Source: a bacterium
GTDB taxonomy: Bacteria > Bacteroidota > Bacteroidia > Bacteroidales > P3
Length of the DNA: 55,615 nucleotides
NCBI GenBank assembly: GCA_014802725.1
Contig: JAAVBS010000005.1
Span: 1-55,615 of the forward strand
Reading direction: 5' to 3'
Shown piece after piece: positions 1-55,615 of the stretch (positions are counted from its first letter, which is position 1; each line of letters starts with the position of its first letter). The notes beneath the pieces were generated by a model that saw nothing but the letters and a program-made list of their open reading frames with translations, was not told the origin of the DNA and searched no databases. Position numbers and translations under genes: made by a program.

Positions 1-1
1 G

Positions 2-976
2 TCGGTAACGATACCGGATGGTGTGACCTCTATCGGGGATTATGCTTTTTATGGATGTGAAGGTCTGACATCGGTGACGATACCTGAGGGGGTGACCACT
101 ATCGGTGAGCGAGCTTTTCTGTATTGTATGGGTTTGACATCTATTAATATACCGGAAAGTGTGACCGCTATCGGGGGGGGGAATTTTTACGGCACGTCTA
201 TCGGTAGTCCGTTGTATAATAGTAAAATATTTGTCCGTTTACCTGAAAATTATAAAGGTGAATATATAGTGCCGTCCGGTATTCAATTGATTGTAGGCGG
301 CGCATTTTGGTGCGATAGTCTTTTTTCTGTAACGCTTCCGGAAAGTCTTGATACGATAGCTGAGGAGGCTTTTAGGGGTGCACATAGTTTGCGAAACGTC
401 TATTCTTTGGCTAAGAATCCTCCGGTCTGTGAATATGGAGCTTTTGGCATACATGAAAATCTTTACGTGCCGCGCGGAAGTAAGGATGCCTATGCCTCCG
501 CATACGAATGGAGACGTTTCACAATATACGAATTTGGGTTTGACGGAACGGGCGTGATAACGTTGCAGGTTAATAATGAATCCATGGGGCGCGTGACCGG
601 AGGCGGGGAATATGAACTGGACGAGCAAGTCAAACTGGAGGCTATTCCCAATGCGGGTTATCACTTTGAAAAATGGGATGACGGGAATACCGACAATCCC
701 CGTAGGTTGACGGTTACGTGTGATATGGTTCTTACGGCCATGTTTGCCAAGGACGCACCCACGGCCAACGAGTCGGCCCTCACCGCCGCGCCCATCGCCT
801 ACGTGCAGGGTCGCACGGCTTACCTCGCGGACGGCCTCGGCGAAGTGGAAGCCTTTACCGCCACGGGCCAGCGCGTGTACCGCGGCACCGACCGCACCCT
901 TACGCTCCCGCGTCCCGGCATCTACGTCCTCCGCGTGGTGGCCGACGGCAGACGGTGTAAGGTGGTAGTAAGGTAA
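2..976 (+). CDS. BspA-like leucine-rich-repeat (LRR_5) surface protein with InlB B-repeat-like domain and C-terminal T9SS type A sorting domain (5' truncated by window edge)
   Basis: Repeats 'VTIPEGVTTIGERAF', 'INIPESVTAIGG'; 'GGEYELDEQVKLEAIPNAGYHFEKWDDGNTDNPRRLTVTCDMVLTAMFA'; tail 'VEAFTATGQRVYRGTDRTLTLPRPGIYVLRVVADGRRCKVVVR'. Frame is open to the window start. Confidence 0.85.
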   Translation, partial: SVTIPDGVTSIGDYAFYGCEGLTSVTIPEGVTTIGERAFLYCMGLTSINIPESVTAIGGGNFYGTSIGSPLYNSKIFVRLPENYKGEYIVPSGIQLIVGGAFWCDSLFSVTLPESLDTIAEEAFRGAHSLRNVYSLAKNPPVCEYGAFGIHENLYVPRGSKDAYASAYEWRRFTIYEFGFDGTGVITLQVNNESMGRVTGGGEYELDEQVKLEAIPNAGYHFEKWDDGNTDNPRRLTVTCDMVLTAMFAKDAPTANESALTAAPIAYVQGRTAYLADGLGEVEAFTATGQRVYRGTDRTLTLPRPGIYVLRVVADGRRCKVVVR

Positions 977-999
977 GCGGACAATCATCTGTCGTTAAC

Positions 1000-1039
1000 T
1001 GTAGCAGGGGGCGCACCATACGGTGCGCCCCCTGCTACA
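1000..1039. repeat. Perfect inverted repeat, 18-bp stem with ATAC tetraloop; possible terminator or REP-like element
   Basis: T GTAGCAGGGGGCGCACC ATAC GGTGCGCCCCCTGCTAC A; no following T-tract. Confidence 0.8.
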
Positions 1040-1116
1040 TCTCTTCATTTGCACTCATCTTTCACTATCAACATTGTCCTCTCTTTGAGTACAGAATAAA
1101 TCCTGTAGTTTCCGTT

Positions 1117-1497
1117 TTAATATCTTTTTGTCGGGTAATCTTTTTCTTCCATGGTTTTGGCTCTACTCATGATGCAGAGATTGTGCGTCCAACTGATTTC
1201 TCTCAGCAGTGCTGAGAGTTTTGGAACCTCTTTATAGGTTTCATAAAACTGTTTCATTCGCCATAGGTTTTTGTCGGAAAACCCTTTAAGTGAAGGCTCT
1301 TTCCTCTTGAGATAATCAGCCAGTTCCTTCACGACGGATTCCCCCCAGGCGGCTGATTCGATTTTGGAACTGATATAGTGGCCGACCGTCCAATAAAGAT
1401 TTATCAATTCTTTATTGACCATTTTCGCGGCATGGTGTCGGGCTTGTTTAATAAGCCCGATGACCTCGTCAAACGAGGTGTTCTTATCGGTATTCAT
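1117..1497 (-). pseudogene. Truncated DUF1016 N-terminal domain (YhcG-type PDDEXK nuclease) remnant
   Basis: 'FDEVIGLIKQARHHAAKMVNKELINLYWTVGHYISSKIESAAWGESVVKELADYLKR...GFSDKNLWRMKQFYETY...LSALLREISWTHNLCIMSRAKTMEEK' then divergence and stop; nuclease C-terminus missing. Confidence 0.7.
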
Positions 1498-1644
1498 AGT
1501 GTTTGTTATGGTTTAGTTTATACTTGCGGAATGAGTCTTTTATCAATATACGTTCAACCTCGAAAAACATATGAAAAAAAGTTTGGAATAGCCCGTCGTT
1601 GTAGGGAAGTGTAGTCTGGAACGAAAATAGGGGCTAATATCCCG

Positions 1645-1728
1645 CTACGGCCTGATATGCACCACCTGCGGGTAGCGGTAGCCGTCGAACAGGAAGAAGA
1701 CGAATTAGTAGATGCCGGGAGATTTTTG
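1645..1728 (-). pseudogene. Decayed C-terminal tail of a T9SS sorting domain
   Basis: Minus-strand frame reads 'KSPGIY*FVFFLFDGYRYPQVVHIRP*', resembling the end of a T9SS type A CTD with one internal stop. Confidence 0.4.
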
Positions 1729-1733
1729 CCTCT

Positions 1734-2777
1734 TTACCCCAACGCCGTCAGGCATAGCTGATACAGCACGCGGGCGCCGACGTTGCCGTCCCACTCGTCG
1801 GCCCTGTCGGTCGGGTGGGGGGCCACTTCGCAGAGGTCGAAGCCGATGATTTCGCGGCCGCTGCGGCGCAAGGCATCCAGCAAGTATTGCATCTCGCCAT
1901 AGCGCAGGCCGCCGGGCACGGGGGTGCCCGTGTGCGGACAAAGCGCGGGTTCCAACCCGTCTATGTCAAAGCTGATATACACTTTTTGCGGCAGGCGGGC
2001 GAGGATGTCGGCCACCTGGGTGTCCCACGATACGCCCTGGCAGCGTGCCTGTTGCAACAAGGGGTCGGGGAACGTATGCACGCGCTTGTCCGCCGCCGCC
2101 CGTGCCATCTCTTCCTCACAGACGTCACGGATGCCCACCTGCACGAGCGATGTCACGGGCGTCGTCCCGTCGGTCCGTTGCAGTTGCAGCGCGTTGTACA
2201 TGATCGAGGCGTGCGAGAACGTAAAGCCCTCGTAGGCTTCGCGCAGGTCGGCGTGCGCGTCGATATGCAGGATGCCCCAGCTCTCGTGAAAGTCGGCCAA
2301 GGCCTGCCAGTGGCCGTAAGGCACGCTGTGGTCGCCGCCCACGATGCCCACCTTGCGGCCCTGTTGCAGCTGCGTGCGGCATTGCGCCGCCACCCATTCG
2401 TTCAAGGTCTCCGAAGCCGCCTCTATCGTCATCAGGTCGCGGTCGGCCGCCGGCACGCCGCCTTCGGTCTCGGCCCGCTCAATGACTTTTTCCGCGATGG
2501 GCCGCATCTTGTGCGACGTATTCCGCAAGTCCGCAAAGTCCGGCTTCTCGGTCGCGATGCGTTTCTCCCAGGCTTTCGGCACAAAGAAATCGAAGAAATC
2601 CAACTGGTAGGAGGCGTTCAGGATGGCTTGCGGGCCCTCGGCCGCCCCCGGCTTGTAGGACGTCGTCACATCCCAGGGCACGGGAATCAATACGAGGTCG
2701 GCTTCCTCCGTCCGGTAGGGAAAGCCGAAGAAGCGCCCGTTGGGGGCGCAGGCCGCGTTCGGATCAAAGGTCGTCAT
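1734..2777 (-). CDS. Arginase/agmatinase/formimidoylglutamase family protein
   Basis: 'GGDHSVPYGHWQALADFHESWGILHIDAHADLREAYEGFTFSHASIMYNAL', 'YISFDIDGLEPALCPHTGTPVPGGLRYGEM'; ATG overlaps upstream stop (ATGA). Confidence 0.9.
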   Translation of the reverse strand: MTTFDPNAACAPNGRFFGFPYRTEEADLVLIPVPWDVTTSYKPGAAEGPQAILNASYQLDFFDFFVPKAWEKRIATEKPDFADLRNTSHKMRPIAEKVIERAETEGGVPAADRDLMTIEAASETLNEWVAAQCRTQLQQGRKVGIVGGDHSVPYGHWQALADFHESWGILHIDAHADLREAYEGFTFSHASIMYNALQLQRTDGTTPVTSLVQVGIRDVCEEEMARAAADKRVHTFPDPLLQQARCQGVSWDTQVADILARLPQKVYISFDIDGLEPALCPHTGTPVPGGLRYGEMQYLLDALRRSGREIIGFDLCEVAPHPTDRADEWDGNVGARVLYQLCLTALG

Positions 2778-4756
2778 AATATCTTGATTTCCGTTCTTCG
2801 GTTCTGTTGACGGCCCTCGGCCGTTTCGTTCGTGGCCACGGGCTTTTGCGAACCGTAGCCCACGGTTTCGATGCGGTCGGCCGCAATGCCGCGTTCGATC
2901 AGGTAGTTGGCCACCGAGCGCGCCCGCTGTTCCGACAGCTGTTGGTTGTAGGTCTCGCGGCCCGTCGCGTCCGTATGGCCGCTGATTTCGATGCGCCACT
3001 GCGGCTGGTCGTTCAGGAAACGCCACAGTCGGTTCAGTTCCGTAAACGAGGCCGAATCCAACTTAAAGTCGTCGGTGGCGAAGAAGATGTTGCGCAACAC
3101 CATCGTTTCGCCCGTATGCACCTGCGCTAGCGCGATTTCCTTATAGAGCGGCGTCAGCGCGTGCGTGTCGTTGAGCGCGATGTGCTCGGAATGAAATAGA
3201 TAGCCTTCTTTCGAGACATTGAGCGCATAGGTCTTGCCGGCCGGCAGGCAGACGAGGAAGTCGCCGTTGACGGCATCGGAGAACGATTCCACCGTGGTCT
3301 GCGCCGTGCCCAAATCGACGAGTTCGAAATGCGCCTGCAAGGGTTCACCGCTGCGGGCGTCCCGCACCATGCCTTTCATAAACGAGACTAAATTCGGCCG
3401 CGCCGCTTCGTAGAGTTCAAAACTGTAGATGTCAAGCCCGCCTTGTCCGCCCAATTTGCCGCTTGCGAAATAGGCCGTTTTACCCGTGCGGTCCACGCTC
3501 AGCGTCGCTTCGTCGGCGTAAGTGTTGATAGGGTAGCCGAGGTTGACGGCTTCGCTCCACCGGTTAGGGCCTTCGCGCCGCGCTACGAACAAGTCCATGC
3601 CGCCGAGCCCGGGGCGCGTGTCGGACGAGAAATACAACGTCTCCTGGTCGGGGTGGATGAAAGGGGAGTTCTCGTTGCCGGGCGTGTTGATGTTCTCTCC
3701 GAGGTTGACGGGCTTGGACCATACGCCCGCGTCGTTGCGCACGGTCATCCACAGGTCGCTGCCGCCCATGCCGCCCGCGCGGTTGCTGCAGAAATACAGC
3801 GTGCGGCCGTCCGACGAAATCGACGGTTGCGACTCCCAGGCTTCCGTATTGACCGGATAGCCGAGGTTGATGGGCTTGCCCCATTGGTCGCCGTTCTTGA
3901 CGCAGACGTAAATGTCGCAGGAACCGCGGCCATCCTCGCGGCCGCAGCCGGCAAAATAGAGGTAGCGGCCGTCGGCCGAAATCGACTGCGCGCCCTCGTT
4001 GCCGTCGGAGTTGACGGGTTCGGGCATCCGTTGCGCCAACGTCCATTCGCCCAGGCTGTCGCGCTCCGAAATAAAGAAGTCCTCCTCCAAATGCGGCGTC
4101 GGCTCGTTGCGCTTATAGCGGCGCGTAAAAATCAGGTAACGGTCGTCCAAGGTCACGATGGGCAGGTATTCTTCGGCCGGCGTGTTGATGCTGTCGCTCA
4201 GCGCCTGTGGCGAAAACGGCACGTGGTGGCGGCTGATTTCCAAAGCCTGCGCGTTGCGTAGGCGCACGTCTTCGGCCTTGCGTTTCAGGTTTTCCGACGG
4301 CTTTTCCAAGCCGAGGAATGTGGCCAAATGCCGTTCGGCCTCTTCGTACAGGCCGATGCTGTATTCCAAACGGCCGAGCGTATAGTAGGCGTTTGGAAAG
4401 ACGTTGGGGTTGATGCCGATGGCGGTCCGGTAACTCCATACGGCCGAGTCGATGAAATGCAGGTCCTCGTAGATGACGCCGCGCAGCAGCCAGCTTTGGG
4501 CGTGGCCGGGGCAGATGCCTCCGGCGGAGGCGAGCGCGTCCAAGGCCGCTTGGTATTGGCCGTCGTGATAGAGCTGGCGCGCGCGATCGAAGTGCCCGAG
4601 CAGTTTGCGTTCGGCCGTCGGATCGCAGGCGGAAGGAATATCCAGGGGCGGCATTTCCGGGACTTGCGCGCCCATGGCCATCCACAGGCCGCCTATCCAC
4701 AGCAAACCCGCCGCCAAGCCGTTTTTCAGCGGCTTACCGAATATGAAATGGAACAT
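2774..4756 (-). CDS. TPR / WD40-like (PD40) / carboxypeptidase-regulatory-like / OmpA C-terminal domain protein, PorE-like architecture
   Basis: N-terminal TPR, 'SDGRYLYFAGCGREDGRGSCDIYV' and 'SSDGRTLYFCSNRAGGMGGSDLW' propeller repeats, 'KGMVRDARSGEPLQAHFELVD', 'IEISGHTDATGRETYNQQLSEQRARSVANYLIERGI'. Confidence 0.85.
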   Translation of the reverse strand: MFHFIFGKPLKNGLAAGLLWIGGLWMAMGAQVPEMPPLDIPSACDPTAERKLLGHFDRARQLYHDGQYQAALDALASAGGICPGHAQSWLLRGVIYEDLHFIDSAVWSYRTAIGINPNVFPNAYYTLGRLEYSIGLYEEAERHLATFLGLEKPSENLKRKAEDVRLRNAQALEISRHHVPFSPQALSDSINTPAEEYLPIVTLDDRYLIFTRRYKRNEPTPHLEEDFFISERDSLGEWTLAQRMPEPVNSDGNEGAQSISADGRYLYFAGCGREDGRGSCDIYVCVKNGDQWGKPINLGYPVNTEAWESQPSISSDGRTLYFCSNRAGGMGGSDLWMTVRNDAGVWSKPVNLGENINTPGNENSPFIHPDQETLYFSSDTRPGLGGMDLFVARREGPNRWSEAVNLGYPINTYADEATLSVDRTGKTAYFASGKLGGQGGLDIYSFELYEAARPNLVSFMKGMVRDARSGEPLQAHFELVDLGTAQTTVESFSDAVNGDFLVCLPAGKTYALNVSKEGYLFHSEHIALNDTHALTPLYKEIALAQVHTGETMVLRNIFFATDDFKLDSASFTELNRLWRFLNDQPQWRIEISGHTDATGRETYNQQLSEQRARSVANYLIERGIAADRIETVGYGSQKPVATNETAEGRQQNRRTEIKIL

Positions 4757-4768
4757 AGATTATGGGTA

Positions 4769-5554
4769 TTACAATACAATTGCCAAAAGACCGACCACCG
4801 CACAGTAAACGGCGAAGTAAATCAACTTGCCTTTGCTTACGATGCGGATCATCCATTTGCAGGCCGCCCATCCCGAAACGAAAGCGGCCACGCAGCCGAT
4901 CAGCAAGGTGGATACCGGAATGGCCGACTGCGTCAGGTCGCCGGAAACGAGGCACAGCAGGTTCTCGCCCAAAATCGGCACCAAAACCATGAGGAACGAA
5001 AAGCGCGCCACTTCCTCTTTGCGGTCGCCCAACAACAGCCCCGTCGCAATCGTGCTGCCGGAGCGGGAGAGGCCCGGCAGAACGGCCACGGCCTGCGCGA
5101 TGCCGATGATGAAAGCGTCCTGATAGCGGATGCCGTGCCGGCCTTTGCCAAGATATTGCGCCAGGCAGAGCAAGAGGGCCGTCACCAACAGCATGATGCC
5201 GACCAATCGCAGGCCGTTGCCGAAAAATCCTTCCACTTCGTCTTTGAAAAATACACCGACGACGGCCACGGGAATCATCGAAATCACCAGCTTGAAGATA
5301 TAGACGGTTTCGTCGTTGAGTTTGAAGCGGAACAGGCCGCTCAGTAATTTGAGCAGGTCTTTCCAAAAGACGACGATCGTACTCAATACGGTGGCGCCGT
5401 GTACACAGACTGTAAACAACAGGTCATCGGGCAGATGGACGCCCAACAGGCTTTTGCCGATTTCCAGATGGCCGCTGCTGCTCACGGGCAGGAATTCAGT
5501 CAGCCCCTGTATCAATCCCAAGAGCAGGGCTTGCCACCAACTCATCGTTTCCAT
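4769..5554 (-). CDS. uppP: Undecaprenyl-diphosphatase
   Basis: 'ALLLGLIQGLTEFLPVSSSGHLEIGKSLLG', 'AQAVAVLPGLSRSGSTIATGLLLG'. Confidence 0.95.
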   Translation of the reverse strand: METMSWWQALLLGLIQGLTEFLPVSSSGHLEIGKSLLGVHLPDDLLFTVCVHGATVLSTIVVFWKDLLKLLSGLFRFKLNDETVYIFKLVISMIPVAVVGVFFKDEVEGFFGNGLRLVGIMLLVTALLLCLAQYLGKGRHGIRYQDAFIIGIAQAVAVLPGLSRSGSTIATGLLLGDRKEEVARFSFLMVLVPILGENLLCLVSGDLTQSAIPVSTLLIGCVAAFVSGWAACKWMIRIVSKGKLIYFAVYCAVVGLLAIVL

Positions 5555-5558
5555 CGGC

Positions 5559-5798
5559 TTATTCTTTCGGACGTTTCATAATCGCCCAGATTTCCACGAT
5601 GAAACCGGCCAAAATAACCAAAGGCGCAACGACGAGGCGGCGCGTATTGAAGAGCGCTTCGCTGAACACGTTGGGATCGTCGCTACCGCCGCCCGAAAGC
5701 AGGACATAGCCTAAAATCAACAGCAACACGCCAACGCCCATCAGGATGTAGTTCTCCTTGCGGAAAGCGAAGTCGAAGCCTTTTTTCTCTTTTTCCAT
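5559..5798 (-). CDS. DUF3098 family small membrane protein
   Basis: 'MEKEKKGFDFAFRKENYILMGVGVLLLILGYVLLSGGGSDDPNVFSEALFNTRRLVVAPLVILAGFIVEIWAIM'; located between ftsX and uppP. Confidence 0.85.
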   Translation of the reverse strand: MEKEKKGFDFAFRKENYILMGVGVLLLILGYVLLSGGGSDDPNVFSEALFNTRRLVVAPLVILAGFIVEIWAIMKRPKE

Positions 5799-5821
5799 AA
5801 TGTTATAATCTGAAGATAAAC

Positions 5822-6703
5822 CTAATTGTAAATCCGGTCCGAATTGCGCATGCGCACGTATTTGTTGACCGAGAAATAAGCGGAAATCAGTGTTATCAAT
5901 AAACCCAAGGCCATGAGCAACACGAATACGCCGATAATCATCGGCAGGTCGGTGCGGCTGATGACCTCCGGCACCTTGCTGTGCAGATACAACAGGCCGG
6001 CGGCCAGCAACAGGATGGCCAGGGCCGCCCCGATAAAGCCGTGTACGAGGCTTTTGGCGAGGAACGGCTTGCGGATGAAGCCGGCCGTGGCGCCCACCAA
6101 TTGCATGGTGTTGATGGTAAAACGTTTGGAATAAATCAACAGCCGCATCGTGTTGTTGATGAGCAGCACGGCTATCAAGAGCGTCAGCGCGCCGAAGCCC
6201 ATGAGCCAAAAGCTGATTTTGCGCACGTTGTCATTGACGATGCTGACCAAATCGCGTTGGTAGAACATCTCCTTGACCATATGGTAGCGCGTTATTTCGT
6301 GTTCAAACAAGGCCACGCTGTCGGGCTGCATGTAGTCGGCTTTCAGGTGCACCTCGATAGAGGGCAACAGCGGGTTGTAGCCGAGAAAGTCGATGAAGTC
6401 GTGCCCGAGGTCGTCCTGCAATTCCTGCGCCGCGTCCTTGGCACTGATATAGCGCGTCGATTTAACGTAGGGCGAGCGGTCAATCAAGGCTTTCAATTCC
6501 AAGATGTCCGCTTCGCGCGTCTTGTCCTTAATCATGACGGTGAACCCGATGTTCTCCTTCACATAGTCGGAAATCTTGCGCGTATAACCGACCATCAGCG
6601 TCTGTATGCCGATAAGGAACAATACGAGCGCGATGGAGCAGACCGTACTCACGTGTGCGCCGCGAATCCGGTTGCGTTGCAGTTTTTCGTCTTCCTGTAT
6701 CAT
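5822..6703 (-). CDS. ftsX: Cell division protein FtsX (ABC transporter permease)
   Basis: 293 aa, four TM segments, 'KALIDRSPYVKSTRYISAKDAAQELQDDLGHDFIDFLGYNPLLPSIEVHL', 'NTMRLLIYSKRFTINTMQLVGATAGFIRKPF'. Confidence 0.92.
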   Translation of the reverse strand: MIQEDEKLQRNRIRGAHVSTVCSIALVLFLIGIQTLMVGYTRKISDYVKENIGFTVMIKDKTREADILELKALIDRSPYVKSTRYISAKDAAQELQDDLGHDFIDFLGYNPLLPSIEVHLKADYMQPDSVALFEHEITRYHMVKEMFYQRDLVSIVNDNVRKISFWLMGFGALTLLIAVLLINNTMRLLIYSKRFTINTMQLVGATAGFIRKPFLAKSLVHGFIGAALAILLLAAGLLYLHSKVPEVISRTDLPMIIGVFVLLMALGLLITLISAYFSVNKYVRMRNSDRIYN

Positions 6704-6712
6704 AGGGATAGG

Positions 6713-7429
6713 TTAGGCCATCAGGAACGAAAGGTCTTGACCGGCGTTGTATTCTTTGGTCTCCATGCCGTGGTGGAACACGCGCATCGGACGTTGGCCC
6801 ACGAGCGAGAGCGTGCGGCCCTTGACGCGGAGCAGTGTGGCTTCGCGCAGGCCGACAATATAGGTGTTGGGTTGCACGACCATGAATTCCTTGATGCGGT
6901 CTTCGCGCGTTTCGCCGCCGTGTCCTTGCGGATGGGCGTCCAAATAGTGCGGGTTGATTTGGAACGGCACCAGATTCAGCGTCTCGAACGAGGCCGGCTG
7001 GATAATCGGCATGTCGTTGGTCGTGAACAGGCCGGGGCAGGCCACGTTGGAACCCGCGCTCCAACCCATGTAGGGCAAGCCGTTTTGTACCCGTTCGCGG
7101 ATGGCCTGCATCAGGCCGTGGCGGTGCATTTCGTAAACGAGGTGGAACGTGTTGCCGCCGCCCACCAGCACGCATTGCGCTTTGGCGATGGCGTCGGCCG
7201 GCTTGTCGAACGTATGGACGGAAACGAGCCGCACGTTCATTTCGGCCAAAACGTCCGCCACGCGTTTGGCATAGACGTCATAACCCATGCTGACGCCGGC
7301 GTAGGGCACAAACGTCACTTCGTCCACGTGCGTTTCTTCAAAAAAGGCTTTCATGTGCGCCCGCGGCCAGCCCAAATAGGCTTCGCCCGCATTCGTCGAG
7401 TTGCTGATCAGCAAAAGGTTCATTTCCAT
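6713..7429 (-). CDS. pepE: Dipeptidase E (peptidase S51)
   Basis: 'VLVGGGNTFHLVYEMHRHGLMQAIRERVQNGLPYMGWSAGSNVACPGLFTTNDMPI'. Confidence 0.9.
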   Translation of the reverse strand: MEMNLLLISNSTNAGEAYLGWPRAHMKAFFEETHVDEVTFVPYAGVSMGYDVYAKRVADVLAEMNVRLVSVHTFDKPADAIAKAQCVLVGGGNTFHLVYEMHRHGLMQAIRERVQNGLPYMGWSAGSNVACPGLFTTNDMPIIQPASFETLNLVPFQINPHYLDAHPQGHGGETREDRIKEFMVVQPNTYIVGLREATLLRVKGRTLSLVGQRPMRVFHHGMETKEYNAGQDLSFLMA

Positions 7430-7525
7430 ATGCTTCATTAAATAATGTCCGCTCTGAGGGCCTAAAAACGAAAAACCGCCTCCTGTCCCGTCGAAACGGT
7501 GCAAGAAGCGGTTTCCGCTTGGGAT

Positions 7526-9670
7526 TTAGTGAATGTCGCTTTCTTTAATGCCCATGATTTCCAACATCTTGATGGCAGAGTCGGCAATCACGGTACCGGG
7601 GCCGAAGATGGCGCAGGCACCGGCTTTGTAGAGGAAGTCGTAGTCCTGCGGCGGGATAACGCCACCCACGGTCACGAGGATGTCGGGGCGACCCAGCTTC
7701 TTCAGTTCTTCGATAACCTGCGGCACCAGCGTCTTGTGGCCGGCCGCCAGCGAGGAAACACCCAGGATGTGGACGTCGTTCTCCACGGCTTCCTTGGCGG
7801 CTTCCGCCGGCGTTTGGAACAAGGGACCCATGTCCACGTCAAAGCCGAGGTCGGCATAACCCGTGGCCACCACTTTGGCGCCGCGGTCGTGGCCGTCCTG
7901 ACCCATTTTGGCAATCATGATACGCGGCCGACGGCCTTCTTTTTTCGCGAAAGCGTCGGTCATGGCCAAGGCTTTCTTGAACGTTTCGTTGTTTTTGGTT
8001 TCAGATGAATACACGCCGGATATGGTTCTGATGACGGCCTTGTAGCGGCCGAATACTTTTTCCAATGCATAGGAGATTTCGCCCAACGAAGCGCGTTTGC
8101 GCGCCGCGTCGATGGAGAGTTCCAGCAGGTTGCCCTTGCCGGTGCGCGCGCATTCGGTCAGCGCGTCCAAAGCCTTCTCCACTTCGGCCTGGTTGCGGTT
8201 GGCCTTCAGTTTGGCCAAACGTTCCAACTGGGCTTCGCGTACCTTCGTGTTATCGACTTCCAGCGTCTCGATCGGATCTTCTTTTTCCAGACGGTATTTG
8301 TTGACGCCCACAATCGTGTCGGTCTTGGAGTCGATGCGCGCCTGCTTGCGGGCGGCCGCTTCCTCGATACGCATTTTGGGGATACCGGTTTCGATGGCCT
8401 TGGCCATACCGCCGAGTTCCTCAACCTCCTGAATCAATTTCCAAGCCTTGTCCGCCAGTTCGTTCGTCAGCATTTCCACATAGTAGGAGCCGGCCCACGG
8501 GTCAACGACGCGGCAAACCTGGGTTTCTTCCTGAATGTAGATCTGCGTGTTACGCGCGATACGCGCCGAGAAGTCGGTCGGCAACGCGATGGCTTCGTCC
8601 AAAGCGTTCGTGTGCAACGACTGCGTGTGGCCGAGGGCGGCGCCCATGGCTTCGATACACGTACGCGTCACGTTGTTGAACGGGTCCTGTTCGGTCAACG
8701 ACCAACCCGACGTTTGCGAGTGCGTACGCAACGCCATGGATTTGGGGTTCTTCGGGTTGAACTGCTTGACGATTTTGGCCCAAAGCATACGGCCGGCGCG
8801 CATTTTGGCGATTTCCATGAAGTGGTTCATGCCGATGCCCCAGAAGAACGAGAGGCGCGGCGCGAAATCGTCGATGCTCATGCCGGCGTTGATACCGGCC
8901 CGCAGATATTCGAGACCGTCGGCCAGCGTATAGGCCAATTCGATATCGGCCGTGGCGCCGGCTTCCTGAATATGATAGCCCGAAATACTGATGGAGTTGA
9001 ATTTCGGCATATTCTTGGACGTGAATTCGAAAATGTCGGCGATAATCCGCATGGAGGGGAGCGGTGGATAGATGTACGTGTTACGTACCATGAACTCCTT
9101 GAGGATGTCGTTTTGGATCGTACCGCTCAGCTGTTCCATCGACACGCCCTGTTCTTCGGCCGCGATGATGTAGAACGCCAGAATCGGCAATACGGCACCG
9201 TTCATCGTCATGGAAACGGACATCTTGTCGAGCGGAATCTGGTCGAACAGGATTTCCATATCCAAAATGGAGTCAACGGCCACACCGGCCTTGCCGACAT
9301 CGCCCACCACGCGTTCGTGGTCGGAGTCGTAACCGCGGTGGGTCGCCAGGTCAAACGCGATGGAAAGCCCTTTCTGACCGGCCGCCAGGTTGCGGCGGTA
9401 GAAAGCGTTGGATTCTTCCGCGGTCGAGAAACCGGCATACTGACGGATCGTCCACGGCCGCATAACGTACATCGTGGAATACGGGCCGCGCAGGAAGGGC
9501 GCGATACCGGCCGCATAGTTCAAGTGTTCCATGCCGTTCAGGTCTTCCTGCGTGTAAAACGGTCTGACCGGGATCTGTTCCGAGGTCATCCAGGTACGGT
9601 TGCCGGCGGCCTTAGCGCTGTTTTTTTTGCTGTTGGCCTTATAGTCAACCTTTTTGAAGTCAGGTCTCAT
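7526..9670 (-). CDS. mutB: Methylmalonyl-CoA mutase large subunit
   Basis: '[57 protein letters not shown]', B12-binding '[29 protein letters not shown]'. Confidence 0.95.
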
Positions 9671-9781
9671 ATAGTTAAACAATTTTTAATTTTCGGTTTT
9701 CTAAAAACGCGGCAAATATAAGGAATTTTTTTGAAAGTGACACGCTTCCCGTCGCGATACAGTACTTTAATAAAAAAAGTT

Positions 9782-9793
9782 TATCTTTGTGCT
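9782..9793 (+). promoter_or_regulatory. Bacteroidota -7 box TATCTTTG, 4 nt before bamD ATG
   Basis: TATCTTTG-TGCT-ATG; -33 element not recognisable. Confidence 0.6.
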
Positions 9794-10597
9794 ATGTTTT
9801 GGCGTATAATCAAGTATAGTCTTTTGACACTCACGGTGTTATCGTTGACGGGCTGTGCCTATCAGAAAGAGTACAACGCGGTGAGCAAGCGGGGGAGCGC
9901 GGCCGATAAGTTCAATTTCGCCGTCAAAGCCTACGACAAGGGCGACTATAAGAAGGCCATCACGGTGTTCGAAGAGTTGATGCCGGTGTACCGCGGCAAG
10001 GACGATTTCGAAAACCTGCTCTACAACTTGGCCTACGCCTATTTTTACGAGAAGGACTATTACATGGCCTCGTATTATTTCCGGATGTCGGGGCGTATGT
10101 TTCCGGGCAGCGCGTCCATCGAGGAAACGACGTATATGAGCGCCTACTGCAAGTTTTTGGAATCGCCTTACTACAAGTTGGACCAAACGGCCACGGTGGA
10201 AGCCATCAAGCAGTTGCAGCTGTTCATCAACTACTATCCGCACAGCCCCAAGGTTCCGGAAGCGGCGCGCCTTATCGGCGAGCTGCGCGATAAACTGGCG
10301 TTGAAAGCGTTCGAACTGGCCAATATGTATTACAAGCGCAACCTGTATAACGCGGCTTCGATCGCCTATTACAATTTCCTGCGCGACTACCCGGAGTCCA
10401 CCTACCGCGAGGAAGCGGCCTACCGGATGCTCCGCAGCCGGTTCCTCTATGCCGAGAACAGCATACGCGAAAAACAGCCCGAGCGGTATGCGCGCGTGCA
10501 GGAGGCCTACGAGTCGTTCATGCGTTCGTTCGCCGACAGCCGCTACCGCAAGGAAGTGGATAAATATTACGGAATATCACAGTCAAAATTAAAATAA
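9794..10597 (+). CDS. bamD: Outer membrane protein assembly factor BamD (lipoprotein)
   Basis: 'MFWRIIKYSLLTLTVLSLTGCAYQKEYNAV' lipobox; TPR-like 'AYDKGDYKKAITVFEELMPVYRG'. Confidence 0.9.
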   Translation: MFWRIIKYSLLTLTVLSLTGCAYQKEYNAVSKRGSAADKFNFAVKAYDKGDYKKAITVFEELMPVYRGKDDFENLLYNLAYAYFYEKDYYMASYYFRMSGRMFPGSASIEETTYMSAYCKFLESPYYKLDQTATVEAIKQLQLFINYYPHSPKVPEAARLIGELRDKLALKAFELANMYYKRNLYNAASIAYYNFLRDYPESTYREEAAYRMLRSRFLYAENSIREKQPERYARVQEAYESFMRSFADSRYRKEVDKYYGISQSKLK

Positions 10598-10600
10598 ACG

Positions 10601-10945
10601 ATGGATTACAAGAAAATCAAAGCCTCCCAGGAAGCCATCACGCGGGATGTCTCCAAATTCGACACGCTTACGGGCAATCTGTACGAAACCGTAGTCGTGC
10701 TGTCCAAGCGGGCCAATACGATTTCCTCGGCCCTGCGTCAGGAGTTGGTCAATAAGATTTCGGAATATACGCCGACCGCCGCGGCCCAGGAAGGGGCGGA
10801 GGAAGTCTATGAGAACAAGGAACAGATTGAAATCGCGCGTTACTACGAGCAACTGCCCAAGCCGACGCTGATGGCCGTGCAGGAACTCATGGAAGACGGC
10901 CTTTGCTTCCGTCGTCCGTCCGAAGACGTCGATCCCATCGACTAA
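10601..10945 (+). CDS. rpoZ: DNA-directed RNA polymerase omega-like subunit (Bacteroidota RpoZ)
   Basis: 'MDYKKIKASQEAITRDVSKFDTLTGNLYETVVVLSKRANTISSALRQEL'; bamD-rpoZ-coaBC order. Confidence 0.85.
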   Translation: MDYKKIKASQEAITRDVSKFDTLTGNLYETVVVLSKRANTISSALRQELVNKISEYTPTAAAQEGAEEVYENKEQIEIARYYEQLPKPTLMAVQELMEDGLCFRRPSEDVDPID

Positions 10946-10957
10946 GCGGAAACCACC

Positions 10958-13090
10958 GTGTCGTTGCAGGGAAAACATATCGTGTTGGGCGTGAGCGGCG
11001 GCATAGCCGCTTACAAGACGCCGGCCCTCGTGCGTCTGTTCGTGCAGGCGGGGGCGGAGGTGCGCGTCGTGTGTACGGCGCATGCGCTGGAATTCGTCAC
11101 GCCCCTGACGCTGGAAACCGTTTCGGGCAACAGTCTCTATACCGATATGTTCCACCGCGTGGGCGAACGGAGTACGCGCCATGTCCATTACGCCGACTGG
11201 GCCGACGTGCTGCTGGTGGCGCCCGCCACGGCCAACATCTTGGCCAAAATGGCGCACGGTATCGCCGACGACGCGTTATCTACCTTATATTTGGCATTCC
11301 ATAAACCCGTTATCGTTTCGCCGGCCATGAACGTGCATATGTACGAACATCCGGCCACGGTCGAAAACCTGCGGCTGTTGGCGCACCGGGGCGTTCATGT
11401 GCTCGATGCGGCCTACGGGCCGTTGGCCTGCGGCTGTGAAGCCAAGGGACGGATGCCGGAGCCGGAAGAACTCTTCCGTGCAACGGAGGCCGTCTTGACG
11501 CGGGCCGTGGCGGGGGCTGAACCGGCCGGTGCGGAAGCCGCGCCGCTGCGGGGCAAAAAAGTGCTCGTGACGGCCGGTCCCACGCAAGAACCCATCGACC
11601 CCGTGCGTTATATCACCAACCGTTCGTCCGGCCGCATGGGCTTCTGCATAGCCGATGCCTTGCAGCGGCAGGGGGCGGAAGTCTTTTTGGTCAGCGGCCC
11701 GTCGGCCCTGGAACCCCAAACGGCCGTGGCGCATTGGGAAAAGGTTCGTACGGCGCAGGAGATGTACGATTGTCTGTTGCGTTGGTGGCCCGATATGGAT
11801 GCCGGCGTGTTCTCGGCCGCCGTGGCCGACTACCGCGTGCGCGACGTTTCGGATGTCAAGATGAAGAAAACGGGCGGGAACACCGCGCTCGAACTCGTGC
11901 CCAATCCCGATTTGCTGGCCTATGCCGGCGCACACAAGACCGACCGGCAGTGCGTCGTCGGCTTTGCGCTCGAAACCGACCATGCGTTGGCCAACGCCGA
12001 GGAGAAACGGCGTCGGAAGAATGCCGACATCATGGTGCTCAATACGTTGGAAGACGCTGGCGCGGGTTTTGAAACGACAACGAATAAAGTGACGTTCCTT
12101 TATAAAGACGGTACAGTCGAGGCGGGTGAATTGGAAAGCAAGGTGTCCGTGGCCGAAAGGCTCGTGCGGCGGTTGGGCCGCTGTATGGGCGTTTTGACCG
12201 TGTGGTGCCTGTTGCTGTTCGGCGGTGCGGGCCTGCAGGCGCAGGAACTGAACTGCACGCTGCAGGTGGTAAGCACCAAGGTACAGAGCGGCGATAAAAA
12301 GGTGTTCGAGACATTGCAGGACGCTTTGACCGCTTTCGTCAACGGGCAGAAATGGACGAACCTGCAGGTGGGACCCGGCGAGAAAATTCCGTGCAGCATG
12401 ACGATGGAAGTGCAGGAGCGCGACTATACGACGGGCATTACCAAGGCGTATCTAACCGTTCAGGCGCGCCGCCCCGTCTATAACGCTTCGTATCAGACCA
12501 ACCTGCTCAACGTGGTGGACAAGGATTTTACGTTTACCTACAACGCGTTTGACCCCATCGAATTTTCCGACAACAACATATCCTCCAATCTGACGGCCGT
12601 CATCGCGTATTACAGTTACCTTATAATAGGGCTTTATTTAGACAGTTTCGCCCCCAATGCCGGCGAAGTATGCCTGAACAAGGCGGACAATGTCGTGAGT
12701 ATGTGCCAGGGCATGAGCGAACCGGGCTGGAAGTCCGGCGAACGCAACAACCGTAACCGGTATTGGATGATAGAGAATTACCTGAACGGTAACTATGGTG
12801 CCATCCACGACGTGTTGTATCAATACCACCGCAAGGGGCTTGACCTTATGTACGGCAATCCGGCGGACGGCCGGGCCGGTGTTTTGCAGGCCATGAACGC
12901 CCTCAAGGCCTTGAACGATACGCGCAGCGGTCTGCCGTGCAAACTCCTGTTTATGGAAGCCAAGTCCGACGAATTGGTCTCCATGTTTTCGGGGGCGTCG
13001 CAGGATGAACGGCAACAGGCGGTTGCGATACTCAATGCGCTTGACCCGTCCAATGCCCAGAAATATCAGAAAATCCTATCGGCGCGATAG
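10958..13090 (+). CDS. coaBC: Single frame encoding CoaBC (about 10958-12184) continuous with DUF4835 secreted protein (12185-13090)
   Basis: 'GKHIVLGVSGGIAAYK', 'VLVTAGPTQEPIDPVRYITNRSSGRMGFCIADAL', 'KNADIMVLNTLEDAGAGF' then 'MGVLTVWCLLLFGGAGLQAQELNCTLQVVSTKVQSGDKKVFETLQDALTAFVNGQKWTNL' with no stop between. Confidence 0.9.
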   Translation: MSLQGKHIVLGVSGGIAAYKTPALVRLFVQAGAEVRVVCTAHALEFVTPLTLETVSGNSLYTDMFHRVGERSTRHVHYADWADVLLVAPATANILAKMAHGIADDALSTLYLAFHKPVIVSPAMNVHMYEHPATVENLRLLAHRGVHVLDAAYGPLACGCEAKGRMPEPEELFRATEAVLTRAVAGAEPAGAEAAPLRGKKVLVTAGPTQEPIDPVRYITNRSSGRMGFCIADALQRQGAEVFLVSGPSALEPQTAVAHWEKVRTAQEMYDCLLRWWPDMDAGVFSAAVADYRVRDVSDVKMKKTGGNTALELVPNPDLLAYAGAHKTDRQCVVGFALETDHALANAEEKRRRKNADIMVLNTLEDAGAGFETTTNKVTFLYKDGTVEAGELESKVSVAERLVRRLGRCMGVLTVWCLLLFGGAGLQAQELNCTLQVVSTKVQSGDKKVFETLQDALTAFVNGQKWTNLQVGPGEKIPCSMTMEVQERDYTTGITKAYLTVQARRPVYNASYQTNLLNVVDKDFTFTYNAFDPIEFSDNNISSNLTAVIAYYSYLIIGLYLDSFAPNAGEVCLNKADNVVSMCQGMSEPGWKSGERNNRNRYWMIENYLNGNYGAIHDVLYQYHRKGLDLMYGNPADGRAGVLQAMNALKALNDTRSGLPCKLLFMEAKSDELVSMFSGASQDERQQAVAILNALDPSNAQKYQKILSAR

Positions 13091-13123
13091 GGCTTCGGCC
13101 TTACGGGCCTATGAATCGCCATT

Positions 13124-14809
13124 ATGCTGAAACACCTCTCCATCGAAAATTATGCGTTGATACAATCGGTATCCCTTTCGTTCGGTCCCGGCTTTACCGT
13201 GATTACGGGCGAGACGGGGGCGGGGAAGTCCATTCTGTTGGGCGCGTTGGGCTTGCTGTTGGGCAACCGCGCGGAAACGCAGGTGTTGTTCGACAAGGAG
13301 AAGAAATGCGTGGTGGAAGCCGTATTTGAAATATCGCGGCCGGAGGTAAGCCGCATTTTGGCCGACAACGACTTGGACGAGGCGGAAGACGGCACGTTGT
13401 TGCTGCGCCGCGAAATCACGGCCGCCGGTAAGTCGCGCGCGTTCGTCAACGATACCCCTTGTTCGTTGCCGGTGTTGAAAGCCCTGTCGGCCTACCTTGT
13501 GGACATCCATTCCCAGCATAAGACGATGGACATGGTACGGCCGTCCTTCCTGTTGGAAATCGTGGACGGTTACATTCCGGCGGAAAAGCGCGTGGCGGCC
13601 GAATATGCGCCGCTGTACAAACGCTACGTCCGTGTTCAGGCCGATTTAGAAGCTTTGGTCACGGCGCGTCAGGCCTGGGAACGCGAACAGGACTATTGGC
13701 GCTTCCTTTACGAAGAGTTGGAGGCGATGCAGTTGCAGGCGGGCGAGCAGGCCGAATTGGAGGCCGTGCTGTCGCAACAGCAGCACGCCGAGCAGATCAA
13801 AGAGGCGATGGAAGCGGCGCAGGCGGCTTGGACGCAGGGCGAGGAAGCCATGGAAGCCCGTTTGACCCAAACCGTGCGTCAGTTAAAGAAAATAGCCGCC
13901 TATCACAGCGGTTTGCAGGCCGCTTTGCCGCGTTGGGAATCGGCCCTTATCGAATTGAACGACCTGCAGGGCGACCTGCGGAATTGGAGCGGCGCGTTGG
14001 AATTCTCGCCCGCGGAAAAGGCCGCTACCGAAGAACGGTTGAGTCGTATATATGCATTGGAGAGCAAGCACCGCGTACAGACGGTAGAGGAATTGATAAC
14101 CTTGCGCGATCAAACGGCGCAACGCTTGCAGGCCGAAGACGGGCGGGCGGAAGAGCAACAACGGTTGGAAGCCGAGGCCGCGGAACTGAAATCCGCCTTG
14201 GAGGCGTTGGCCGTCCGTTGGCGCGAAGCGCGTTTGGAGGCCGGCCGCCGCTTGATGGCAAAGACGCAGGAGGCTTTGGCCGATTTGGCCATGCCGGATG
14301 CCACGCTCGTATTACAGTGGGACGAAGAAGCCGATTTTACGCCGCGCGGCAAAGACCGTGTGCGGCTGTTGTTCAACGCCAACCGGGGCGGCGTGCCGGC
14401 CGAATTGGGCAAGGTGGCTTCGGGCGGTGAACTCTCGCGCCTGATGTTGGCCATCAAGTCGGTTATTCATGAAAACAGTTTGATACACTGTTTGATATTG
14501 GATGAAATAGATACGGGCGTCTCCGGCGAAACGGCGGCCAAGATGGCCGTTATGATGCAGCGGATGGCGCAATATATGCAGGTGGTCAGCATCACGCATC
14601 TGCCGCAGATAGCGGCCAAGGCCAACGCGCATTACCGTGTCAGCAAGCAGGTGGCGGGCGACCGTAGCCTCTCGCGCATCGAACCTTTGGATGCAGGGGC
14701 GCACCGCAATGCAATTGCCGCCATGCTCAGCGACGGTACGCCTACGAAGGAAGCTTTGGAAGCGGCGGACGTGCTATTAGAGAAAGGATTGTATGAAAGA
14801 GGAAGTTGA
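13124..14809 (+). CDS. recN: DNA repair protein RecN
   Basis: 'MLKHLSIENYALIQSVSLSFGPGFTVITGETGAGKSILLGALGLLLG', 'GGELSRLMLAIKSVIHENSLIHCLILDEIDTGVSGETAAKM'. Confidence 0.95.
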   Translation: MLKHLSIENYALIQSVSLSFGPGFTVITGETGAGKSILLGALGLLLGNRAETQVLFDKEKKCVVEAVFEISRPEVSRILADNDLDEAEDGTLLLRREITAAGKSRAFVNDTPCSLPVLKALSAYLVDIHSQHKTMDMVRPSFLLEIVDGYIPAEKRVAAEYAPLYKRYVRVQADLEALVTARQAWEREQDYWRFLYEELEAMQLQAGEQAELEAVLSQQQHAEQIKEAMEAAQAAWTQGEEAMEARLTQTVRQLKKIAAYHSGLQAALPRWESALIELNDLQGDLRNWSGALEFSPAEKAATEERLSRIYALESKHRVQTVEELITLRDQTAQRLQAEDGRAEEQQRLEAEAAELKSALEALAVRWREARLEAGRRLMAKTQEALADLAMPDATLVLQWDEEADFTPRGKDRVRLLFNANRGGVPAELGKVASGGELSRLMLAIKSVIHENSLIHCLILDEIDTGVSGETAAKMAVMMQRMAQYMQVVSITHLPQIAAKANAHYRVSKQVAGDRSLSRIEPLDAGAHRNAIAAMLSDGTPTKEALEAADVLLEKGLYERGS

Positions 14810-16250
14810 CGATGTGTTTATGCCCGAGGACGTGGACCTGTATCAACGCTATTGGGAGGCGCGCACGGACGCATCGGTCTTGATACCGGAATTGGAGGAG
14901 GAAGACTATACCGCCTTGGTCAACATCTGCATGATGAAGCAGGAATATGACAAGGGGATGTTGGTGTTGGACGAGGCGTTGACGCGTTATCCGAACGACG
15001 ATGAGCTGCAGTTGTGCAAGGTGGAGTTGTTGGCCGCGACGGAGAAGACCGACGAGGCCTTTAAACTGTTGGACGAACTCGACGCCTGGTATCCGAACAA
15101 CGAGGAACGCTTGGCCGTCCGGGCTGGGTTATATATGAGTATGGAACGCTACGACGAGGCCGAGCAGTTGTTCCGTCAATACGAAAGTTTGGGGGGCGAC
15201 GCCGGCGTGGCGGCGGCCGGCCTGGCGCAGTGTCTGGCCGTACGCGGGCAACGTATGGAAGGTTTCCGTAAAATCTGTCAATATCTGAAATCGGAGCCGG
15301 ATTCGCCCGAGGTCTGCAACCGGTTTATCGTTTGGGCGATAGAATGGGAAATGTTGAACGAGGCGGCCGAGGTGTTGCATAAGATGACGGCGGAACAGCC
15401 GTACAACAAATATCTGTGGAAGTTGCTCTACGAAGTCTGCGAGATGTTGGAAGACCACGAGGGGGCGAAGGAAGCCAACGAATACACGCTGGCCATCGAC
15501 CCCGACGACTATGAGGCGCACGGCCGCCGTATCCTGTATTCCGACACCTGCGACGCGGCCTTGGTGGAAGACAGTTTCAGCCGTTTTCAGCCCGAAAAGT
15601 GGACCGACACGCAGCGGTTCTATTTTTACAGCATCATGGCCGATTACTATGCCGACCACCGGCAGCCCGAACGCGAGCTGTTTTATATCCGGGAGCTGAT
15701 GAAAGAGCCGTTGGACGACCTTGAGACGGCCGCGTTGAATTACCGTCTGGCCAGCCGGATTTTCAAACACGACGATGTGGCGGCTGTCCGGGAAGCCCTG
15801 TCTTATTTCCGTAAGTCGGCGGAGGCGTCCCGGCACATGGACCGGCATCTGGACGGTATGTTGATTTCCGATATCTATCGCGGCATGGGACAGTGTCTGT
15901 TGCTGTTGGGCGAGGAAGCCGAGGGTATGGCCACTTTGCGCGAAGCCTGGCGTATTTCGTCCGCCAACGAGATGGCGGTTTTCGATTATTTCATCAACCT
16001 GTGTCTCTTGGAAAAATACGGGCAGGCCTTGGAGGATATCGAACTCGGTTTGTCGGAGGAGGCGGACAATGCACGTTATAAGTTGATCAAAGGCGTGGTG
16101 CTGTATCATATGCGTAAGGTGGATCAAGCCGAGACGTGGTTCAAGATGGCGTTTTTGGCGGACAGGGAACTGATAGATGCCACCGCGGAAATCATGCCCG
16201 CCATGATGGAAGTGCCGATGATGCAACGGATTTTGAAAGAATTGGAATAA
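14793..16250 (+). CDS. Tetratricopeptide repeat protein
   Basis: TPR-like helical repeats ('YDKGMLVLDEALTRYPNDDELQLCKVELLAATEKTDEAFKLLDELDAWYPNNEERL'); starts 17 bp inside recN. Confidence 0.75.
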   Translation: MKEEVDDVFMPEDVDLYQRYWEARTDASVLIPELEEEDYTALVNICMMKQEYDKGMLVLDEALTRYPNDDELQLCKVELLAATEKTDEAFKLLDELDAWYPNNEERLAVRAGLYMSMERYDEAEQLFRQYESLGGDAGVAAAGLAQCLAVRGQRMEGFRKICQYLKSEPDSPEVCNRFIVWAIEWEMLNEAAEVLHKMTAEQPYNKYLWKLLYEVCEMLEDHEGAKEANEYTLAIDPDDYEAHGRRILYSDTCDAALVEDSFSRFQPEKWTDTQRFYFYSIMADYYADHRQPERELFYIRELMKEPLDDLETAALNYRLASRIFKHDDVAAVREALSYFRKSAEASRHMDRHLDGMLISDIYRGMGQCLLLLGEEAEGMATLREAWRISSANEMAVFDYFINLCLLEKYGQALEDIELGLSEEADNARYKLIKGVVLYHMRKVDQAETWFKMAFLADRELIDATAEIMPAMMEVPMMQRILKELE

Positions 16251-16256
16251 TACGTG

Positions 16257-17087
16257 ATGGATAAACCGAACCCGGCTATCCGACGCTATGGCCTGTTGGG
16301 CTATCCGTTGGGGCATTCGTTTTCGCCCGCTTATTTTCAGGAAAAATTTTCGCGTTTGAGGTTGTCAGACACCCATACCTACGAATTGTTCGCGTTGCGG
16401 CCGGAGGAAATACCGGGCTTGTTGGCGCGCACGGATCTCTGCGGCCTCAATGTAACGATTCCTTACAAACGCGCGTTGTGGCCGTATTTGGCCGGCGCAG
16501 GTGCGGCGGCCACCGCCTTGGGGGCCGTCAACGTGCTGCGTCGCCATCACGGTGCGTGGTGGGGGGAGAATACCGACGTTATCGGCTTTGAACGCTCTTT
16601 GCTTAATTGGCTGGGGCGGGCGGGCGACGGCGCGCCGGAGGCCTTGCGCCATCGCCTGCGGGCGGCGGTCGTATTGGGCGACGGAGGCGCTTCGGCCGCC
16701 ATACAGTACGTATTGCAGAACCTTGGGCTACCGTTCGACGTTGTGACCCGCCGCCCGCGCCCGCTTGACAGCGGGGCCGCCCGCCGCAGCCTGACGTATG
16801 ATGCCTGGCGGCAAGCCGGCGGATTCGAAGCCTACGGCCTCTGCGTGCAGACCACGCCCGTTGGGATGTTTCCGGACGTGGACGGCGAATTGCCGTTGCC
16901 CTACGACAGCCTGGCCGTTTCCCCCGAAAGGCCTTTCTATTTCTATGATGTCGTCTATAATCCCGAACCCACGGCCATGATGCGCCGAATGGCGGCCTTG
17001 GGCGCACAAGTCAAAGGCGGTTTGGAGATGTTGCATTTGCAGGCCGATGCGGCCTGGGAAATCTGGCAGAACGGTGTGTCACATTAA
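16257..17087 (+). CDS. aroE: Shikimate dehydrogenase
   Basis: 'YGLLGYPLGHSFSPAYFQEKF', 'GLNVTIPYKRALWPYL', 'GAVNVLRRHHGAWWGENTDVIGF'. Confidence 0.95.
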   Translation: MDKPNPAIRRYGLLGYPLGHSFSPAYFQEKFSRLRLSDTHTYELFALRPEEIPGLLARTDLCGLNVTIPYKRALWPYLAGAGAAATALGAVNVLRRHHGAWWGENTDVIGFERSLLNWLGRAGDGAPEALRHRLRAAVVLGDGGASAAIQYVLQNLGLPFDVVTRRPRPLDSGAARRSLTYDAWRQAGGFEAYGLCVQTTPVGMFPDVDGELPLPYDSLAVSPERPFYFYDVVYNPEPTAMMRRMAALGAQVKGGLEMLHLQADAAWEIWQNGVSH

Positions 17088-18289
17088 TAATGCATAATCG
17101 CCGTAATCGGGCGGTGGTCGGAATAATCCACGGCACCCACTTCAAAATGAAGGGTTTCCAAACGCGCGTCCGTTTGGTCTGAAACCTTGCCGGTGGCGCG
17201 GTCAAGCGCGGCGCGATAGAAAATGTAGTCGATGCGGTAGGCCGGAAAGAAGCCGCTGTAGGTGCGGCCGAGCCCCACGCCGCGTTCCATAAAGGCGTCT
17301 TTCAGCCCTTTGCCCAGCGTGTGGTAAGCGTAAGAAACCGGATTTTCGTTCATGTCGCCGCAAATCAAGAGACGGTAAGGGCAGGTGGCTGCATGGGCCT
17401 TGATTTGCCGCACCTGTCCGGCGTGTATGCGGGCGGCCCGGCTCACTTTACGCGCTATTTTGCCGGCCTCGGCCTTATACGAAACCGATTCGTCCAGCGG
17501 TTTGTTCAGCAGTTCGTGGTACAGTGCCTTGTCGTGGTCGTCGAAACGCAGCGAAGCCAAGTGGAATGTATATACACGTAGCGTGTCGCCGCCCGGCAGT
17601 TGCAGGTCGGCATACAGCGCATCGATCGGCGACAGCCCCGGCACCGTGTCTTGCCGCAGAATCGGAAAGCGCGAGAAGACCGCGTTGCCGAAATAAAAGC
17701 GGGCGTTCTCCTGCAGGCGCGTATGGTGGCGGTAGCCGGCTTTCCGCAAGGTTTCGCGTATGCGGAAACGTTGGTCTTTGCTCTCGTAGTATTCCTGCAA
17801 GCACAGGATGTCGGCTTCCTCCACGCCGACATAGGCTGCGATGCGGTCTTTGCGTCCGTTGCGGTCGTCCTGCTGTGCGTAGTAGCCGAACAGGCAGACG
17901 TTGTACGACAACACCTTGAATTCGCTCGGCCGCGTGGCGGAGGTCATGCGGTTGTCGTCGCGCCGCGTGCGGTCGTTATGGGGCAGCCGTACCAGCAGTC
18001 CGAGGTTATGGAAGTTGAGCAGGATGGCCGCGAAAAAAATCAGACAGCGTTTCTTGAAAAAAAACAGATAGACGATGCCGAGGGCCGCGGAGGCCAGCAC
18101 GAGCCAAGGGAAAGCGAGCCCCAACAGGCTTGTGATGCCGAAGCGTCCGGGCGGTATATAGCCGCACAGGAAAGTCCCGACGAGCCCCAGCGGCACGATG
18201 CCTGTCACCAGGAGCAACAGCGCGCCTAACCAAGAGACGCGGCGCGGTCTGTCCGTCGTTTTTTTCTTATGCCCTCCGGCTTTTCCCAT
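17084..18289 (-). CDS. Endonuclease/exonuclease/phosphatase family protein with N-terminal TM segments
   Basis: 'FKVLSYNVCLFGYYAQQDD', 'ADILCLQEYYESKDQRF', 'LLICGDMNENPVSYAYHTL', 'DYSDHRPITAIM'. Confidence 0.88.
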   Translation of the reverse strand: MGKAGGHKKKTTDRPRRVSWLGALLLLVTGIVPLGLVGTFLCGYIPPGRFGITSLLGLAFPWLVLASAALGIVYLFFFKKRCLIFFAAILLNFHNLGLLVRLPHNDRTRRDDNRMTSATRPSEFKVLSYNVCLFGYYAQQDDRNGRKDRIAAYVGVEEADILCLQEYYESKDQRFRIRETLRKAGYRHHTRLQENARFYFGNAVFSRFPILRQDTVPGLSPIDALYADLQLPGGDTLRVYTFHLASLRFDDHDKALYHELLNKPLDESVSYKAEAGKIARKVSRAARIHAGQVRQIKAHAATCPYRLLICGDMNENPVSYAYHTLGKGLKDAFMERGVGLGRTYSGFFPAYRIDYIFYRAALDRATGKVSDQTDARLETLHFEVGAVDYSDHRPITAIMHY

Positions 18290-18324
18290 ATAGCAAAGAT
18301 ACGAATAAGCGAGAACAAAGCAAA
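18290..18324 (-). promoter_or_regulatory. TTTG-N19-TATCTTTG promoter 4 nt before EEP gene ATG
   Basis: Plus strand CAAAGATA (18294-18301) and CAAA (18321-18324), 19-nt spacer. Confidence 0.8.
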
Positions 18325-18360
18325 TCATTAAAAAAAACGCTACTTTTGCATTCTCTTTGT

Positions 18361-19413
18361 ATGGTAGCGATGGAAAGTCAGAAAACGGTGCCGGATTTTG
18401 AAGCGCGTTTGGCCGCTTGGGATGCCATAGGGGCGTATTGGCGCGCGCAAGCCGCCGCCGACCCGCTCTGGCGGGCGGCTTGCGAAGCCGCCGTGGCCGC
18501 CCAGCCGTTCTTTACGGCCGACAACATCGCCTATGCCACGGCGGCTTGGGCTGAGGCCCTGCGCGCCGACCGCCTGCGCGACTGGTGGACGGCCGAAACG
18601 GGGGCGGAAACCCGTCTGCGGCCGGGCACGGTGGCCGTCATCATGGCCGGGAACCTGCCGTGGGTGGGGTTGCACGACGTGCTGTCGGTGTCGCTCTCCG
18701 GTTGCCGGTTGCTGTTGAAGCCCTCCGCCAAAGACCGCCCGCTTTGGGAATTCTGGTCGCGGAAACTGTGGCCGTATCCGGAATCCGTGACGCTGGTGCC
18801 CGATATGGCCGGTTTGGCGTTCGACGCCGTTATCGCCACGGGTAGCGACAACAGTTACCGCTACTTTGACTACAGTTTCCGCGGCAAGCCCGCCTTGTTG
18901 CGCCATCACCGCACGTCCTGCGCCGTCTTGACCGGAGGCGAGGACGATGCCCGCTTGGCCGGCCTATGGGAAGACATGCTCCGCTATTACGGTTTGGGGT
19001 GCCGCAACGTTTCCAAACTGTTCGTGCCGCGCCGTTTCAATTGGGAACGCTTTATGGCCGTAGGGCGGCGCGGCGGCTGGATGCGTCTGCTCGACAACGA
19101 AGCCTACGCCCATAACTACCGCCGCCGCAAGGCCTTGTTGGATATGCAGGGTTGGCCGTACCGCGACGGCGGGGCGGTGCTGTTCGAAGAGGGGGCGGGG
19201 GCGCCCGGTATAGGCTCCGTTTCGTATGCGGTCTATGACGATGCGGCGCAGGCGGCGGCCTGGATGGTGGCGGCTGGCCCTGAAGCCTGGCAGTGCATCG
19301 TGGGGGAGGGCGACGGCCTCGTGCCGTTCGGCCGCGCCCAACGTCCGACGCTTACCGATTATGCCGACGGTGTTTCGATTCCGGTCTTTTTGAAAGAAAA
19401 CTTTGCAATTTGA
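18361..19413 (+). CDS. Acyl-CoA reductase (LuxC family)
   Basis: '[46 protein letters not shown]', '[15 protein letters not shown]'; start may be 18370. Confidence 0.8.
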
Positions 19414-19432
19414 GAAAAAAAGTTTACTTTTG
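19402..19432 (+). promoter_or_regulatory. TTTG-N19-TACTTTTG promoter for rpmE2
   Basis: TTTG 19402-19405, TACTTTTG 19425-19432. Confidence 0.85.
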
Positions 19433-19465
19433 CACCCCTTAAACAGCAGAAAATACGATACAGAT

Positions 19466-19735
19466 ATGAAAAAAGACATCCACCCCGAGAATTATAGACC
19501 TGTGGTTTTCAAAGACATGTCTAACGATTACGCGTTCCTGTGCAAATCTACGATACAGACGAAAGACACGATCAAGTGGGAAGACGGCAACGAATACCCG
19601 TTGGTAAAGTTGGAAATCTCCAGCGCCTCGCATCCGTTCTTCACCGGCAAGGTTAAACTGGTGGATACGGCCGGTCGCGTAGATAAGTTCATGAACAAGT
19701 ACCAGAAACACATGGACCGCAAGAAAGCCAACTAA
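19466..19735 (+). CDS. rpmE2: 50S ribosomal protein L31 type B
   Basis: '[62 protein letters not shown]'. Confidence 0.95.
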
Positions 19736-19765
19736 GACGGCGTGTCTTAGGCTTTCATACCATAG

Positions 19766-19796
19766 AGAGGCGGAATCGTAAGGTTCCGCCTCTTTT
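19766..19796 (+). terminator. Rho-independent terminator after rpmE2
   Basis: AGAGGCGGAA TCGTAAGG TTCCGCCTCT TTT. Confidence 0.85.
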
Positions 19797-19920
19797 GCTA
19801 TCAACCGTCTCCGTCGCCCGGCGGCGCCTCCTGCCAACCTTCTGCCATTAAGGCGGCCGGCGGTTTTTGGCATACTTTTGGATAATGGATTATTAAGGTG
19901 CATAAAACACATAGACGGTT

Positions 19921-21087
19921 ATGAATTATATCCTTTTCGATGACGTGCAGCTCCGGCAGCAACTGTTGCCGTTCACGTTCACGCGGCCGATCGCCGACAT
20001 CCGCCTCGGTATCGATACGATTCGCGAGAAATGGGAACGCTTTTTGGGACAGGAAGTCTCTATCCTGACGGAAACCTATCTATCGGAAAAATATCCGCTC
20101 CGTCAGGCCGACGACAATATCCTGATCAATGCGGCCGTTTTGCCGGATAAAGCGTTGGTTCAGACCGTTATGGCATTAAAGGTGAATCAGGCCTTGTCGA
20201 GCGAGGATTTGATTATCGCGCACCGTATCAAGGGCGGGATGGCGGAAGGCGAGACGGTGACGGAAGAAATCGAATACGAACGGCCGGTACGCTTTATCGA
20301 AAACAACTGGGATATCTTCCTGCTCAATGCCGGGCAGATTAAACTAGATGTGCCGGCCTTGACCGCCGGCCGTAAAAGCCAGCCGCTTTCGGCCACCAAC
20401 CGCGTCATCGGGGGCGAAAACATCTTTGTGGAGCCGGGCGCGCGCGTCGAGATGGCGATGCTCAACGCTTCGGAGGGGCCGATTTACATCGGTAAGGACG
20501 CCGAAATTATGGAGGGCGCGATGCTGCGCGGCCCGTTGGTGGTGGGCGAGGCCTCCGTCATCAAGATGGGTGCCAAAATCTACGGCGGCACCACGATAGG
20601 CCCGCACTGCAAGGTGGGCGGCGAGGTCAGCAATGCCGTCATCTTCGGCTACTCCAACAAGGCGCATGACGGCTTTCTCGGCAACGCCGTCTTGGGCGAG
20701 TGGTGCAATCTGGGCGCCGACACCAATAATTCCAACCTCAAGAACGATTACAGCACCGTCAAGGTGTGGAGCTACGCCGCCGATGCCTTCGTGCCCACCG
20801 GCGAGCAGTTCTGCGGCCTGTTCATGGGCGACCATTCCAAGACGGCCATCAATACGATGTTCAATACGGGCACCGTGGTCGGCGTGAGCGCGAACGTGGC
20901 CGCCGCCGGTTTCCCGCGTCAGTTCATCCCGTCGTTTACATGGGCGGGCAAGCCTTATCCCATCGACAAGGCGTTGGAAACGGCGCGTCAGATGTACGGC
21001 CGGCGTCACAAAACGCTGACCGAAGCGGACGAGGCCATTCTCCGCGAGGTTTACGAGACCACGCATCACAACCGTAATAAGAAGTAA
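19921..21087 (+). CDS. GlmU-like sugar nucleotidyltransferase/acyltransferase family (Bacteroidota type)
   Basis: 'MNYILFDDVQLRQQLLPFTFTRPIADIRLGIDTIREKWE' and left-handed beta-helix 'GPIYIGKDAEIMEGAMLRGPLVVGEASVIKMGAKIYGGTTIGPHCKVGGE'. Confidence 0.88.
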   Translation: MNYILFDDVQLRQQLLPFTFTRPIADIRLGIDTIREKWERFLGQEVSILTETYLSEKYPLRQADDNILINAAVLPDKALVQTVMALKVNQALSSEDLIIAHRIKGGMAEGETVTEEIEYERPVRFIENNWDIFLLNAGQIKLDVPALTAGRKSQPLSATNRVIGGENIFVEPGARVEMAMLNASEGPIYIGKDAEIMEGAMLRGPLVVGEASVIKMGAKIYGGTTIGPHCKVGGEVSNAVIFGYSNKAHDGFLGNAVLGEWCNLGADTNNSNLKNDYSTVKVWSYAADAFVPTGEQFCGLFMGDHSKTAINTMFNTGTVVGVSANVAAAGFPRQFIPSFTWAGKPYPIDKALETARQMYGRRHKTLTEADEAILREVYETTHHNRNKK

Positions 21088-21091
21088 ATCC

Positions 21092-23569
21092 ATGAAAATC
21101 AAAATAGAAAACGTACGTTCCCTGCAAGAGGGAACCGAAGACGGCTCGCCCGAATACATCCCGTTGCTCAACGCCGAAGAGGAGGAACATCTCAATAAGG
21201 TGGAAATCCCGGAAGAATTGCCCATTCTGACGTTGCGCAACAACGTGCTGTTTCCGGGGCTCGTGTTGCCCATTACGGTGGGGCGCAACAAGTCGATTCA
21301 GCTTGTGCGCGAGGCTTATAAGGAACACCGGCCCATCGGGGTGGTGGCGCAGAAAGACAAAGACAGCGAAGACCCGCAGGAAAAAGACTTATATAAGGTA
21401 GGCACGCTGGCCGTCATCATCAAGAACCTGCAGATGCCGGACGGCAACAATATGCTGATTCTGCAAGGCAAGCGCCGGTTCAGGCTCAAGAAAGTGGTGC
21501 GGAATACGCCCTATATGATGGCCGAAACCGAAGCTTACGACGATACCGAGCCCAAGAAAGTCAGCAAGACGTTCAACGCCATGTTGGCCACGGTCAAGGA
21601 TTTGTTCCGTCAGATGCTTTCGCTTTCGCCCTCTTTGCCGTCCGAGGCCGAATTCGCGCTCAACAACATCGACAGCCCTACCGTGTTGCTGTATTTCATG
21701 GCCTCGCTCATGAACCTTTCGCAACAGGAAAAACAGCGGCTGTTGGAACAACGCAAGCTCGTGGACCGCGCCAGCGCATTGTTGGGCTATATGAACCGCG
21801 AGTTGCAGATGCTCGAATTGCGCAACAAGATCCAAACCAAGGTACGGTCCGATTTGGACAAGCAACAACGCGAATACGTGCTCAACCAGCAGCTCAAGAC
21901 GATACAGGAGGAGTTGGGCGGCAGCCCGTCGGAGCAAGATATCAAGGAATTGCAGGCCAAGGCCGAGAAAAAGGTTTGGGATAAGGAAGTGCAGGCCGTT
22001 TTTGAAAAGGAACTCATGAAACTGGAACGGACGCACGCGATGTCGCCCGAATATGCCGTTCAGCTGAATTACCTGCATACGCTCGTCGATTTGCCGTGGG
22101 GCAAATACACGCCCGACCGTTTCGAATTGGCCAAGGTGCGGGCCGTGTTGGACGAAGACCATTTCGGCCTTGACAAGGTCAAGGAGCGTATCCTGTCGTA
22201 TATGGCCGTGGTCAAGTTGCGCGGCGATATGAAAGCCCCGATACTCTGTCTGTATGGCCCGCCCGGCGTGGGTAAGACGTCGTTGGGCAAGTCCATCGCG
22301 CGGGCGATGGGCCGCCGCTATGTACGCATGTCGTTGGGCGGTCTGCGCGACGAGGCCGAAATCCGCGGGCACCGGCGCACCTATATCGGCGCGGTGCCGG
22401 GGCGCATCCTCAAGAACATGAGCAAGGCGCAGACCTCCAACCCCGTTTTCGTATTGGACGAAATAGACAAGGTGGCCGGCCTGAGCTATAGCGGCGACCC
22501 CTCGTCGGCCTTGTTGGAAGTGTTGGATCCTGAGCAGAACACGCATTTTCACGATAATTTCCTTGAAGTCGATTACGACCTCTCCAAAGTGCTGTTCATC
22601 GCCACGGCCAACGACCTCGGCCAAATGCATCCGGCCTTGCTCGACCGCATGGAACTCATCGAAGTGCCGGGTTATGTCGTGGAGGAAAAATTGGAAATCG
22701 CCAAGAAACACCTGATTCCGAAGATTTTGAAAGAACACGGCTTGAGCGGCCGTTGGCTGGAATTGCCGGACGCGGTGCTCGAATACCTTATTACGCGTTA
22801 CACGCGCGAGTCGGGCGTTCGGCAGTTGGAAAAACGCATCGCCGAAATCGTGCGGTTCAAGGCGCGGGAGTGGGTCGAAAGCCCGGCGTTCAAGGGTTCG
22901 TCCGCCAAGGCTGCGCGTGGCGGCAAAGCCAAATCGGTCTTGACCCAAGAAGCCGTGCGCGGGATTTTGGGACCGGAGTCGGCACAGCACGACAGCCGCC
23001 TCAAACAGGATACGGTGGGTGTGGTGGCCGGCCTATCGTGGAGCCGCACGGGCGGCGACATCCTGTTTATCGAAGCCTCGCTCTCGAAGGGCAAGGGCGG
23101 CTTGCACCTGACCGGCAACCTGGGGGACGTAATGAAGGAATCGGCCACGCTGGCCTACGAATACCTTAAGACGCACGCTGAAGAACTGGGCATTGCGTGG
23201 AAGGCCGTCGAAGGGCAGGATGTCTATGTGCACGTGCCCGAGGGCGCCATTCCTAAAGACGGCCCTTCGGCGGGCATCGCGCTGTTTACGGCCATGCTGT
23301 CGGCCTTTACGGGGCGCAAGGTGCGTGCCGACATCGCGATGACGGGCGAAATCACGTTGCGCGGACAGGTATTGCCCGTGGGCGGGCTCAAGGAAAAGAT
23401 ACTGGCCGCCCGTCGCGCCAACATCAAAGAGGTGATTCTTTGCAAGGAGAACCGACCGCAGATAGAAGAGATACCGGCGCGCTACACGCAAGATTTACAG
23501 TTCCATTATGTGGATAAGGTGGCGGACGTTTGGCCGCGTGCGTTGCAAGGGGCAAAGAAAATTCGTTGA
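21092..23569 (+). CDS. lon: Endopeptidase La (Lon protease)
   Basis: '[55 protein letters not shown]', '[24 protein letters not shown]'. Confidence 0.97.
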
Positions 23570-23649
23570 AATTCAAAAAAAGTTTTTATATTTGTGATGC
23601 GTAAAAAAGTGGAACGTTTAAACTAAGAAAATTTAATACTTAAAAACCA

Positions 23650-25071
23650 ATGAAAAAACTATTGACAGTTTTGTGTGTGGCGGCTTTCGGTATCGGGGCT
23701 GTCGCGCAGGCACAGGTTGTACAGGCCGATGGTATCATTCGGACGCAACCGAACAGACTTAAGGAAAATGCGGCTGATATTGTCGGCTTACCGGTCATGT
23801 CTGACGTTTCGGGGCAATTGAAGGATGCAACGGATGACTTCGATACGCTTCGTTGGCATCCGGAGTACTATCAGGAAGACTGCCGGACTGGTATCTATTC
23901 AACGTATTATAGCCAACAAGGTATGTTCGGAGAAGAAGTGGTACCTGGGTGTTTCAGTCCCTATCTGAATGGTACGGGCGAGGTCGGCGCAACGTTTCAG
24001 ACTGAGGCGGGTGTTTATGATACGTATGCCGGTATTGATTTGACGAACGCTTGGGTTGTAGGTGCATATGCAATCGTTTGTCGTATGGGCAATACCATCG
24101 GTTGGGAGCGTGTTCGGGATTCGCTCGGTATTTTTAACCCGGCTTATATTAATAATTATAATGGTGTGGCGGTACCGGATATGCCGTTCAAATTAATCGG
24201 TTATCCGGAGGTAACGCCACAGCGGGTCTTTAAAAGTTATACCGAGATGATTATGGATAAAAAAGATCCGGTTTATATTACGGTGGAAATGCCGACAAGC
24301 ATTAAGGATCGTGCTGAAACAACGGATGAGTTGTATCTTCGGTATGAACCGAGAAAAGCGGATGATGGACGTGATGCGCCCACTTATTATGGTGTCGGTG
24401 GTCTGTTCAGCAATAAGTCGTTCTCGGCTGCGAAGAATTTCGGTATTTCTTTCTGCGCTAATTTGACGGGCAATAAGACGTATGATTCGTTGTGGAATTA
24501 TAATATCGGGGCTAAATCCAACGATGAATGTAGTTTTTATGAAGCATGGTCGGTTTGGCAACGGTTTGATTTCTCTAATCATGAGACCAACTGGGTCGGT
24601 TTTTGGAATTTGGATGAATCGGATTTGGATGTAAACTTGCCTTGGTTTCCCGAGAATGACGATGATCCGAGCGGCTTTGCGCCTCCCGGGTCTCCGCAAA
24701 TCGAAAATGGCGAACACAACAGCTTGTTCGTTTATAATCACTGCTTGTTGAGATTAAGCGAAGGAACGCACTATAAGCCGTCACTTTACCCGATTATTCA
24801 ATATCGTTCGGCCGCGAACGAAAGCAATCAGGCCGCTTATGCGCAGACGGTTTCCGTTTATCCTTTGCCGGCTACCGACAAGGCAAATATCGTGGCTTTG
24901 GATCCGATGCGCAAAGTGGAGATTTACAATATGGCCGGTGCGTTGCTCAAGGTTATCGATATGAACGAGAATGTGTTTGAACTTGATGTGACCGCTTTTA
25001 CACCGGGGGCGTATGTCGCCAAGATTACGACCGAAAAAGGTGTGGCTAGCAAGAAATTGGTGATAAAATAA
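23650..25071 (+). CDS. Secreted protein of unknown function with signal peptide and T9SS type A sorting domain
   Basis: 'MKKLLTVLCVAAFGIGAVAQAQ'; C-term 'VSVYPLPATDKANIVALDPMRKVEIYNMAGALLKVIDMNENVFELDVTAFTPGAYVAKITTEKGVASKKLVIK'; -7 box TATATTTG at 23587. Confidence 0.85.
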   Translation: MKKLLTVLCVAAFGIGAVAQAQVVQADGIIRTQPNRLKENAADIVGLPVMSDVSGQLKDATDDFDTLRWHPEYYQEDCRTGIYSTYYSQQGMFGEEVVPGCFSPYLNGTGEVGATFQTEAGVYDTYAGIDLTNAWVVGAYAIVCRMGNTIGWERVRDSLGIFNPAYINNYNGVAVPDMPFKLIGYPEVTPQRVFKSYTEMIMDKKDPVYITVEMPTSIKDRAETTDELYLRYEPRKADDGRDAPTYYGVGGLFSNKSFSAAKNFGISFCANLTGNKTYDSLWNYNIGAKSNDECSFYEAWSVWQRFDFSNHETNWVGFWNLDESDLDVNLPWFPENDDDPSGFAPPGSPQIENGEHNSLFVYNHCLLRLSEGTHYKPSLYPIIQYRSAANESNQAAYAQTVSVYPLPATDKANIVALDPMRKVEIYNMAGALLKVIDMNENVFELDVTAFTPGAYVAKITTEKGVASKKLVIK

Positions 25072-25112
25072 ACTGCACCGAATACAGAACGGGCTGGTCC
25101 CGATTCTGTAAT

Positions 25113-25150
25113 AAAAAAAGGGAAAGTGCCTTGTGCGCTTTCCCTTTTTT
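25113..25150. terminator. Rho-independent terminator between the T9SS cargo gene and truA
   Basis: AAAAAAA GGGAAAGTGC CTTGT GCGCTTTCCC TTTTTT. Confidence 0.85.
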
Positions 25151-25161
25151 CGTTTTATCCG

Positions 25162-25174
25162 TACCTTTGCGGGG
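25162..25174 (+). promoter_or_regulatory. -7 box TACCTTTG, 5 nt before truA GTG
   Basis: TACCTTTG 25162-25169; weak -33 (TTTC, 25139-25142) inside the terminator's 3' arm. Confidence 0.55.
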
Positions 25175-25969
25175 GTGAGACGTTTTTTTCTCCATATGGC
25201 GTATAACGGCCGCTCGTTCTGCGGTTGGCAGGTGCAACCCGGCGTGCCGAGCGTGCAGGGCGCGGTGGAACAGGCCTTGGCCGTGTTGTTCAAGACCCCC
25301 TTGCGGCTGACCGGTGCGGGACGGACCGATACGGGCGTGCATGCCGTTTCGTACTACGCGCATTTCGATGTAGAGGAAGACGTGTGGGTGGCCGCGGTCG
25401 CGCGCGGCGAAAAGGCGGCGGGCGCGGTCTTGACCGAGGTGTACGCACATTGGGTCTATCAACTGAATGCGTTGGTGGGGCCGGACATCGCCCTCTACCG
25501 GCTGTTCGAAGTGCCACTCGACCGTCACGCGCGTTTCTCGGCTGTGGAACGGACCTACCGTTATTATATTCATTTGATTAAAAATCCGTTTATTGCGGAA
25601 AGCAGTCACTTCGTGCGGCAGTCTGTGGACGTGGCCGCCATGCGCGCGGCCGCGGCCTTGCTCGTGGGGCAACGCGACTTCAGCGCGTTCGAGAAGTTGC
25701 ACGGCGCGGACAGTTCGCATATCTGCGACCTGCGGCGGGCCGAGATACAGGACTTGGGGGAAGGACGCTATTGTTTCGTGTTCTCGGCCGACCGGTTCCT
25801 GCGCAATATGGTGCGCGCGATGGTGGGCACGCTGTTGGCCGTGGGGCAGGGGCGTTTCGCCGTGTCGGACGTGCCGGCCATTTTGGACGGCCGTGACCGC
25901 GGGCAGGCGGGAGAATCGGTACCTGGGCATGCGCTGTTCCTGCAAGAAGTGCGTTATCCGGATTGGTAA
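25175..25969 (+). CDS. truA: tRNA pseudouridine synthase A
   Basis: 'RRFFLHMAYNGRSFCGWQVQPGVPSVQGAVEQAL', 'LTGAGRTDTGVHAV'. Confidence 0.93.
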   Translation: MRRFFLHMAYNGRSFCGWQVQPGVPSVQGAVEQALAVLFKTPLRLTGAGRTDTGVHAVSYYAHFDVEEDVWVAAVARGEKAAGAVLTEVYAHWVYQLNALVGPDIALYRLFEVPLDRHARFSAVERTYRYYIHLIKNPFIAESSHFVRQSVDVAAMRAAAALLVGQRDFSAFEKLHGADSSHICDLRRAEIQDLGEGRYCFVFSADRFLRNMVRAMVGTLLAVGQGRFAVSDVPAILDGRDRGQAGESVPGHALFLQEVRYPDW

Positions 25970-25980
25970 AATAGATACAG

Positions 25981-27129
25981 ATGCTGTTGGATTGGGAAAC
26001 TTGGGGCTTGGAGCCGTTGGGCGAGGCCATGCAGTTGTCGTGTTTCGTCTTGATGATTATGACGCTCATGGAGTATGTCGCCATCAAGCGGCCCGCTGCA
26101 CGTTGGCAAATGCGCGCGGAGGGGCGGAGCGGCTGGCAGTCGGTCTGCATGGGGGCGTTGTTGGGCTGGATTCCGGGCTGTGTGGGCGGTTTCGCGGCCG
26201 TCAGTTTCTATACGCACGGCTTTTGGCGCTTCGGCGCGGTGCTGGCGGCTTCGGTCACGGCCCTCGGCGACGACGCGTTCCGGATGTGGGGCATGATGCC
26301 GGGGCTGACGTTCGAAATCAGCCTCGCTCTGACGGCCGCGGGCATCGGCTTGGGGCTGTTGGCCAACCGCATCCCGGCCTTGCGCCAATGGAAAACCCGC
26401 TCGCACGACCATTTGCAGACCCATGCGGAAGATTGTGCGGCGCACGGTCATCACCATCACCACCATGCCCACGAAACGGCGGCACCGTCGCAACCGGCCC
26501 GATACCGTTATCTGACGCTCGGCATCCGGCTATTGCTGCTGGCGGTCTTGCTGTGGTACACCGTCGGGCTGCTCGTCGATTTGCCCTGTTGGCACGCCGT
26601 CTGCGGCGCGGCACACGCGCATGCGCACGAAGGGCACGCACATGGCGAAGGTTGGGGCGAATGGCTGTTTGAAAACGGCCTGTTCCTGCTGTTGGGACTG
26701 GCCGCCATCGCGGTGCTGTGCCGCGCCGACGGGCATTTTATCAAGGAACATATTTGGGGGCACGTGGTCAAGGAACACTTTCTGTCGATTTTCCTGTGGA
26801 CGTTGGGTACGATTTACGTGCTGTTGTGTTGGGAAACCTTTGTGCCGGCCGGACAGACGGACGGCTTTTGGATGCGGCCGCTGTTTTGGATGTTGCTCGC
26901 ACTCGGCATCGGTTGGATTCCGTATTCCGGGCCGCATTTCCTGTTTGTCAAACTTTATGCGGCTTCCGTCGTTCCGTTGAGCGTGCTGTTGGTCAATGCC
27001 TTTGTGCAGGACGGGCATACGTCGCTCGTCTTATTGTCGGAGTCGCGCCGCCAATTCGTCTTACTCAAGGGTATCAAGAGCCTCGTGGCGATTCTGATAG
27101 GCCTTTTCGGGCTGTGGTGGGGATGCTGA
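25981..27129 (+). CDS. Putative 10-TM heavy-metal exporter / manganese transporter family (ArsP_2-like) with His-rich loops
   Basis: Many TM segments; 'GALLGWIPGCVGGFAAVSFYTHGFWRFGAVLAASVTALGDDAF'; 'HGHHHHHHAHE' and 'AHAHAHEGHAHGEG'. Confidence 0.75.
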   Translation: MLLDWETWGLEPLGEAMQLSCFVLMIMTLMEYVAIKRPAARWQMRAEGRSGWQSVCMGALLGWIPGCVGGFAAVSFYTHGFWRFGAVLAASVTALGDDAFRMWGMMPGLTFEISLALTAAGIGLGLLANRIPALRQWKTRSHDHLQTHAEDCAAHGHHHHHHAHETAAPSQPARYRYLTLGIRLLLLAVLLWYTVGLLVDLPCWHAVCGAAHAHAHEGHAHGEGWGEWLFENGLFLLLGLAAIAVLCRADGHFIKEHIWGHVVKEHFLSIFLWTLGTIYVLLCWETFVPAGQTDGFWMRPLFWMLLALGIGWIPYSGPHFLFVKLYAASVVPLSVLLVNAFVQDGHTSLVLLSESRRQFVLLKGIKSLVAILIGLFGLWWGC

Positions 27130-27137
27130 GGAGGGCG

Positions 27138-27686
27138 TTATTCCGCCTTTTGGAAAAAGCTGAAATGGACTTTGCCGTAACGTCGTTCCTGTTCAAAGTC
27201 GGGGCGTTGCGTAAAATCGTGCGCCTTGCCGTGTTCCAGAATGAACCGGCCGCCGGGTTTGAGCAGGCCGGAGGCTGCGACGAGTTCCGGCAGGGTGTCG
27301 AGAAAGGACGCATCGTAGGGCGGATCGGCGAAAATGAGGTCGAAGCGGGGCGCGCCGCCGACGGCCTTGCGTAGGTAATCGCAGACATCCTGCCGCAAGA
27401 CGCGCAGGTTCTCCATCTGCCAGGAGGCGGCCTGTTGGCGGATAAAATCCACGCAGGGGCCGTATTGATCCACGGCCAGCACTTCGGCCGCGCCCCGCGA
27501 GTAGAATTCAAACGAGATGCTGCCGATACCGGCGCATAAATCCAGCACGTGCAGGTCTTCCAGATCCATCAGGCTGTTGAGGATATTGAATAAACTTTCC
27601 TTGGCCATGTCGGTGGTGGGCCGGACCGGCAACCGGTCGGGGGCCTGAAACCGTCTTCCTTTGTAAAGACCGCTGATGATGCGCAT
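27138..27686 (-). CDS. rsmD: 16S rRNA (guanine(966)-N(2))-methyltransferase
   Basis: 'MRIISGLYKGRRFQAPDRLPVRPTTDMAKESLFNIL', 'LDLCAGIGSISFEFYSRGA', 'DLIFADPPYD'. Confidence 0.93.
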   Translation of the reverse strand: MRIISGLYKGRRFQAPDRLPVRPTTDMAKESLFNILNSLMDLEDLHVLDLCAGIGSISFEFYSRGAAEVLAVDQYGPCVDFIRQQAASWQMENLRVLRQDVCDYLRKAVGGAPRFDLIFADPPYDASFLDTLPELVAASGLLKPGGRFILEHGKAHDFTQRPDFEQERRYGKVHFSFFQKAE

Positions 27687-27692
27687 ATCGGT

Positions 27693-28565
27693 TTAAGCTT
27701 TGTAGATGGCCGGTAGGCAGAGCGTGTGGCTCTCGAAGGGCGGGTAAGCCCAACTGCCGACATGGGCGTCGAGCCGTTCGCCTATTTTCTCGTTGCGGGC
27801 CGCCCCGCAGGCCAACAGGAACGTGTTGCCCGCGTCTATCTTGTGTTTGTTGAGCGCGTAGAGCAGGTAATAAAGCAGGTTGTCGAAGTTGTGGTAGGGA
27901 TAGCGGTTGGCCAGCAACAGACCTTCCGGGCCTTTGAGCCAAAGGTCGAAGTAGGGTGGCCGCAGACAGAGCAGTACATGGTTCGGAAAGCGTTTGGGCA
28001 GGTCGTCGGCCGTAAAGAAACGTTCCGTCAAACGCAGATAAACGCTCTTGTGTTCGGCTTTCGGATAAAGGGCCAAAACCGCCGGCGTATAGCATTCGGG
28101 AAAACCCGTCACGATGTGGCAGTGCATCCGCCGTTGCTTGAATTTCTCTACCGCGATTTCTTCGGGCAGGGCCGGTTGCGGATAGAGCGTGTGTAAAACG
28201 GTGGCGGCATCGGGCGCTAGGCCGTATTCGGCCGGCATGAGCAACGCGGCTTCCGAAGCCACCGTATATTCCACGCAACGGTAATGCCAGTCGGGGTTCA
28301 GCAACACTTCGGCCTGGCTCAATTCGGCAAGCCGCTGTTTAAACAGAGCGGCCGCCTGTTGCGGAGAATCCTCGGCAACGGACGGCGCGGTATGCAGGCC
28401 ATCGTCCTGATAAACGTAAATACCGGTACAAAGTACGCGCAAATCGTCGGCCTGTACGGAAAACAGAACCTCGCGGCTATGCAACAACAAGCGCAGGCTC
28501 AGTTCCGATTCGCGGTATTGCTGTAGTTGCGGGCTGATGCACCTTTGGGTGCAGAACCATGCCAT
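27693..28565 (-). CDS. DUF3822 family protein
   Basis: 290 aa next to rsmD, 'VHVGSWAYPPFESHTLCLPAIYKA'-type C-terminus; family recalled, not searched. Confidence 0.65.
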   Translation of the reverse strand: MAWFCTQRCISPQLQQYRESELSLRLLLHSREVLFSVQADDLRVLCTGIYVYQDDGLHTAPSVAEDSPQQAAALFKQRLAELSQAEVLLNPDWHYRCVEYTVASEAALLMPAEYGLAPDAATVLHTLYPQPALPEEIAVEKFKQRRMHCHIVTGFPECYTPAVLALYPKAEHKSVYLRLTERFFTADDLPKRFPNHVLLCLRPPYFDLWLKGPEGLLLANRYPYHNFDNLLYYLLYALNKHKIDAGNTFLLACGAARNEKIGERLDAHVGSWAYPPFESHTLCLPAIYKA

Positions 28566-28568
28566 CGT

Positions 28569-29204
28569 TTATTCCCAGTTACCGTCGGTGATGGCTTCTT
28601 CCATACTGCCGACCTTGATGCCCGGATAACGGTTCAGGTCGTTGGCTTGGGAAATCGTATTGCGGATGAGTTGTTCATCCATGCCGTTCAGGAACAGTTC
28701 GAAGGGAACCTTGGCTTCGAAAACCGGTACGTTGTAGCCGTTCTTTTCGATGAAACCGGCCTGCAGGTCGATTTTTTCCGTCTGCTGCGTATAGGGAACA
28801 TAGGCTAAACGAGCTAAGTGGCCGTCCTTGTCGGTTTCTTTCGGGAACAAGACGTTGTAAGCGTTTTCGGTAAACGTCTCACGCGAAACGATCTTGAGTT
28901 TGATGGCCTCTTCTTCGGTCAGGGAGTCGGGCACCGTACCGATCATGCGCGTATAGGGCAACTCGCCGTCCTGCAGGAACAGGATGACGCTGTCGATGTC
29001 GTTGATGAAATGGCCATAGGCTTTCTTATAGGCTTCCTGTACCGTACGGATGTCTTTGAGGCGTTGTACGACCACGGCGGCACGCTGGTCTTTTTCTTGG
29101 TTGAACCGAACCGGTTTCATGATACCCCGGTAGATGACAAGGGCCAATACCACGGCGATGACGCCCAAGGCGATTTGCAGGACAATTCTGAGTTGCTTGT
29201 TCAT
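28569..29204 (-). CDS. Membrane-anchored hypothetical protein
   Basis: N-terminal TM 'LRIVLQIALGVIAVVLALVIYRGIM' then 'QRLKDIRTVQEAYKKAYGHFINDIDSVILFLQDGEL'. Confidence 0.7.
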   Translation of the reverse strand: MNKQLRIVLQIALGVIAVVLALVIYRGIMKPVRFNQEKDQRAAVVVQRLKDIRTVQEAYKKAYGHFINDIDSVILFLQDGELPYTRMIGTVPDSLTEEEAIKLKIVSRETFTENAYNVLFPKETDKDGHLARLAYVPYTQQTEKIDLQAGFIEKNGYNVPVFEAKVPFELFLNGMDEQLIRNTISQANDLNRYPGIKVGSMEEAITDGNWE

Positions 29205-29283
29205 GATGTTTTCGATTAGCGTTTTGTAAGGCTTTTTGCAAAGCGATGCAAATTTAGGTAAAATTTCGGATAAAGGCAACGGC

Positions 29284-30846
29284 TCAGGCGGGGTGCGCGA
29301 TGTGCCGCAGTTCGACCGTAACGGGGTAGCGTTCGCGGATGCGCCGCGCGTATTCCTCGGCACAATAGACCGAGCGGTGCTGGCCGCCCGTACAGCCGAA
29401 CGATACGCAGAGGTGCGTAAAACCGCGTTGCAGGTAGGTTTCTATATTGACGGCCGTTAGGTCCATGCATTGCCCGATAAAGCGATCCACCTGTGCAAAG
29501 CCGCGCAGGTAAACCTGTACGGGCAGGTCGCGGCCGGTCAGCGTCTTGTAGGCCGGCAGGCGGCCGGGGTTAGGCAGGCCGCGGCAGTCGAAGACAAAGC
29601 CGCCGCCGTTGCCGCTCGGGTCGGCGGGCGGCCCTTGGCGGAACGAGAAACTGCAGACCGACACCGTAAGCGTGGGGGGGGCGGCCGGGTGGCCGTCTTG
29701 GGCGGGACCGGCGGGTGGACAGGCCCATGGCCCTTCGCGCATCGTTTGGATGACGCGGGCTATTTCCGGCAGGTCGGCCGGCAGGCGGCCGCCGTCAAGC
29801 AGCCGGCCGAGGTTGGCGATGGCGTGCGGGATGCTTTGCAGAAAGACGGCCTTGCGTTCGTAGAGCCCGCGCAAGCCGTAGGCCCCCATGGCTTGAAAGA
29901 TGCGCAGGAAGACAAAACCGTAAAAATCGGTCTCGAAGTCACGGCCGGCGGGGTAAGGATAGGTCTTTGCCGTGCGCGATATATAGTATTGCAACAGTTC
30001 TTCGCGCAGCGCGGGCGTTAGGTCGGCCTTGGCTTCGTAGAGCAACGTGGCCAGGTCGTAAGCGGCCGGCCCGCGGCGGCCGCCCTGAAAGTCGATGAAC
30101 GTAAGCGGCACCGTTTCGGCATACGTCCGCATGGCGGGTGTTTCGGCGGCCGCCGTTCCGGGCAGCGGGGCACCCAGCAGGATGTTGCGGCTCTGGAAGT
30201 CGCGGCACATGAACACCTCGCGCGGCGCGGCGCCCAGCAGGGCCGTCAGCTTTTGGAAGTCGGCCTCCAACGCGCGTTCGTCGAAGGGGGTGCCGGAGAG
30301 TTTGAGGAAATAATACTTGAAATAGTTTAAATCGGCGTAAATCGCCTTTTCGTCAAAGGCCTCGTAAGGGTAGGCGGCCCGGTAGTCGAAATCTTGGCCG
30401 CCCCGGTATTGGAAGTCAATGAGGCGGTCGATAACACGGCGGTAAACCGTCGGCACGGCCACGCCCGCCGTTTGGGCCTGCGGGCAGCCGTCTTTGAGTT
30501 GTTGCAGCCAGTCGTAGAGCACGTGTTCGCCGGCGTCGGTCACGAAATAGACCGGCTGGAGTGCGTCCTGATACAGCACGTGCGGTATCGGCAGGCCTTT
30601 GGCTTCGAACTGCCGGCTGAAATCGAGATAGGCGGCGTTCTCGTGCGCGTCGGCGTGATAGACCCCCAAAAAGGTGCTGCCGTCGGGGCGGCGGAACCGG
30701 AAGTAGCGGCGGGCGGAGCCGGAGGCGGGCAAGGGCGTGCAGGCCGGCATCGGTTCATCGGGTTTGAGGAGCGGGCTTCGCCGCAAGGCTTCCAACACCG
30801 CTTGCTGCGGTGCGGCGGCCGGATCGGAGGGCGTCGGGCTTGTCAT
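29284..30846 (-). CDS. Fusion: APH-type phosphotransferase (AmgK-like) + RapZ C-terminal domain
   Basis: 'CRDFQSRNILL...TFIDFQGGRRGPAAYDLATLLYEAKADL' and 'FVFDCRGLPNPGRLPAYKTLTGRD...HLCVSFGCTGGQHRSVYCAEEYARRI'. Confidence 0.88.
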   Translation of the reverse strand: MTSPTPSDPAAAPQQAVLEALRRSPLLKPDEPMPACTPLPASGSARRYFRFRRPDGSTFLGVYHADAHENAAYLDFSRQFEAKGLPIPHVLYQDALQPVYFVTDAGEHVLYDWLQQLKDGCPQAQTAGVAVPTVYRRVIDRLIDFQYRGGQDFDYRAAYPYEAFDEKAIYADLNYFKYYFLKLSGTPFDERALEADFQKLTALLGAAPREVFMCRDFQSRNILLGAPLPGTAAAETPAMRTYAETVPLTFIDFQGGRRGPAAYDLATLLYEAKADLTPALREELLQYYISRTAKTYPYPAGRDFETDFYGFVFLRIFQAMGAYGLRGLYERKAVFLQSIPHAIANLGRLLDGGRLPADLPEIARVIQTMREGPWACPPAGPAQDGHPAAPPTLTVSVCSFSFRQGPPADPSGNGGGFVFDCRGLPNPGRLPAYKTLTGRDLPVQVYLRGFAQVDRFIGQCMDLTAVNIETYLQRGFTHLCVSFGCTGGQHRSVYCAEEYARRIRERYPVTVELRHIAHPA

Positions 30847-30853
30847 AACGGAT

Positions 30854-32161
30854 TTATTCGCGGGTGTTGAGCTGCTGTACGCCGATAAGCCGGTCGTGCC
30901 GGCCGCCGGGTTCGCGGTAAAACACCAATATATAATAATCGTTTTCGGTTTCCTGAAAGTTGTTCTCCATCGGCACGTACTGCTTGCCCTGTGCGTTTTC
31001 CAACAGCACCATATAATCGTAAAAGCCCTGTTTGAGCACCAGGGCGGTCGTGTAGAGGTTAAGGTCGCCGTCGTAATACAGCCGGCTTGCGTCGTCGGTC
31101 CGCCAATTGTTGAAATCGCCCGTCACATAAAGCTTTTGGTCGGGATGGAACGGATAGTTGAAAAAGAAATGCACGTGCGCGTAGTCGGCTTCCGTCTCCG
31201 AGTTTTGGGAATGGTTCAACTTGATGACGAAGCGGCCGTCTATGTCGTCGGTCTGTATATAACTGTCGCCCAGCCGGCTTGCCTGATCGTAGAGGAAGGC
31301 GTGCCATACGCCCACGGCGTCCAGTTCCAACCGTTGTACACCGCGGCCGGCGTAGTCGAGCGAGCGGATGTCGAAATTGCGGAATTCGTTAAGTCCGTCG
31401 AATACGAGTTCCGGTTTATCCTGATAATAATAGGTATTGCCCGTTGAATATTGCAGCGGTAGCCGCCGCGCGGTGCGCCAGTTCAGGTTCTGCACGGCAT
31501 AGACTTTCAGGCTCTGTTCGGGCGAAACCAACCGCAGGCCGTCCGTCAGCCGCACGTCAACGGCCAACTGTTGGCGGCGTATGCGTTCGGCCACGTTTTT
31601 GGACGGAAAGACCGAGGCCGAGATGTTGGCCAGGGGCTCGCAGACCAAAAACGGCACGGTCAACAGCACGCGGTCCGGTGCATCGGCATCGTAGATTTCG
31701 GCTTTGTAGAGGCCCGATTTTTTGAGTTTCTGATAGTCGGCGGGAATATTGAATTCATAATGCGCGTAGTTGACGCGCGTGGCCATCGAGAGTTCCGACG
31801 ATTCCACATAGAGCGCGTTCTGGCCGTCGATATATTCGATTTCGTTCAGGCCGGTCGGGCTGAACGAGGCGTCGAGTTGGCAGAGCGTAAGCCGGTAGCG
31901 CAGGTTCAGGTCACGGTCGGCCACGTCGTCGAAGCCTACCTTCAGTTGTTGGTCTGCGCCCAATTCCAGCATCGGCAAAACGAGCGTGGAGGCTTCGGGG
32001 GGAGTTACCGTGACACTTTTGAACACCGTGCCCGGCCACTGCAATTCGGTGGGCAGGGCGGACGACGTACCCGGCGTCTGGGCGTTCAGCGCGGCGGAGA
32101 GGAACGCCATGCCGGCTATCAGGCCACGGCACAGCGGAAGGATCGGGAAACTTTTATGCAT
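30854..32161 (-). CDS. DUF5103 / type IX secretion system plug protein
   Basis: Signal peptide; 'TLVLPMLELGADQQLKVGFDDVADRDLNLRYRLTLCQLDASFSPTGLNEIEYIDG', 'LYVTGDFNNWRTDDASRLYYDGDLNLYTTALVLKQGFYDYMVLL'. Confidence 0.82.
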   Translation of the reverse strand: MHKSFPILPLCRGLIAGMAFLSAALNAQTPGTSSALPTELQWPGTVFKSVTVTPPEASTLVLPMLELGADQQLKVGFDDVADRDLNLRYRLTLCQLDASFSPTGLNEIEYIDGQNALYVESSELSMATRVNYAHYEFNIPADYQKLKKSGLYKAEIYDADAPDRVLLTVPFLVCEPLANISASVFPSKNVAERIRRQQLAVDVRLTDGLRLVSPEQSLKVYAVQNLNWRTARRLPLQYSTGNTYYYQDKPELVFDGLNEFRNFDIRSLDYAGRGVQRLELDAVGVWHAFLYDQASRLGDSYIQTDDIDGRFVIKLNHSQNSETEADYAHVHFFFNYPFHPDQKLYVTGDFNNWRTDDASRLYYDGDLNLYTTALVLKQGFYDYMVLLENAQGKQYVPMENNFQETENDYYILVFYREPGGRHDRLIGVQQLNTRE

Positions 32162-33392
32162 GGAAGAAAATATATGCGATGACGATGGCCGCCACCACGC
32201 CGATCAGGTCGGCCATCAGACCGGCCTGTACCGCATAGCGGTATTTGCGGATGCCGACCGAGCCGAAATACAGCGCGATGATATAAAAGGTGGTATCGGC
32301 CGAACCTTGGAACAGGCAGGAGAGGCGGCCAACGAAGCTGTCCGCGCCGTAAGCGTTCATCGTCTCCACCATCATGGCCTTGGCGCCGCTGCCGCTCAGC
32401 GGTTTCATCAGGGCCGTGGGTAGGGCGGCCACGAAGTCGGTATCCATACCCAAACGCGCGAACAGCCAAGCCAAGCCATCTACGAGGTAATCCATCGCGC
32501 CGGAGGCGCGGAAAACGCCGATGGCCACAAGCATACCCACCAGATAGGGAATGATTTTGACCGTGGTCGAGAAGCCGTCTTTCGCACCGGCGATGAAAGC
32601 GTCATAGACGTTGATGCGTTTGTAGAGGCCGCCGCCGATAAAGCCCGCGATCAACAGCAGCAGCAAGCCGTTGCCGAAGACCGTGGAGAAACGCGACAGC
32701 GTTTCGGGCGCGGCCTGTGTGCCGAACCAGGCCAAACCCGCGATGAGCAGCGTCAGACCGCCGAGCCAGCCGAGGATGGTCTTATCCAACAGATTGATTT
32801 TCTGTTTGACGGCTACATATATAATGCCGCCGAGCGTGGAACAGAACGTGGCCATGAGCAACGGCAGGAAGATGTCGGTGGGATTGGCCGCGCCCAACAG
32901 CGCGCGTTGCGCCATGATGGCGATGGGGATGAGCGTGAGTCCCGACGTGTTGATGGCCAGGAACATGATTTGGGCGTTGGAGGCCGTGTCTTTTTGCGGA
33001 TTCAGGCTCTGCATGCTCTCCATCGCTTTAAGGCCGAGCGGCGTGGCGGCGTTGTCGAGGCCGAGCATATTGGCCGAGAAGTTGAGCATGAGTTGCCCCG
33101 TGGCCGGATGGTCGGCCGGGATTTCCGGAAACAGTTTGTGGAAAAACGGGCCCACGATGCGCGAGAGGAAGCGGATGACGCCCGCCCGTTCGCCTATGTT
33201 CATCAGGCCGAGCCAAAGCGTCATAATGCCGGTCAGGGGCAGGGCGATGTCCATGACGGCGAATTTGGCGTAGTCGAACGTGGCGTTCACCAACGCGCGG
33301 AAAATCTCCGCATCGCCGGTCGTGACAAAATGAAAGACCGCCACCACGATGGCAATCAAGAAAAAGGCAATCCAAATATAATTCAGCAACAT
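32154..33392 (-). CDS. Fused SpmA/SpmB-like nucleoside recognition domain membrane protein
   Basis: 'MLLNYIWIAFFLIAIVVAVFHFVTTGDAEIF', 'LNFSANMLGLDNAATPLGLKAM', 'PTALMKPLSGSGAKAMMVETMNAYGADSFVGRLSCLFQGSADTTFYI'. Confidence 0.88.
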   Translation of the reverse strand: MLLNYIWIAFFLIAIVVAVFHFVTTGDAEIFRALVNATFDYAKFAVMDIALPLTGIMTLWLGLMNIGERAGVIRFLSRIVGPFFHKLFPEIPADHPATGQLMLNFSANMLGLDNAATPLGLKAMESMQSLNPQKDTASNAQIMFLAINTSGLTLIPIAIMAQRALLGAANPTDIFLPLLMATFCSTLGGIIYVAVKQKINLLDKTILGWLGGLTLLIAGLAWFGTQAAPETLSRFSTVFGNGLLLLLIAGFIGGGLYKRINVYDAFIAGAKDGFSTTVKIIPYLVGMLVAIGVFRASGAMDYLVDGLAWLFARLGMDTDFVAALPTALMKPLSGSGAKAMMVETMNAYGADSFVGRLSCLFQGSADTTFYIIALYFGSVGIRKYRYAVQAGLMADLIGVVAAIVIAYIFFHA

Positions 33393-33411
33393 AAGGCGGT
33401 CTATTAGAAGT

Positions 33412-33430
33412 GGCGCTTGCGGTAAGCGCC
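33412..33430. repeat. Short perfect hairpin upstream of the SpmA/B gene
   Basis: GGCGCTT GCGGT AAGCGCC. Confidence 0.6.
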
Positions 33431-33471
33431 AAACAAAAATAACGAAAAAAGGCATTATGTCGGTCATAAAA

Positions 33472-33502
33472 CTTGCCGATAGTCAAAAATTCATTAAATT
33501 TG
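33472..33502 (+). promoter_or_regulatory. Promoter of V-ATPase operon
   Basis: CTTG-N19-TAAATTTG. Confidence 0.7.
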
Positions 33503-33523
33503 TCTTCCTTTATACAAAAGTCT

Positions 33524-34144
33524 ATGAATATGGAGACGGATAGCAAATTGCAGGAAATAACCCGAAAACTTTACGAAGAGGGGTTGTCCAAAGGAAAAGC
33601 CGAGGGCGAACGCCTTTTGGCCGAGGCCAAGGCGGAAGCCGACCGCTATAAAGCCGCCGTGGAAGCGGAAGTGGCCGCGATGCGCGCACAGGCTACGGCC
33701 GACATCGCCAAGGAGAGGGAAAGCGCTGAAGGCGAACTCAAACGCAGTCTGCGCCAGATGATCTCCGCCGTCAAGGCCGATTTGGAGGAGAATCTGTTGC
33801 AGAAGACCGTCGAACCCGCGGTGGGGGCGGCTTTCGAAAAGGAAAGCTTCATGGCGGAATTGCTGTTGGAAACCGTGCGGGCGTTCGGCCGCAACGAGGC
33901 CGGAACCGCCGACCTGACGTTGTTGTTGCCGGAAGCGCAGCGCGCACAGTACGACGCATTGTTGCAACGGACGTTGGGACAGGCGTTGCAGGACGGCTTG
34001 CAGGTGCAGTACCGGCACGACGTACAGCATGGCTTTCAGGTACAGAGCCGTGCCAAAGGCTATAAACTCAGTTTTACCGAAGCGGATTTCACCGCGCTGT
34101 TCAAGCAGTATGCGCGTGAGAACCTGCGTCGTTGGTTGTTTTAG
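33524..34144 (+). CDS. V/A-type ATP synthase subunit E
   Basis: 'KLQEITRKLYEEGLSKGKAEGERLLAEAKAEADRYKAAVEAEVAAMRAQA' coiled coil; operon position. Confidence 0.85.
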   Translation: MNMETDSKLQEITRKLYEEGLSKGKAEGERLLAEAKAEADRYKAAVEAEVAAMRAQATADIAKERESAEGELKRSLRQMISAVKADLEENLLQKTVEPAVGAAFEKESFMAELLLETVRAFGRNEAGTADLTLLLPEAQRAQYDALLQRTLGQALQDGLQVQYRHDVQHGFQVQSRAKGYKLSFTEADFTALFKQYARENLRRWLF

Positions 34145-34149
34145 GCGTT

Positions 34150-35085
34150 ATGTCAGCATATCCTTATTTTTCAGCCTCATTGCCGCAATGGACGTTCAAT
34201 GCGGAAGGGGACGGCCCTTCCGTGGAGGCCGTCTGCGCCGAGGCCATCGAATTGCTGAGCCGTAAGGACCTGGCGGTGCTCGCTTATATCTTTTCGCCCG
34301 CCAACCATAAGATATGGCTTGCGAAAATCCGGGCCGAAGCCGGTGCGGAAGCGCAGACGGCCGACCGGGCGTTGCCGGAAGCCGGGAACTTTGAACCGGC
34401 CTGCCTGGTGCCTTTCATCGAAACATTGCCTTATATGCAGGCGTTCAGGGGCGATTACGCGCGGCGGTGCGCGGTGGTGCCCGCCGGAGAGGAAATGCCG
34501 TCCGGCCTCCAACCTTTGGCCGACGCTTCGGACGAAGCCGTGGAGGCCTGGTCGGAAACCGAGGCCTACCGGCGTTTGCAGGCGATGTTCTACGCACAGG
34601 TGCCGGCCTTGTCGTCCGCGTTCCTGAAATCGTACTACCGTTTCGACTGGGAATGGAAAACCGTGGCCAACCGGCTCAACCGTAAGAAATACCCCGAGTT
34701 GCCGATGGACGATAACCTGCCGGAATACCCGGCCAAGGGCGACAGGGCGGCCGCCGACGCCGAGTGGATTCAGGCGTTGGAGAAAGAGCCGCTGGCGCAG
34801 CTTTGGGATTATGCCGAAGACATGGATAAGGTCATGGCCGAACCCGACCCGATGAAACGCGAATGGCTTTGCGACAGTTTCCGTTGGCGCTTTGCGGAGG
34901 CGGGCGGCGGCGACGCGACGGCTTCGACCGACAACCTGTGGGCGTATTTCGTCCGTTTGCAGTTGCAACAACGCTGGCAACGTCTTAAAAAGGCCGACGG
35001 CCGGCAACTGCTCAAAGCAAAATTGCAGTCCCTGCGGGCTGTGGATTGGGAGAAAAATGAATTCAGCGCCGGCATCGGCGCATAG
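34150..35085 (+). CDS. DUF2764 family protein (V-ATPase operon)
   Basis: 'YPYFSASLPQWTFNAEGDGPSVEAVCAEAIELLSRKDLAVL'; between subunits E and A. Confidence 0.8.
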   Translation: MSAYPYFSASLPQWTFNAEGDGPSVEAVCAEAIELLSRKDLAVLAYIFSPANHKIWLAKIRAEAGAEAQTADRALPEAGNFEPACLVPFIETLPYMQAFRGDYARRCAVVPAGEEMPSGLQPLADASDEAVEAWSETEAYRRLQAMFYAQVPALSSAFLKSYYRFDWEWKTVANRLNRKKYPELPMDDNLPEYPAKGDRAAADAEWIQALEKEPLAQLWDYAEDMDKVMAEPDPMKREWLCDSFRWRFAEAGGGDATASTDNLWAYFVRLQLQQRWQRLKKADGRQLLKAKLQSLRAVDWEKNEFSAGIGA

Positions 35086-35096
35086 CGATAGTGACT

Positions 35097-36860
35097 ATGG
35101 AGAAAACAAGAGGAACCGTAAGCGGCATTACCGCCAACCTCGTGACGGTAAAGACCGAAGGCCCCGTGGCGCAGAATGAAATCTGTTTCATCGACCTGCG
35201 CGGGGTCAAACTGATGGCCGAGGTTATCAAAATAGACGGCGATACGGCCTACGTGCAGGTTTATGAAAGCACGCGCGGCCTGCAGGTGGGGGCACCCGTC
35301 AGCTTCGAGGGGCATTTGCTCGAGGTGACGCTGGGGCCGGGCCTGTTGTCGAGTTATTACGACGGTTTGCAGAACAATCTGGAAACGATGGAAGGCGTCT
35401 TTTTGCGCCGGGGCGAATATACCGAGCCGTTGGACAAGACGAAAAAATGGGATTTCACGCCATTGGCCAAGGTGGGCGACCGCGTGCGCGCGGCCGACTG
35501 GCTCGGCGAGGTAAAGGAAGGCTGGCTGCCCCACAAAATCATGGTGCCGTTTGCCTTCAAGGGCGAATATACGGTGGAAAAGATCGTGCCGGCAGGAGCC
35601 TATACGATAGAGGAGACCGTGGCCGTGCTCAAGAACGAGGCCGGCGAGTCGTGCCCCGTGACGATGGTGCAGAAGTGGCCGGTCCGCATCGCCATTACGC
35701 ATTATAAGGAAAAGCCGCGTCCGTTCAAGGTATTGGAAACGGGCGTGCGCGTCATGGATACGTTCAACCCGATAGCCGAGGGCGGTACGGGCTTTATCCC
35801 GGGGCCGTTCGGTTCGGGTAAGACGGTGTTGCAGCACGCGATTTCGAAGCAGGCCGACGTGGATGTCATCCTCATGGCGGCTTGCGGCGAACGGGCCAAC
35901 GAGGTCGTCGAAATTTTCGCCGAGTTCCCCGAACTGGTCGATCCGCGGACGAACCGCAGCCTCATGGAGCGTACCACGATTATCTGCAACACGTCCAATA
36001 TGCCGGTGGCCGCGCGTGAGGCTTCGGTCTATACGGCCATGACCATCGGCGAGTATTACCGCGCGATGGGTTTGCGCGTGCTGTTGTTGGCCGACTCCAC
36101 GTCGCGTTGGGCGCAGGCCTTGCGCGAGATGTCGAACCGTTTGGAAGAGTTGCCGGGTCAAGACGCGTTCCCGATGGACTTGACGGCCATCATCTCCAGC
36201 TTCTACGCGCGGGCGGGCATCGTGTTCCTGAACAACGGGCAGAGCGGCTCCATCACGTTTATCGGTACGGTGTCGCCGGCGGGCGGTAACCTGAAGGAAC
36301 CCGTGACCGAGGGCACGAAAAAGGCCGCGCGCTGTTTTTATGCCTTGGCTCAGTCGCGTGCCGACAGCAAGCGTTATCCGGCCATCGACCCGATTGACAG
36401 TTATTCCAAATACTTGGACTATCCGGAGATAGAAGCCTATATGAACGAACGTATGGGCGCGGGTTGGGTCGATAAGGTGCGCGCCGGCAAAAACTACGTG
36501 TTGCGCGGCAAGGAAGCCAACGAACAGATCAACATCCTTGGCGACGACGGCGTACCCGTTTCGTATCACGACAGTTTTTGGAAATCGGAACTCATCGACT
36601 TCGTGATTCTGCAACAGGATGCGTTCGACAGCACCGACAGCCTGACGCCGATGGAACGTCAGCGTTATATGTTCGAGAAGGTTATGGGGCTGTGCGAACG
36701 TCAGTACCGTTTTGAGGATTTCAACGATTGCGTACAGTTCTACAAGCAGTTGATTAACCTTTTCAAGCAGATGAACTACAGTCAGTTCCAAAGCGAGGAT
36801 TTCAAACGTTACGAACAGGAAATAGATACGTGGGTTGCCCGCTATCAACAAGATAAATAA
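35097..36860 (+). CDS. V/A-type ATP synthase subunit A
   Basis: 'GPFGSGKTVLQHAISKQADVDVILMAACGERANEVVEIFAEFPEL'. Confidence 0.96.
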   Translation: MEKTRGTVSGITANLVTVKTEGPVAQNEICFIDLRGVKLMAEVIKIDGDTAYVQVYESTRGLQVGAPVSFEGHLLEVTLGPGLLSSYYDGLQNNLETMEGVFLRRGEYTEPLDKTKKWDFTPLAKVGDRVRAADWLGEVKEGWLPHKIMVPFAFKGEYTVEKIVPAGAYTIEETVAVLKNEAGESCPVTMVQKWPVRIAITHYKEKPRPFKVLETGVRVMDTFNPIAEGGTGFIPGPFGSGKTVLQHAISKQADVDVILMAACGERANEVVEIFAEFPELVDPRTNRSLMERTTIICNTSNMPVAAREASVYTAMTIGEYYRAMGLRVLLLADSTSRWAQALREMSNRLEELPGQDAFPMDLTAIISSFYARAGIVFLNNGQSGSITFIGTVSPAGGNLKEPVTEGTKKAARCFYALAQSRADSKRYPAIDPIDSYSKYLDYPEIEAYMNERMGAGWVDKVRAGKNYVLRGKEANEQINILGDDGVPVSYHDSFWKSELIDFVILQQDAFDSTDSLTPMERQRYMFEKVMGLCERQYRFEDFNDCVQFYKQLINLFKQMNYSQFQSEDFKRYEQEIDTWVARYQQDK

Positions 36861-36868
36861 GCGAGATT

Positions 36869-38194
36869 ATGGAAAAGACAGCGTTTCAAAAAGTATATAC
36901 GCGATTGGAGGCCGTGACCAAGGCGACGGTCGATGTGCGGGCGACGCAGGTTTCCAACGATGAATTGGCCATGGTGGGCGACCGTTTGGCGCAGGTGGTC
37001 AAAATCAAGGGCGAACGCATCACGCTGCAGGTGTTTTCCGGTACGGAAGGCCTGCCGACGAACGCCGAAGTCGTTTTCTTGGGCAAGGTGCCTTCGCTCA
37101 AGGTGGGCGACGATTTGGTAGGGCGGTTTTTCAACGCATACGGTGAACCCATAGACGGGGGCGCCGAACCCGAAGGCGAGGAACGCGAGATCGGCGGGCC
37201 GTCGGTCAACCCGTTCCGGCGCAAGCAGCCGTCGGAGTTGATTCCCACGGGCATGGCCGGCATCGACTTGAACAACACGCTTGTATCGGGTCAGAAGATT
37301 CCGTTCTTTGCCGACCCGAACGAACCCTACAACCAGGTCATGTGTATGGTGGCCTTGCGGGCCAAGGTGGATAAGATTATTTTGGGCGGCATGGGGCTGA
37401 CGAACGACGACTACCTGTTCTTCAAGCAGTCGTTCGAGAACGCCGGCGTGCTCGACAAGATGATTTGCTTCGTGAACACGACCGAACAGCCGCCCGTCGA
37501 ACGCTTGTTGATTCCCGACATGGCGCTGACGGCGGCCGAATATTTCGCCGTGGATAAGAACGAGAAGGTGCTCGTGCTGCTGACCGACATGACGCTGTAT
37601 GCCGACGCGTTGAGCATCGTCTCCAACCGTATGGATCAGATTCCGTCCAAAGACAGTATGCCGGGTTCGCTTTATTCCGACCTGGCCAAGATTTACGAAA
37701 AGGCCGTTCAGCTGCCCGACGGCGGCTCCATCACGATTATCGCGGTAACGACCTTGAGCGGCGGCGACATCACGCACGCCATCCCCGACAATACGGGTTA
37801 TATTACGGAAGGGCAGTTGTTCCTGCGTAACGACAGCGATGTGAACAAGGTCATCATCGACCCGTTCCGTTCGCTCTCGCGTCTTAAACAGCTGGTTATC
37901 GGCAAGCAGACGCGCGAGGACCATCCGCAGGTCATGAATGCGGCCGTCCGTCTGTACGCCGACGCGGCCAACGCGCGCACCAAGCTGGAGAACGGTTTCG
38001 ATTTGAGCGACTACGACGAACGGACGCTCTCGTTCGCCAAGGACTATTCGGCGCAGATTCTGGCCATCGACGTCAACATCGACACGACCGAGATGCTGGA
38101 CCGCGTTTGGCAGATGTTCGCGCGCTATTTCAAGCCGGCCGAGGTCGCGATCAAGCAGAACCTGATGGACAAGTACTGGCCGAAGAATGTCTGA
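36869..38194 (+). CDS. V/A-type ATP synthase subunit B
   Basis: 'GRFFNAYGEPIDGG', 'DMALTAAEYFAVDKNEKVLVLLTDMTLYADALSIVSNRMDQIPSKDSMPGSLYSDLAKIYEKA'. Confidence 0.96.
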   Translation: MEKTAFQKVYTRLEAVTKATVDVRATQVSNDELAMVGDRLAQVVKIKGERITLQVFSGTEGLPTNAEVVFLGKVPSLKVGDDLVGRFFNAYGEPIDGGAEPEGEEREIGGPSVNPFRRKQPSELIPTGMAGIDLNNTLVSGQKIPFFADPNEPYNQVMCMVALRAKVDKIILGGMGLTNDDYLFFKQSFENAGVLDKMICFVNTTEQPPVERLLIPDMALTAAEYFAVDKNEKVLVLLTDMTLYADALSIVSNRMDQIPSKDSMPGSLYSDLAKIYEKAVQLPDGGSITIIAVTTLSGGDITHAIPDNTGYITEGQLFLRNDSDVNKVIIDPFRSLSRLKQLVIGKQTREDHPQVMNAAVRLYADAANARTKLENGFDLSDYDERTLSFAKDYSAQILAIDVNIDTTEMLDRVWQMFARYFKPAEVAIKQNLMDKYWPKNV

Positions 38195-38234
38195 GGCCGC
38201 GCCGACGGGTTTTGAAAATTAAGTGTGAAAACCG

Positions 38235-38837
38235 ATGCCGATTAAATTTCAATATAACAAGACTTCGCTCAACGAGTTGGGCAAGGGGCTGAAGATGCGG
38301 GAACGGGCCTTGCCGACCATTAAGAGCAAGGAGTCCGCGTTGCGGATGGAGGTCAAGAAAGCCAAGGCCGAGGCCGAACGTCTGGATAAGGCGTTGGAGG
38401 AGGCGATGCAGCGCATGGAAGGGCTGACCGCCCTGTTTCCGGAGTTGGATCCCCGCAGCGTGGAGGTGGAGGCCATTGATCTCAGGATGGGCAAGGTGGC
38501 CGGCGTCAAGGTGCCGGAGCTGAAGGAAATCCGCTTCAAGGAAAAGCCGTTCTTGTCGTTTGCCGAACCGGCCTGGACGGCGCAGGGCATGGAAACGCTC
38601 AAGGAACTGGCGTCCGTGGGGCTGCAGAGCGAGGTGTACCGCTACAAGATGCAGTATCTTGAAAAGGCGCGCAAGAAGACGACCCAAAAAGTGAATCTGT
38701 ACGAAAAGGTGCAGATTCCCGGCTATAAAGAGGCGATACAGAAGATAAAACGCTTTATCGAAGACGAGGAGAACCTGTCGAAGTCCTCGCAGAAAATCGT
38801 CAAGAGCCGTCATATGCAACAGGAGGAGGCGTTATGA
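38235..38837 (+). CDS. V/A-type ATP synthase subunit D
   Basis: 'IKFQYNKTSLNELGKGLKMRERALPTIKSKESALRMEVKKAK'. Confidence 0.92.
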   Translation: MPIKFQYNKTSLNELGKGLKMRERALPTIKSKESALRMEVKKAKAEAERLDKALEEAMQRMEGLTALFPELDPRSVEVEAIDLRMGKVAGVKVPELKEIRFKEKPFLSFAEPAWTAQGMETLKELASVGLQSEVYRYKMQYLEKARKKTTQKVNLYEKVQIPGYKEAIQKIKRFIEDEENLSKSSQKIVKSRHMQQEEAL

Positions 38838-40696
38838 TAGAACCGATGCTGAAATACGAAATCCTGTTGTTCCATCAGGAATTCGAACCTTTCTTGAAGG
38901 CTTTGCAGGCCAAGGGCTTGCTTGACCTGTCGTTGGGCGACTTGGCCGTCAAGGGCACGCAGGAAGAGGACTACCGTTTGGGCGTCCGGGCGGAGCGTTT
39001 GGAGCGCGCGCTCGACGACTGGCGGCGTCTGCATCCGGACGTACGGGCCGCCGCGGCGGATTTCCCGTCGGACGAGGCCGCCCGTATCGAATGGACCGAA
39101 GACGCTTTGGACCGCGCGCGCAAGTCGGCGGAACAGGAAGCTCTCTTGCGGCAGGCCGCCGATAAAGAGGCGGTATGGGGCGTGTACGACCCGGCGTTGT
39201 TGGAAGGCTTGGCGCAGGCCGGGCTGACGTTGCGGTTCGGCAGCATGCCGGCCAAAATGTGGACACTGGATGACGCCGGCCTGAACTACCGGCCCGAAAA
39301 AGCGAAGGTGGCCGAAGCCCCCGAGGCCTATCCGGTGGCGGTGGTGGCCAAAGCCGAGGGCCGCGTCTATTTCGTCTATTGGGATACGTTGCCCGCCGAC
39401 TGGCGCGTGCAGGAGGAGGCCGCGCCGACGCAGCCGCCGGCGCAGTGGGCGGCGCAGGTGCAGGCGGCGCAGCGGCAGAAGGCCGCTGACGAGGCCCGCG
39501 TGGCTTACGCGGCCGACCGCGCGGCCGACTTCAAACAGGCGCGCAAACACTGCTGGAACCGCCTGGCCTATAGTGTGGCGCGCGCCGATATGCCCGCCGA
39601 GGCTGAGGGGAGCCTGCGCATCGTGGAAGGCTACCTGCCGGCCAAGGATCAGGCCGAATTCGAGGCTTTCCTGGAGGCCGAGGGCGTCTTTTTCAGACAA
39701 CAGGCCGCCAAGACCTTGTCCGAGGAGGCGCAGGCGGACGTGCCGGTGTTGCTCAAAAACAACGCCTATGCGCGTCTTTTCGAGCCTATTACCAAACTGT
39801 TTTCGTTGCCCGGCTATCGGGAATTGGACTTGACGCCTTTGTTCGCGCCGTTTTTCATGATGTTCTTCGGCTTCTGTATGGGCGACGCCGGCTACGGCCT
39901 GCTGTTCGTCCTATTGGGCTTCCTGCTCCGCGGCAAGGTAAAGCCGGACTTTAGGCCTATACTGTCGCTCGTCTGCTATTTGGGCGCGGCGGCCGTTGTG
40001 TTCGGTATGCTGTCGGGCACGTTCTTCGGCGTATCGCTCGTCAATGTGCCGGCCTTGCAGCGTTTCCACGCCTATATCCTCGGTCAGGACCAACTCATGA
40101 TGCTCTCGCTCGCGTTGGGCGGCATCCAGATTCTGTTCGGGATGTTCGTACATGTGCTCAATATTTCGCGCCAGAGAGGCTTCAAATATGCCGTGGGCGC
40201 GTTGGGTTGGTGGCTCATCCTCGTGTTCGCGGTTCCGCTTTTAGCCGAACGCATGACGGATTGGACGTTGCCGGTCTTTGTGTGTTACGCCTGCTACGCG
40301 ATGGTGGGCGTGGGCGCGTGCGGCGCGTTCTTCTACAACAGTCCCGGCAAGCCCATTTGGATGAACTTCGGTTCGGGGCTGTGGGCGAGTTACAACACGG
40401 CCACGGGCTTGGTCGGCGACCTGTTGTCCTATATCCGTCTGTTCGCGTTGGGGCTTACGGGCGGTATCCTCGGCGGCGTGTTCAACGACTTGGCCCTGCA
40501 GATGAGCGGATCCATCCCGGTGCTCAAGCAGTTGATTATGATCTTGATCTTGTTGTTCGGCCATGGGCTCAACATCGCGCTCTGCGCGTTGGGGTCGGTT
40601 GTGCACCCGTTGCGTCTCACGTTCGTGGAGTTTTACAAGAACGCGGGCTTCGCGGGCGGCGGCCGTGCCTATCAGGCGTTCAAGATAGAAGAATAG
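38834..40696 (+). CDS. V/A-type ATP synthase subunit I
   Basis: 'FFMMFFGFCMGDAGYGLLFVLLGFLL', 'LLSYIRLFALGLTGGILGGVFNDLAL'; ATGA overlap with D. Confidence 0.95.
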   Translation: MIEPMLKYEILLFHQEFEPFLKALQAKGLLDLSLGDLAVKGTQEEDYRLGVRAERLERALDDWRRLHPDVRAAAADFPSDEAARIEWTEDALDRARKSAEQEALLRQAADKEAVWGVYDPALLEGLAQAGLTLRFGSMPAKMWTLDDAGLNYRPEKAKVAEAPEAYPVAVVAKAEGRVYFVYWDTLPADWRVQEEAAPTQPPAQWAAQVQAAQRQKAADEARVAYAADRAADFKQARKHCWNRLAYSVARADMPAEAEGSLRIVEGYLPAKDQAEFEAFLEAEGVFFRQQAAKTLSEEAQADVPVLLKNNAYARLFEPITKLFSLPGYRELDLTPLFAPFFMMFFGFCMGDAGYGLLFVLLGFLLRGKVKPDFRPILSLVCYLGAAAVVFGMLSGTFFGVSLVNVPALQRFHAYILGQDQLMMLSLALGGIQILFGMFVHVLNISRQRGFKYAVGALGWWLILVFAVPLLAERMTDWTLPVFVCYACYAMVGVGACGAFFYNSPGKPIWMNFGSGLWASYNTATGLVGDLLSYIRLFALGLTGGILGGVFNDLALQMSGSIPVLKQLIMILILLFGHGLNIALCALGSVVHPLRLTFVEFYKNAGFAGGGRAYQAFKIEE

Positions 40697-40721
40697 AAAA
40701 CCTTAAATTAGAAACACTTAA

Positions 40722-41180
<459 letters not shown>

Positions 41181-41212
41181 TCGGCTGAACGCTTGGTTTC
41201 GTATCGTTTCCG

Positions 41213-42634
41213 ATGAAAGACCCGCGGATAGGTACGGCTTACGGCCGTTCGGTATTCCATATCGACGGGTTGCTCTGCCTCACGGCTTTTTTCAGTTTCC
41301 TGAGTGTGGAGCAACCGTTGGGCGGTTTCGGAAACATACGTCTGCCGGTGGAACTCCTGTTGGGGCTGTTGTGTCTGCTGTTCCCGTTCGTATTGTGGGG
41401 GCAGCGGCGCCTTAGGACCGACTTGGGGCTTAGGCGCCCCGACGGCTTTTGGCCCTGCGAGTTACGCTGGTGGATAGGCGCCTATCTGCTATGGATGTGG
41501 ATAGGCGTCTTTTTTTCGCCTTGCAGGCTGGTGGCGTTCAAGGCTTCGTTCGCCTATACGGCCTGTGTGTTGCCGGCTTTTTACGCCGCCTATAAGATGG
41601 AACGCGAAACCCCGGACGGCGGTTTCGGGCGGCGTGTGGCCCGTTCGGCGCTCTTGGGGCTGGGGCTTTTCTCGATCGTGGCCCTGGGGCGTTATTATTT
41701 CGGCTATTTCCGCGGCGAGCCGGTGCCTTACAACAAGATTTTCCGTGTGACCCAACCGTTTCTGTCCGACCACACGCATTGGGGCGCGATGGTAACGCTG
41801 TGGCTGTTTCCCGCCCTGTATTTCGTGCGCTACGCGGCGCGGCTGTGGCAGCGGGCGGGGGCGGCCGTCCTCGTGGCGGTGTTCCTTTGGAGCCTGTGGG
41901 TCAGCCATGCGCGGGCGGCGACGGCCACGCTCTCGGTGCCCTTGGCCATCGTGGCCGTGCTGTACGTATGGCGGTGGCCGCGCCGCCGGCGGCTTGTGGC
42001 CTTGGCCATGGCGCTGGTGGCCGTCACGGCGGGCGGCGTGTGGGCCGTGCGGCAGGGGCAGGCGTTGGATGCCCGCAAGTCGGAGGCCTGGGGCGAGCAT
42101 ATGCTCTCGCTCGTGCGGTACCGGCAGGACGCTTCGAGCATGGAGCGCGTCAACCGCTGGAAGTGCGCCGCCCGCCTGACGGCCGACTACCCGTGGTTCG
42201 GCTGCGGCAAAGATGTCTATCCGTTTGTCTATGGACCCTACCAGCGGGAAGAAGACCTGACCGAAGTGAGCACGTTTGCGGGCGACAACGGCAACGCCCA
42301 TAGCGAATATTTCTCGGCCTTCTGCGAGACCGGCATTCCGGGCGGGCTGTTGTTCCTGTGTATCGTCGTGTTCGGGTTTACGGCCGGTGTCAAGGCCTAC
42401 CGCGCGGTGGGGCGCGGCCAAGACGGCGGCGGGGCGGAAGCCCGTCGGCAGCGCGCCTGGATTCTGTCGCTGTTGTTAGGCTTGGCCGCCTATTTCACGC
42501 AGGGCCTGTTCAACAATTTCCTCTATTTGGACAGCGGTCGCTTCTCCGTTTTCCTCATGCTGGCTTTGGTTCAGGCCGCCTACACGCGGCGTGACGGCGT
42601 TGAGGAAAGGATTTTGGGATGGCCGTCATGCTGA
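41213..42634 (+). CDS. O-antigen ligase (Wzy/WaaL-like) family protein
   Basis: About 12 TM segments; 'ARLTADYPWFGCGKDVYPFVYGPY', 'NAHSEYFSAFCETGIPGGLLFLCIVVFGF'. Confidence 0.85.
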   Translation: MKDPRIGTAYGRSVFHIDGLLCLTAFFSFLSVEQPLGGFGNIRLPVELLLGLLCLLFPFVLWGQRRLRTDLGLRRPDGFWPCELRWWIGAYLLWMWIGVFFSPCRLVAFKASFAYTACVLPAFYAAYKMERETPDGGFGRRVARSALLGLGLFSIVALGRYYFGYFRGEPVPYNKIFRVTQPFLSDHTHWGAMVTLWLFPALYFVRYAARLWQRAGAAVLVAVFLWSLWVSHARAATATLSVPLAIVAVLYVWRWPRRRRLVALAMALVAVTAGGVWAVRQGQALDARKSEAWGEHMLSLVRYRQDASSMERVNRWKCAARLTADYPWFGCGKDVYPFVYGPYQREEDLTEVSTFAGDNGNAHSEYFSAFCETGIPGGLLFLCIVVFGFTAGVKAYRAVGRGQDGGGAEARRQRAWILSLLLGLAAYFTQGLFNNFLYLDSGRFSVFLMLALVQAAYTRRDGVEERILGWPSC

Positions 42635-42691
42635 AAAACCGGGAAAAGGATAATTTTCACTATCTTTACATTTCAAAAAATGCAAACGGTT

Positions 42692-43075
42692 ATGAAGAAA
42701 CTGATGCTTTTGCTGCTATTGGCGGTGCCGATGGTGCTGTGCCAGTCGTGTTTCTCCACGCGGACCAGCATAGGGGATTACCGCATCGCCACGAAGGCGG
42801 ACAACTCGAACGCCTATACCTATTCGAAAGCCAAGCAGTGTTACCTGTTTTGGGGCTTGATTCCGTTGGGGCACGCCCGGGCGGCGGTGCCGCGTGACGG
42901 CCATTGCGAGGTGCGGACGAGTTTCGGCTTCGTGGACTTTTTGGCCTCCGTTCTCACGGGCGGCATTTTCTCGATGCAGACCGTCAAGGTCAAGGCGCCG
43001 AAATACGGCATGATGCCCGCGCGTCCAACCCCGCCGCCGCATCCGGAACATGGTCCGCACCATCACCATCGTTAA
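42692..43075 (+). CDS. Small lipoprotein with His-rich C-terminus
   Basis: 'MKKLMLLLLLAVPMVLCQSCFSTRTSIGDY' lipobox; tail 'PPPHPEHGPHHHHR'. Confidence 0.7.
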   Translation: MKKLMLLLLLAVPMVLCQSCFSTRTSIGDYRIATKADNSNAYTYSKAKQCYLFWGLIPLGHARAAVPRDGHCEVRTSFGFVDFLASVLTGGIFSMQTVKVKAPKYGMMPARPTPPPHPEHGPHHHHR

Positions 43076-43115
43076 AAAAGAAAGGCGACTTCTTCCGAAG
43101 CCGCCTTTCTTTTTA
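43074..43115. terminator. Bidirectional terminator between convergent genes
   Basis: AAAAAAGAAAGGCG ... CGCCTTTCTTTTT. Confidence 0.85.
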
Positions 43116-43132
43116 GGTCGCACCGTATGAAA

Positions 43133-44077
43133 CTACAACAGGTGCTTGATTTTGTCGATGATGTCGGGCAGCATCCGCAGCGACGCCATCTCTTTCCACT
43201 TCTTGCGGGCATCGATGGCCGGCGTGCCGAAATAGACGCCCTTGGCCAGCGACTTATCGACGGCCGACGTGGCCAGCACAACGGTGCCGTCTTCCAGCAC
43301 GAGGTCTTTGTTGACCATGACGTTGGCCCAAAGCAACACGTGGTCGCCCAGCGTGGTCACGCCCGCCACGGCGCAGTGCGCGCCGATGAGGCAGTGTTTG
43401 CCGATATGTGTGTCGTGGCCGATCTGGACAAAGTTGTCGAGCTTGGTGCCCTGTCCGATAATCGTGTCCCCCGTCACGCCCTTGTCAATCGCGCAGAGCG
43501 CGCCGATTTCCACATCGTCTTCCAGCACCGTGCGGCCGCAAGAGTCGATGCGGCGCAGCGTATCGCAGGTGTCGTGCTTGAAATAGTAGGCGTCGCCGCC
43601 GATAACGCTGTTGGACTGGATGATGACGTTGTCGCCGATCACGGTGTAATCGTAGATGCTGACGTTGGCGTGGATGATGCAGTTCTTGCCGATTTTGACA
43701 TGGTTGCCGACAAAGACGTTCGGCTGGATGACCGTGCCTTCGCCGATTTCAGCCGTGGGGCTGATGGCCGTGGGACAGGGCTCGAACGGACGGAAATGCC
43801 GTGTCAGCGCGTTGAAGCAAGCCAACGGATCCTCGGTCACGAGCAGGCACTTGCCTTCAGGGCAGGCCGTCTCCTTGTTGATCAGGATGAGGTCGGCCGC
43901 GGAGTTCAGCACCATGTCGTAGTACTTCTCTGCATCCACATACGTTACGTCACCGGGTTCCACCATGTGGATTTCGTTCATACCCGTCAGCCGGAGGTCA
44001 TCGCGTCCGATCAGGCGCGGTTGCACCGGCATCAGCGCCGTCAGTTCGGCAATCGTATAAGGTTTGCTGAATCTCAT
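43133..44077 (-). CDS. LpxD-like UDP-3-O-acylglucosamine N-acyltransferase
   Basis: Hexapeptide repeats 'ISPTAEIGEGTVIQPNVFVGNHVKIGKNCIIHANVSIYDYTVIGDNVIIQSNSVIGGDAYYFK'. Confidence 0.85.
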   Translation of the reverse strand: MRFSKPYTIAELTALMPVQPRLIGRDDLRLTGMNEIHMVEPGDVTYVDAEKYYDMVLNSAADLILINKETACPEGKCLLVTEDPLACFNALTRHFRPFEPCPTAISPTAEIGEGTVIQPNVFVGNHVKIGKNCIIHANVSIYDYTVIGDNVIIQSNSVIGGDAYYFKHDTCDTLRRIDSCGRTVLEDDVEIGALCAIDKGVTGDTIIGQGTKLDNFVQIGHDTHIGKHCLIGAHCAVAGVTTLGDHVLLWANVMVNKDLVLEDGTVVLATSAVDKSLAKGVYFGTPAIDARKKWKEMASLRMLPDIIDKIKHLL

Positions 44078-44106
44078 AGGAGTTAAGTGATAGCGTGAAA
44101 CTAAAC

Positions 44107-44667
44107 TTAGGCGCGCGAGGAATATTCGCCGCTACGCGTGTCCACCTTGATTTTCTCGCCGGTGTTGATGAACAACGGCACGCGGATTTTCGCGCCCGTA
44201 TCCAAAACGGCTTCTTTCGTGGCGTTCGTCGCCGTATTGCCTTTTTCGCCGGGTTCGGTATAGGTAACCTCGAATTCCATATAGGCGGGCAGTTCGCACG
44301 TCAGCGGCGTTTCGGTCTCGCTGTGGATCAGGATATCGACGATGCAGCCTTCTTTGAGGAACTGCGGGTTCGTAATCAGGTTCTCTTCGATGCTGATCTG
44401 CTCGAACGTTTCGGCGTGCATAAAGTTATAGGAAGTGTCTTCCTTGTAGAGGAACTGGTACGGACGACGTTCCACACGCGCGGTATCCACCTTGACGCCG
44501 GCCGGGAACGTATTCTGCAATACGCGGCCGTTGCGGAGGTTCTTGAGTTTCGTGCGGACGAACGCGCTGCCCTTTCCGGGTTTTACATGTTGAAATTCAA
44601 CTATTTGCCAGAGATCGTTGTTGAACTCTAAACACAAGCCGTTTTTGAAATCTGCTGTGGTTGCCAT
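44107..44667 (-). CDS. efp: Elongation factor P
   Basis: '[62 protein letters not shown]'. Confidence 0.96.
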
Positions 44668-44761
44668 GATAAATTAAGTATAAATGCGTTTATAATATTA
44701 AGGCGCAAAGATAGATAAAAAAAGCATAGTAAAAAAGTGGCGGCGGAAAGGGGCGCGGCGG

Positions 44762-44797
44762 CTTGGTAGGTTGACGCATTATGCGTAATTTTGTTCT
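44762..44797 (+). promoter_or_regulatory. CTTG-N20-TAATTTTG promoter 4 nt before SDR ATG
   Basis: CTTG 44762-44765; TAATTTTG 44786-44793; TTCT; ATG 44798. Confidence 0.65.
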
Positions 44798-45616
44798 ATG
44801 TCTGAAAAGGGAATGCTGACGGCCTTGATTACCGGGGCCTCTTCCGGCCTGGGGGCCGAATTCGTGCGCCAACTGGCGCGTGACGGCCGCTGTGCCGAAC
44901 TGTGGCTTGTGGCACGGCGGGCGGAGGCCATGGCGGCCGTCGTCGAAGCCGGCCGCCGCGAGGCGCAGCTGGCGGGGCGGGCTTTTCCGACATGCCGCAT
45001 CTTGGCCTTGGACCTTTGCCGTGCGGAAGATTTGGCGCACTTGGAAGCCACGTTGGCCGCCGAAAAGCCCGCCTTGGGCTGGGTGGTCAATGCGGCCGGC
45101 TTCGGCAAATTCGGCAACTGGGAGGCGGTCGGCCCCGACTGGGCGGAGCGTATGATAGCCCTGAACGTCAAAGCCTTGGTGCGTATCACGGAAATGTGCA
45201 TTCCGTATATACAAAACGGCGGCCGTATCGTGGAAATCGCCTCTACGGCCGCGTTCTGCCCGTTGCCGGGCATGAACGTCTATGCGGCGAGCAAATCGTT
45301 CGTGCTGTTCTACGGCCGCGCCCTGCGGCGGGAACTGAAATCGGCCGGGCGCGGCATCGGGCTCACGGTGCTCTGTCCGGGCCCCGTGCGTACGGACTTC
45401 TGGGCCATCGGCAACGAGACGTACGCGCTCAAGCGGCTTGGCCGGGCCGATGCATTTTGGATGACGTCGGCCGAAGACGTCGTGCGGCATACGTTGCGGG
45501 CGGCACGGCGCAACAAAGCCGTGGTGACTTACGGCTTCTGGAACAGCTGGCACCGCCGTTTGGCCAAGTGTCTGCCATGGTCGTGGATCATGGCGTTCAG
45601 CCGTAAACTCATATAG
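44798..45616 (+). CDS. Short-chain dehydrogenase/reductase (SDR) family protein
   Basis: 'ALITGASSGLGAEFVRQLA', 'NAAGFGKFGNWEAV', 'YAASKSFVLFYGRALRREL'. Confidence 0.9.
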   Translation: MSEKGMLTALITGASSGLGAEFVRQLARDGRCAELWLVARRAEAMAAVVEAGRREAQLAGRAFPTCRILALDLCRAEDLAHLEATLAAEKPALGWVVNAAGFGKFGNWEAVGPDWAERMIALNVKALVRITEMCIPYIQNGGRIVEIASTAAFCPLPGMNVYAASKSFVLFYGRALRRELKSAGRGIGLTVLCPGPVRTDFWAIGNETYALKRLGRADAFWMTSAEDVVRHTLRAARRNKAVVTYGFWNSWHRRLAKCLPWSWIMAFSRKLI

Positions 45617-45638
45617 ACCATCAAGCGATAATTTTAAT

Positions 45639-48104
45639 ATGAACCTTATGCGAAAGACATGGAAGAACGGCCTCGGGGCCGCACTCGCCGGCGTTTTTTT
45701 TCTGGCGGGCTTCTTTAAAGGGGTATCACAAACGACGGATATGACGGTATCAGCGATTTTTCACGACCCGGCCTATACGGTCCGTACGCCGGCCGGCCTG
45801 CAATACCGGTTGCAGGGAGACAGTTACGATGTATGGGAGGAGGTCGGCCTCGTGCGCGTCCGTCAGGACGGCAATAAACAGGAGGTGGGGCGCGACACGC
45901 TCGTGCGTTGGGCGGACGTGGCCGCGGCCTTGTCGCTGCCGGCCGGAAACCCGGTATTCGACTTTATCTGGAACCCGCAACGCGACGCCGTGTTGCTTTT
46001 GGCCGATCGGGAGGCCATCTACCGTTGGTCTTACCGTTGTTCGGCCTACCTGTTGACATGGGCCACGGCCGACGACGCGGCCACGGGGCAGGGGATGCGC
46101 GTGCTGCCGCTCAAGGGCGCGGTACAGGAACCCGCGTTTTCGCCAAACGGCCAACGGCTGTCGTATATCCGCGACAACAACCTCTACGTGTTCGACTTCA
46201 AGGAAAAGCCGGTCGAATGGGCCTTGACCGAGGACGGTGCGTTCAACCGTATCCTCAACGGCCATACCGACTGGGTGTATGAGGAGGAGTTCGGTTTTAC
46301 GAAAGCCTATGCCTGGAGCCCCGACAGCCGTTATATCGCTTACCTGCGGTCGGACGAGAGCCGCGTGCCGGAATTCGGTTTCACGCAGTGGGGCGCGCTC
46401 TACCCGCGGCCTTACGTCTATAAATATCCGAAGGCCGGCGAAGACAACTCCACGGTGCAGCTCATCGTCTATGACCTGTTGCTCAACCGAACGCAACCGC
46501 TCTGCCGGACGGAGGCCCACAGCACGGGCGGCGCGAGCGATGCGGTGGCCTATATCCCGCGTCTGTGTTGGACGCCCAAATCCAATACGCTGCTGTTCTA
46601 TACGCTGAACCGGCATCAGAACCATCTGCGTATCTGGCGGTGGCAGGCCGGGAGCGACGGGGCGCAGGCCGCCTTCATCAAAACGTCGGTAGCCAAAAAG
46701 GTGACGGCGGAACCGGTGGCGACGGCTTGGGTCAGCCCGTTGGCCAAACCGCTCTATGAGGAACGCAACGACTGCTATATCGAGATTACGGATGATATAT
46801 ATTGCTTCTCGGACGAGAGCCGTTGGCTCATCGCCTCCGAACGCGACGGTTACCGTCATCTCTATCTCTATGATTTCGACGGAAATCTGTTGCGTCAGTT
46901 GACGCAGGGCGACTATGAGGTAAACCGGCTCTACGGTGTGGACGAGCGGCACGGCCGTGTCTATTTTTCGGCCAACTACAGTGCGCCTTACAATATCGAG
47001 GTGATGTCGGCGGGCTTGGATGGCCGCGGTTTGCGCCGTCTGGCCTATGAACTGCAAGCCAAGGGCGGCGTTTGCCGCGCGTTGTTCTCCGATGACTACC
47101 GGCGCGTGATTCTCATACATTCGGCCGCCGGCACGGCGCCGCGCTACTGCGAATACGCGCTGGACGGCGAGAGCGAACAGCTGTTGTCGGTCATAGAGGG
47201 CAACGAGGATATGCAGACGCGATTACAGGCCGACTTTCAGCCGCAACGCCGTTTCGGCAAGATGGCCGTAGGACGTTACCGCACGCCCTTTCCCGACACG
47301 ATTCAGCCCGCCGGCGACGGCACGGCCGAGACGCGGGCCCTGTTGGACCGCTTGGCCGAACGGGCCGCGGGCTTCGATACGTTATACTATTGGGTCATGC
47401 AACCGGCCAAGATGGAGGCCGGCCGCCGCTATCCGGTGTTGATGTTCCTTTACGGCGGCCCCGGTTCGCAGCAGGTGTTGAACCAATACGGCGGCATGGA
47501 TTACTGGTGGTACAGTTACCTCGTGTCGCAGGGCTATGTCGTGCTTTGCGTCGATAACCGCGGTACCGGCGGGCGGGGCGAGGCCTTCAAGAAATGCACC
47601 TATCTGCAATTGGGACGCTATGAAACGCAGGATCAAATGGCCGTTGTGCGCCATATCGCGGCCGAATGGGATTTCGTCGATCCGGCGCGCGTGGCGATTT
47701 GGGGCTGGAGTTACGGCGGCTTCATGTCGTCGTCCTGCCTGTTCCGTGGCGACGGGCTTTGGAAGGCGGCGATGGCCGTCGCGCCCGTAACCTCGTGGCG
47801 CTATTACGATAATGTATATACGGAACGTTTCATGCGCACGCCGGCCGAGAACCCCGGTGGCTACGACGCCAATTCGCCGATTTATTGGGCCGACAAGCCG
47901 CAGGGCGCTTATTTGCTGGCGCACGGTACGGGCGACGACAACGTGCATTTCCAAAACAGCATGATGCTCGTGGACGCGTTGCAGGCGCACCTCAAACCGT
48001 TTTCGTTCCAGGCTTATCCGAACCGTAACCACAGCCTGACCGGCGGGTCGGCGCGCGAGCATCTGTACGAAACGATGACGCGGTTTTTGAAAGAGAATCT
48101 GTAA
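45639..48104 (+). CDS. S9 family peptidase, dipeptidyl peptidase IV-like
   Basis: Signal peptide; 'GHTDWVYEEEFGFTKAYAWSPDSRYIAYLRSDE'; 'VAIWGWSYGGFMSSSCLF'; 'LAHGTGDDNVHFQNS'. Confidence 0.93.
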   Translation: MNLMRKTWKNGLGAALAGVFFLAGFFKGVSQTTDMTVSAIFHDPAYTVRTPAGLQYRLQGDSYDVWEEVGLVRVRQDGNKQEVGRDTLVRWADVAAALSLPAGNPVFDFIWNPQRDAVLLLADREAIYRWSYRCSAYLLTWATADDAATGQGMRVLPLKGAVQEPAFSPNGQRLSYIRDNNLYVFDFKEKPVEWALTEDGAFNRILNGHTDWVYEEEFGFTKAYAWSPDSRYIAYLRSDESRVPEFGFTQWGALYPRPYVYKYPKAGEDNSTVQLIVYDLLLNRTQPLCRTEAHSTGGASDAVAYIPRLCWTPKSNTLLFYTLNRHQNHLRIWRWQAGSDGAQAAFIKTSVAKKVTAEPVATAWVSPLAKPLYEERNDCYIEITDDIYCFSDESRWLIASERDGYRHLYLYDFDGNLLRQLTQGDYEVNRLYGVDERHGRVYFSANYSAPYNIEVMSAGLDGRGLRRLAYELQAKGGVCRALFSDDYRRVILIHSAAGTAPRYCEYALDGESEQLLSVIEGNEDMQTRLQADFQPQRRFGKMAVGRYRTPFPDTIQPAGDGTAETRALLDRLAERAAGFDTLYYWVMQPAKMEAGRRYPVLMFLYGGPGSQQVLNQYGGMDYWWYSYLVSQGYVVLCVDNRGTGGRGEAFKKCTYLQLGRYETQDQMAVVRHIAAEWDFVDPARVAIWGWSYGGFMSSSCLFRGDGLWKAAMAVAPVTSWRYYDNVYTERFMRTPAENPGGYDANSPIYWADKPQGAYLLAHGTGDDNVHFQNSMMLVDALQAHLKPFSFQAYPNRNHSLTGGSAREHLYETMTRFLKENL

Positions 48105-48108
48105 GCCG

Positions 48109-49749
48109 ATGCGCGGACGCGGAAGGATAGAACGGACGCGGGCTTGGGCTTGGCGGTTGGGACTGGCCGGCTGGCTGTGTATGGTCGGCGCGGGGGCCGC
48201 TTGGGCCGGGTCGGGCGACGCATGGCCGCCCTTGACGCTGCCGGACGTATCGGGGGCGGCGTCGGCGGAGGATGACAGCCTGCGTCGGCATCCCGACCGG
48301 GTGGCGCAGCGCGTCCGCATAGAGGGCGTGGCGCCGGGGGCGGCGGGGCGCACGGTGCGCTGGCGGGTCGATGCCGACCCGTTGAGCGGCTTGGACTGGG
48401 AGATCGACGCCGCCCGCATCGCCGCCGACGGCACGTTCAGCCTGAGGGGGATGTTCCGCGAGACGATGCCGACGACCCTGGCCATCGACTACTACGAAGG
48501 CACGCTGTTCGTGAGCTCCGGCACGGACTACCGCCTGCGTTTCGACACGTTCGACTACGGGTTGGCCGACCGGCTCAACGTTTGGTTTCCGGGCGCGCCC
48601 GTGCCGCCGCTGACGTTCGACATCACCCGGCCGGCGGCCGAGCGGCTGAACCATGCGGTTTGGGACTTTCTGACACTGTACGGGGAAGAAATCGATGCGG
48701 AAGCCTATGAAGCCATCGCCGTCTATGGTCAGCCGCAAGCCGTGTTACGGCTTCGGGCGCGCGTGGATAGCCTGGCGGCGGATACGGCCTTTGCCGAAGC
48801 CTTCGCATCGGCCTATGTCCGCTATCGGATGGCGGGCTTGGAGGAGTTTGCGCGGCTGAAGAACGGCAAGGCCTTGTTCCGTCAGTATTTGAAGGACCAG
48901 CCGTTGCTGTACCGCAATCCCGCGCAGATGCAGTTCGTGCGCTCTTATTTCGGCCATTATTTCGATACGCGGTGCCCGATTCCCGAAAAACGGCTCAAAC
49001 AGCTGTTGGCGGGGGCGGACGTGCAGACCGTGCTCGACACCTTGGGTGTGGATTCGCTGCTCGTGAACCGGCAGTGGCGGGAATGGGTATATATACAGGC
49101 CGTTTCGGAGGCGCTGGGCCGACCCGACTATCCGGCGGAGGCCTTGTTGCGTCAGTTGGCGCAGCTCTCCGAACGGACGGCCTATCCGATGCACCGGCAG
49201 ACCATCGCGGGCCTGCTCGAACAATGGCGTCGCCGGCACGAAGGCATCCGGTTGGCGCCTTACGTATGGACGGACATGCAGGGGCGGGCGGTGGCGGCCG
49301 ATACGCTGTTGGGCGCGGCCGGAACTTGGACCTATGTGTGTATCGTCAAGTCCGACCCGGCGCTCTCGCCGGAGGGCTCGTCCCAGATTTACGCGCTGCA
49401 ACAGGCGCTTTGGCAGACCGATGACCTGCCCGGCCGCGGCCTCGTGCTGGTTTGCGACGATGATTCGGCCGCCGCGCGCACTTACGCGCGCGCCTTGCAA
49501 GCGAGCTTGCAACCGCCCGCCGCCTTGGAAAATCCGGCGGCCGACCGGCGGCTGTCGTTTTATCATTTCAACCGGGAAATCGGGAATTTGAAGGATTGGG
49601 AAGTCTATACGTTTCCGGCCTTCGTCGTCATTTCGCCCGAAGGACGGATCTATCCGCGTTTCGCCGCGCCCGTCCCCGACGGCTTGGCGGCCTGGCGCGC
49701 GTTGATGAAGCCTAACGGCCGAAGCGACAGTGGCTCAGATAGGCGATAG
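48109..49749 (+). CDS. Secreted protein with thioredoxin-like fold lacking a CxxC motif (tentative)
   Basis: N-terminal signal; C-term 'GTWTYVCIVKSDPALSPEGSSQIYALQQAL...LVLVCDDDSAAARTYARAL...FPAFVVISPEGRIYPRFA'. Confidence 0.55.
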   Translation: MRGRGRIERTRAWAWRLGLAGWLCMVGAGAAWAGSGDAWPPLTLPDVSGAASAEDDSLRRHPDRVAQRVRIEGVAPGAAGRTVRWRVDADPLSGLDWEIDAARIAADGTFSLRGMFRETMPTTLAIDYYEGTLFVSSGTDYRLRFDTFDYGLADRLNVWFPGAPVPPLTFDITRPAAERLNHAVWDFLTLYGEEIDAEAYEAIAVYGQPQAVLRLRARVDSLAADTAFAEAFASAYVRYRMAGLEEFARLKNGKALFRQYLKDQPLLYRNPAQMQFVRSYFGHYFDTRCPIPEKRLKQLLAGADVQTVLDTLGVDSLLVNRQWREWVYIQAVSEALGRPDYPAEALLRQLAQLSERTAYPMHRQTIAGLLEQWRRRHEGIRLAPYVWTDMQGRAVAADTLLGAAGTWTYVCIVKSDPALSPEGSSQIYALQQALWQTDDLPGRGLVLVCDDDSAAARTYARALQASLQPPAALENPAADRRLSFYHFNREIGNLKDWEVYTFPAFVVISPEGRIYPRFAAPVPDGLAAWRALMKPNGRSDSGSDRR

Positions 49750-50374
49750 ACGGATACATGAGCGGGCAGCGCGCCAAAACTTCCGCTTCGGTCAGCCAAA
49801 CGGCTTCCATAATGTCTTCTTCGGTCTGCGGTTTGAGCGCGGGCGGTTCCGTGCCGGTGGCCGTGTCCGCCGCCGTTTCGGGCGTCTCCATCGCATACCA
49901 TACGCATTCTTTGAGCGCGATATCGTGTTTGCGGCGAATCAGATGATAGGTCGTCGGCAGGTCTTCGCGCAGGACGAGCGGCGTCAGGCCGGTTTCTTCG
50001 GCCACCTCGCGCAAGGCCGTGTCGCGTATGGCTTCGCCCTTTTCCTGTTTGCCTTTGGGTAAGTCCCAAAAGCCGCGCCGATAGATATAAAGGTAGCGGT
50101 CGCCATGCCGCACGAGGCCACCGCCCGCGCGGATAACGTCAAAGCGCCGTTTGAAGGCCGCGAAAGCCGCGGCGGCATCGCACCGCACGAGGATGTTGTC
50201 GGTTTCTTCCACGGCCAACAGCTGGTCAAAAAAGGTATCGTCCGTTCCCAAGGTCGTGATTTTGAGTTGTTCATCCGACAACTCCGTCCATAAGGCGGCC
50301 TTTTCGCGGGCGGAAGCCAACTCGGCTTCCGCCGCGAAAACGATGGCGCGCCGTTCGGTAAAAACCGTGTGCAT
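49712..50374 (-). CDS. NUDIX hydrolase domain protein
   Basis: 'GFWDLPKGKQEKGEAIRDTALREVAEETGLTPL' Nudix box. Confidence 0.93.
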   Translation of the reverse strand: MHTVFTERRAIVFAAEAELASAREKAALWTELSDEQLKITTLGTDDTFFDQLLAVEETDNILVRCDAAAAFAAFKRRFDVIRAGGGLVRHGDRYLYIYRRGFWDLPKGKQEKGEAIRDTALREVAEETGLTPLVLREDLPTTYHLIRRKHDIALKECVWYAMETPETAADTATGTEPPALKPQTEEDIMEAVWLTEAEVLARCPLMYPSIAYLSHCRFGR

Positions 50375-50383
50375 AGCGGGTGT

Positions 50384-51856
50384 TTATTTAACGGGAATGC
50401 GTTTCAGGATTTCGACGGTCAACCGCCAGCAGCGTTCCACGGTGTCGATTTGCAGGCGTTCGTCGGGCGAGTGTACGCCGCGCATCGTCGGCCCGTACGA
50501 CACCATGTCCATGCCCGGGTATTTGGTCGCGAAAAGGCCGCATTCCAAGCCAGCGTGGATGGCCAAGGCCAAGGGCTCTTCGTGGAACAGCTCGCGGAAC
50601 GTGTCGGTGCAGATTTTCAGAATCGGCGAGGCGGGGTCGGGCGTCCAGCCGGGATAGCCGTCGCTGTGGCTGATGCGGACGTCCGTTCCGATGAGGCGGA
50701 AGCAGGCCGCGATGCGCTCGGCGGCCGCCACCTTGGCCGACTCTACCGACGAGCGTTGGCTCGTGCTGAGCCGGATCAGGCCGTTTTCGGGTTCGTAATG
50801 CATGGAGGCTAAGTTGGTGGAAGTCTCCACGAAGTTGGGAATGTCGGAACTCATGCGCAACACGCCGTGCGGACAGGCGAACATCGCGTCGCAAAAGCGC
50901 GTCTGCCGGTCGATCGCCCATACCTTTTCGGGCAACGCGGCCGCCACGGCCTGGATGCGCAGGTTGGGTTCGGTCTTGAACTCCCGTTTCAAAACGGCTT
51001 CGTAATGCGCCACGGTTTCCAACAGCGTCTGTACGCGGTCTTCGGGCAGGACGACGGTGGCTGATGCTTCGCGTGCGATGGCGTTGCGCAGATTGCCGCC
51101 GTGCAGGTCGCTTACGCGCAAGGACAGCGGCGCGGTTTGGGCGCAAAGGAAGCGCACGAGGAATTTATTGGCGTTGCCGAGCCCCTTGTTGATGTCGTCG
51201 CCGGAGTGGCCGCCCTTGAGGCCGCTGACTTGTAACGTATAGGCACGCGTGTGCGACTGCGGCCGCGCTTCGGTTTGAACCGGCACTTCGGCCAGCGTGT
51301 CGATGCCGCCCGCACAGCCGATAAAGAATTGGCCGTCGTCCTCCGAATCGAGGTTGAGTAGGATTTTGCCTTGCAGAAAGCCGGGTTTAAGCCCGAAAGC
51401 GCCCGTCAGCCCCGTTTCCTCATCTACCGTAAACAGGCATTCCAGCGGGCCGTGCTCGAGGCTGTCGTCCGCCAGGACGGCCAGTCCGAACGCACAGCCG
51501 ATGCCGTTGTCCGCACCCAGCGTCGTGTCTTTGGCTTTGAGCCAACCGTCTTCGATGTGCACCTCGATCGGGTCGGTGTCGAAATTGTGTTTGGAGTCGG
51601 CGTTCTTTTCGCACACCATGTCCATATGGGCTTGCAGGATGACGCCCTGACGGTTTTCCATGCCCGGCGTGGCCGGCTTGCGGATCAGGACGTTGCCGGT
51701 TTCGTCCGCGATGGTTTCCAAACGGTGCTCCCGTCCGAACGCAAGCAGGTATTCCCGTATCTTTTCCTCTTTCTTGGACGGACGCGGAATGCGCAGGATT
51801 TCACCGAAATAGTGCCATACGCCTTCCGGTTTCAGTTGGTTCAGGATTTCGTTCAT
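50384..51856 (-). CDS. pepD: Aminoacyl-histidine dipeptidase (peptidase M20)
   Basis: 'VILQAHMDMVCEKNADSKHNFDTDPIEVHIEDGWLKAKDTTLGADNGIGCAFGLAVL', 'ECLFTVDEETGLTGAFGL'. Confidence 0.95.
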   Translation of the reverse strand: MNEILNQLKPEGVWHYFGEILRIPRPSKKEEKIREYLLAFGREHRLETIADETGNVLIRKPATPGMENRQGVILQAHMDMVCEKNADSKHNFDTDPIEVHIEDGWLKAKDTTLGADNGIGCAFGLAVLADDSLEHGPLECLFTVDEETGLTGAFGLKPGFLQGKILLNLDSEDDGQFFIGCAGGIDTLAEVPVQTEARPQSHTRAYTLQVSGLKGGHSGDDINKGLGNANKFLVRFLCAQTAPLSLRVSDLHGGNLRNAIAREASATVVLPEDRVQTLLETVAHYEAVLKREFKTEPNLRIQAVAAALPEKVWAIDRQTRFCDAMFACPHGVLRMSSDIPNFVETSTNLASMHYEPENGLIRLSTSQRSSVESAKVAAAERIAACFRLIGTDVRISHSDGYPGWTPDPASPILKICTDTFRELFHEEPLALAIHAGLECGLFATKYPGMDMVSYGPTMRGVHSPDERLQIDTVERCWRLTVEILKRIPVK

Positions 51857-51889
51857 ATCGTCAGGTATTTAAAGTTTTAGGATCAGGGG

Positions 51890-52963
51890 TTAGAACAGCC
51901 GCCGGAATGGGGTGATAAGCCATTCCGCAAAGCGGTACAGCCACGGCACGTTCTTCCATTTCTCGTAGTCGAGGTCGCGGCACTGCCGGTCGGTCTCCGC
52001 GATGTGCGTCTGCAGCAGCCGCACGGTTTCGGCGTGTTCGCCGTAGAGCATGATTTCGTATTGGTAGCGGAAGCTGCGGTAGTCCAGGTTGGCCGACCCC
52101 ATGAAGAACCGCTTGCCGTCGATGAGCATACATTTGGCGTGCAGGTTGTCCGGCTTGAACAGCCGCCACTGTACGCCCTGTTTGTAGAGCGGACCCAAAT
52201 ATTTGTTGCGTAGCAGGTCGATGAGCGGCACGTCGGAATGCAGCGGCAGATAGACCTTGACCGAGACGCCGTGCGCGACCGCTTCCGTCAGGGCCTTGCG
52301 CAATTTATGGCCGGGCAGGAAATAGGGGGTCTCTATCAGGATTTCCCGCCGGGCGTTCTGAATGAGGTTGAGCGTATAGTCGCGTATAATCTGATAGTAG
52401 GTCGATGGCGTGTCCTGTATGATGTTGTAGCCGTGGTAGGAGATGATTTTCTTTTTCTCGAACGGCACGAGTTCGTAGAACTTGTATTGCTCGTAGTTCT
52501 TGAAGAACACGCCGCGGAACTTATGCGTGATCGGGCTTTGGATCCGCAGGTTAAGGTCGCGCCAGCTGATGGAATAGGACGTGAGGTTGGACGACCCGAT
52601 ATACGTAATTTTGTCGTCTATGAGCAACAGTTTGCGGTGGCTGCGCGTGTGGTTGCGTGCAAACGTATTGGAAAAGAAGAACTTGATTTTTTTGAAGTAG
52701 CGCAACTTGACGCCGGCGGCCAACAGGTCGGCGAAAAAGAGTTCGCTGGCTTGCGTGCCGTAGGCATCCACGAGCAGGCGGATGTCCAGGCCTTCCCGCG
52801 CTTTTTGTAACAAGGCCTCCCGGAAACGCTTGCCGATGGCATCCTCCCCGAACCGATAGGTCTCTAAATAAATATATTTCTCAGCCGCGAGGATATCGTC
52901 TATCATCGCGCTGAACAAACGCAAGTTATCGTCGAACAGTTGTGTGTTGTAGTCCTCCGGCAT
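51890..52963 (-). CDS. Phospholipase D-like / cardiolipin synthase family protein
   Basis: Two HKD motifs: 'HRKLLLIDDKITYIGSSNLTSYS' and 'HAKCMLIDGKRFFMGSANLDYRSF'. Confidence 0.9.
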   Translation of the reverse strand: MPEDYNTQLFDDNLRLFSAMIDDILAAEKYIYLETYRFGEDAIGKRFREALLQKAREGLDIRLLVDAYGTQASELFFADLLAAGVKLRYFKKIKFFFSNTFARNHTRSHRKLLLIDDKITYIGSSNLTSYSISWRDLNLRIQSPITHKFRGVFFKNYEQYKFYELVPFEKKKIISYHGYNIIQDTPSTYYQIIRDYTLNLIQNARREILIETPYFLPGHKLRKALTEAVAHGVSVKVYLPLHSDVPLIDLLRNKYLGPLYKQGVQWRLFKPDNLHAKCMLIDGKRFFMGSANLDYRSFRYQYEIMLYGEHAETVRLLQTHIAETDRQCRDLDYEKWKNVPWLYRFAEWLITPFRRLF

Positions 52964-52971
52964 AACAATTA

Positions 52972-53003
52972 CAAACTTACCAAACTTGCGCCTTATTTCC
53001 AAA
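52972..53003 (-). promoter_or_regulatory. TTTG-N20-TAAGTTTG promoter for the PLD/cls-like gene
   Basis: Plus strand CAAACTTA 52972-52979 and CAAA 53000-53003. Confidence 0.75.
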
Positions 53004-53016
53004 ACCTGGGTCAAAG

Positions 53017-53048
53017 TTTGCGAATTCGTATGTTTCGAAGTAAATTTG
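53017..53048 (+). promoter_or_regulatory. TTTG-N20-TAAATTTG promoter for yicC
   Basis: TTTG 53017-53020; TAAATTTG 53041-53048. Confidence 0.82.
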
Positions 53049-53110
53049 TAGGACGGTTGCCCCCGAAGGCGCGGGGCGGCCAAGGGATTGACGTTAAAAT
53101 ATTGAGAGTT

Positions 53111-54025
53111 ATGATTAAATCGATGACCGGCTACGGCAAAGGCATCCGTATTTGGCAGGGTAAAAAGATGACGGTGGAAATCAAGAGCGTCAATTCTAAG
53201 GTTTTGGATATGAATTGGCGTTGGAGCGGCCCTTATAAGGAGTTGGAAAACGACCTGCGTACGCTCGTGGCCGACCGTGTGCAGCGCGGCAAGGTGGATA
53301 TCTGCGTGACGGTACGGGATGAGGCCGGTGAAGCGGGGCGCTTGCCCGAATTGCGGACGGAGTTTTTGGACAAGGCCTACCGGCAGTTTTCGCAGTGGAG
53401 CGCGTCTCAATCCGAACCGATGCCTGGTTGGTGGCCGGCCGCATTGGGGCAGGCCTTGGTTATGCAGCCCGATGCGTGGCGGCGGCCCGAAGAGGTGGAA
53501 TGCACGCCGGAGGAATTGGCCGCGGTCGGCGCACAGTTGCGGGCGTTGGCCGACGAAGTGCTTTCGGCCGTGGATCGTTTCCGCACGCAGGAGGCCGAAG
53601 GCTTGAAAAAAGACCTGCTGTTGCGGGTGTCGCTCATCGAGGAGAAACTAACGGCCGTGGAGCCGTTCGAGAAAGGCCGTCTGGCCCGTATCAAGGAGAA
53701 GTTGACGAAGGCTTTGCAGGAGTGGAACGCGCAGTGGGAAAGCCAGCCGGACACCCGGAACCGTTTTGAGGAAAGTCTGATTTATTACCTCGAGAAATGG
53801 GACGTGACCGAGGAAAAGGTCCGTCTTGCCAAGCATTGCCGTTATTTCCGCGAGAGCATCGACGAAGACGGCGCGGGCAAGAAGCTCGGCTTTATCGCGC
53901 AGGAGATGGGGCGTGAAATCAACACGCTCGGTTCCAAATCGAACGAGGTGGAGATGCAGCGTTTGGTCGTTGAGATGAAAGACGAATTGGAAAAGATTAA
54001 AGAACAACTGTTTAATATATTGTAA
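53111..54025 (+). CDS. yicC: YicC/YloC family endoribonuclease
   Basis: 'MIKSMTGYGKGIRIWQGKKMTVEIKSVNSKVLDMNWRW'; 'GKKLGFIAQEMGREINTLGSKSNEVEMQRLVVEMKDELEKIKEQLFNIL'. Confidence 0.95.
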   Translation: MIKSMTGYGKGIRIWQGKKMTVEIKSVNSKVLDMNWRWSGPYKELENDLRTLVADRVQRGKVDICVTVRDEAGEAGRLPELRTEFLDKAYRQFSQWSASQSEPMPGWWPAALGQALVMQPDAWRRPEEVECTPEELAAVGAQLRALADEVLSAVDRFRTQEAEGLKKDLLLRVSLIEEKLTAVEPFEKGRLARIKEKLTKALQEWNAQWESQPDTRNRFEESLIYYLEKWDVTEEKVRLAKHCRYFRESIDEDGAGKKLGFIAQEMGREINTLGSKSNEVEMQRLVVEMKDELEKIKEQLFNIL

Positions 54026-54027
54026 CC

Positions 54028-55446
54028 ATGGATATGACCTTGTCGAAAGGCGCGATCGATTTTATAGATGACGCTTATATCTTTCGGCTGTTGGAACAGA
54101 AGGAAGATGCGGGAAAGGTACGTGAAGTACTGGCTAAAAGTTTGGAAAAGAAGGCACTGAATCTTGAAGAGACGGCGGCTTTGCTGGCGGTCAAGAGCCC
54201 GGACTTGCTGGAGGAAATCTATCAGGCGGCCCGCAAGCTCAAACGCGAGGTGTACGGCAACCGCATCGTGTTGTTCGCGCCGCTTTACATCGGCAACCAT
54301 TGCGTGAACGACTGTCTCTACTGCGGTTTTAGACGCAGCCTGACCACAACGGTAAGACGGACGCTGAGCGATGAGGAATTGGTACGGGAAGTCAAGTCGT
54401 TGGAGGCGGAAGGTCACAAGCGGCTGATTCTCGTTTACGGGGAAACGCCGGCCTATTCGCCCGAATTCATCGCGCATACGGTGGAGGTCGTCTATGCCAC
54501 GAAGAACGGTCACGGCGAAATCCGCCGCGTCAACATCAATGCCGCCCCCCTCGACATCGAAGGCTTCAAGACCGTGAAGCAGGCCGGCATCGGCACGTAT
54601 CAGATTTTCCAAGAGACCTACCACAAGGAGACCTATGCCCAATATCATCCCGCCAATACGTTGAAAGGCAATTTTATGTGGCGGCTCGACGGCATGGACC
54701 GCGCGTTTCAGGCCGGCTGTGACGACATGGGCATCGGCGCGCTGTTCGGTCTGTACGACTGGCGCTTCGAGGTCATGGGGCTGGTGTCGCACGCGTTGCA
54801 CCTGCAAGGCCGCTACGGCGTAGGCCCGCACACCATCAGTTTTCCGCGTATCCAGCCGGCCAACGGCTTGGATTTGGCCTTGCCGTATCAGACCACCGAT
54901 GCGCAGTTCAAGCAGTTGGTGGCCGTCTTGCGCTTGGCCGTGCCCTATACGGGCTTGATTATGACGGCGCGCGAGTCGCCGGCCATCCGCGACGAGGTCA
55001 TGGAGTTCGGCGTTTCGCAAATCGATGCGGGCACACGGCTCGAAATAGGCGCTTACCATGAGAAGGAAAGCATCACGGATGCGCAGAAACTTGAAAAGGA
55101 GCAGTTTCAGATTGGCGACAACCGGACGTTGGACGAGGCCATCGGTTGGTTGCTTTCACGCGACTTCATCCCCTCGTTCTGCACCTCCTGCTATCGGGTG
55201 GGGCGCACGGGCGAGCATTTTATGGAGTACGCGATACCGGGCTTCATCGGCCGTTTCTGTACGCCCAACGCCATCATGACGTTGGCCGAATATCTGAAGG
55301 ACTATGCCGGCGAGCGGACGCGGAAAGAGGGCGAGGCCTTGATTGCGCGGGAATTGGCCAAGATGCCGGAAGACGAGATGAAACGCGGTTTGATGGAACG
55401 CTTGCGTAATCTGGCGGAGGAAGACAAACGCGACCAGTTGTTTTAA
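54028..55446 (+). CDS. hydG: [FeFe] hydrogenase H-cluster radical SAM maturase HydG
   Basis: CX3CX2C 'CVNDCLYC'; C-terminal CX2CX22C 'CTSCYRVGRTGEHFMEYAIPGFIGRFC'. Confidence 0.93.
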   Translation: MDMTLSKGAIDFIDDAYIFRLLEQKEDAGKVREVLAKSLEKKALNLEETAALLAVKSPDLLEEIYQAARKLKREVYGNRIVLFAPLYIGNHCVNDCLYCGFRRSLTTTVRRTLSDEELVREVKSLEAEGHKRLILVYGETPAYSPEFIAHTVEVVYATKNGHGEIRRVNINAAPLDIEGFKTVKQAGIGTYQIFQETYHKETYAQYHPANTLKGNFMWRLDGMDRAFQAGCDDMGIGALFGLYDWRFEVMGLVSHALHLQGRYGVGPHTISFPRIQPANGLDLALPYQTTDAQFKQLVAVLRLAVPYTGLIMTARESPAIRDEVMEFGVSQIDAGTRLEIGAYHEKESITDAQKLEKEQFQIGDNRTLDEAIGWLLSRDFIPSFCTSCYRVGRTGEHFMEYAIPGFIGRFCTPNAIMTLAEYLKDYAGERTRKEGEALIARELAKMPEDEMKRGLMERLRNLAEEDKRDQLF

Positions 55447-55480
55447 CGGTTGGCGGCGGGCGCGATGCGTCCGATGGACG

Positions 55481-55519
55481 ATAAAAAAAAGGAGAGGGTT
55501 GACCTCTCCTTTTTTTTAT
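55481..55519. terminator. Bidirectional rho-independent terminator
   Basis: ATAAAAAAAAGGAGAGG GTTGA CCTCTCCTTTTTTTTAT, perfect 17-bp stem. Confidence 0.92.
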
Positions 55520-55534
55520 GCCGAACGGGGCGTC

Positions 55535-55615
55535 CTAGCGATCCATCATCTGCTGGTTGAGTTCATACAGATGCGTCTTGCCGAATTTGGCGATGCGTTC
55601 GGCAATCGCGCCCGC
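55535..55615 (-). CDS. C-terminal fragment of a CDS running off the window; product unknown
   Basis: Minus strand reads '...AGAIAERIAKFGKTHLYELNQQMMDR*' with no stops, just beyond the bidirectional terminator. Confidence 0.55.
   Translation of the reverse strand, partial: AGAIAERIAKFGKTHLYELNQQMMDR

Follow-up and report, generated by a model that had tools for sequence, protein, structure and literature searches.

A genus-specific fusion of coaBC and porD in Bacteroidales, encoding a probable polyprotein with an internal signal peptide

The coaBC and porD genes of one genus of Bacteroidales are fused into a single gene. The fusion is real at the DNA level and specific to this genus: in the window analyzed here, a stretch of 55,615 nucleotides from a metagenome-assembled genome (MAG), one open frame of 710 codons runs on the + strand from GTG10958 to TAG13088-13090, with no stop codon between its CoaBC and PorD halves. 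Such a frame, joining CoaBC, a signal peptide and a DUF4835 domain, had been described in an earlier note on this sequence, and both profile matches and the comparison of genus members bear the description out. The product is probably a natural bacterial polyprotein, in which an internal signal peptide would export PorD and signal peptidase I would cut after A428, as judged from sequence features. Coordinates of the fused gene, its parts and its neighbours are given in Table 1.

Table 1. Features of the coaBC-porD locus in the window
Feature	Position	Strand	Details
Bacteroidota-type -7 element TATCTTTG	9782..9789	+	ahead of bamD/yfiO-like gene; motif match only
RNA polymerase omega/Rpb6-like gene	10601..10945	+	upstream; ends 12 bases before fusion
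coaBC-porD single frame	10958..13090	+	710 aa, ~77.7 kDa; GTG start, TAG stop
CoaC (phosphopantothenoylcysteine decarboxylase) domain	10958..11485	+	residues ~1-176; Pfam Flavoprotein 6-174; motifs
CoaB (phosphopantothenate-cysteine ligase) domain	11546..12169	+	residues ~197-404; Pfam DFP 197-380; TIGR00521 to 404; motifs
Final CoaB helix and basic tail VSVAERLV[R/Q]RLGRC	12140..12184	+	residues 395-409; now provides the positive charges of the signal-peptide n-region
In-frame GTG403	12164..12166	+	only other internal start giving a basic n-region (M[R/Q]RLGRCMG...); conserved, poor start context
Internal signal peptide MGVLTVWCLLLFGGAGLQA	12185..12241	+	residues 410-428; hydrophobic core; signal peptidase I site predicted after A428 from an alignment to other PorDs
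Mature PorD (DUF4835)	12242..13087	+	residues 429-710
recN	13124..14809	+	downstream of the fusion's TAG; normal separate start

Both halves of the fused gene are complete

Residues 3-404 match the TIGR00521 CoaBC profile with 399.9 bits, against a cut-off of 219.7. Motifs are intact for CoaC (His75, Asn125 and the LACG cysteine) and for CoaB (NRSSGRMG, AAVADY and the lysine motif KMKK), and we take these residues to have the roles assigned in established work on E. coli Dfp. The best match among solved structures is the Mycobacterium smegmatis CoaBC 6TGV, with 38% identity over the fold. An AlphaFold model built on 64 aligned sequences contains two domains with pLDDT >90, the CoaB C-terminal helix at 395-409 and a low-confidence or disordered hydrophobic link at 415-426; the domains take no fixed orientation, and the low pTM of 0.49 would be as expected for two units without fixed contact.

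The second half matches NF052317 (T9SS_PorD) at residues 415-706 with 326 bits, against a cut-off of 170, while Pfam DUF4835 covers residues 429-706 over its whole length (profile positions 1-276 of 276). The link that the earlier note drew between DUF4835 and the type IX secretion system (T9SS) component PorD is confirmed by this match and by published work: PorD is a periplasmic protein that binds the type IX translocon subunit PorW/SprE, a partner that sits beneath the outer membrane. P. gingivalis secretes more efficiently with PorD, whereas F. johnsoniae can do without it (PMC8754138, PMC10994853). Each genus genome has 15-31 matches to the Por_Secre_tail cargo domain, and SprA is also present, so that PorD has a task in these species.

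We identified TATCTTTG as a likely promoter candidate for the operon, because it is the sole strict -7 match nearby in an A+T-rich stretch preceding a gene. At the CoaBC start itself (GTG10958), local folding amounts to -16.6 kcal/mol, among the lowest 3-4% of true starts, and initiation there is possibly low.

An internal signal peptide joins the two products

The junction reads ...AERLVRRLGRC-MGVLTVWCLLLFGGAGLQA/QELNC..., the slash marking the predicted cut. Two products thus share one stop-less frame in which they flank a signal peptide, the layout of a polyprotein. The internal signal peptide is as hydrophobic as those of separately encoded PorDs (19-residue Kyte-Doolittle 1.7-1.8), and the three species of the genus in which we found the locus all retain LQA/QE, the usual cleavage region of PorD signal peptides. 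Signal peptidase I is encoded in the same genomes. An ordinary PorD-like core, the LQA/QE region and the presence of signal peptidase I together favour co-translational insertion and a cut after A428; membrane insertion and cleavage are thus supported with moderate confidence.

In the mechanism that we propose, ribosomes would begin at GTG10958, make CoaBC and continue into PorD. The hydrophobic stretch 411-426, lying behind the folded basic tail of CoaBC, would act as an internal signal sequence, so that CoaBC would remain cytosolic and the PorD part would be threaded through SecYEG. Cleavage by signal peptidase I after A428 would then release PorD to join SprE/PorW at the outer membrane, and CoaBC would keep a hydrophobic tail of ~19 residues, an inner-membrane tether unless trimmed. 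Against this scheme, it is unusual for a Sec substrate to carry a folded domain of 409 residues before its cleavable signal peptide. The quaternary structure of the enzyme also has to be considered. Mycobacterial CoaBC is strictly dodecameric, with CoaC in the core and CoaB outermost (PMC7794376), and the twelve outward tails or PorD chains of a dodecamer could not all reach one membrane; either cleavage and trimming would therefore be efficient, or the assembly would differ here. The tail may be trimmed, targeting may be incomplete, or the assembly may be smaller.

The chain may also stay uncut, as a permanent type II inner-membrane protein with a cytosolic CoaBC and a tethered periplasmic PorD, which would link CoA synthesis physically to the T9SS. 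The sequence evidence for the fusion applies equally to such a protein, and a stretch of this hydrophobicity could serve as an anchor. We nevertheless consider this outcome unlikely: the LQA/QE region has been retained in each species, the stretch is about as hydrophobic as a cleavable signal peptide and has not shifted towards the values of a transmembrane helix, and the partner of PorD is located under the outer membrane. There is a small chance that CoaBC, which is essential and regulated by CoA, is kept at the inner membrane by an uncut or tail-anchored fusion, with PorD supplied in strict stoichiometry with CoA synthesis.

Translation is predicted to yield a single chain

The earlier note had offered two readings of the locus. 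In one of them, DUF4835 also initiates at the internal ATG12185. We evaluated this site with a start-context model for the window's genome (247 genes, 59 of them with unambiguous ATG starts), in which the region upstream of starts is A-rich, as expected of Bacteroidota. The 20 bases before ATG12185 contain no A, the poorest start context measured, and with a score of -11.9 the site ranks beneath every one of the 59 confident starts and 99.7% of the 1704 internal Met codons. Local folding at this site reaches -26.3 kcal/mol, compared with a mean of -6.0 at true starts, and is lower than at any true start; the same ATG in the two sister species has scores of -11.2 and folding of -21 to -22 kcal/mol.

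The charges of the signal peptide point in the same direction. A Lys or Arg occurs within three residues of the initial Met, usually as MKK or MRK, in 78 of 78 ATG-started PorDs examined, a count that includes a few repeat fetches of one locus. The N-terminal Sec signal peptide with a basic n-region after its own start, a family-typical trait that lies outside the NF052317 model, is absent from the fusion: counted from M410, its signal peptide has no Lys or Arg, and R405 and R408 (plus R404 in the window species) precede M410. Since the n-region charges sit in the CoaBC tail, M410 is probably not the N-terminus of the chain bearing the signal peptide, and we regard this as the strongest sign in the analysis. 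Start context, mRNA structure and missing charges together make an independent PorD start at ATG12185 very unlikely, and this reading is strongly disfavoured. The other reading, a fused chain with a signal-anchor that is perhaps released by signal peptidase, gains from the stop-less junction, the single copies of both genes and the displacement of the charges to the CoaBC tail; the term 'read-through' used for it was wrong, as no stop exists. Sequence features thus argue strongly for translation as a single chain.

A broader version of internal initiation would have in-frame overlapping genes, with CoaBC always extended and most PorD made from GTG12164 (MRRLGRCMG...) or ATG12185. GTG403 is indeed conserved in the three species and gives a basic n-region, and in related genera stop-start overlaps of the ATGA type couple both genes translationally. 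However, start scores at both sites do not exceed the 5th percentile of true starts, mRNA structure is strong (-26 to -27 kcal/mol at both sites in the window), upstream sequences are GC-rich, and no promoter-like element was found just upstream of the internal sites. Moreover, this gene is G+C-rich and often uses GTG for Val. Overlapping genes are therefore an improbable explanation, and as CoaBC lacks a stop of its own, it would still be made in fused form even if internal starts occur.

We find it very doubtful that a frameshift near the junction ends some CoaBC chains and releases free enzyme. The +1-frame TGA to which the earlier note drew attention does exist, at 12195, and is present at +10 in all three species; however, it merely follows from the conserved codons TTG ACN, and no conserved slippery sequence accompanies it, the local sequence being GTTTTGA in two species, including that of the window, and GTGTTGA in the third (G003).

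The frame has been kept open within the genus

Our genus sample comprises four genomes, all MAGs. The locus is present in three of them, the window's genome and two uncultured Bacteroidales bins, and the fourth, 61% complete, gave no match to it. The junction is free of stops in all three genomes with the locus, which represent three species and were separately assembled. The alignment of loci from close relatives that the earlier note had proposed as a check thus reveals no coaBC stop in the genus, with two other species sharing the open junction. That a missed indel or substitution masks a coaBC stop is next to inconceivable: although the assembly of the window's genome is fragmentary, at 55.5% completeness, three separate assemblies of different species, with many silent differences, have exactly matching stop-less frames.

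The three fused proteins share 95% amino-acid identity, with nucleotide identities of 93-96% over CoaBC and 89-95% over PorD. NG86 dN/dS ratios among them are 0.07-0.09 for CoaBC, 0.06-0.09 for PorD and 0-0.13 over junction codons 395-430, and silent changes are observed on either side of the junction. As judged from these ratios, both halves and the junction are under purifying selection, and since synonymous sites have diverged while the frame stayed open, the continuous frame appears to have been maintained. The possibility that PorD is a pseudogene or decaying was rejected, in view of its dN/dS and of the T9SS present. No second coaBC or porD was found in the genus genomes, with one match to each per genome. 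As all genomes are MAGs of a single genus, the fusion counts as one evolutionary event.

Relatives outside the genus have separate genes

We inspected each of 72 distinct Bacteroidota loci in which coaBC lies upstream of an ATG-started porD, and found a coaBC stop in all of them. The two genes overlap in 11 loci and are 0-15 bases apart in 32, and their frame relation varies. Outside the genus, no unbroken match to residues 1-710 occurred among the matches listed in scans of the family and of the phylum, in which 184 and 391 genomes, respectively, had a match. As far as seen, the fusion appears to be unique to this genus; the situation envisaged in the earlier note, in which all relatives have two separate genes, is true of the other genera and false within this one. 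Apparent long frames elsewhere (in G018, G046 and several entries of 726-744 codons in the phylum scan) were not fusions where inspected: in L031, L032, L158, L160, L161 and L176, stops separate coaBC from porD and the reported frame length covers both matches.

In a neighbouring genus, g11 (loci L137, L140, L141 and L135), the porD ATG begins 4 bases before the end of coaBC, in an ATGA overlap. This arrangement is likely a translationally coupled state near the fused one, and its occurrence in several g11 species implies that very small changes could have fused coaBC and porD. In family f1 (for example, genera g2, g3, g6 and g7), coaBC and porD lie far apart or on separate contigs, so that much of the family has lost the usual coaBC-porD-recN neighbourhood.

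The survey also revealed irregularities inside coaBC. CoaC and CoaB are in different frames in three other Bacteroidota genomes (region L033:1462 of G040, region L038:1280 of G010, and L199 of G047), and the linker between the two domains has 10-13 consecutive A where the shift occurs (for L033 and L038, this was read in the sequence itself). Some 25 other coaBC genes carry 8-13 A in this region and stay in frame. The A-runs suggest either slippage, by which CoaC would be made by itself besides CoaBC, or assembly errors at homopolymers. In L200 (G050), the CoaC and CoaB halves are out of frame too, without a long A-run.

Discussion

The fusion is a new arrangement of known parts and not a new kind of system. 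Like CoaBC of the TIGR00521 family (6TGV, E. coli Dfp/CoaBC), its first half is a complete two-domain enzyme with intact motifs; however, the separate versions seen here end after CoaB, whereas in this genus the frame runs on without a stop into a signal peptide and another protein, which is exported. The second half resembles other PorDs (NF052317, DUF4835) in its full-length family match, signal-peptide core, cleavage region and the T9SS in the genome. Elsewhere PorD has its own gene, its own start and a Lys/Arg n-region, while in the fusion an internal signal peptide borrows the charges of CoaBC.

In Bradyrhizobium, the FbcH precursor of cytochrome b-c1 is cut at an internal signal peptide. 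Both cases have one gene and two products that signal peptidase is expected to part at a signal sequence inside the chain. FbcH, however, joins two subunits of one membrane complex, whereas the fusion joins an essential soluble enzyme to an unrelated periplasmic secretion factor. A literature search for precedents of the FbcH type returned nothing usable. The capsid-prM junction of the flavivirus polyprotein also has a cytosolic domain, an internal signal sequence and an exported domain in one chain; this is a eukaryotic virus using the ER, and the likeness is one of layout only. Its processing by signal peptidase has been reviewed (PMC7601889).

The coaBC-porD fusion illustrates how a tightly packed operon can collapse to one gene through a single stop loss, and how the n-region charges of an internal signal peptide may come to be provided by the enzyme ahead of it. 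Automatic annotation may label such a gene by its first half alone, so that PorD would be missed in this genus. If the uncut or tail-anchored reading were true, a metabolic enzyme would be built into a protein-export machine or would ration it. With the cleavage predicted above, the fusion would be a clean natural bacterial polyprotein that straddles the inner membrane and provides both an essential soluble enzyme and a secreted protein.
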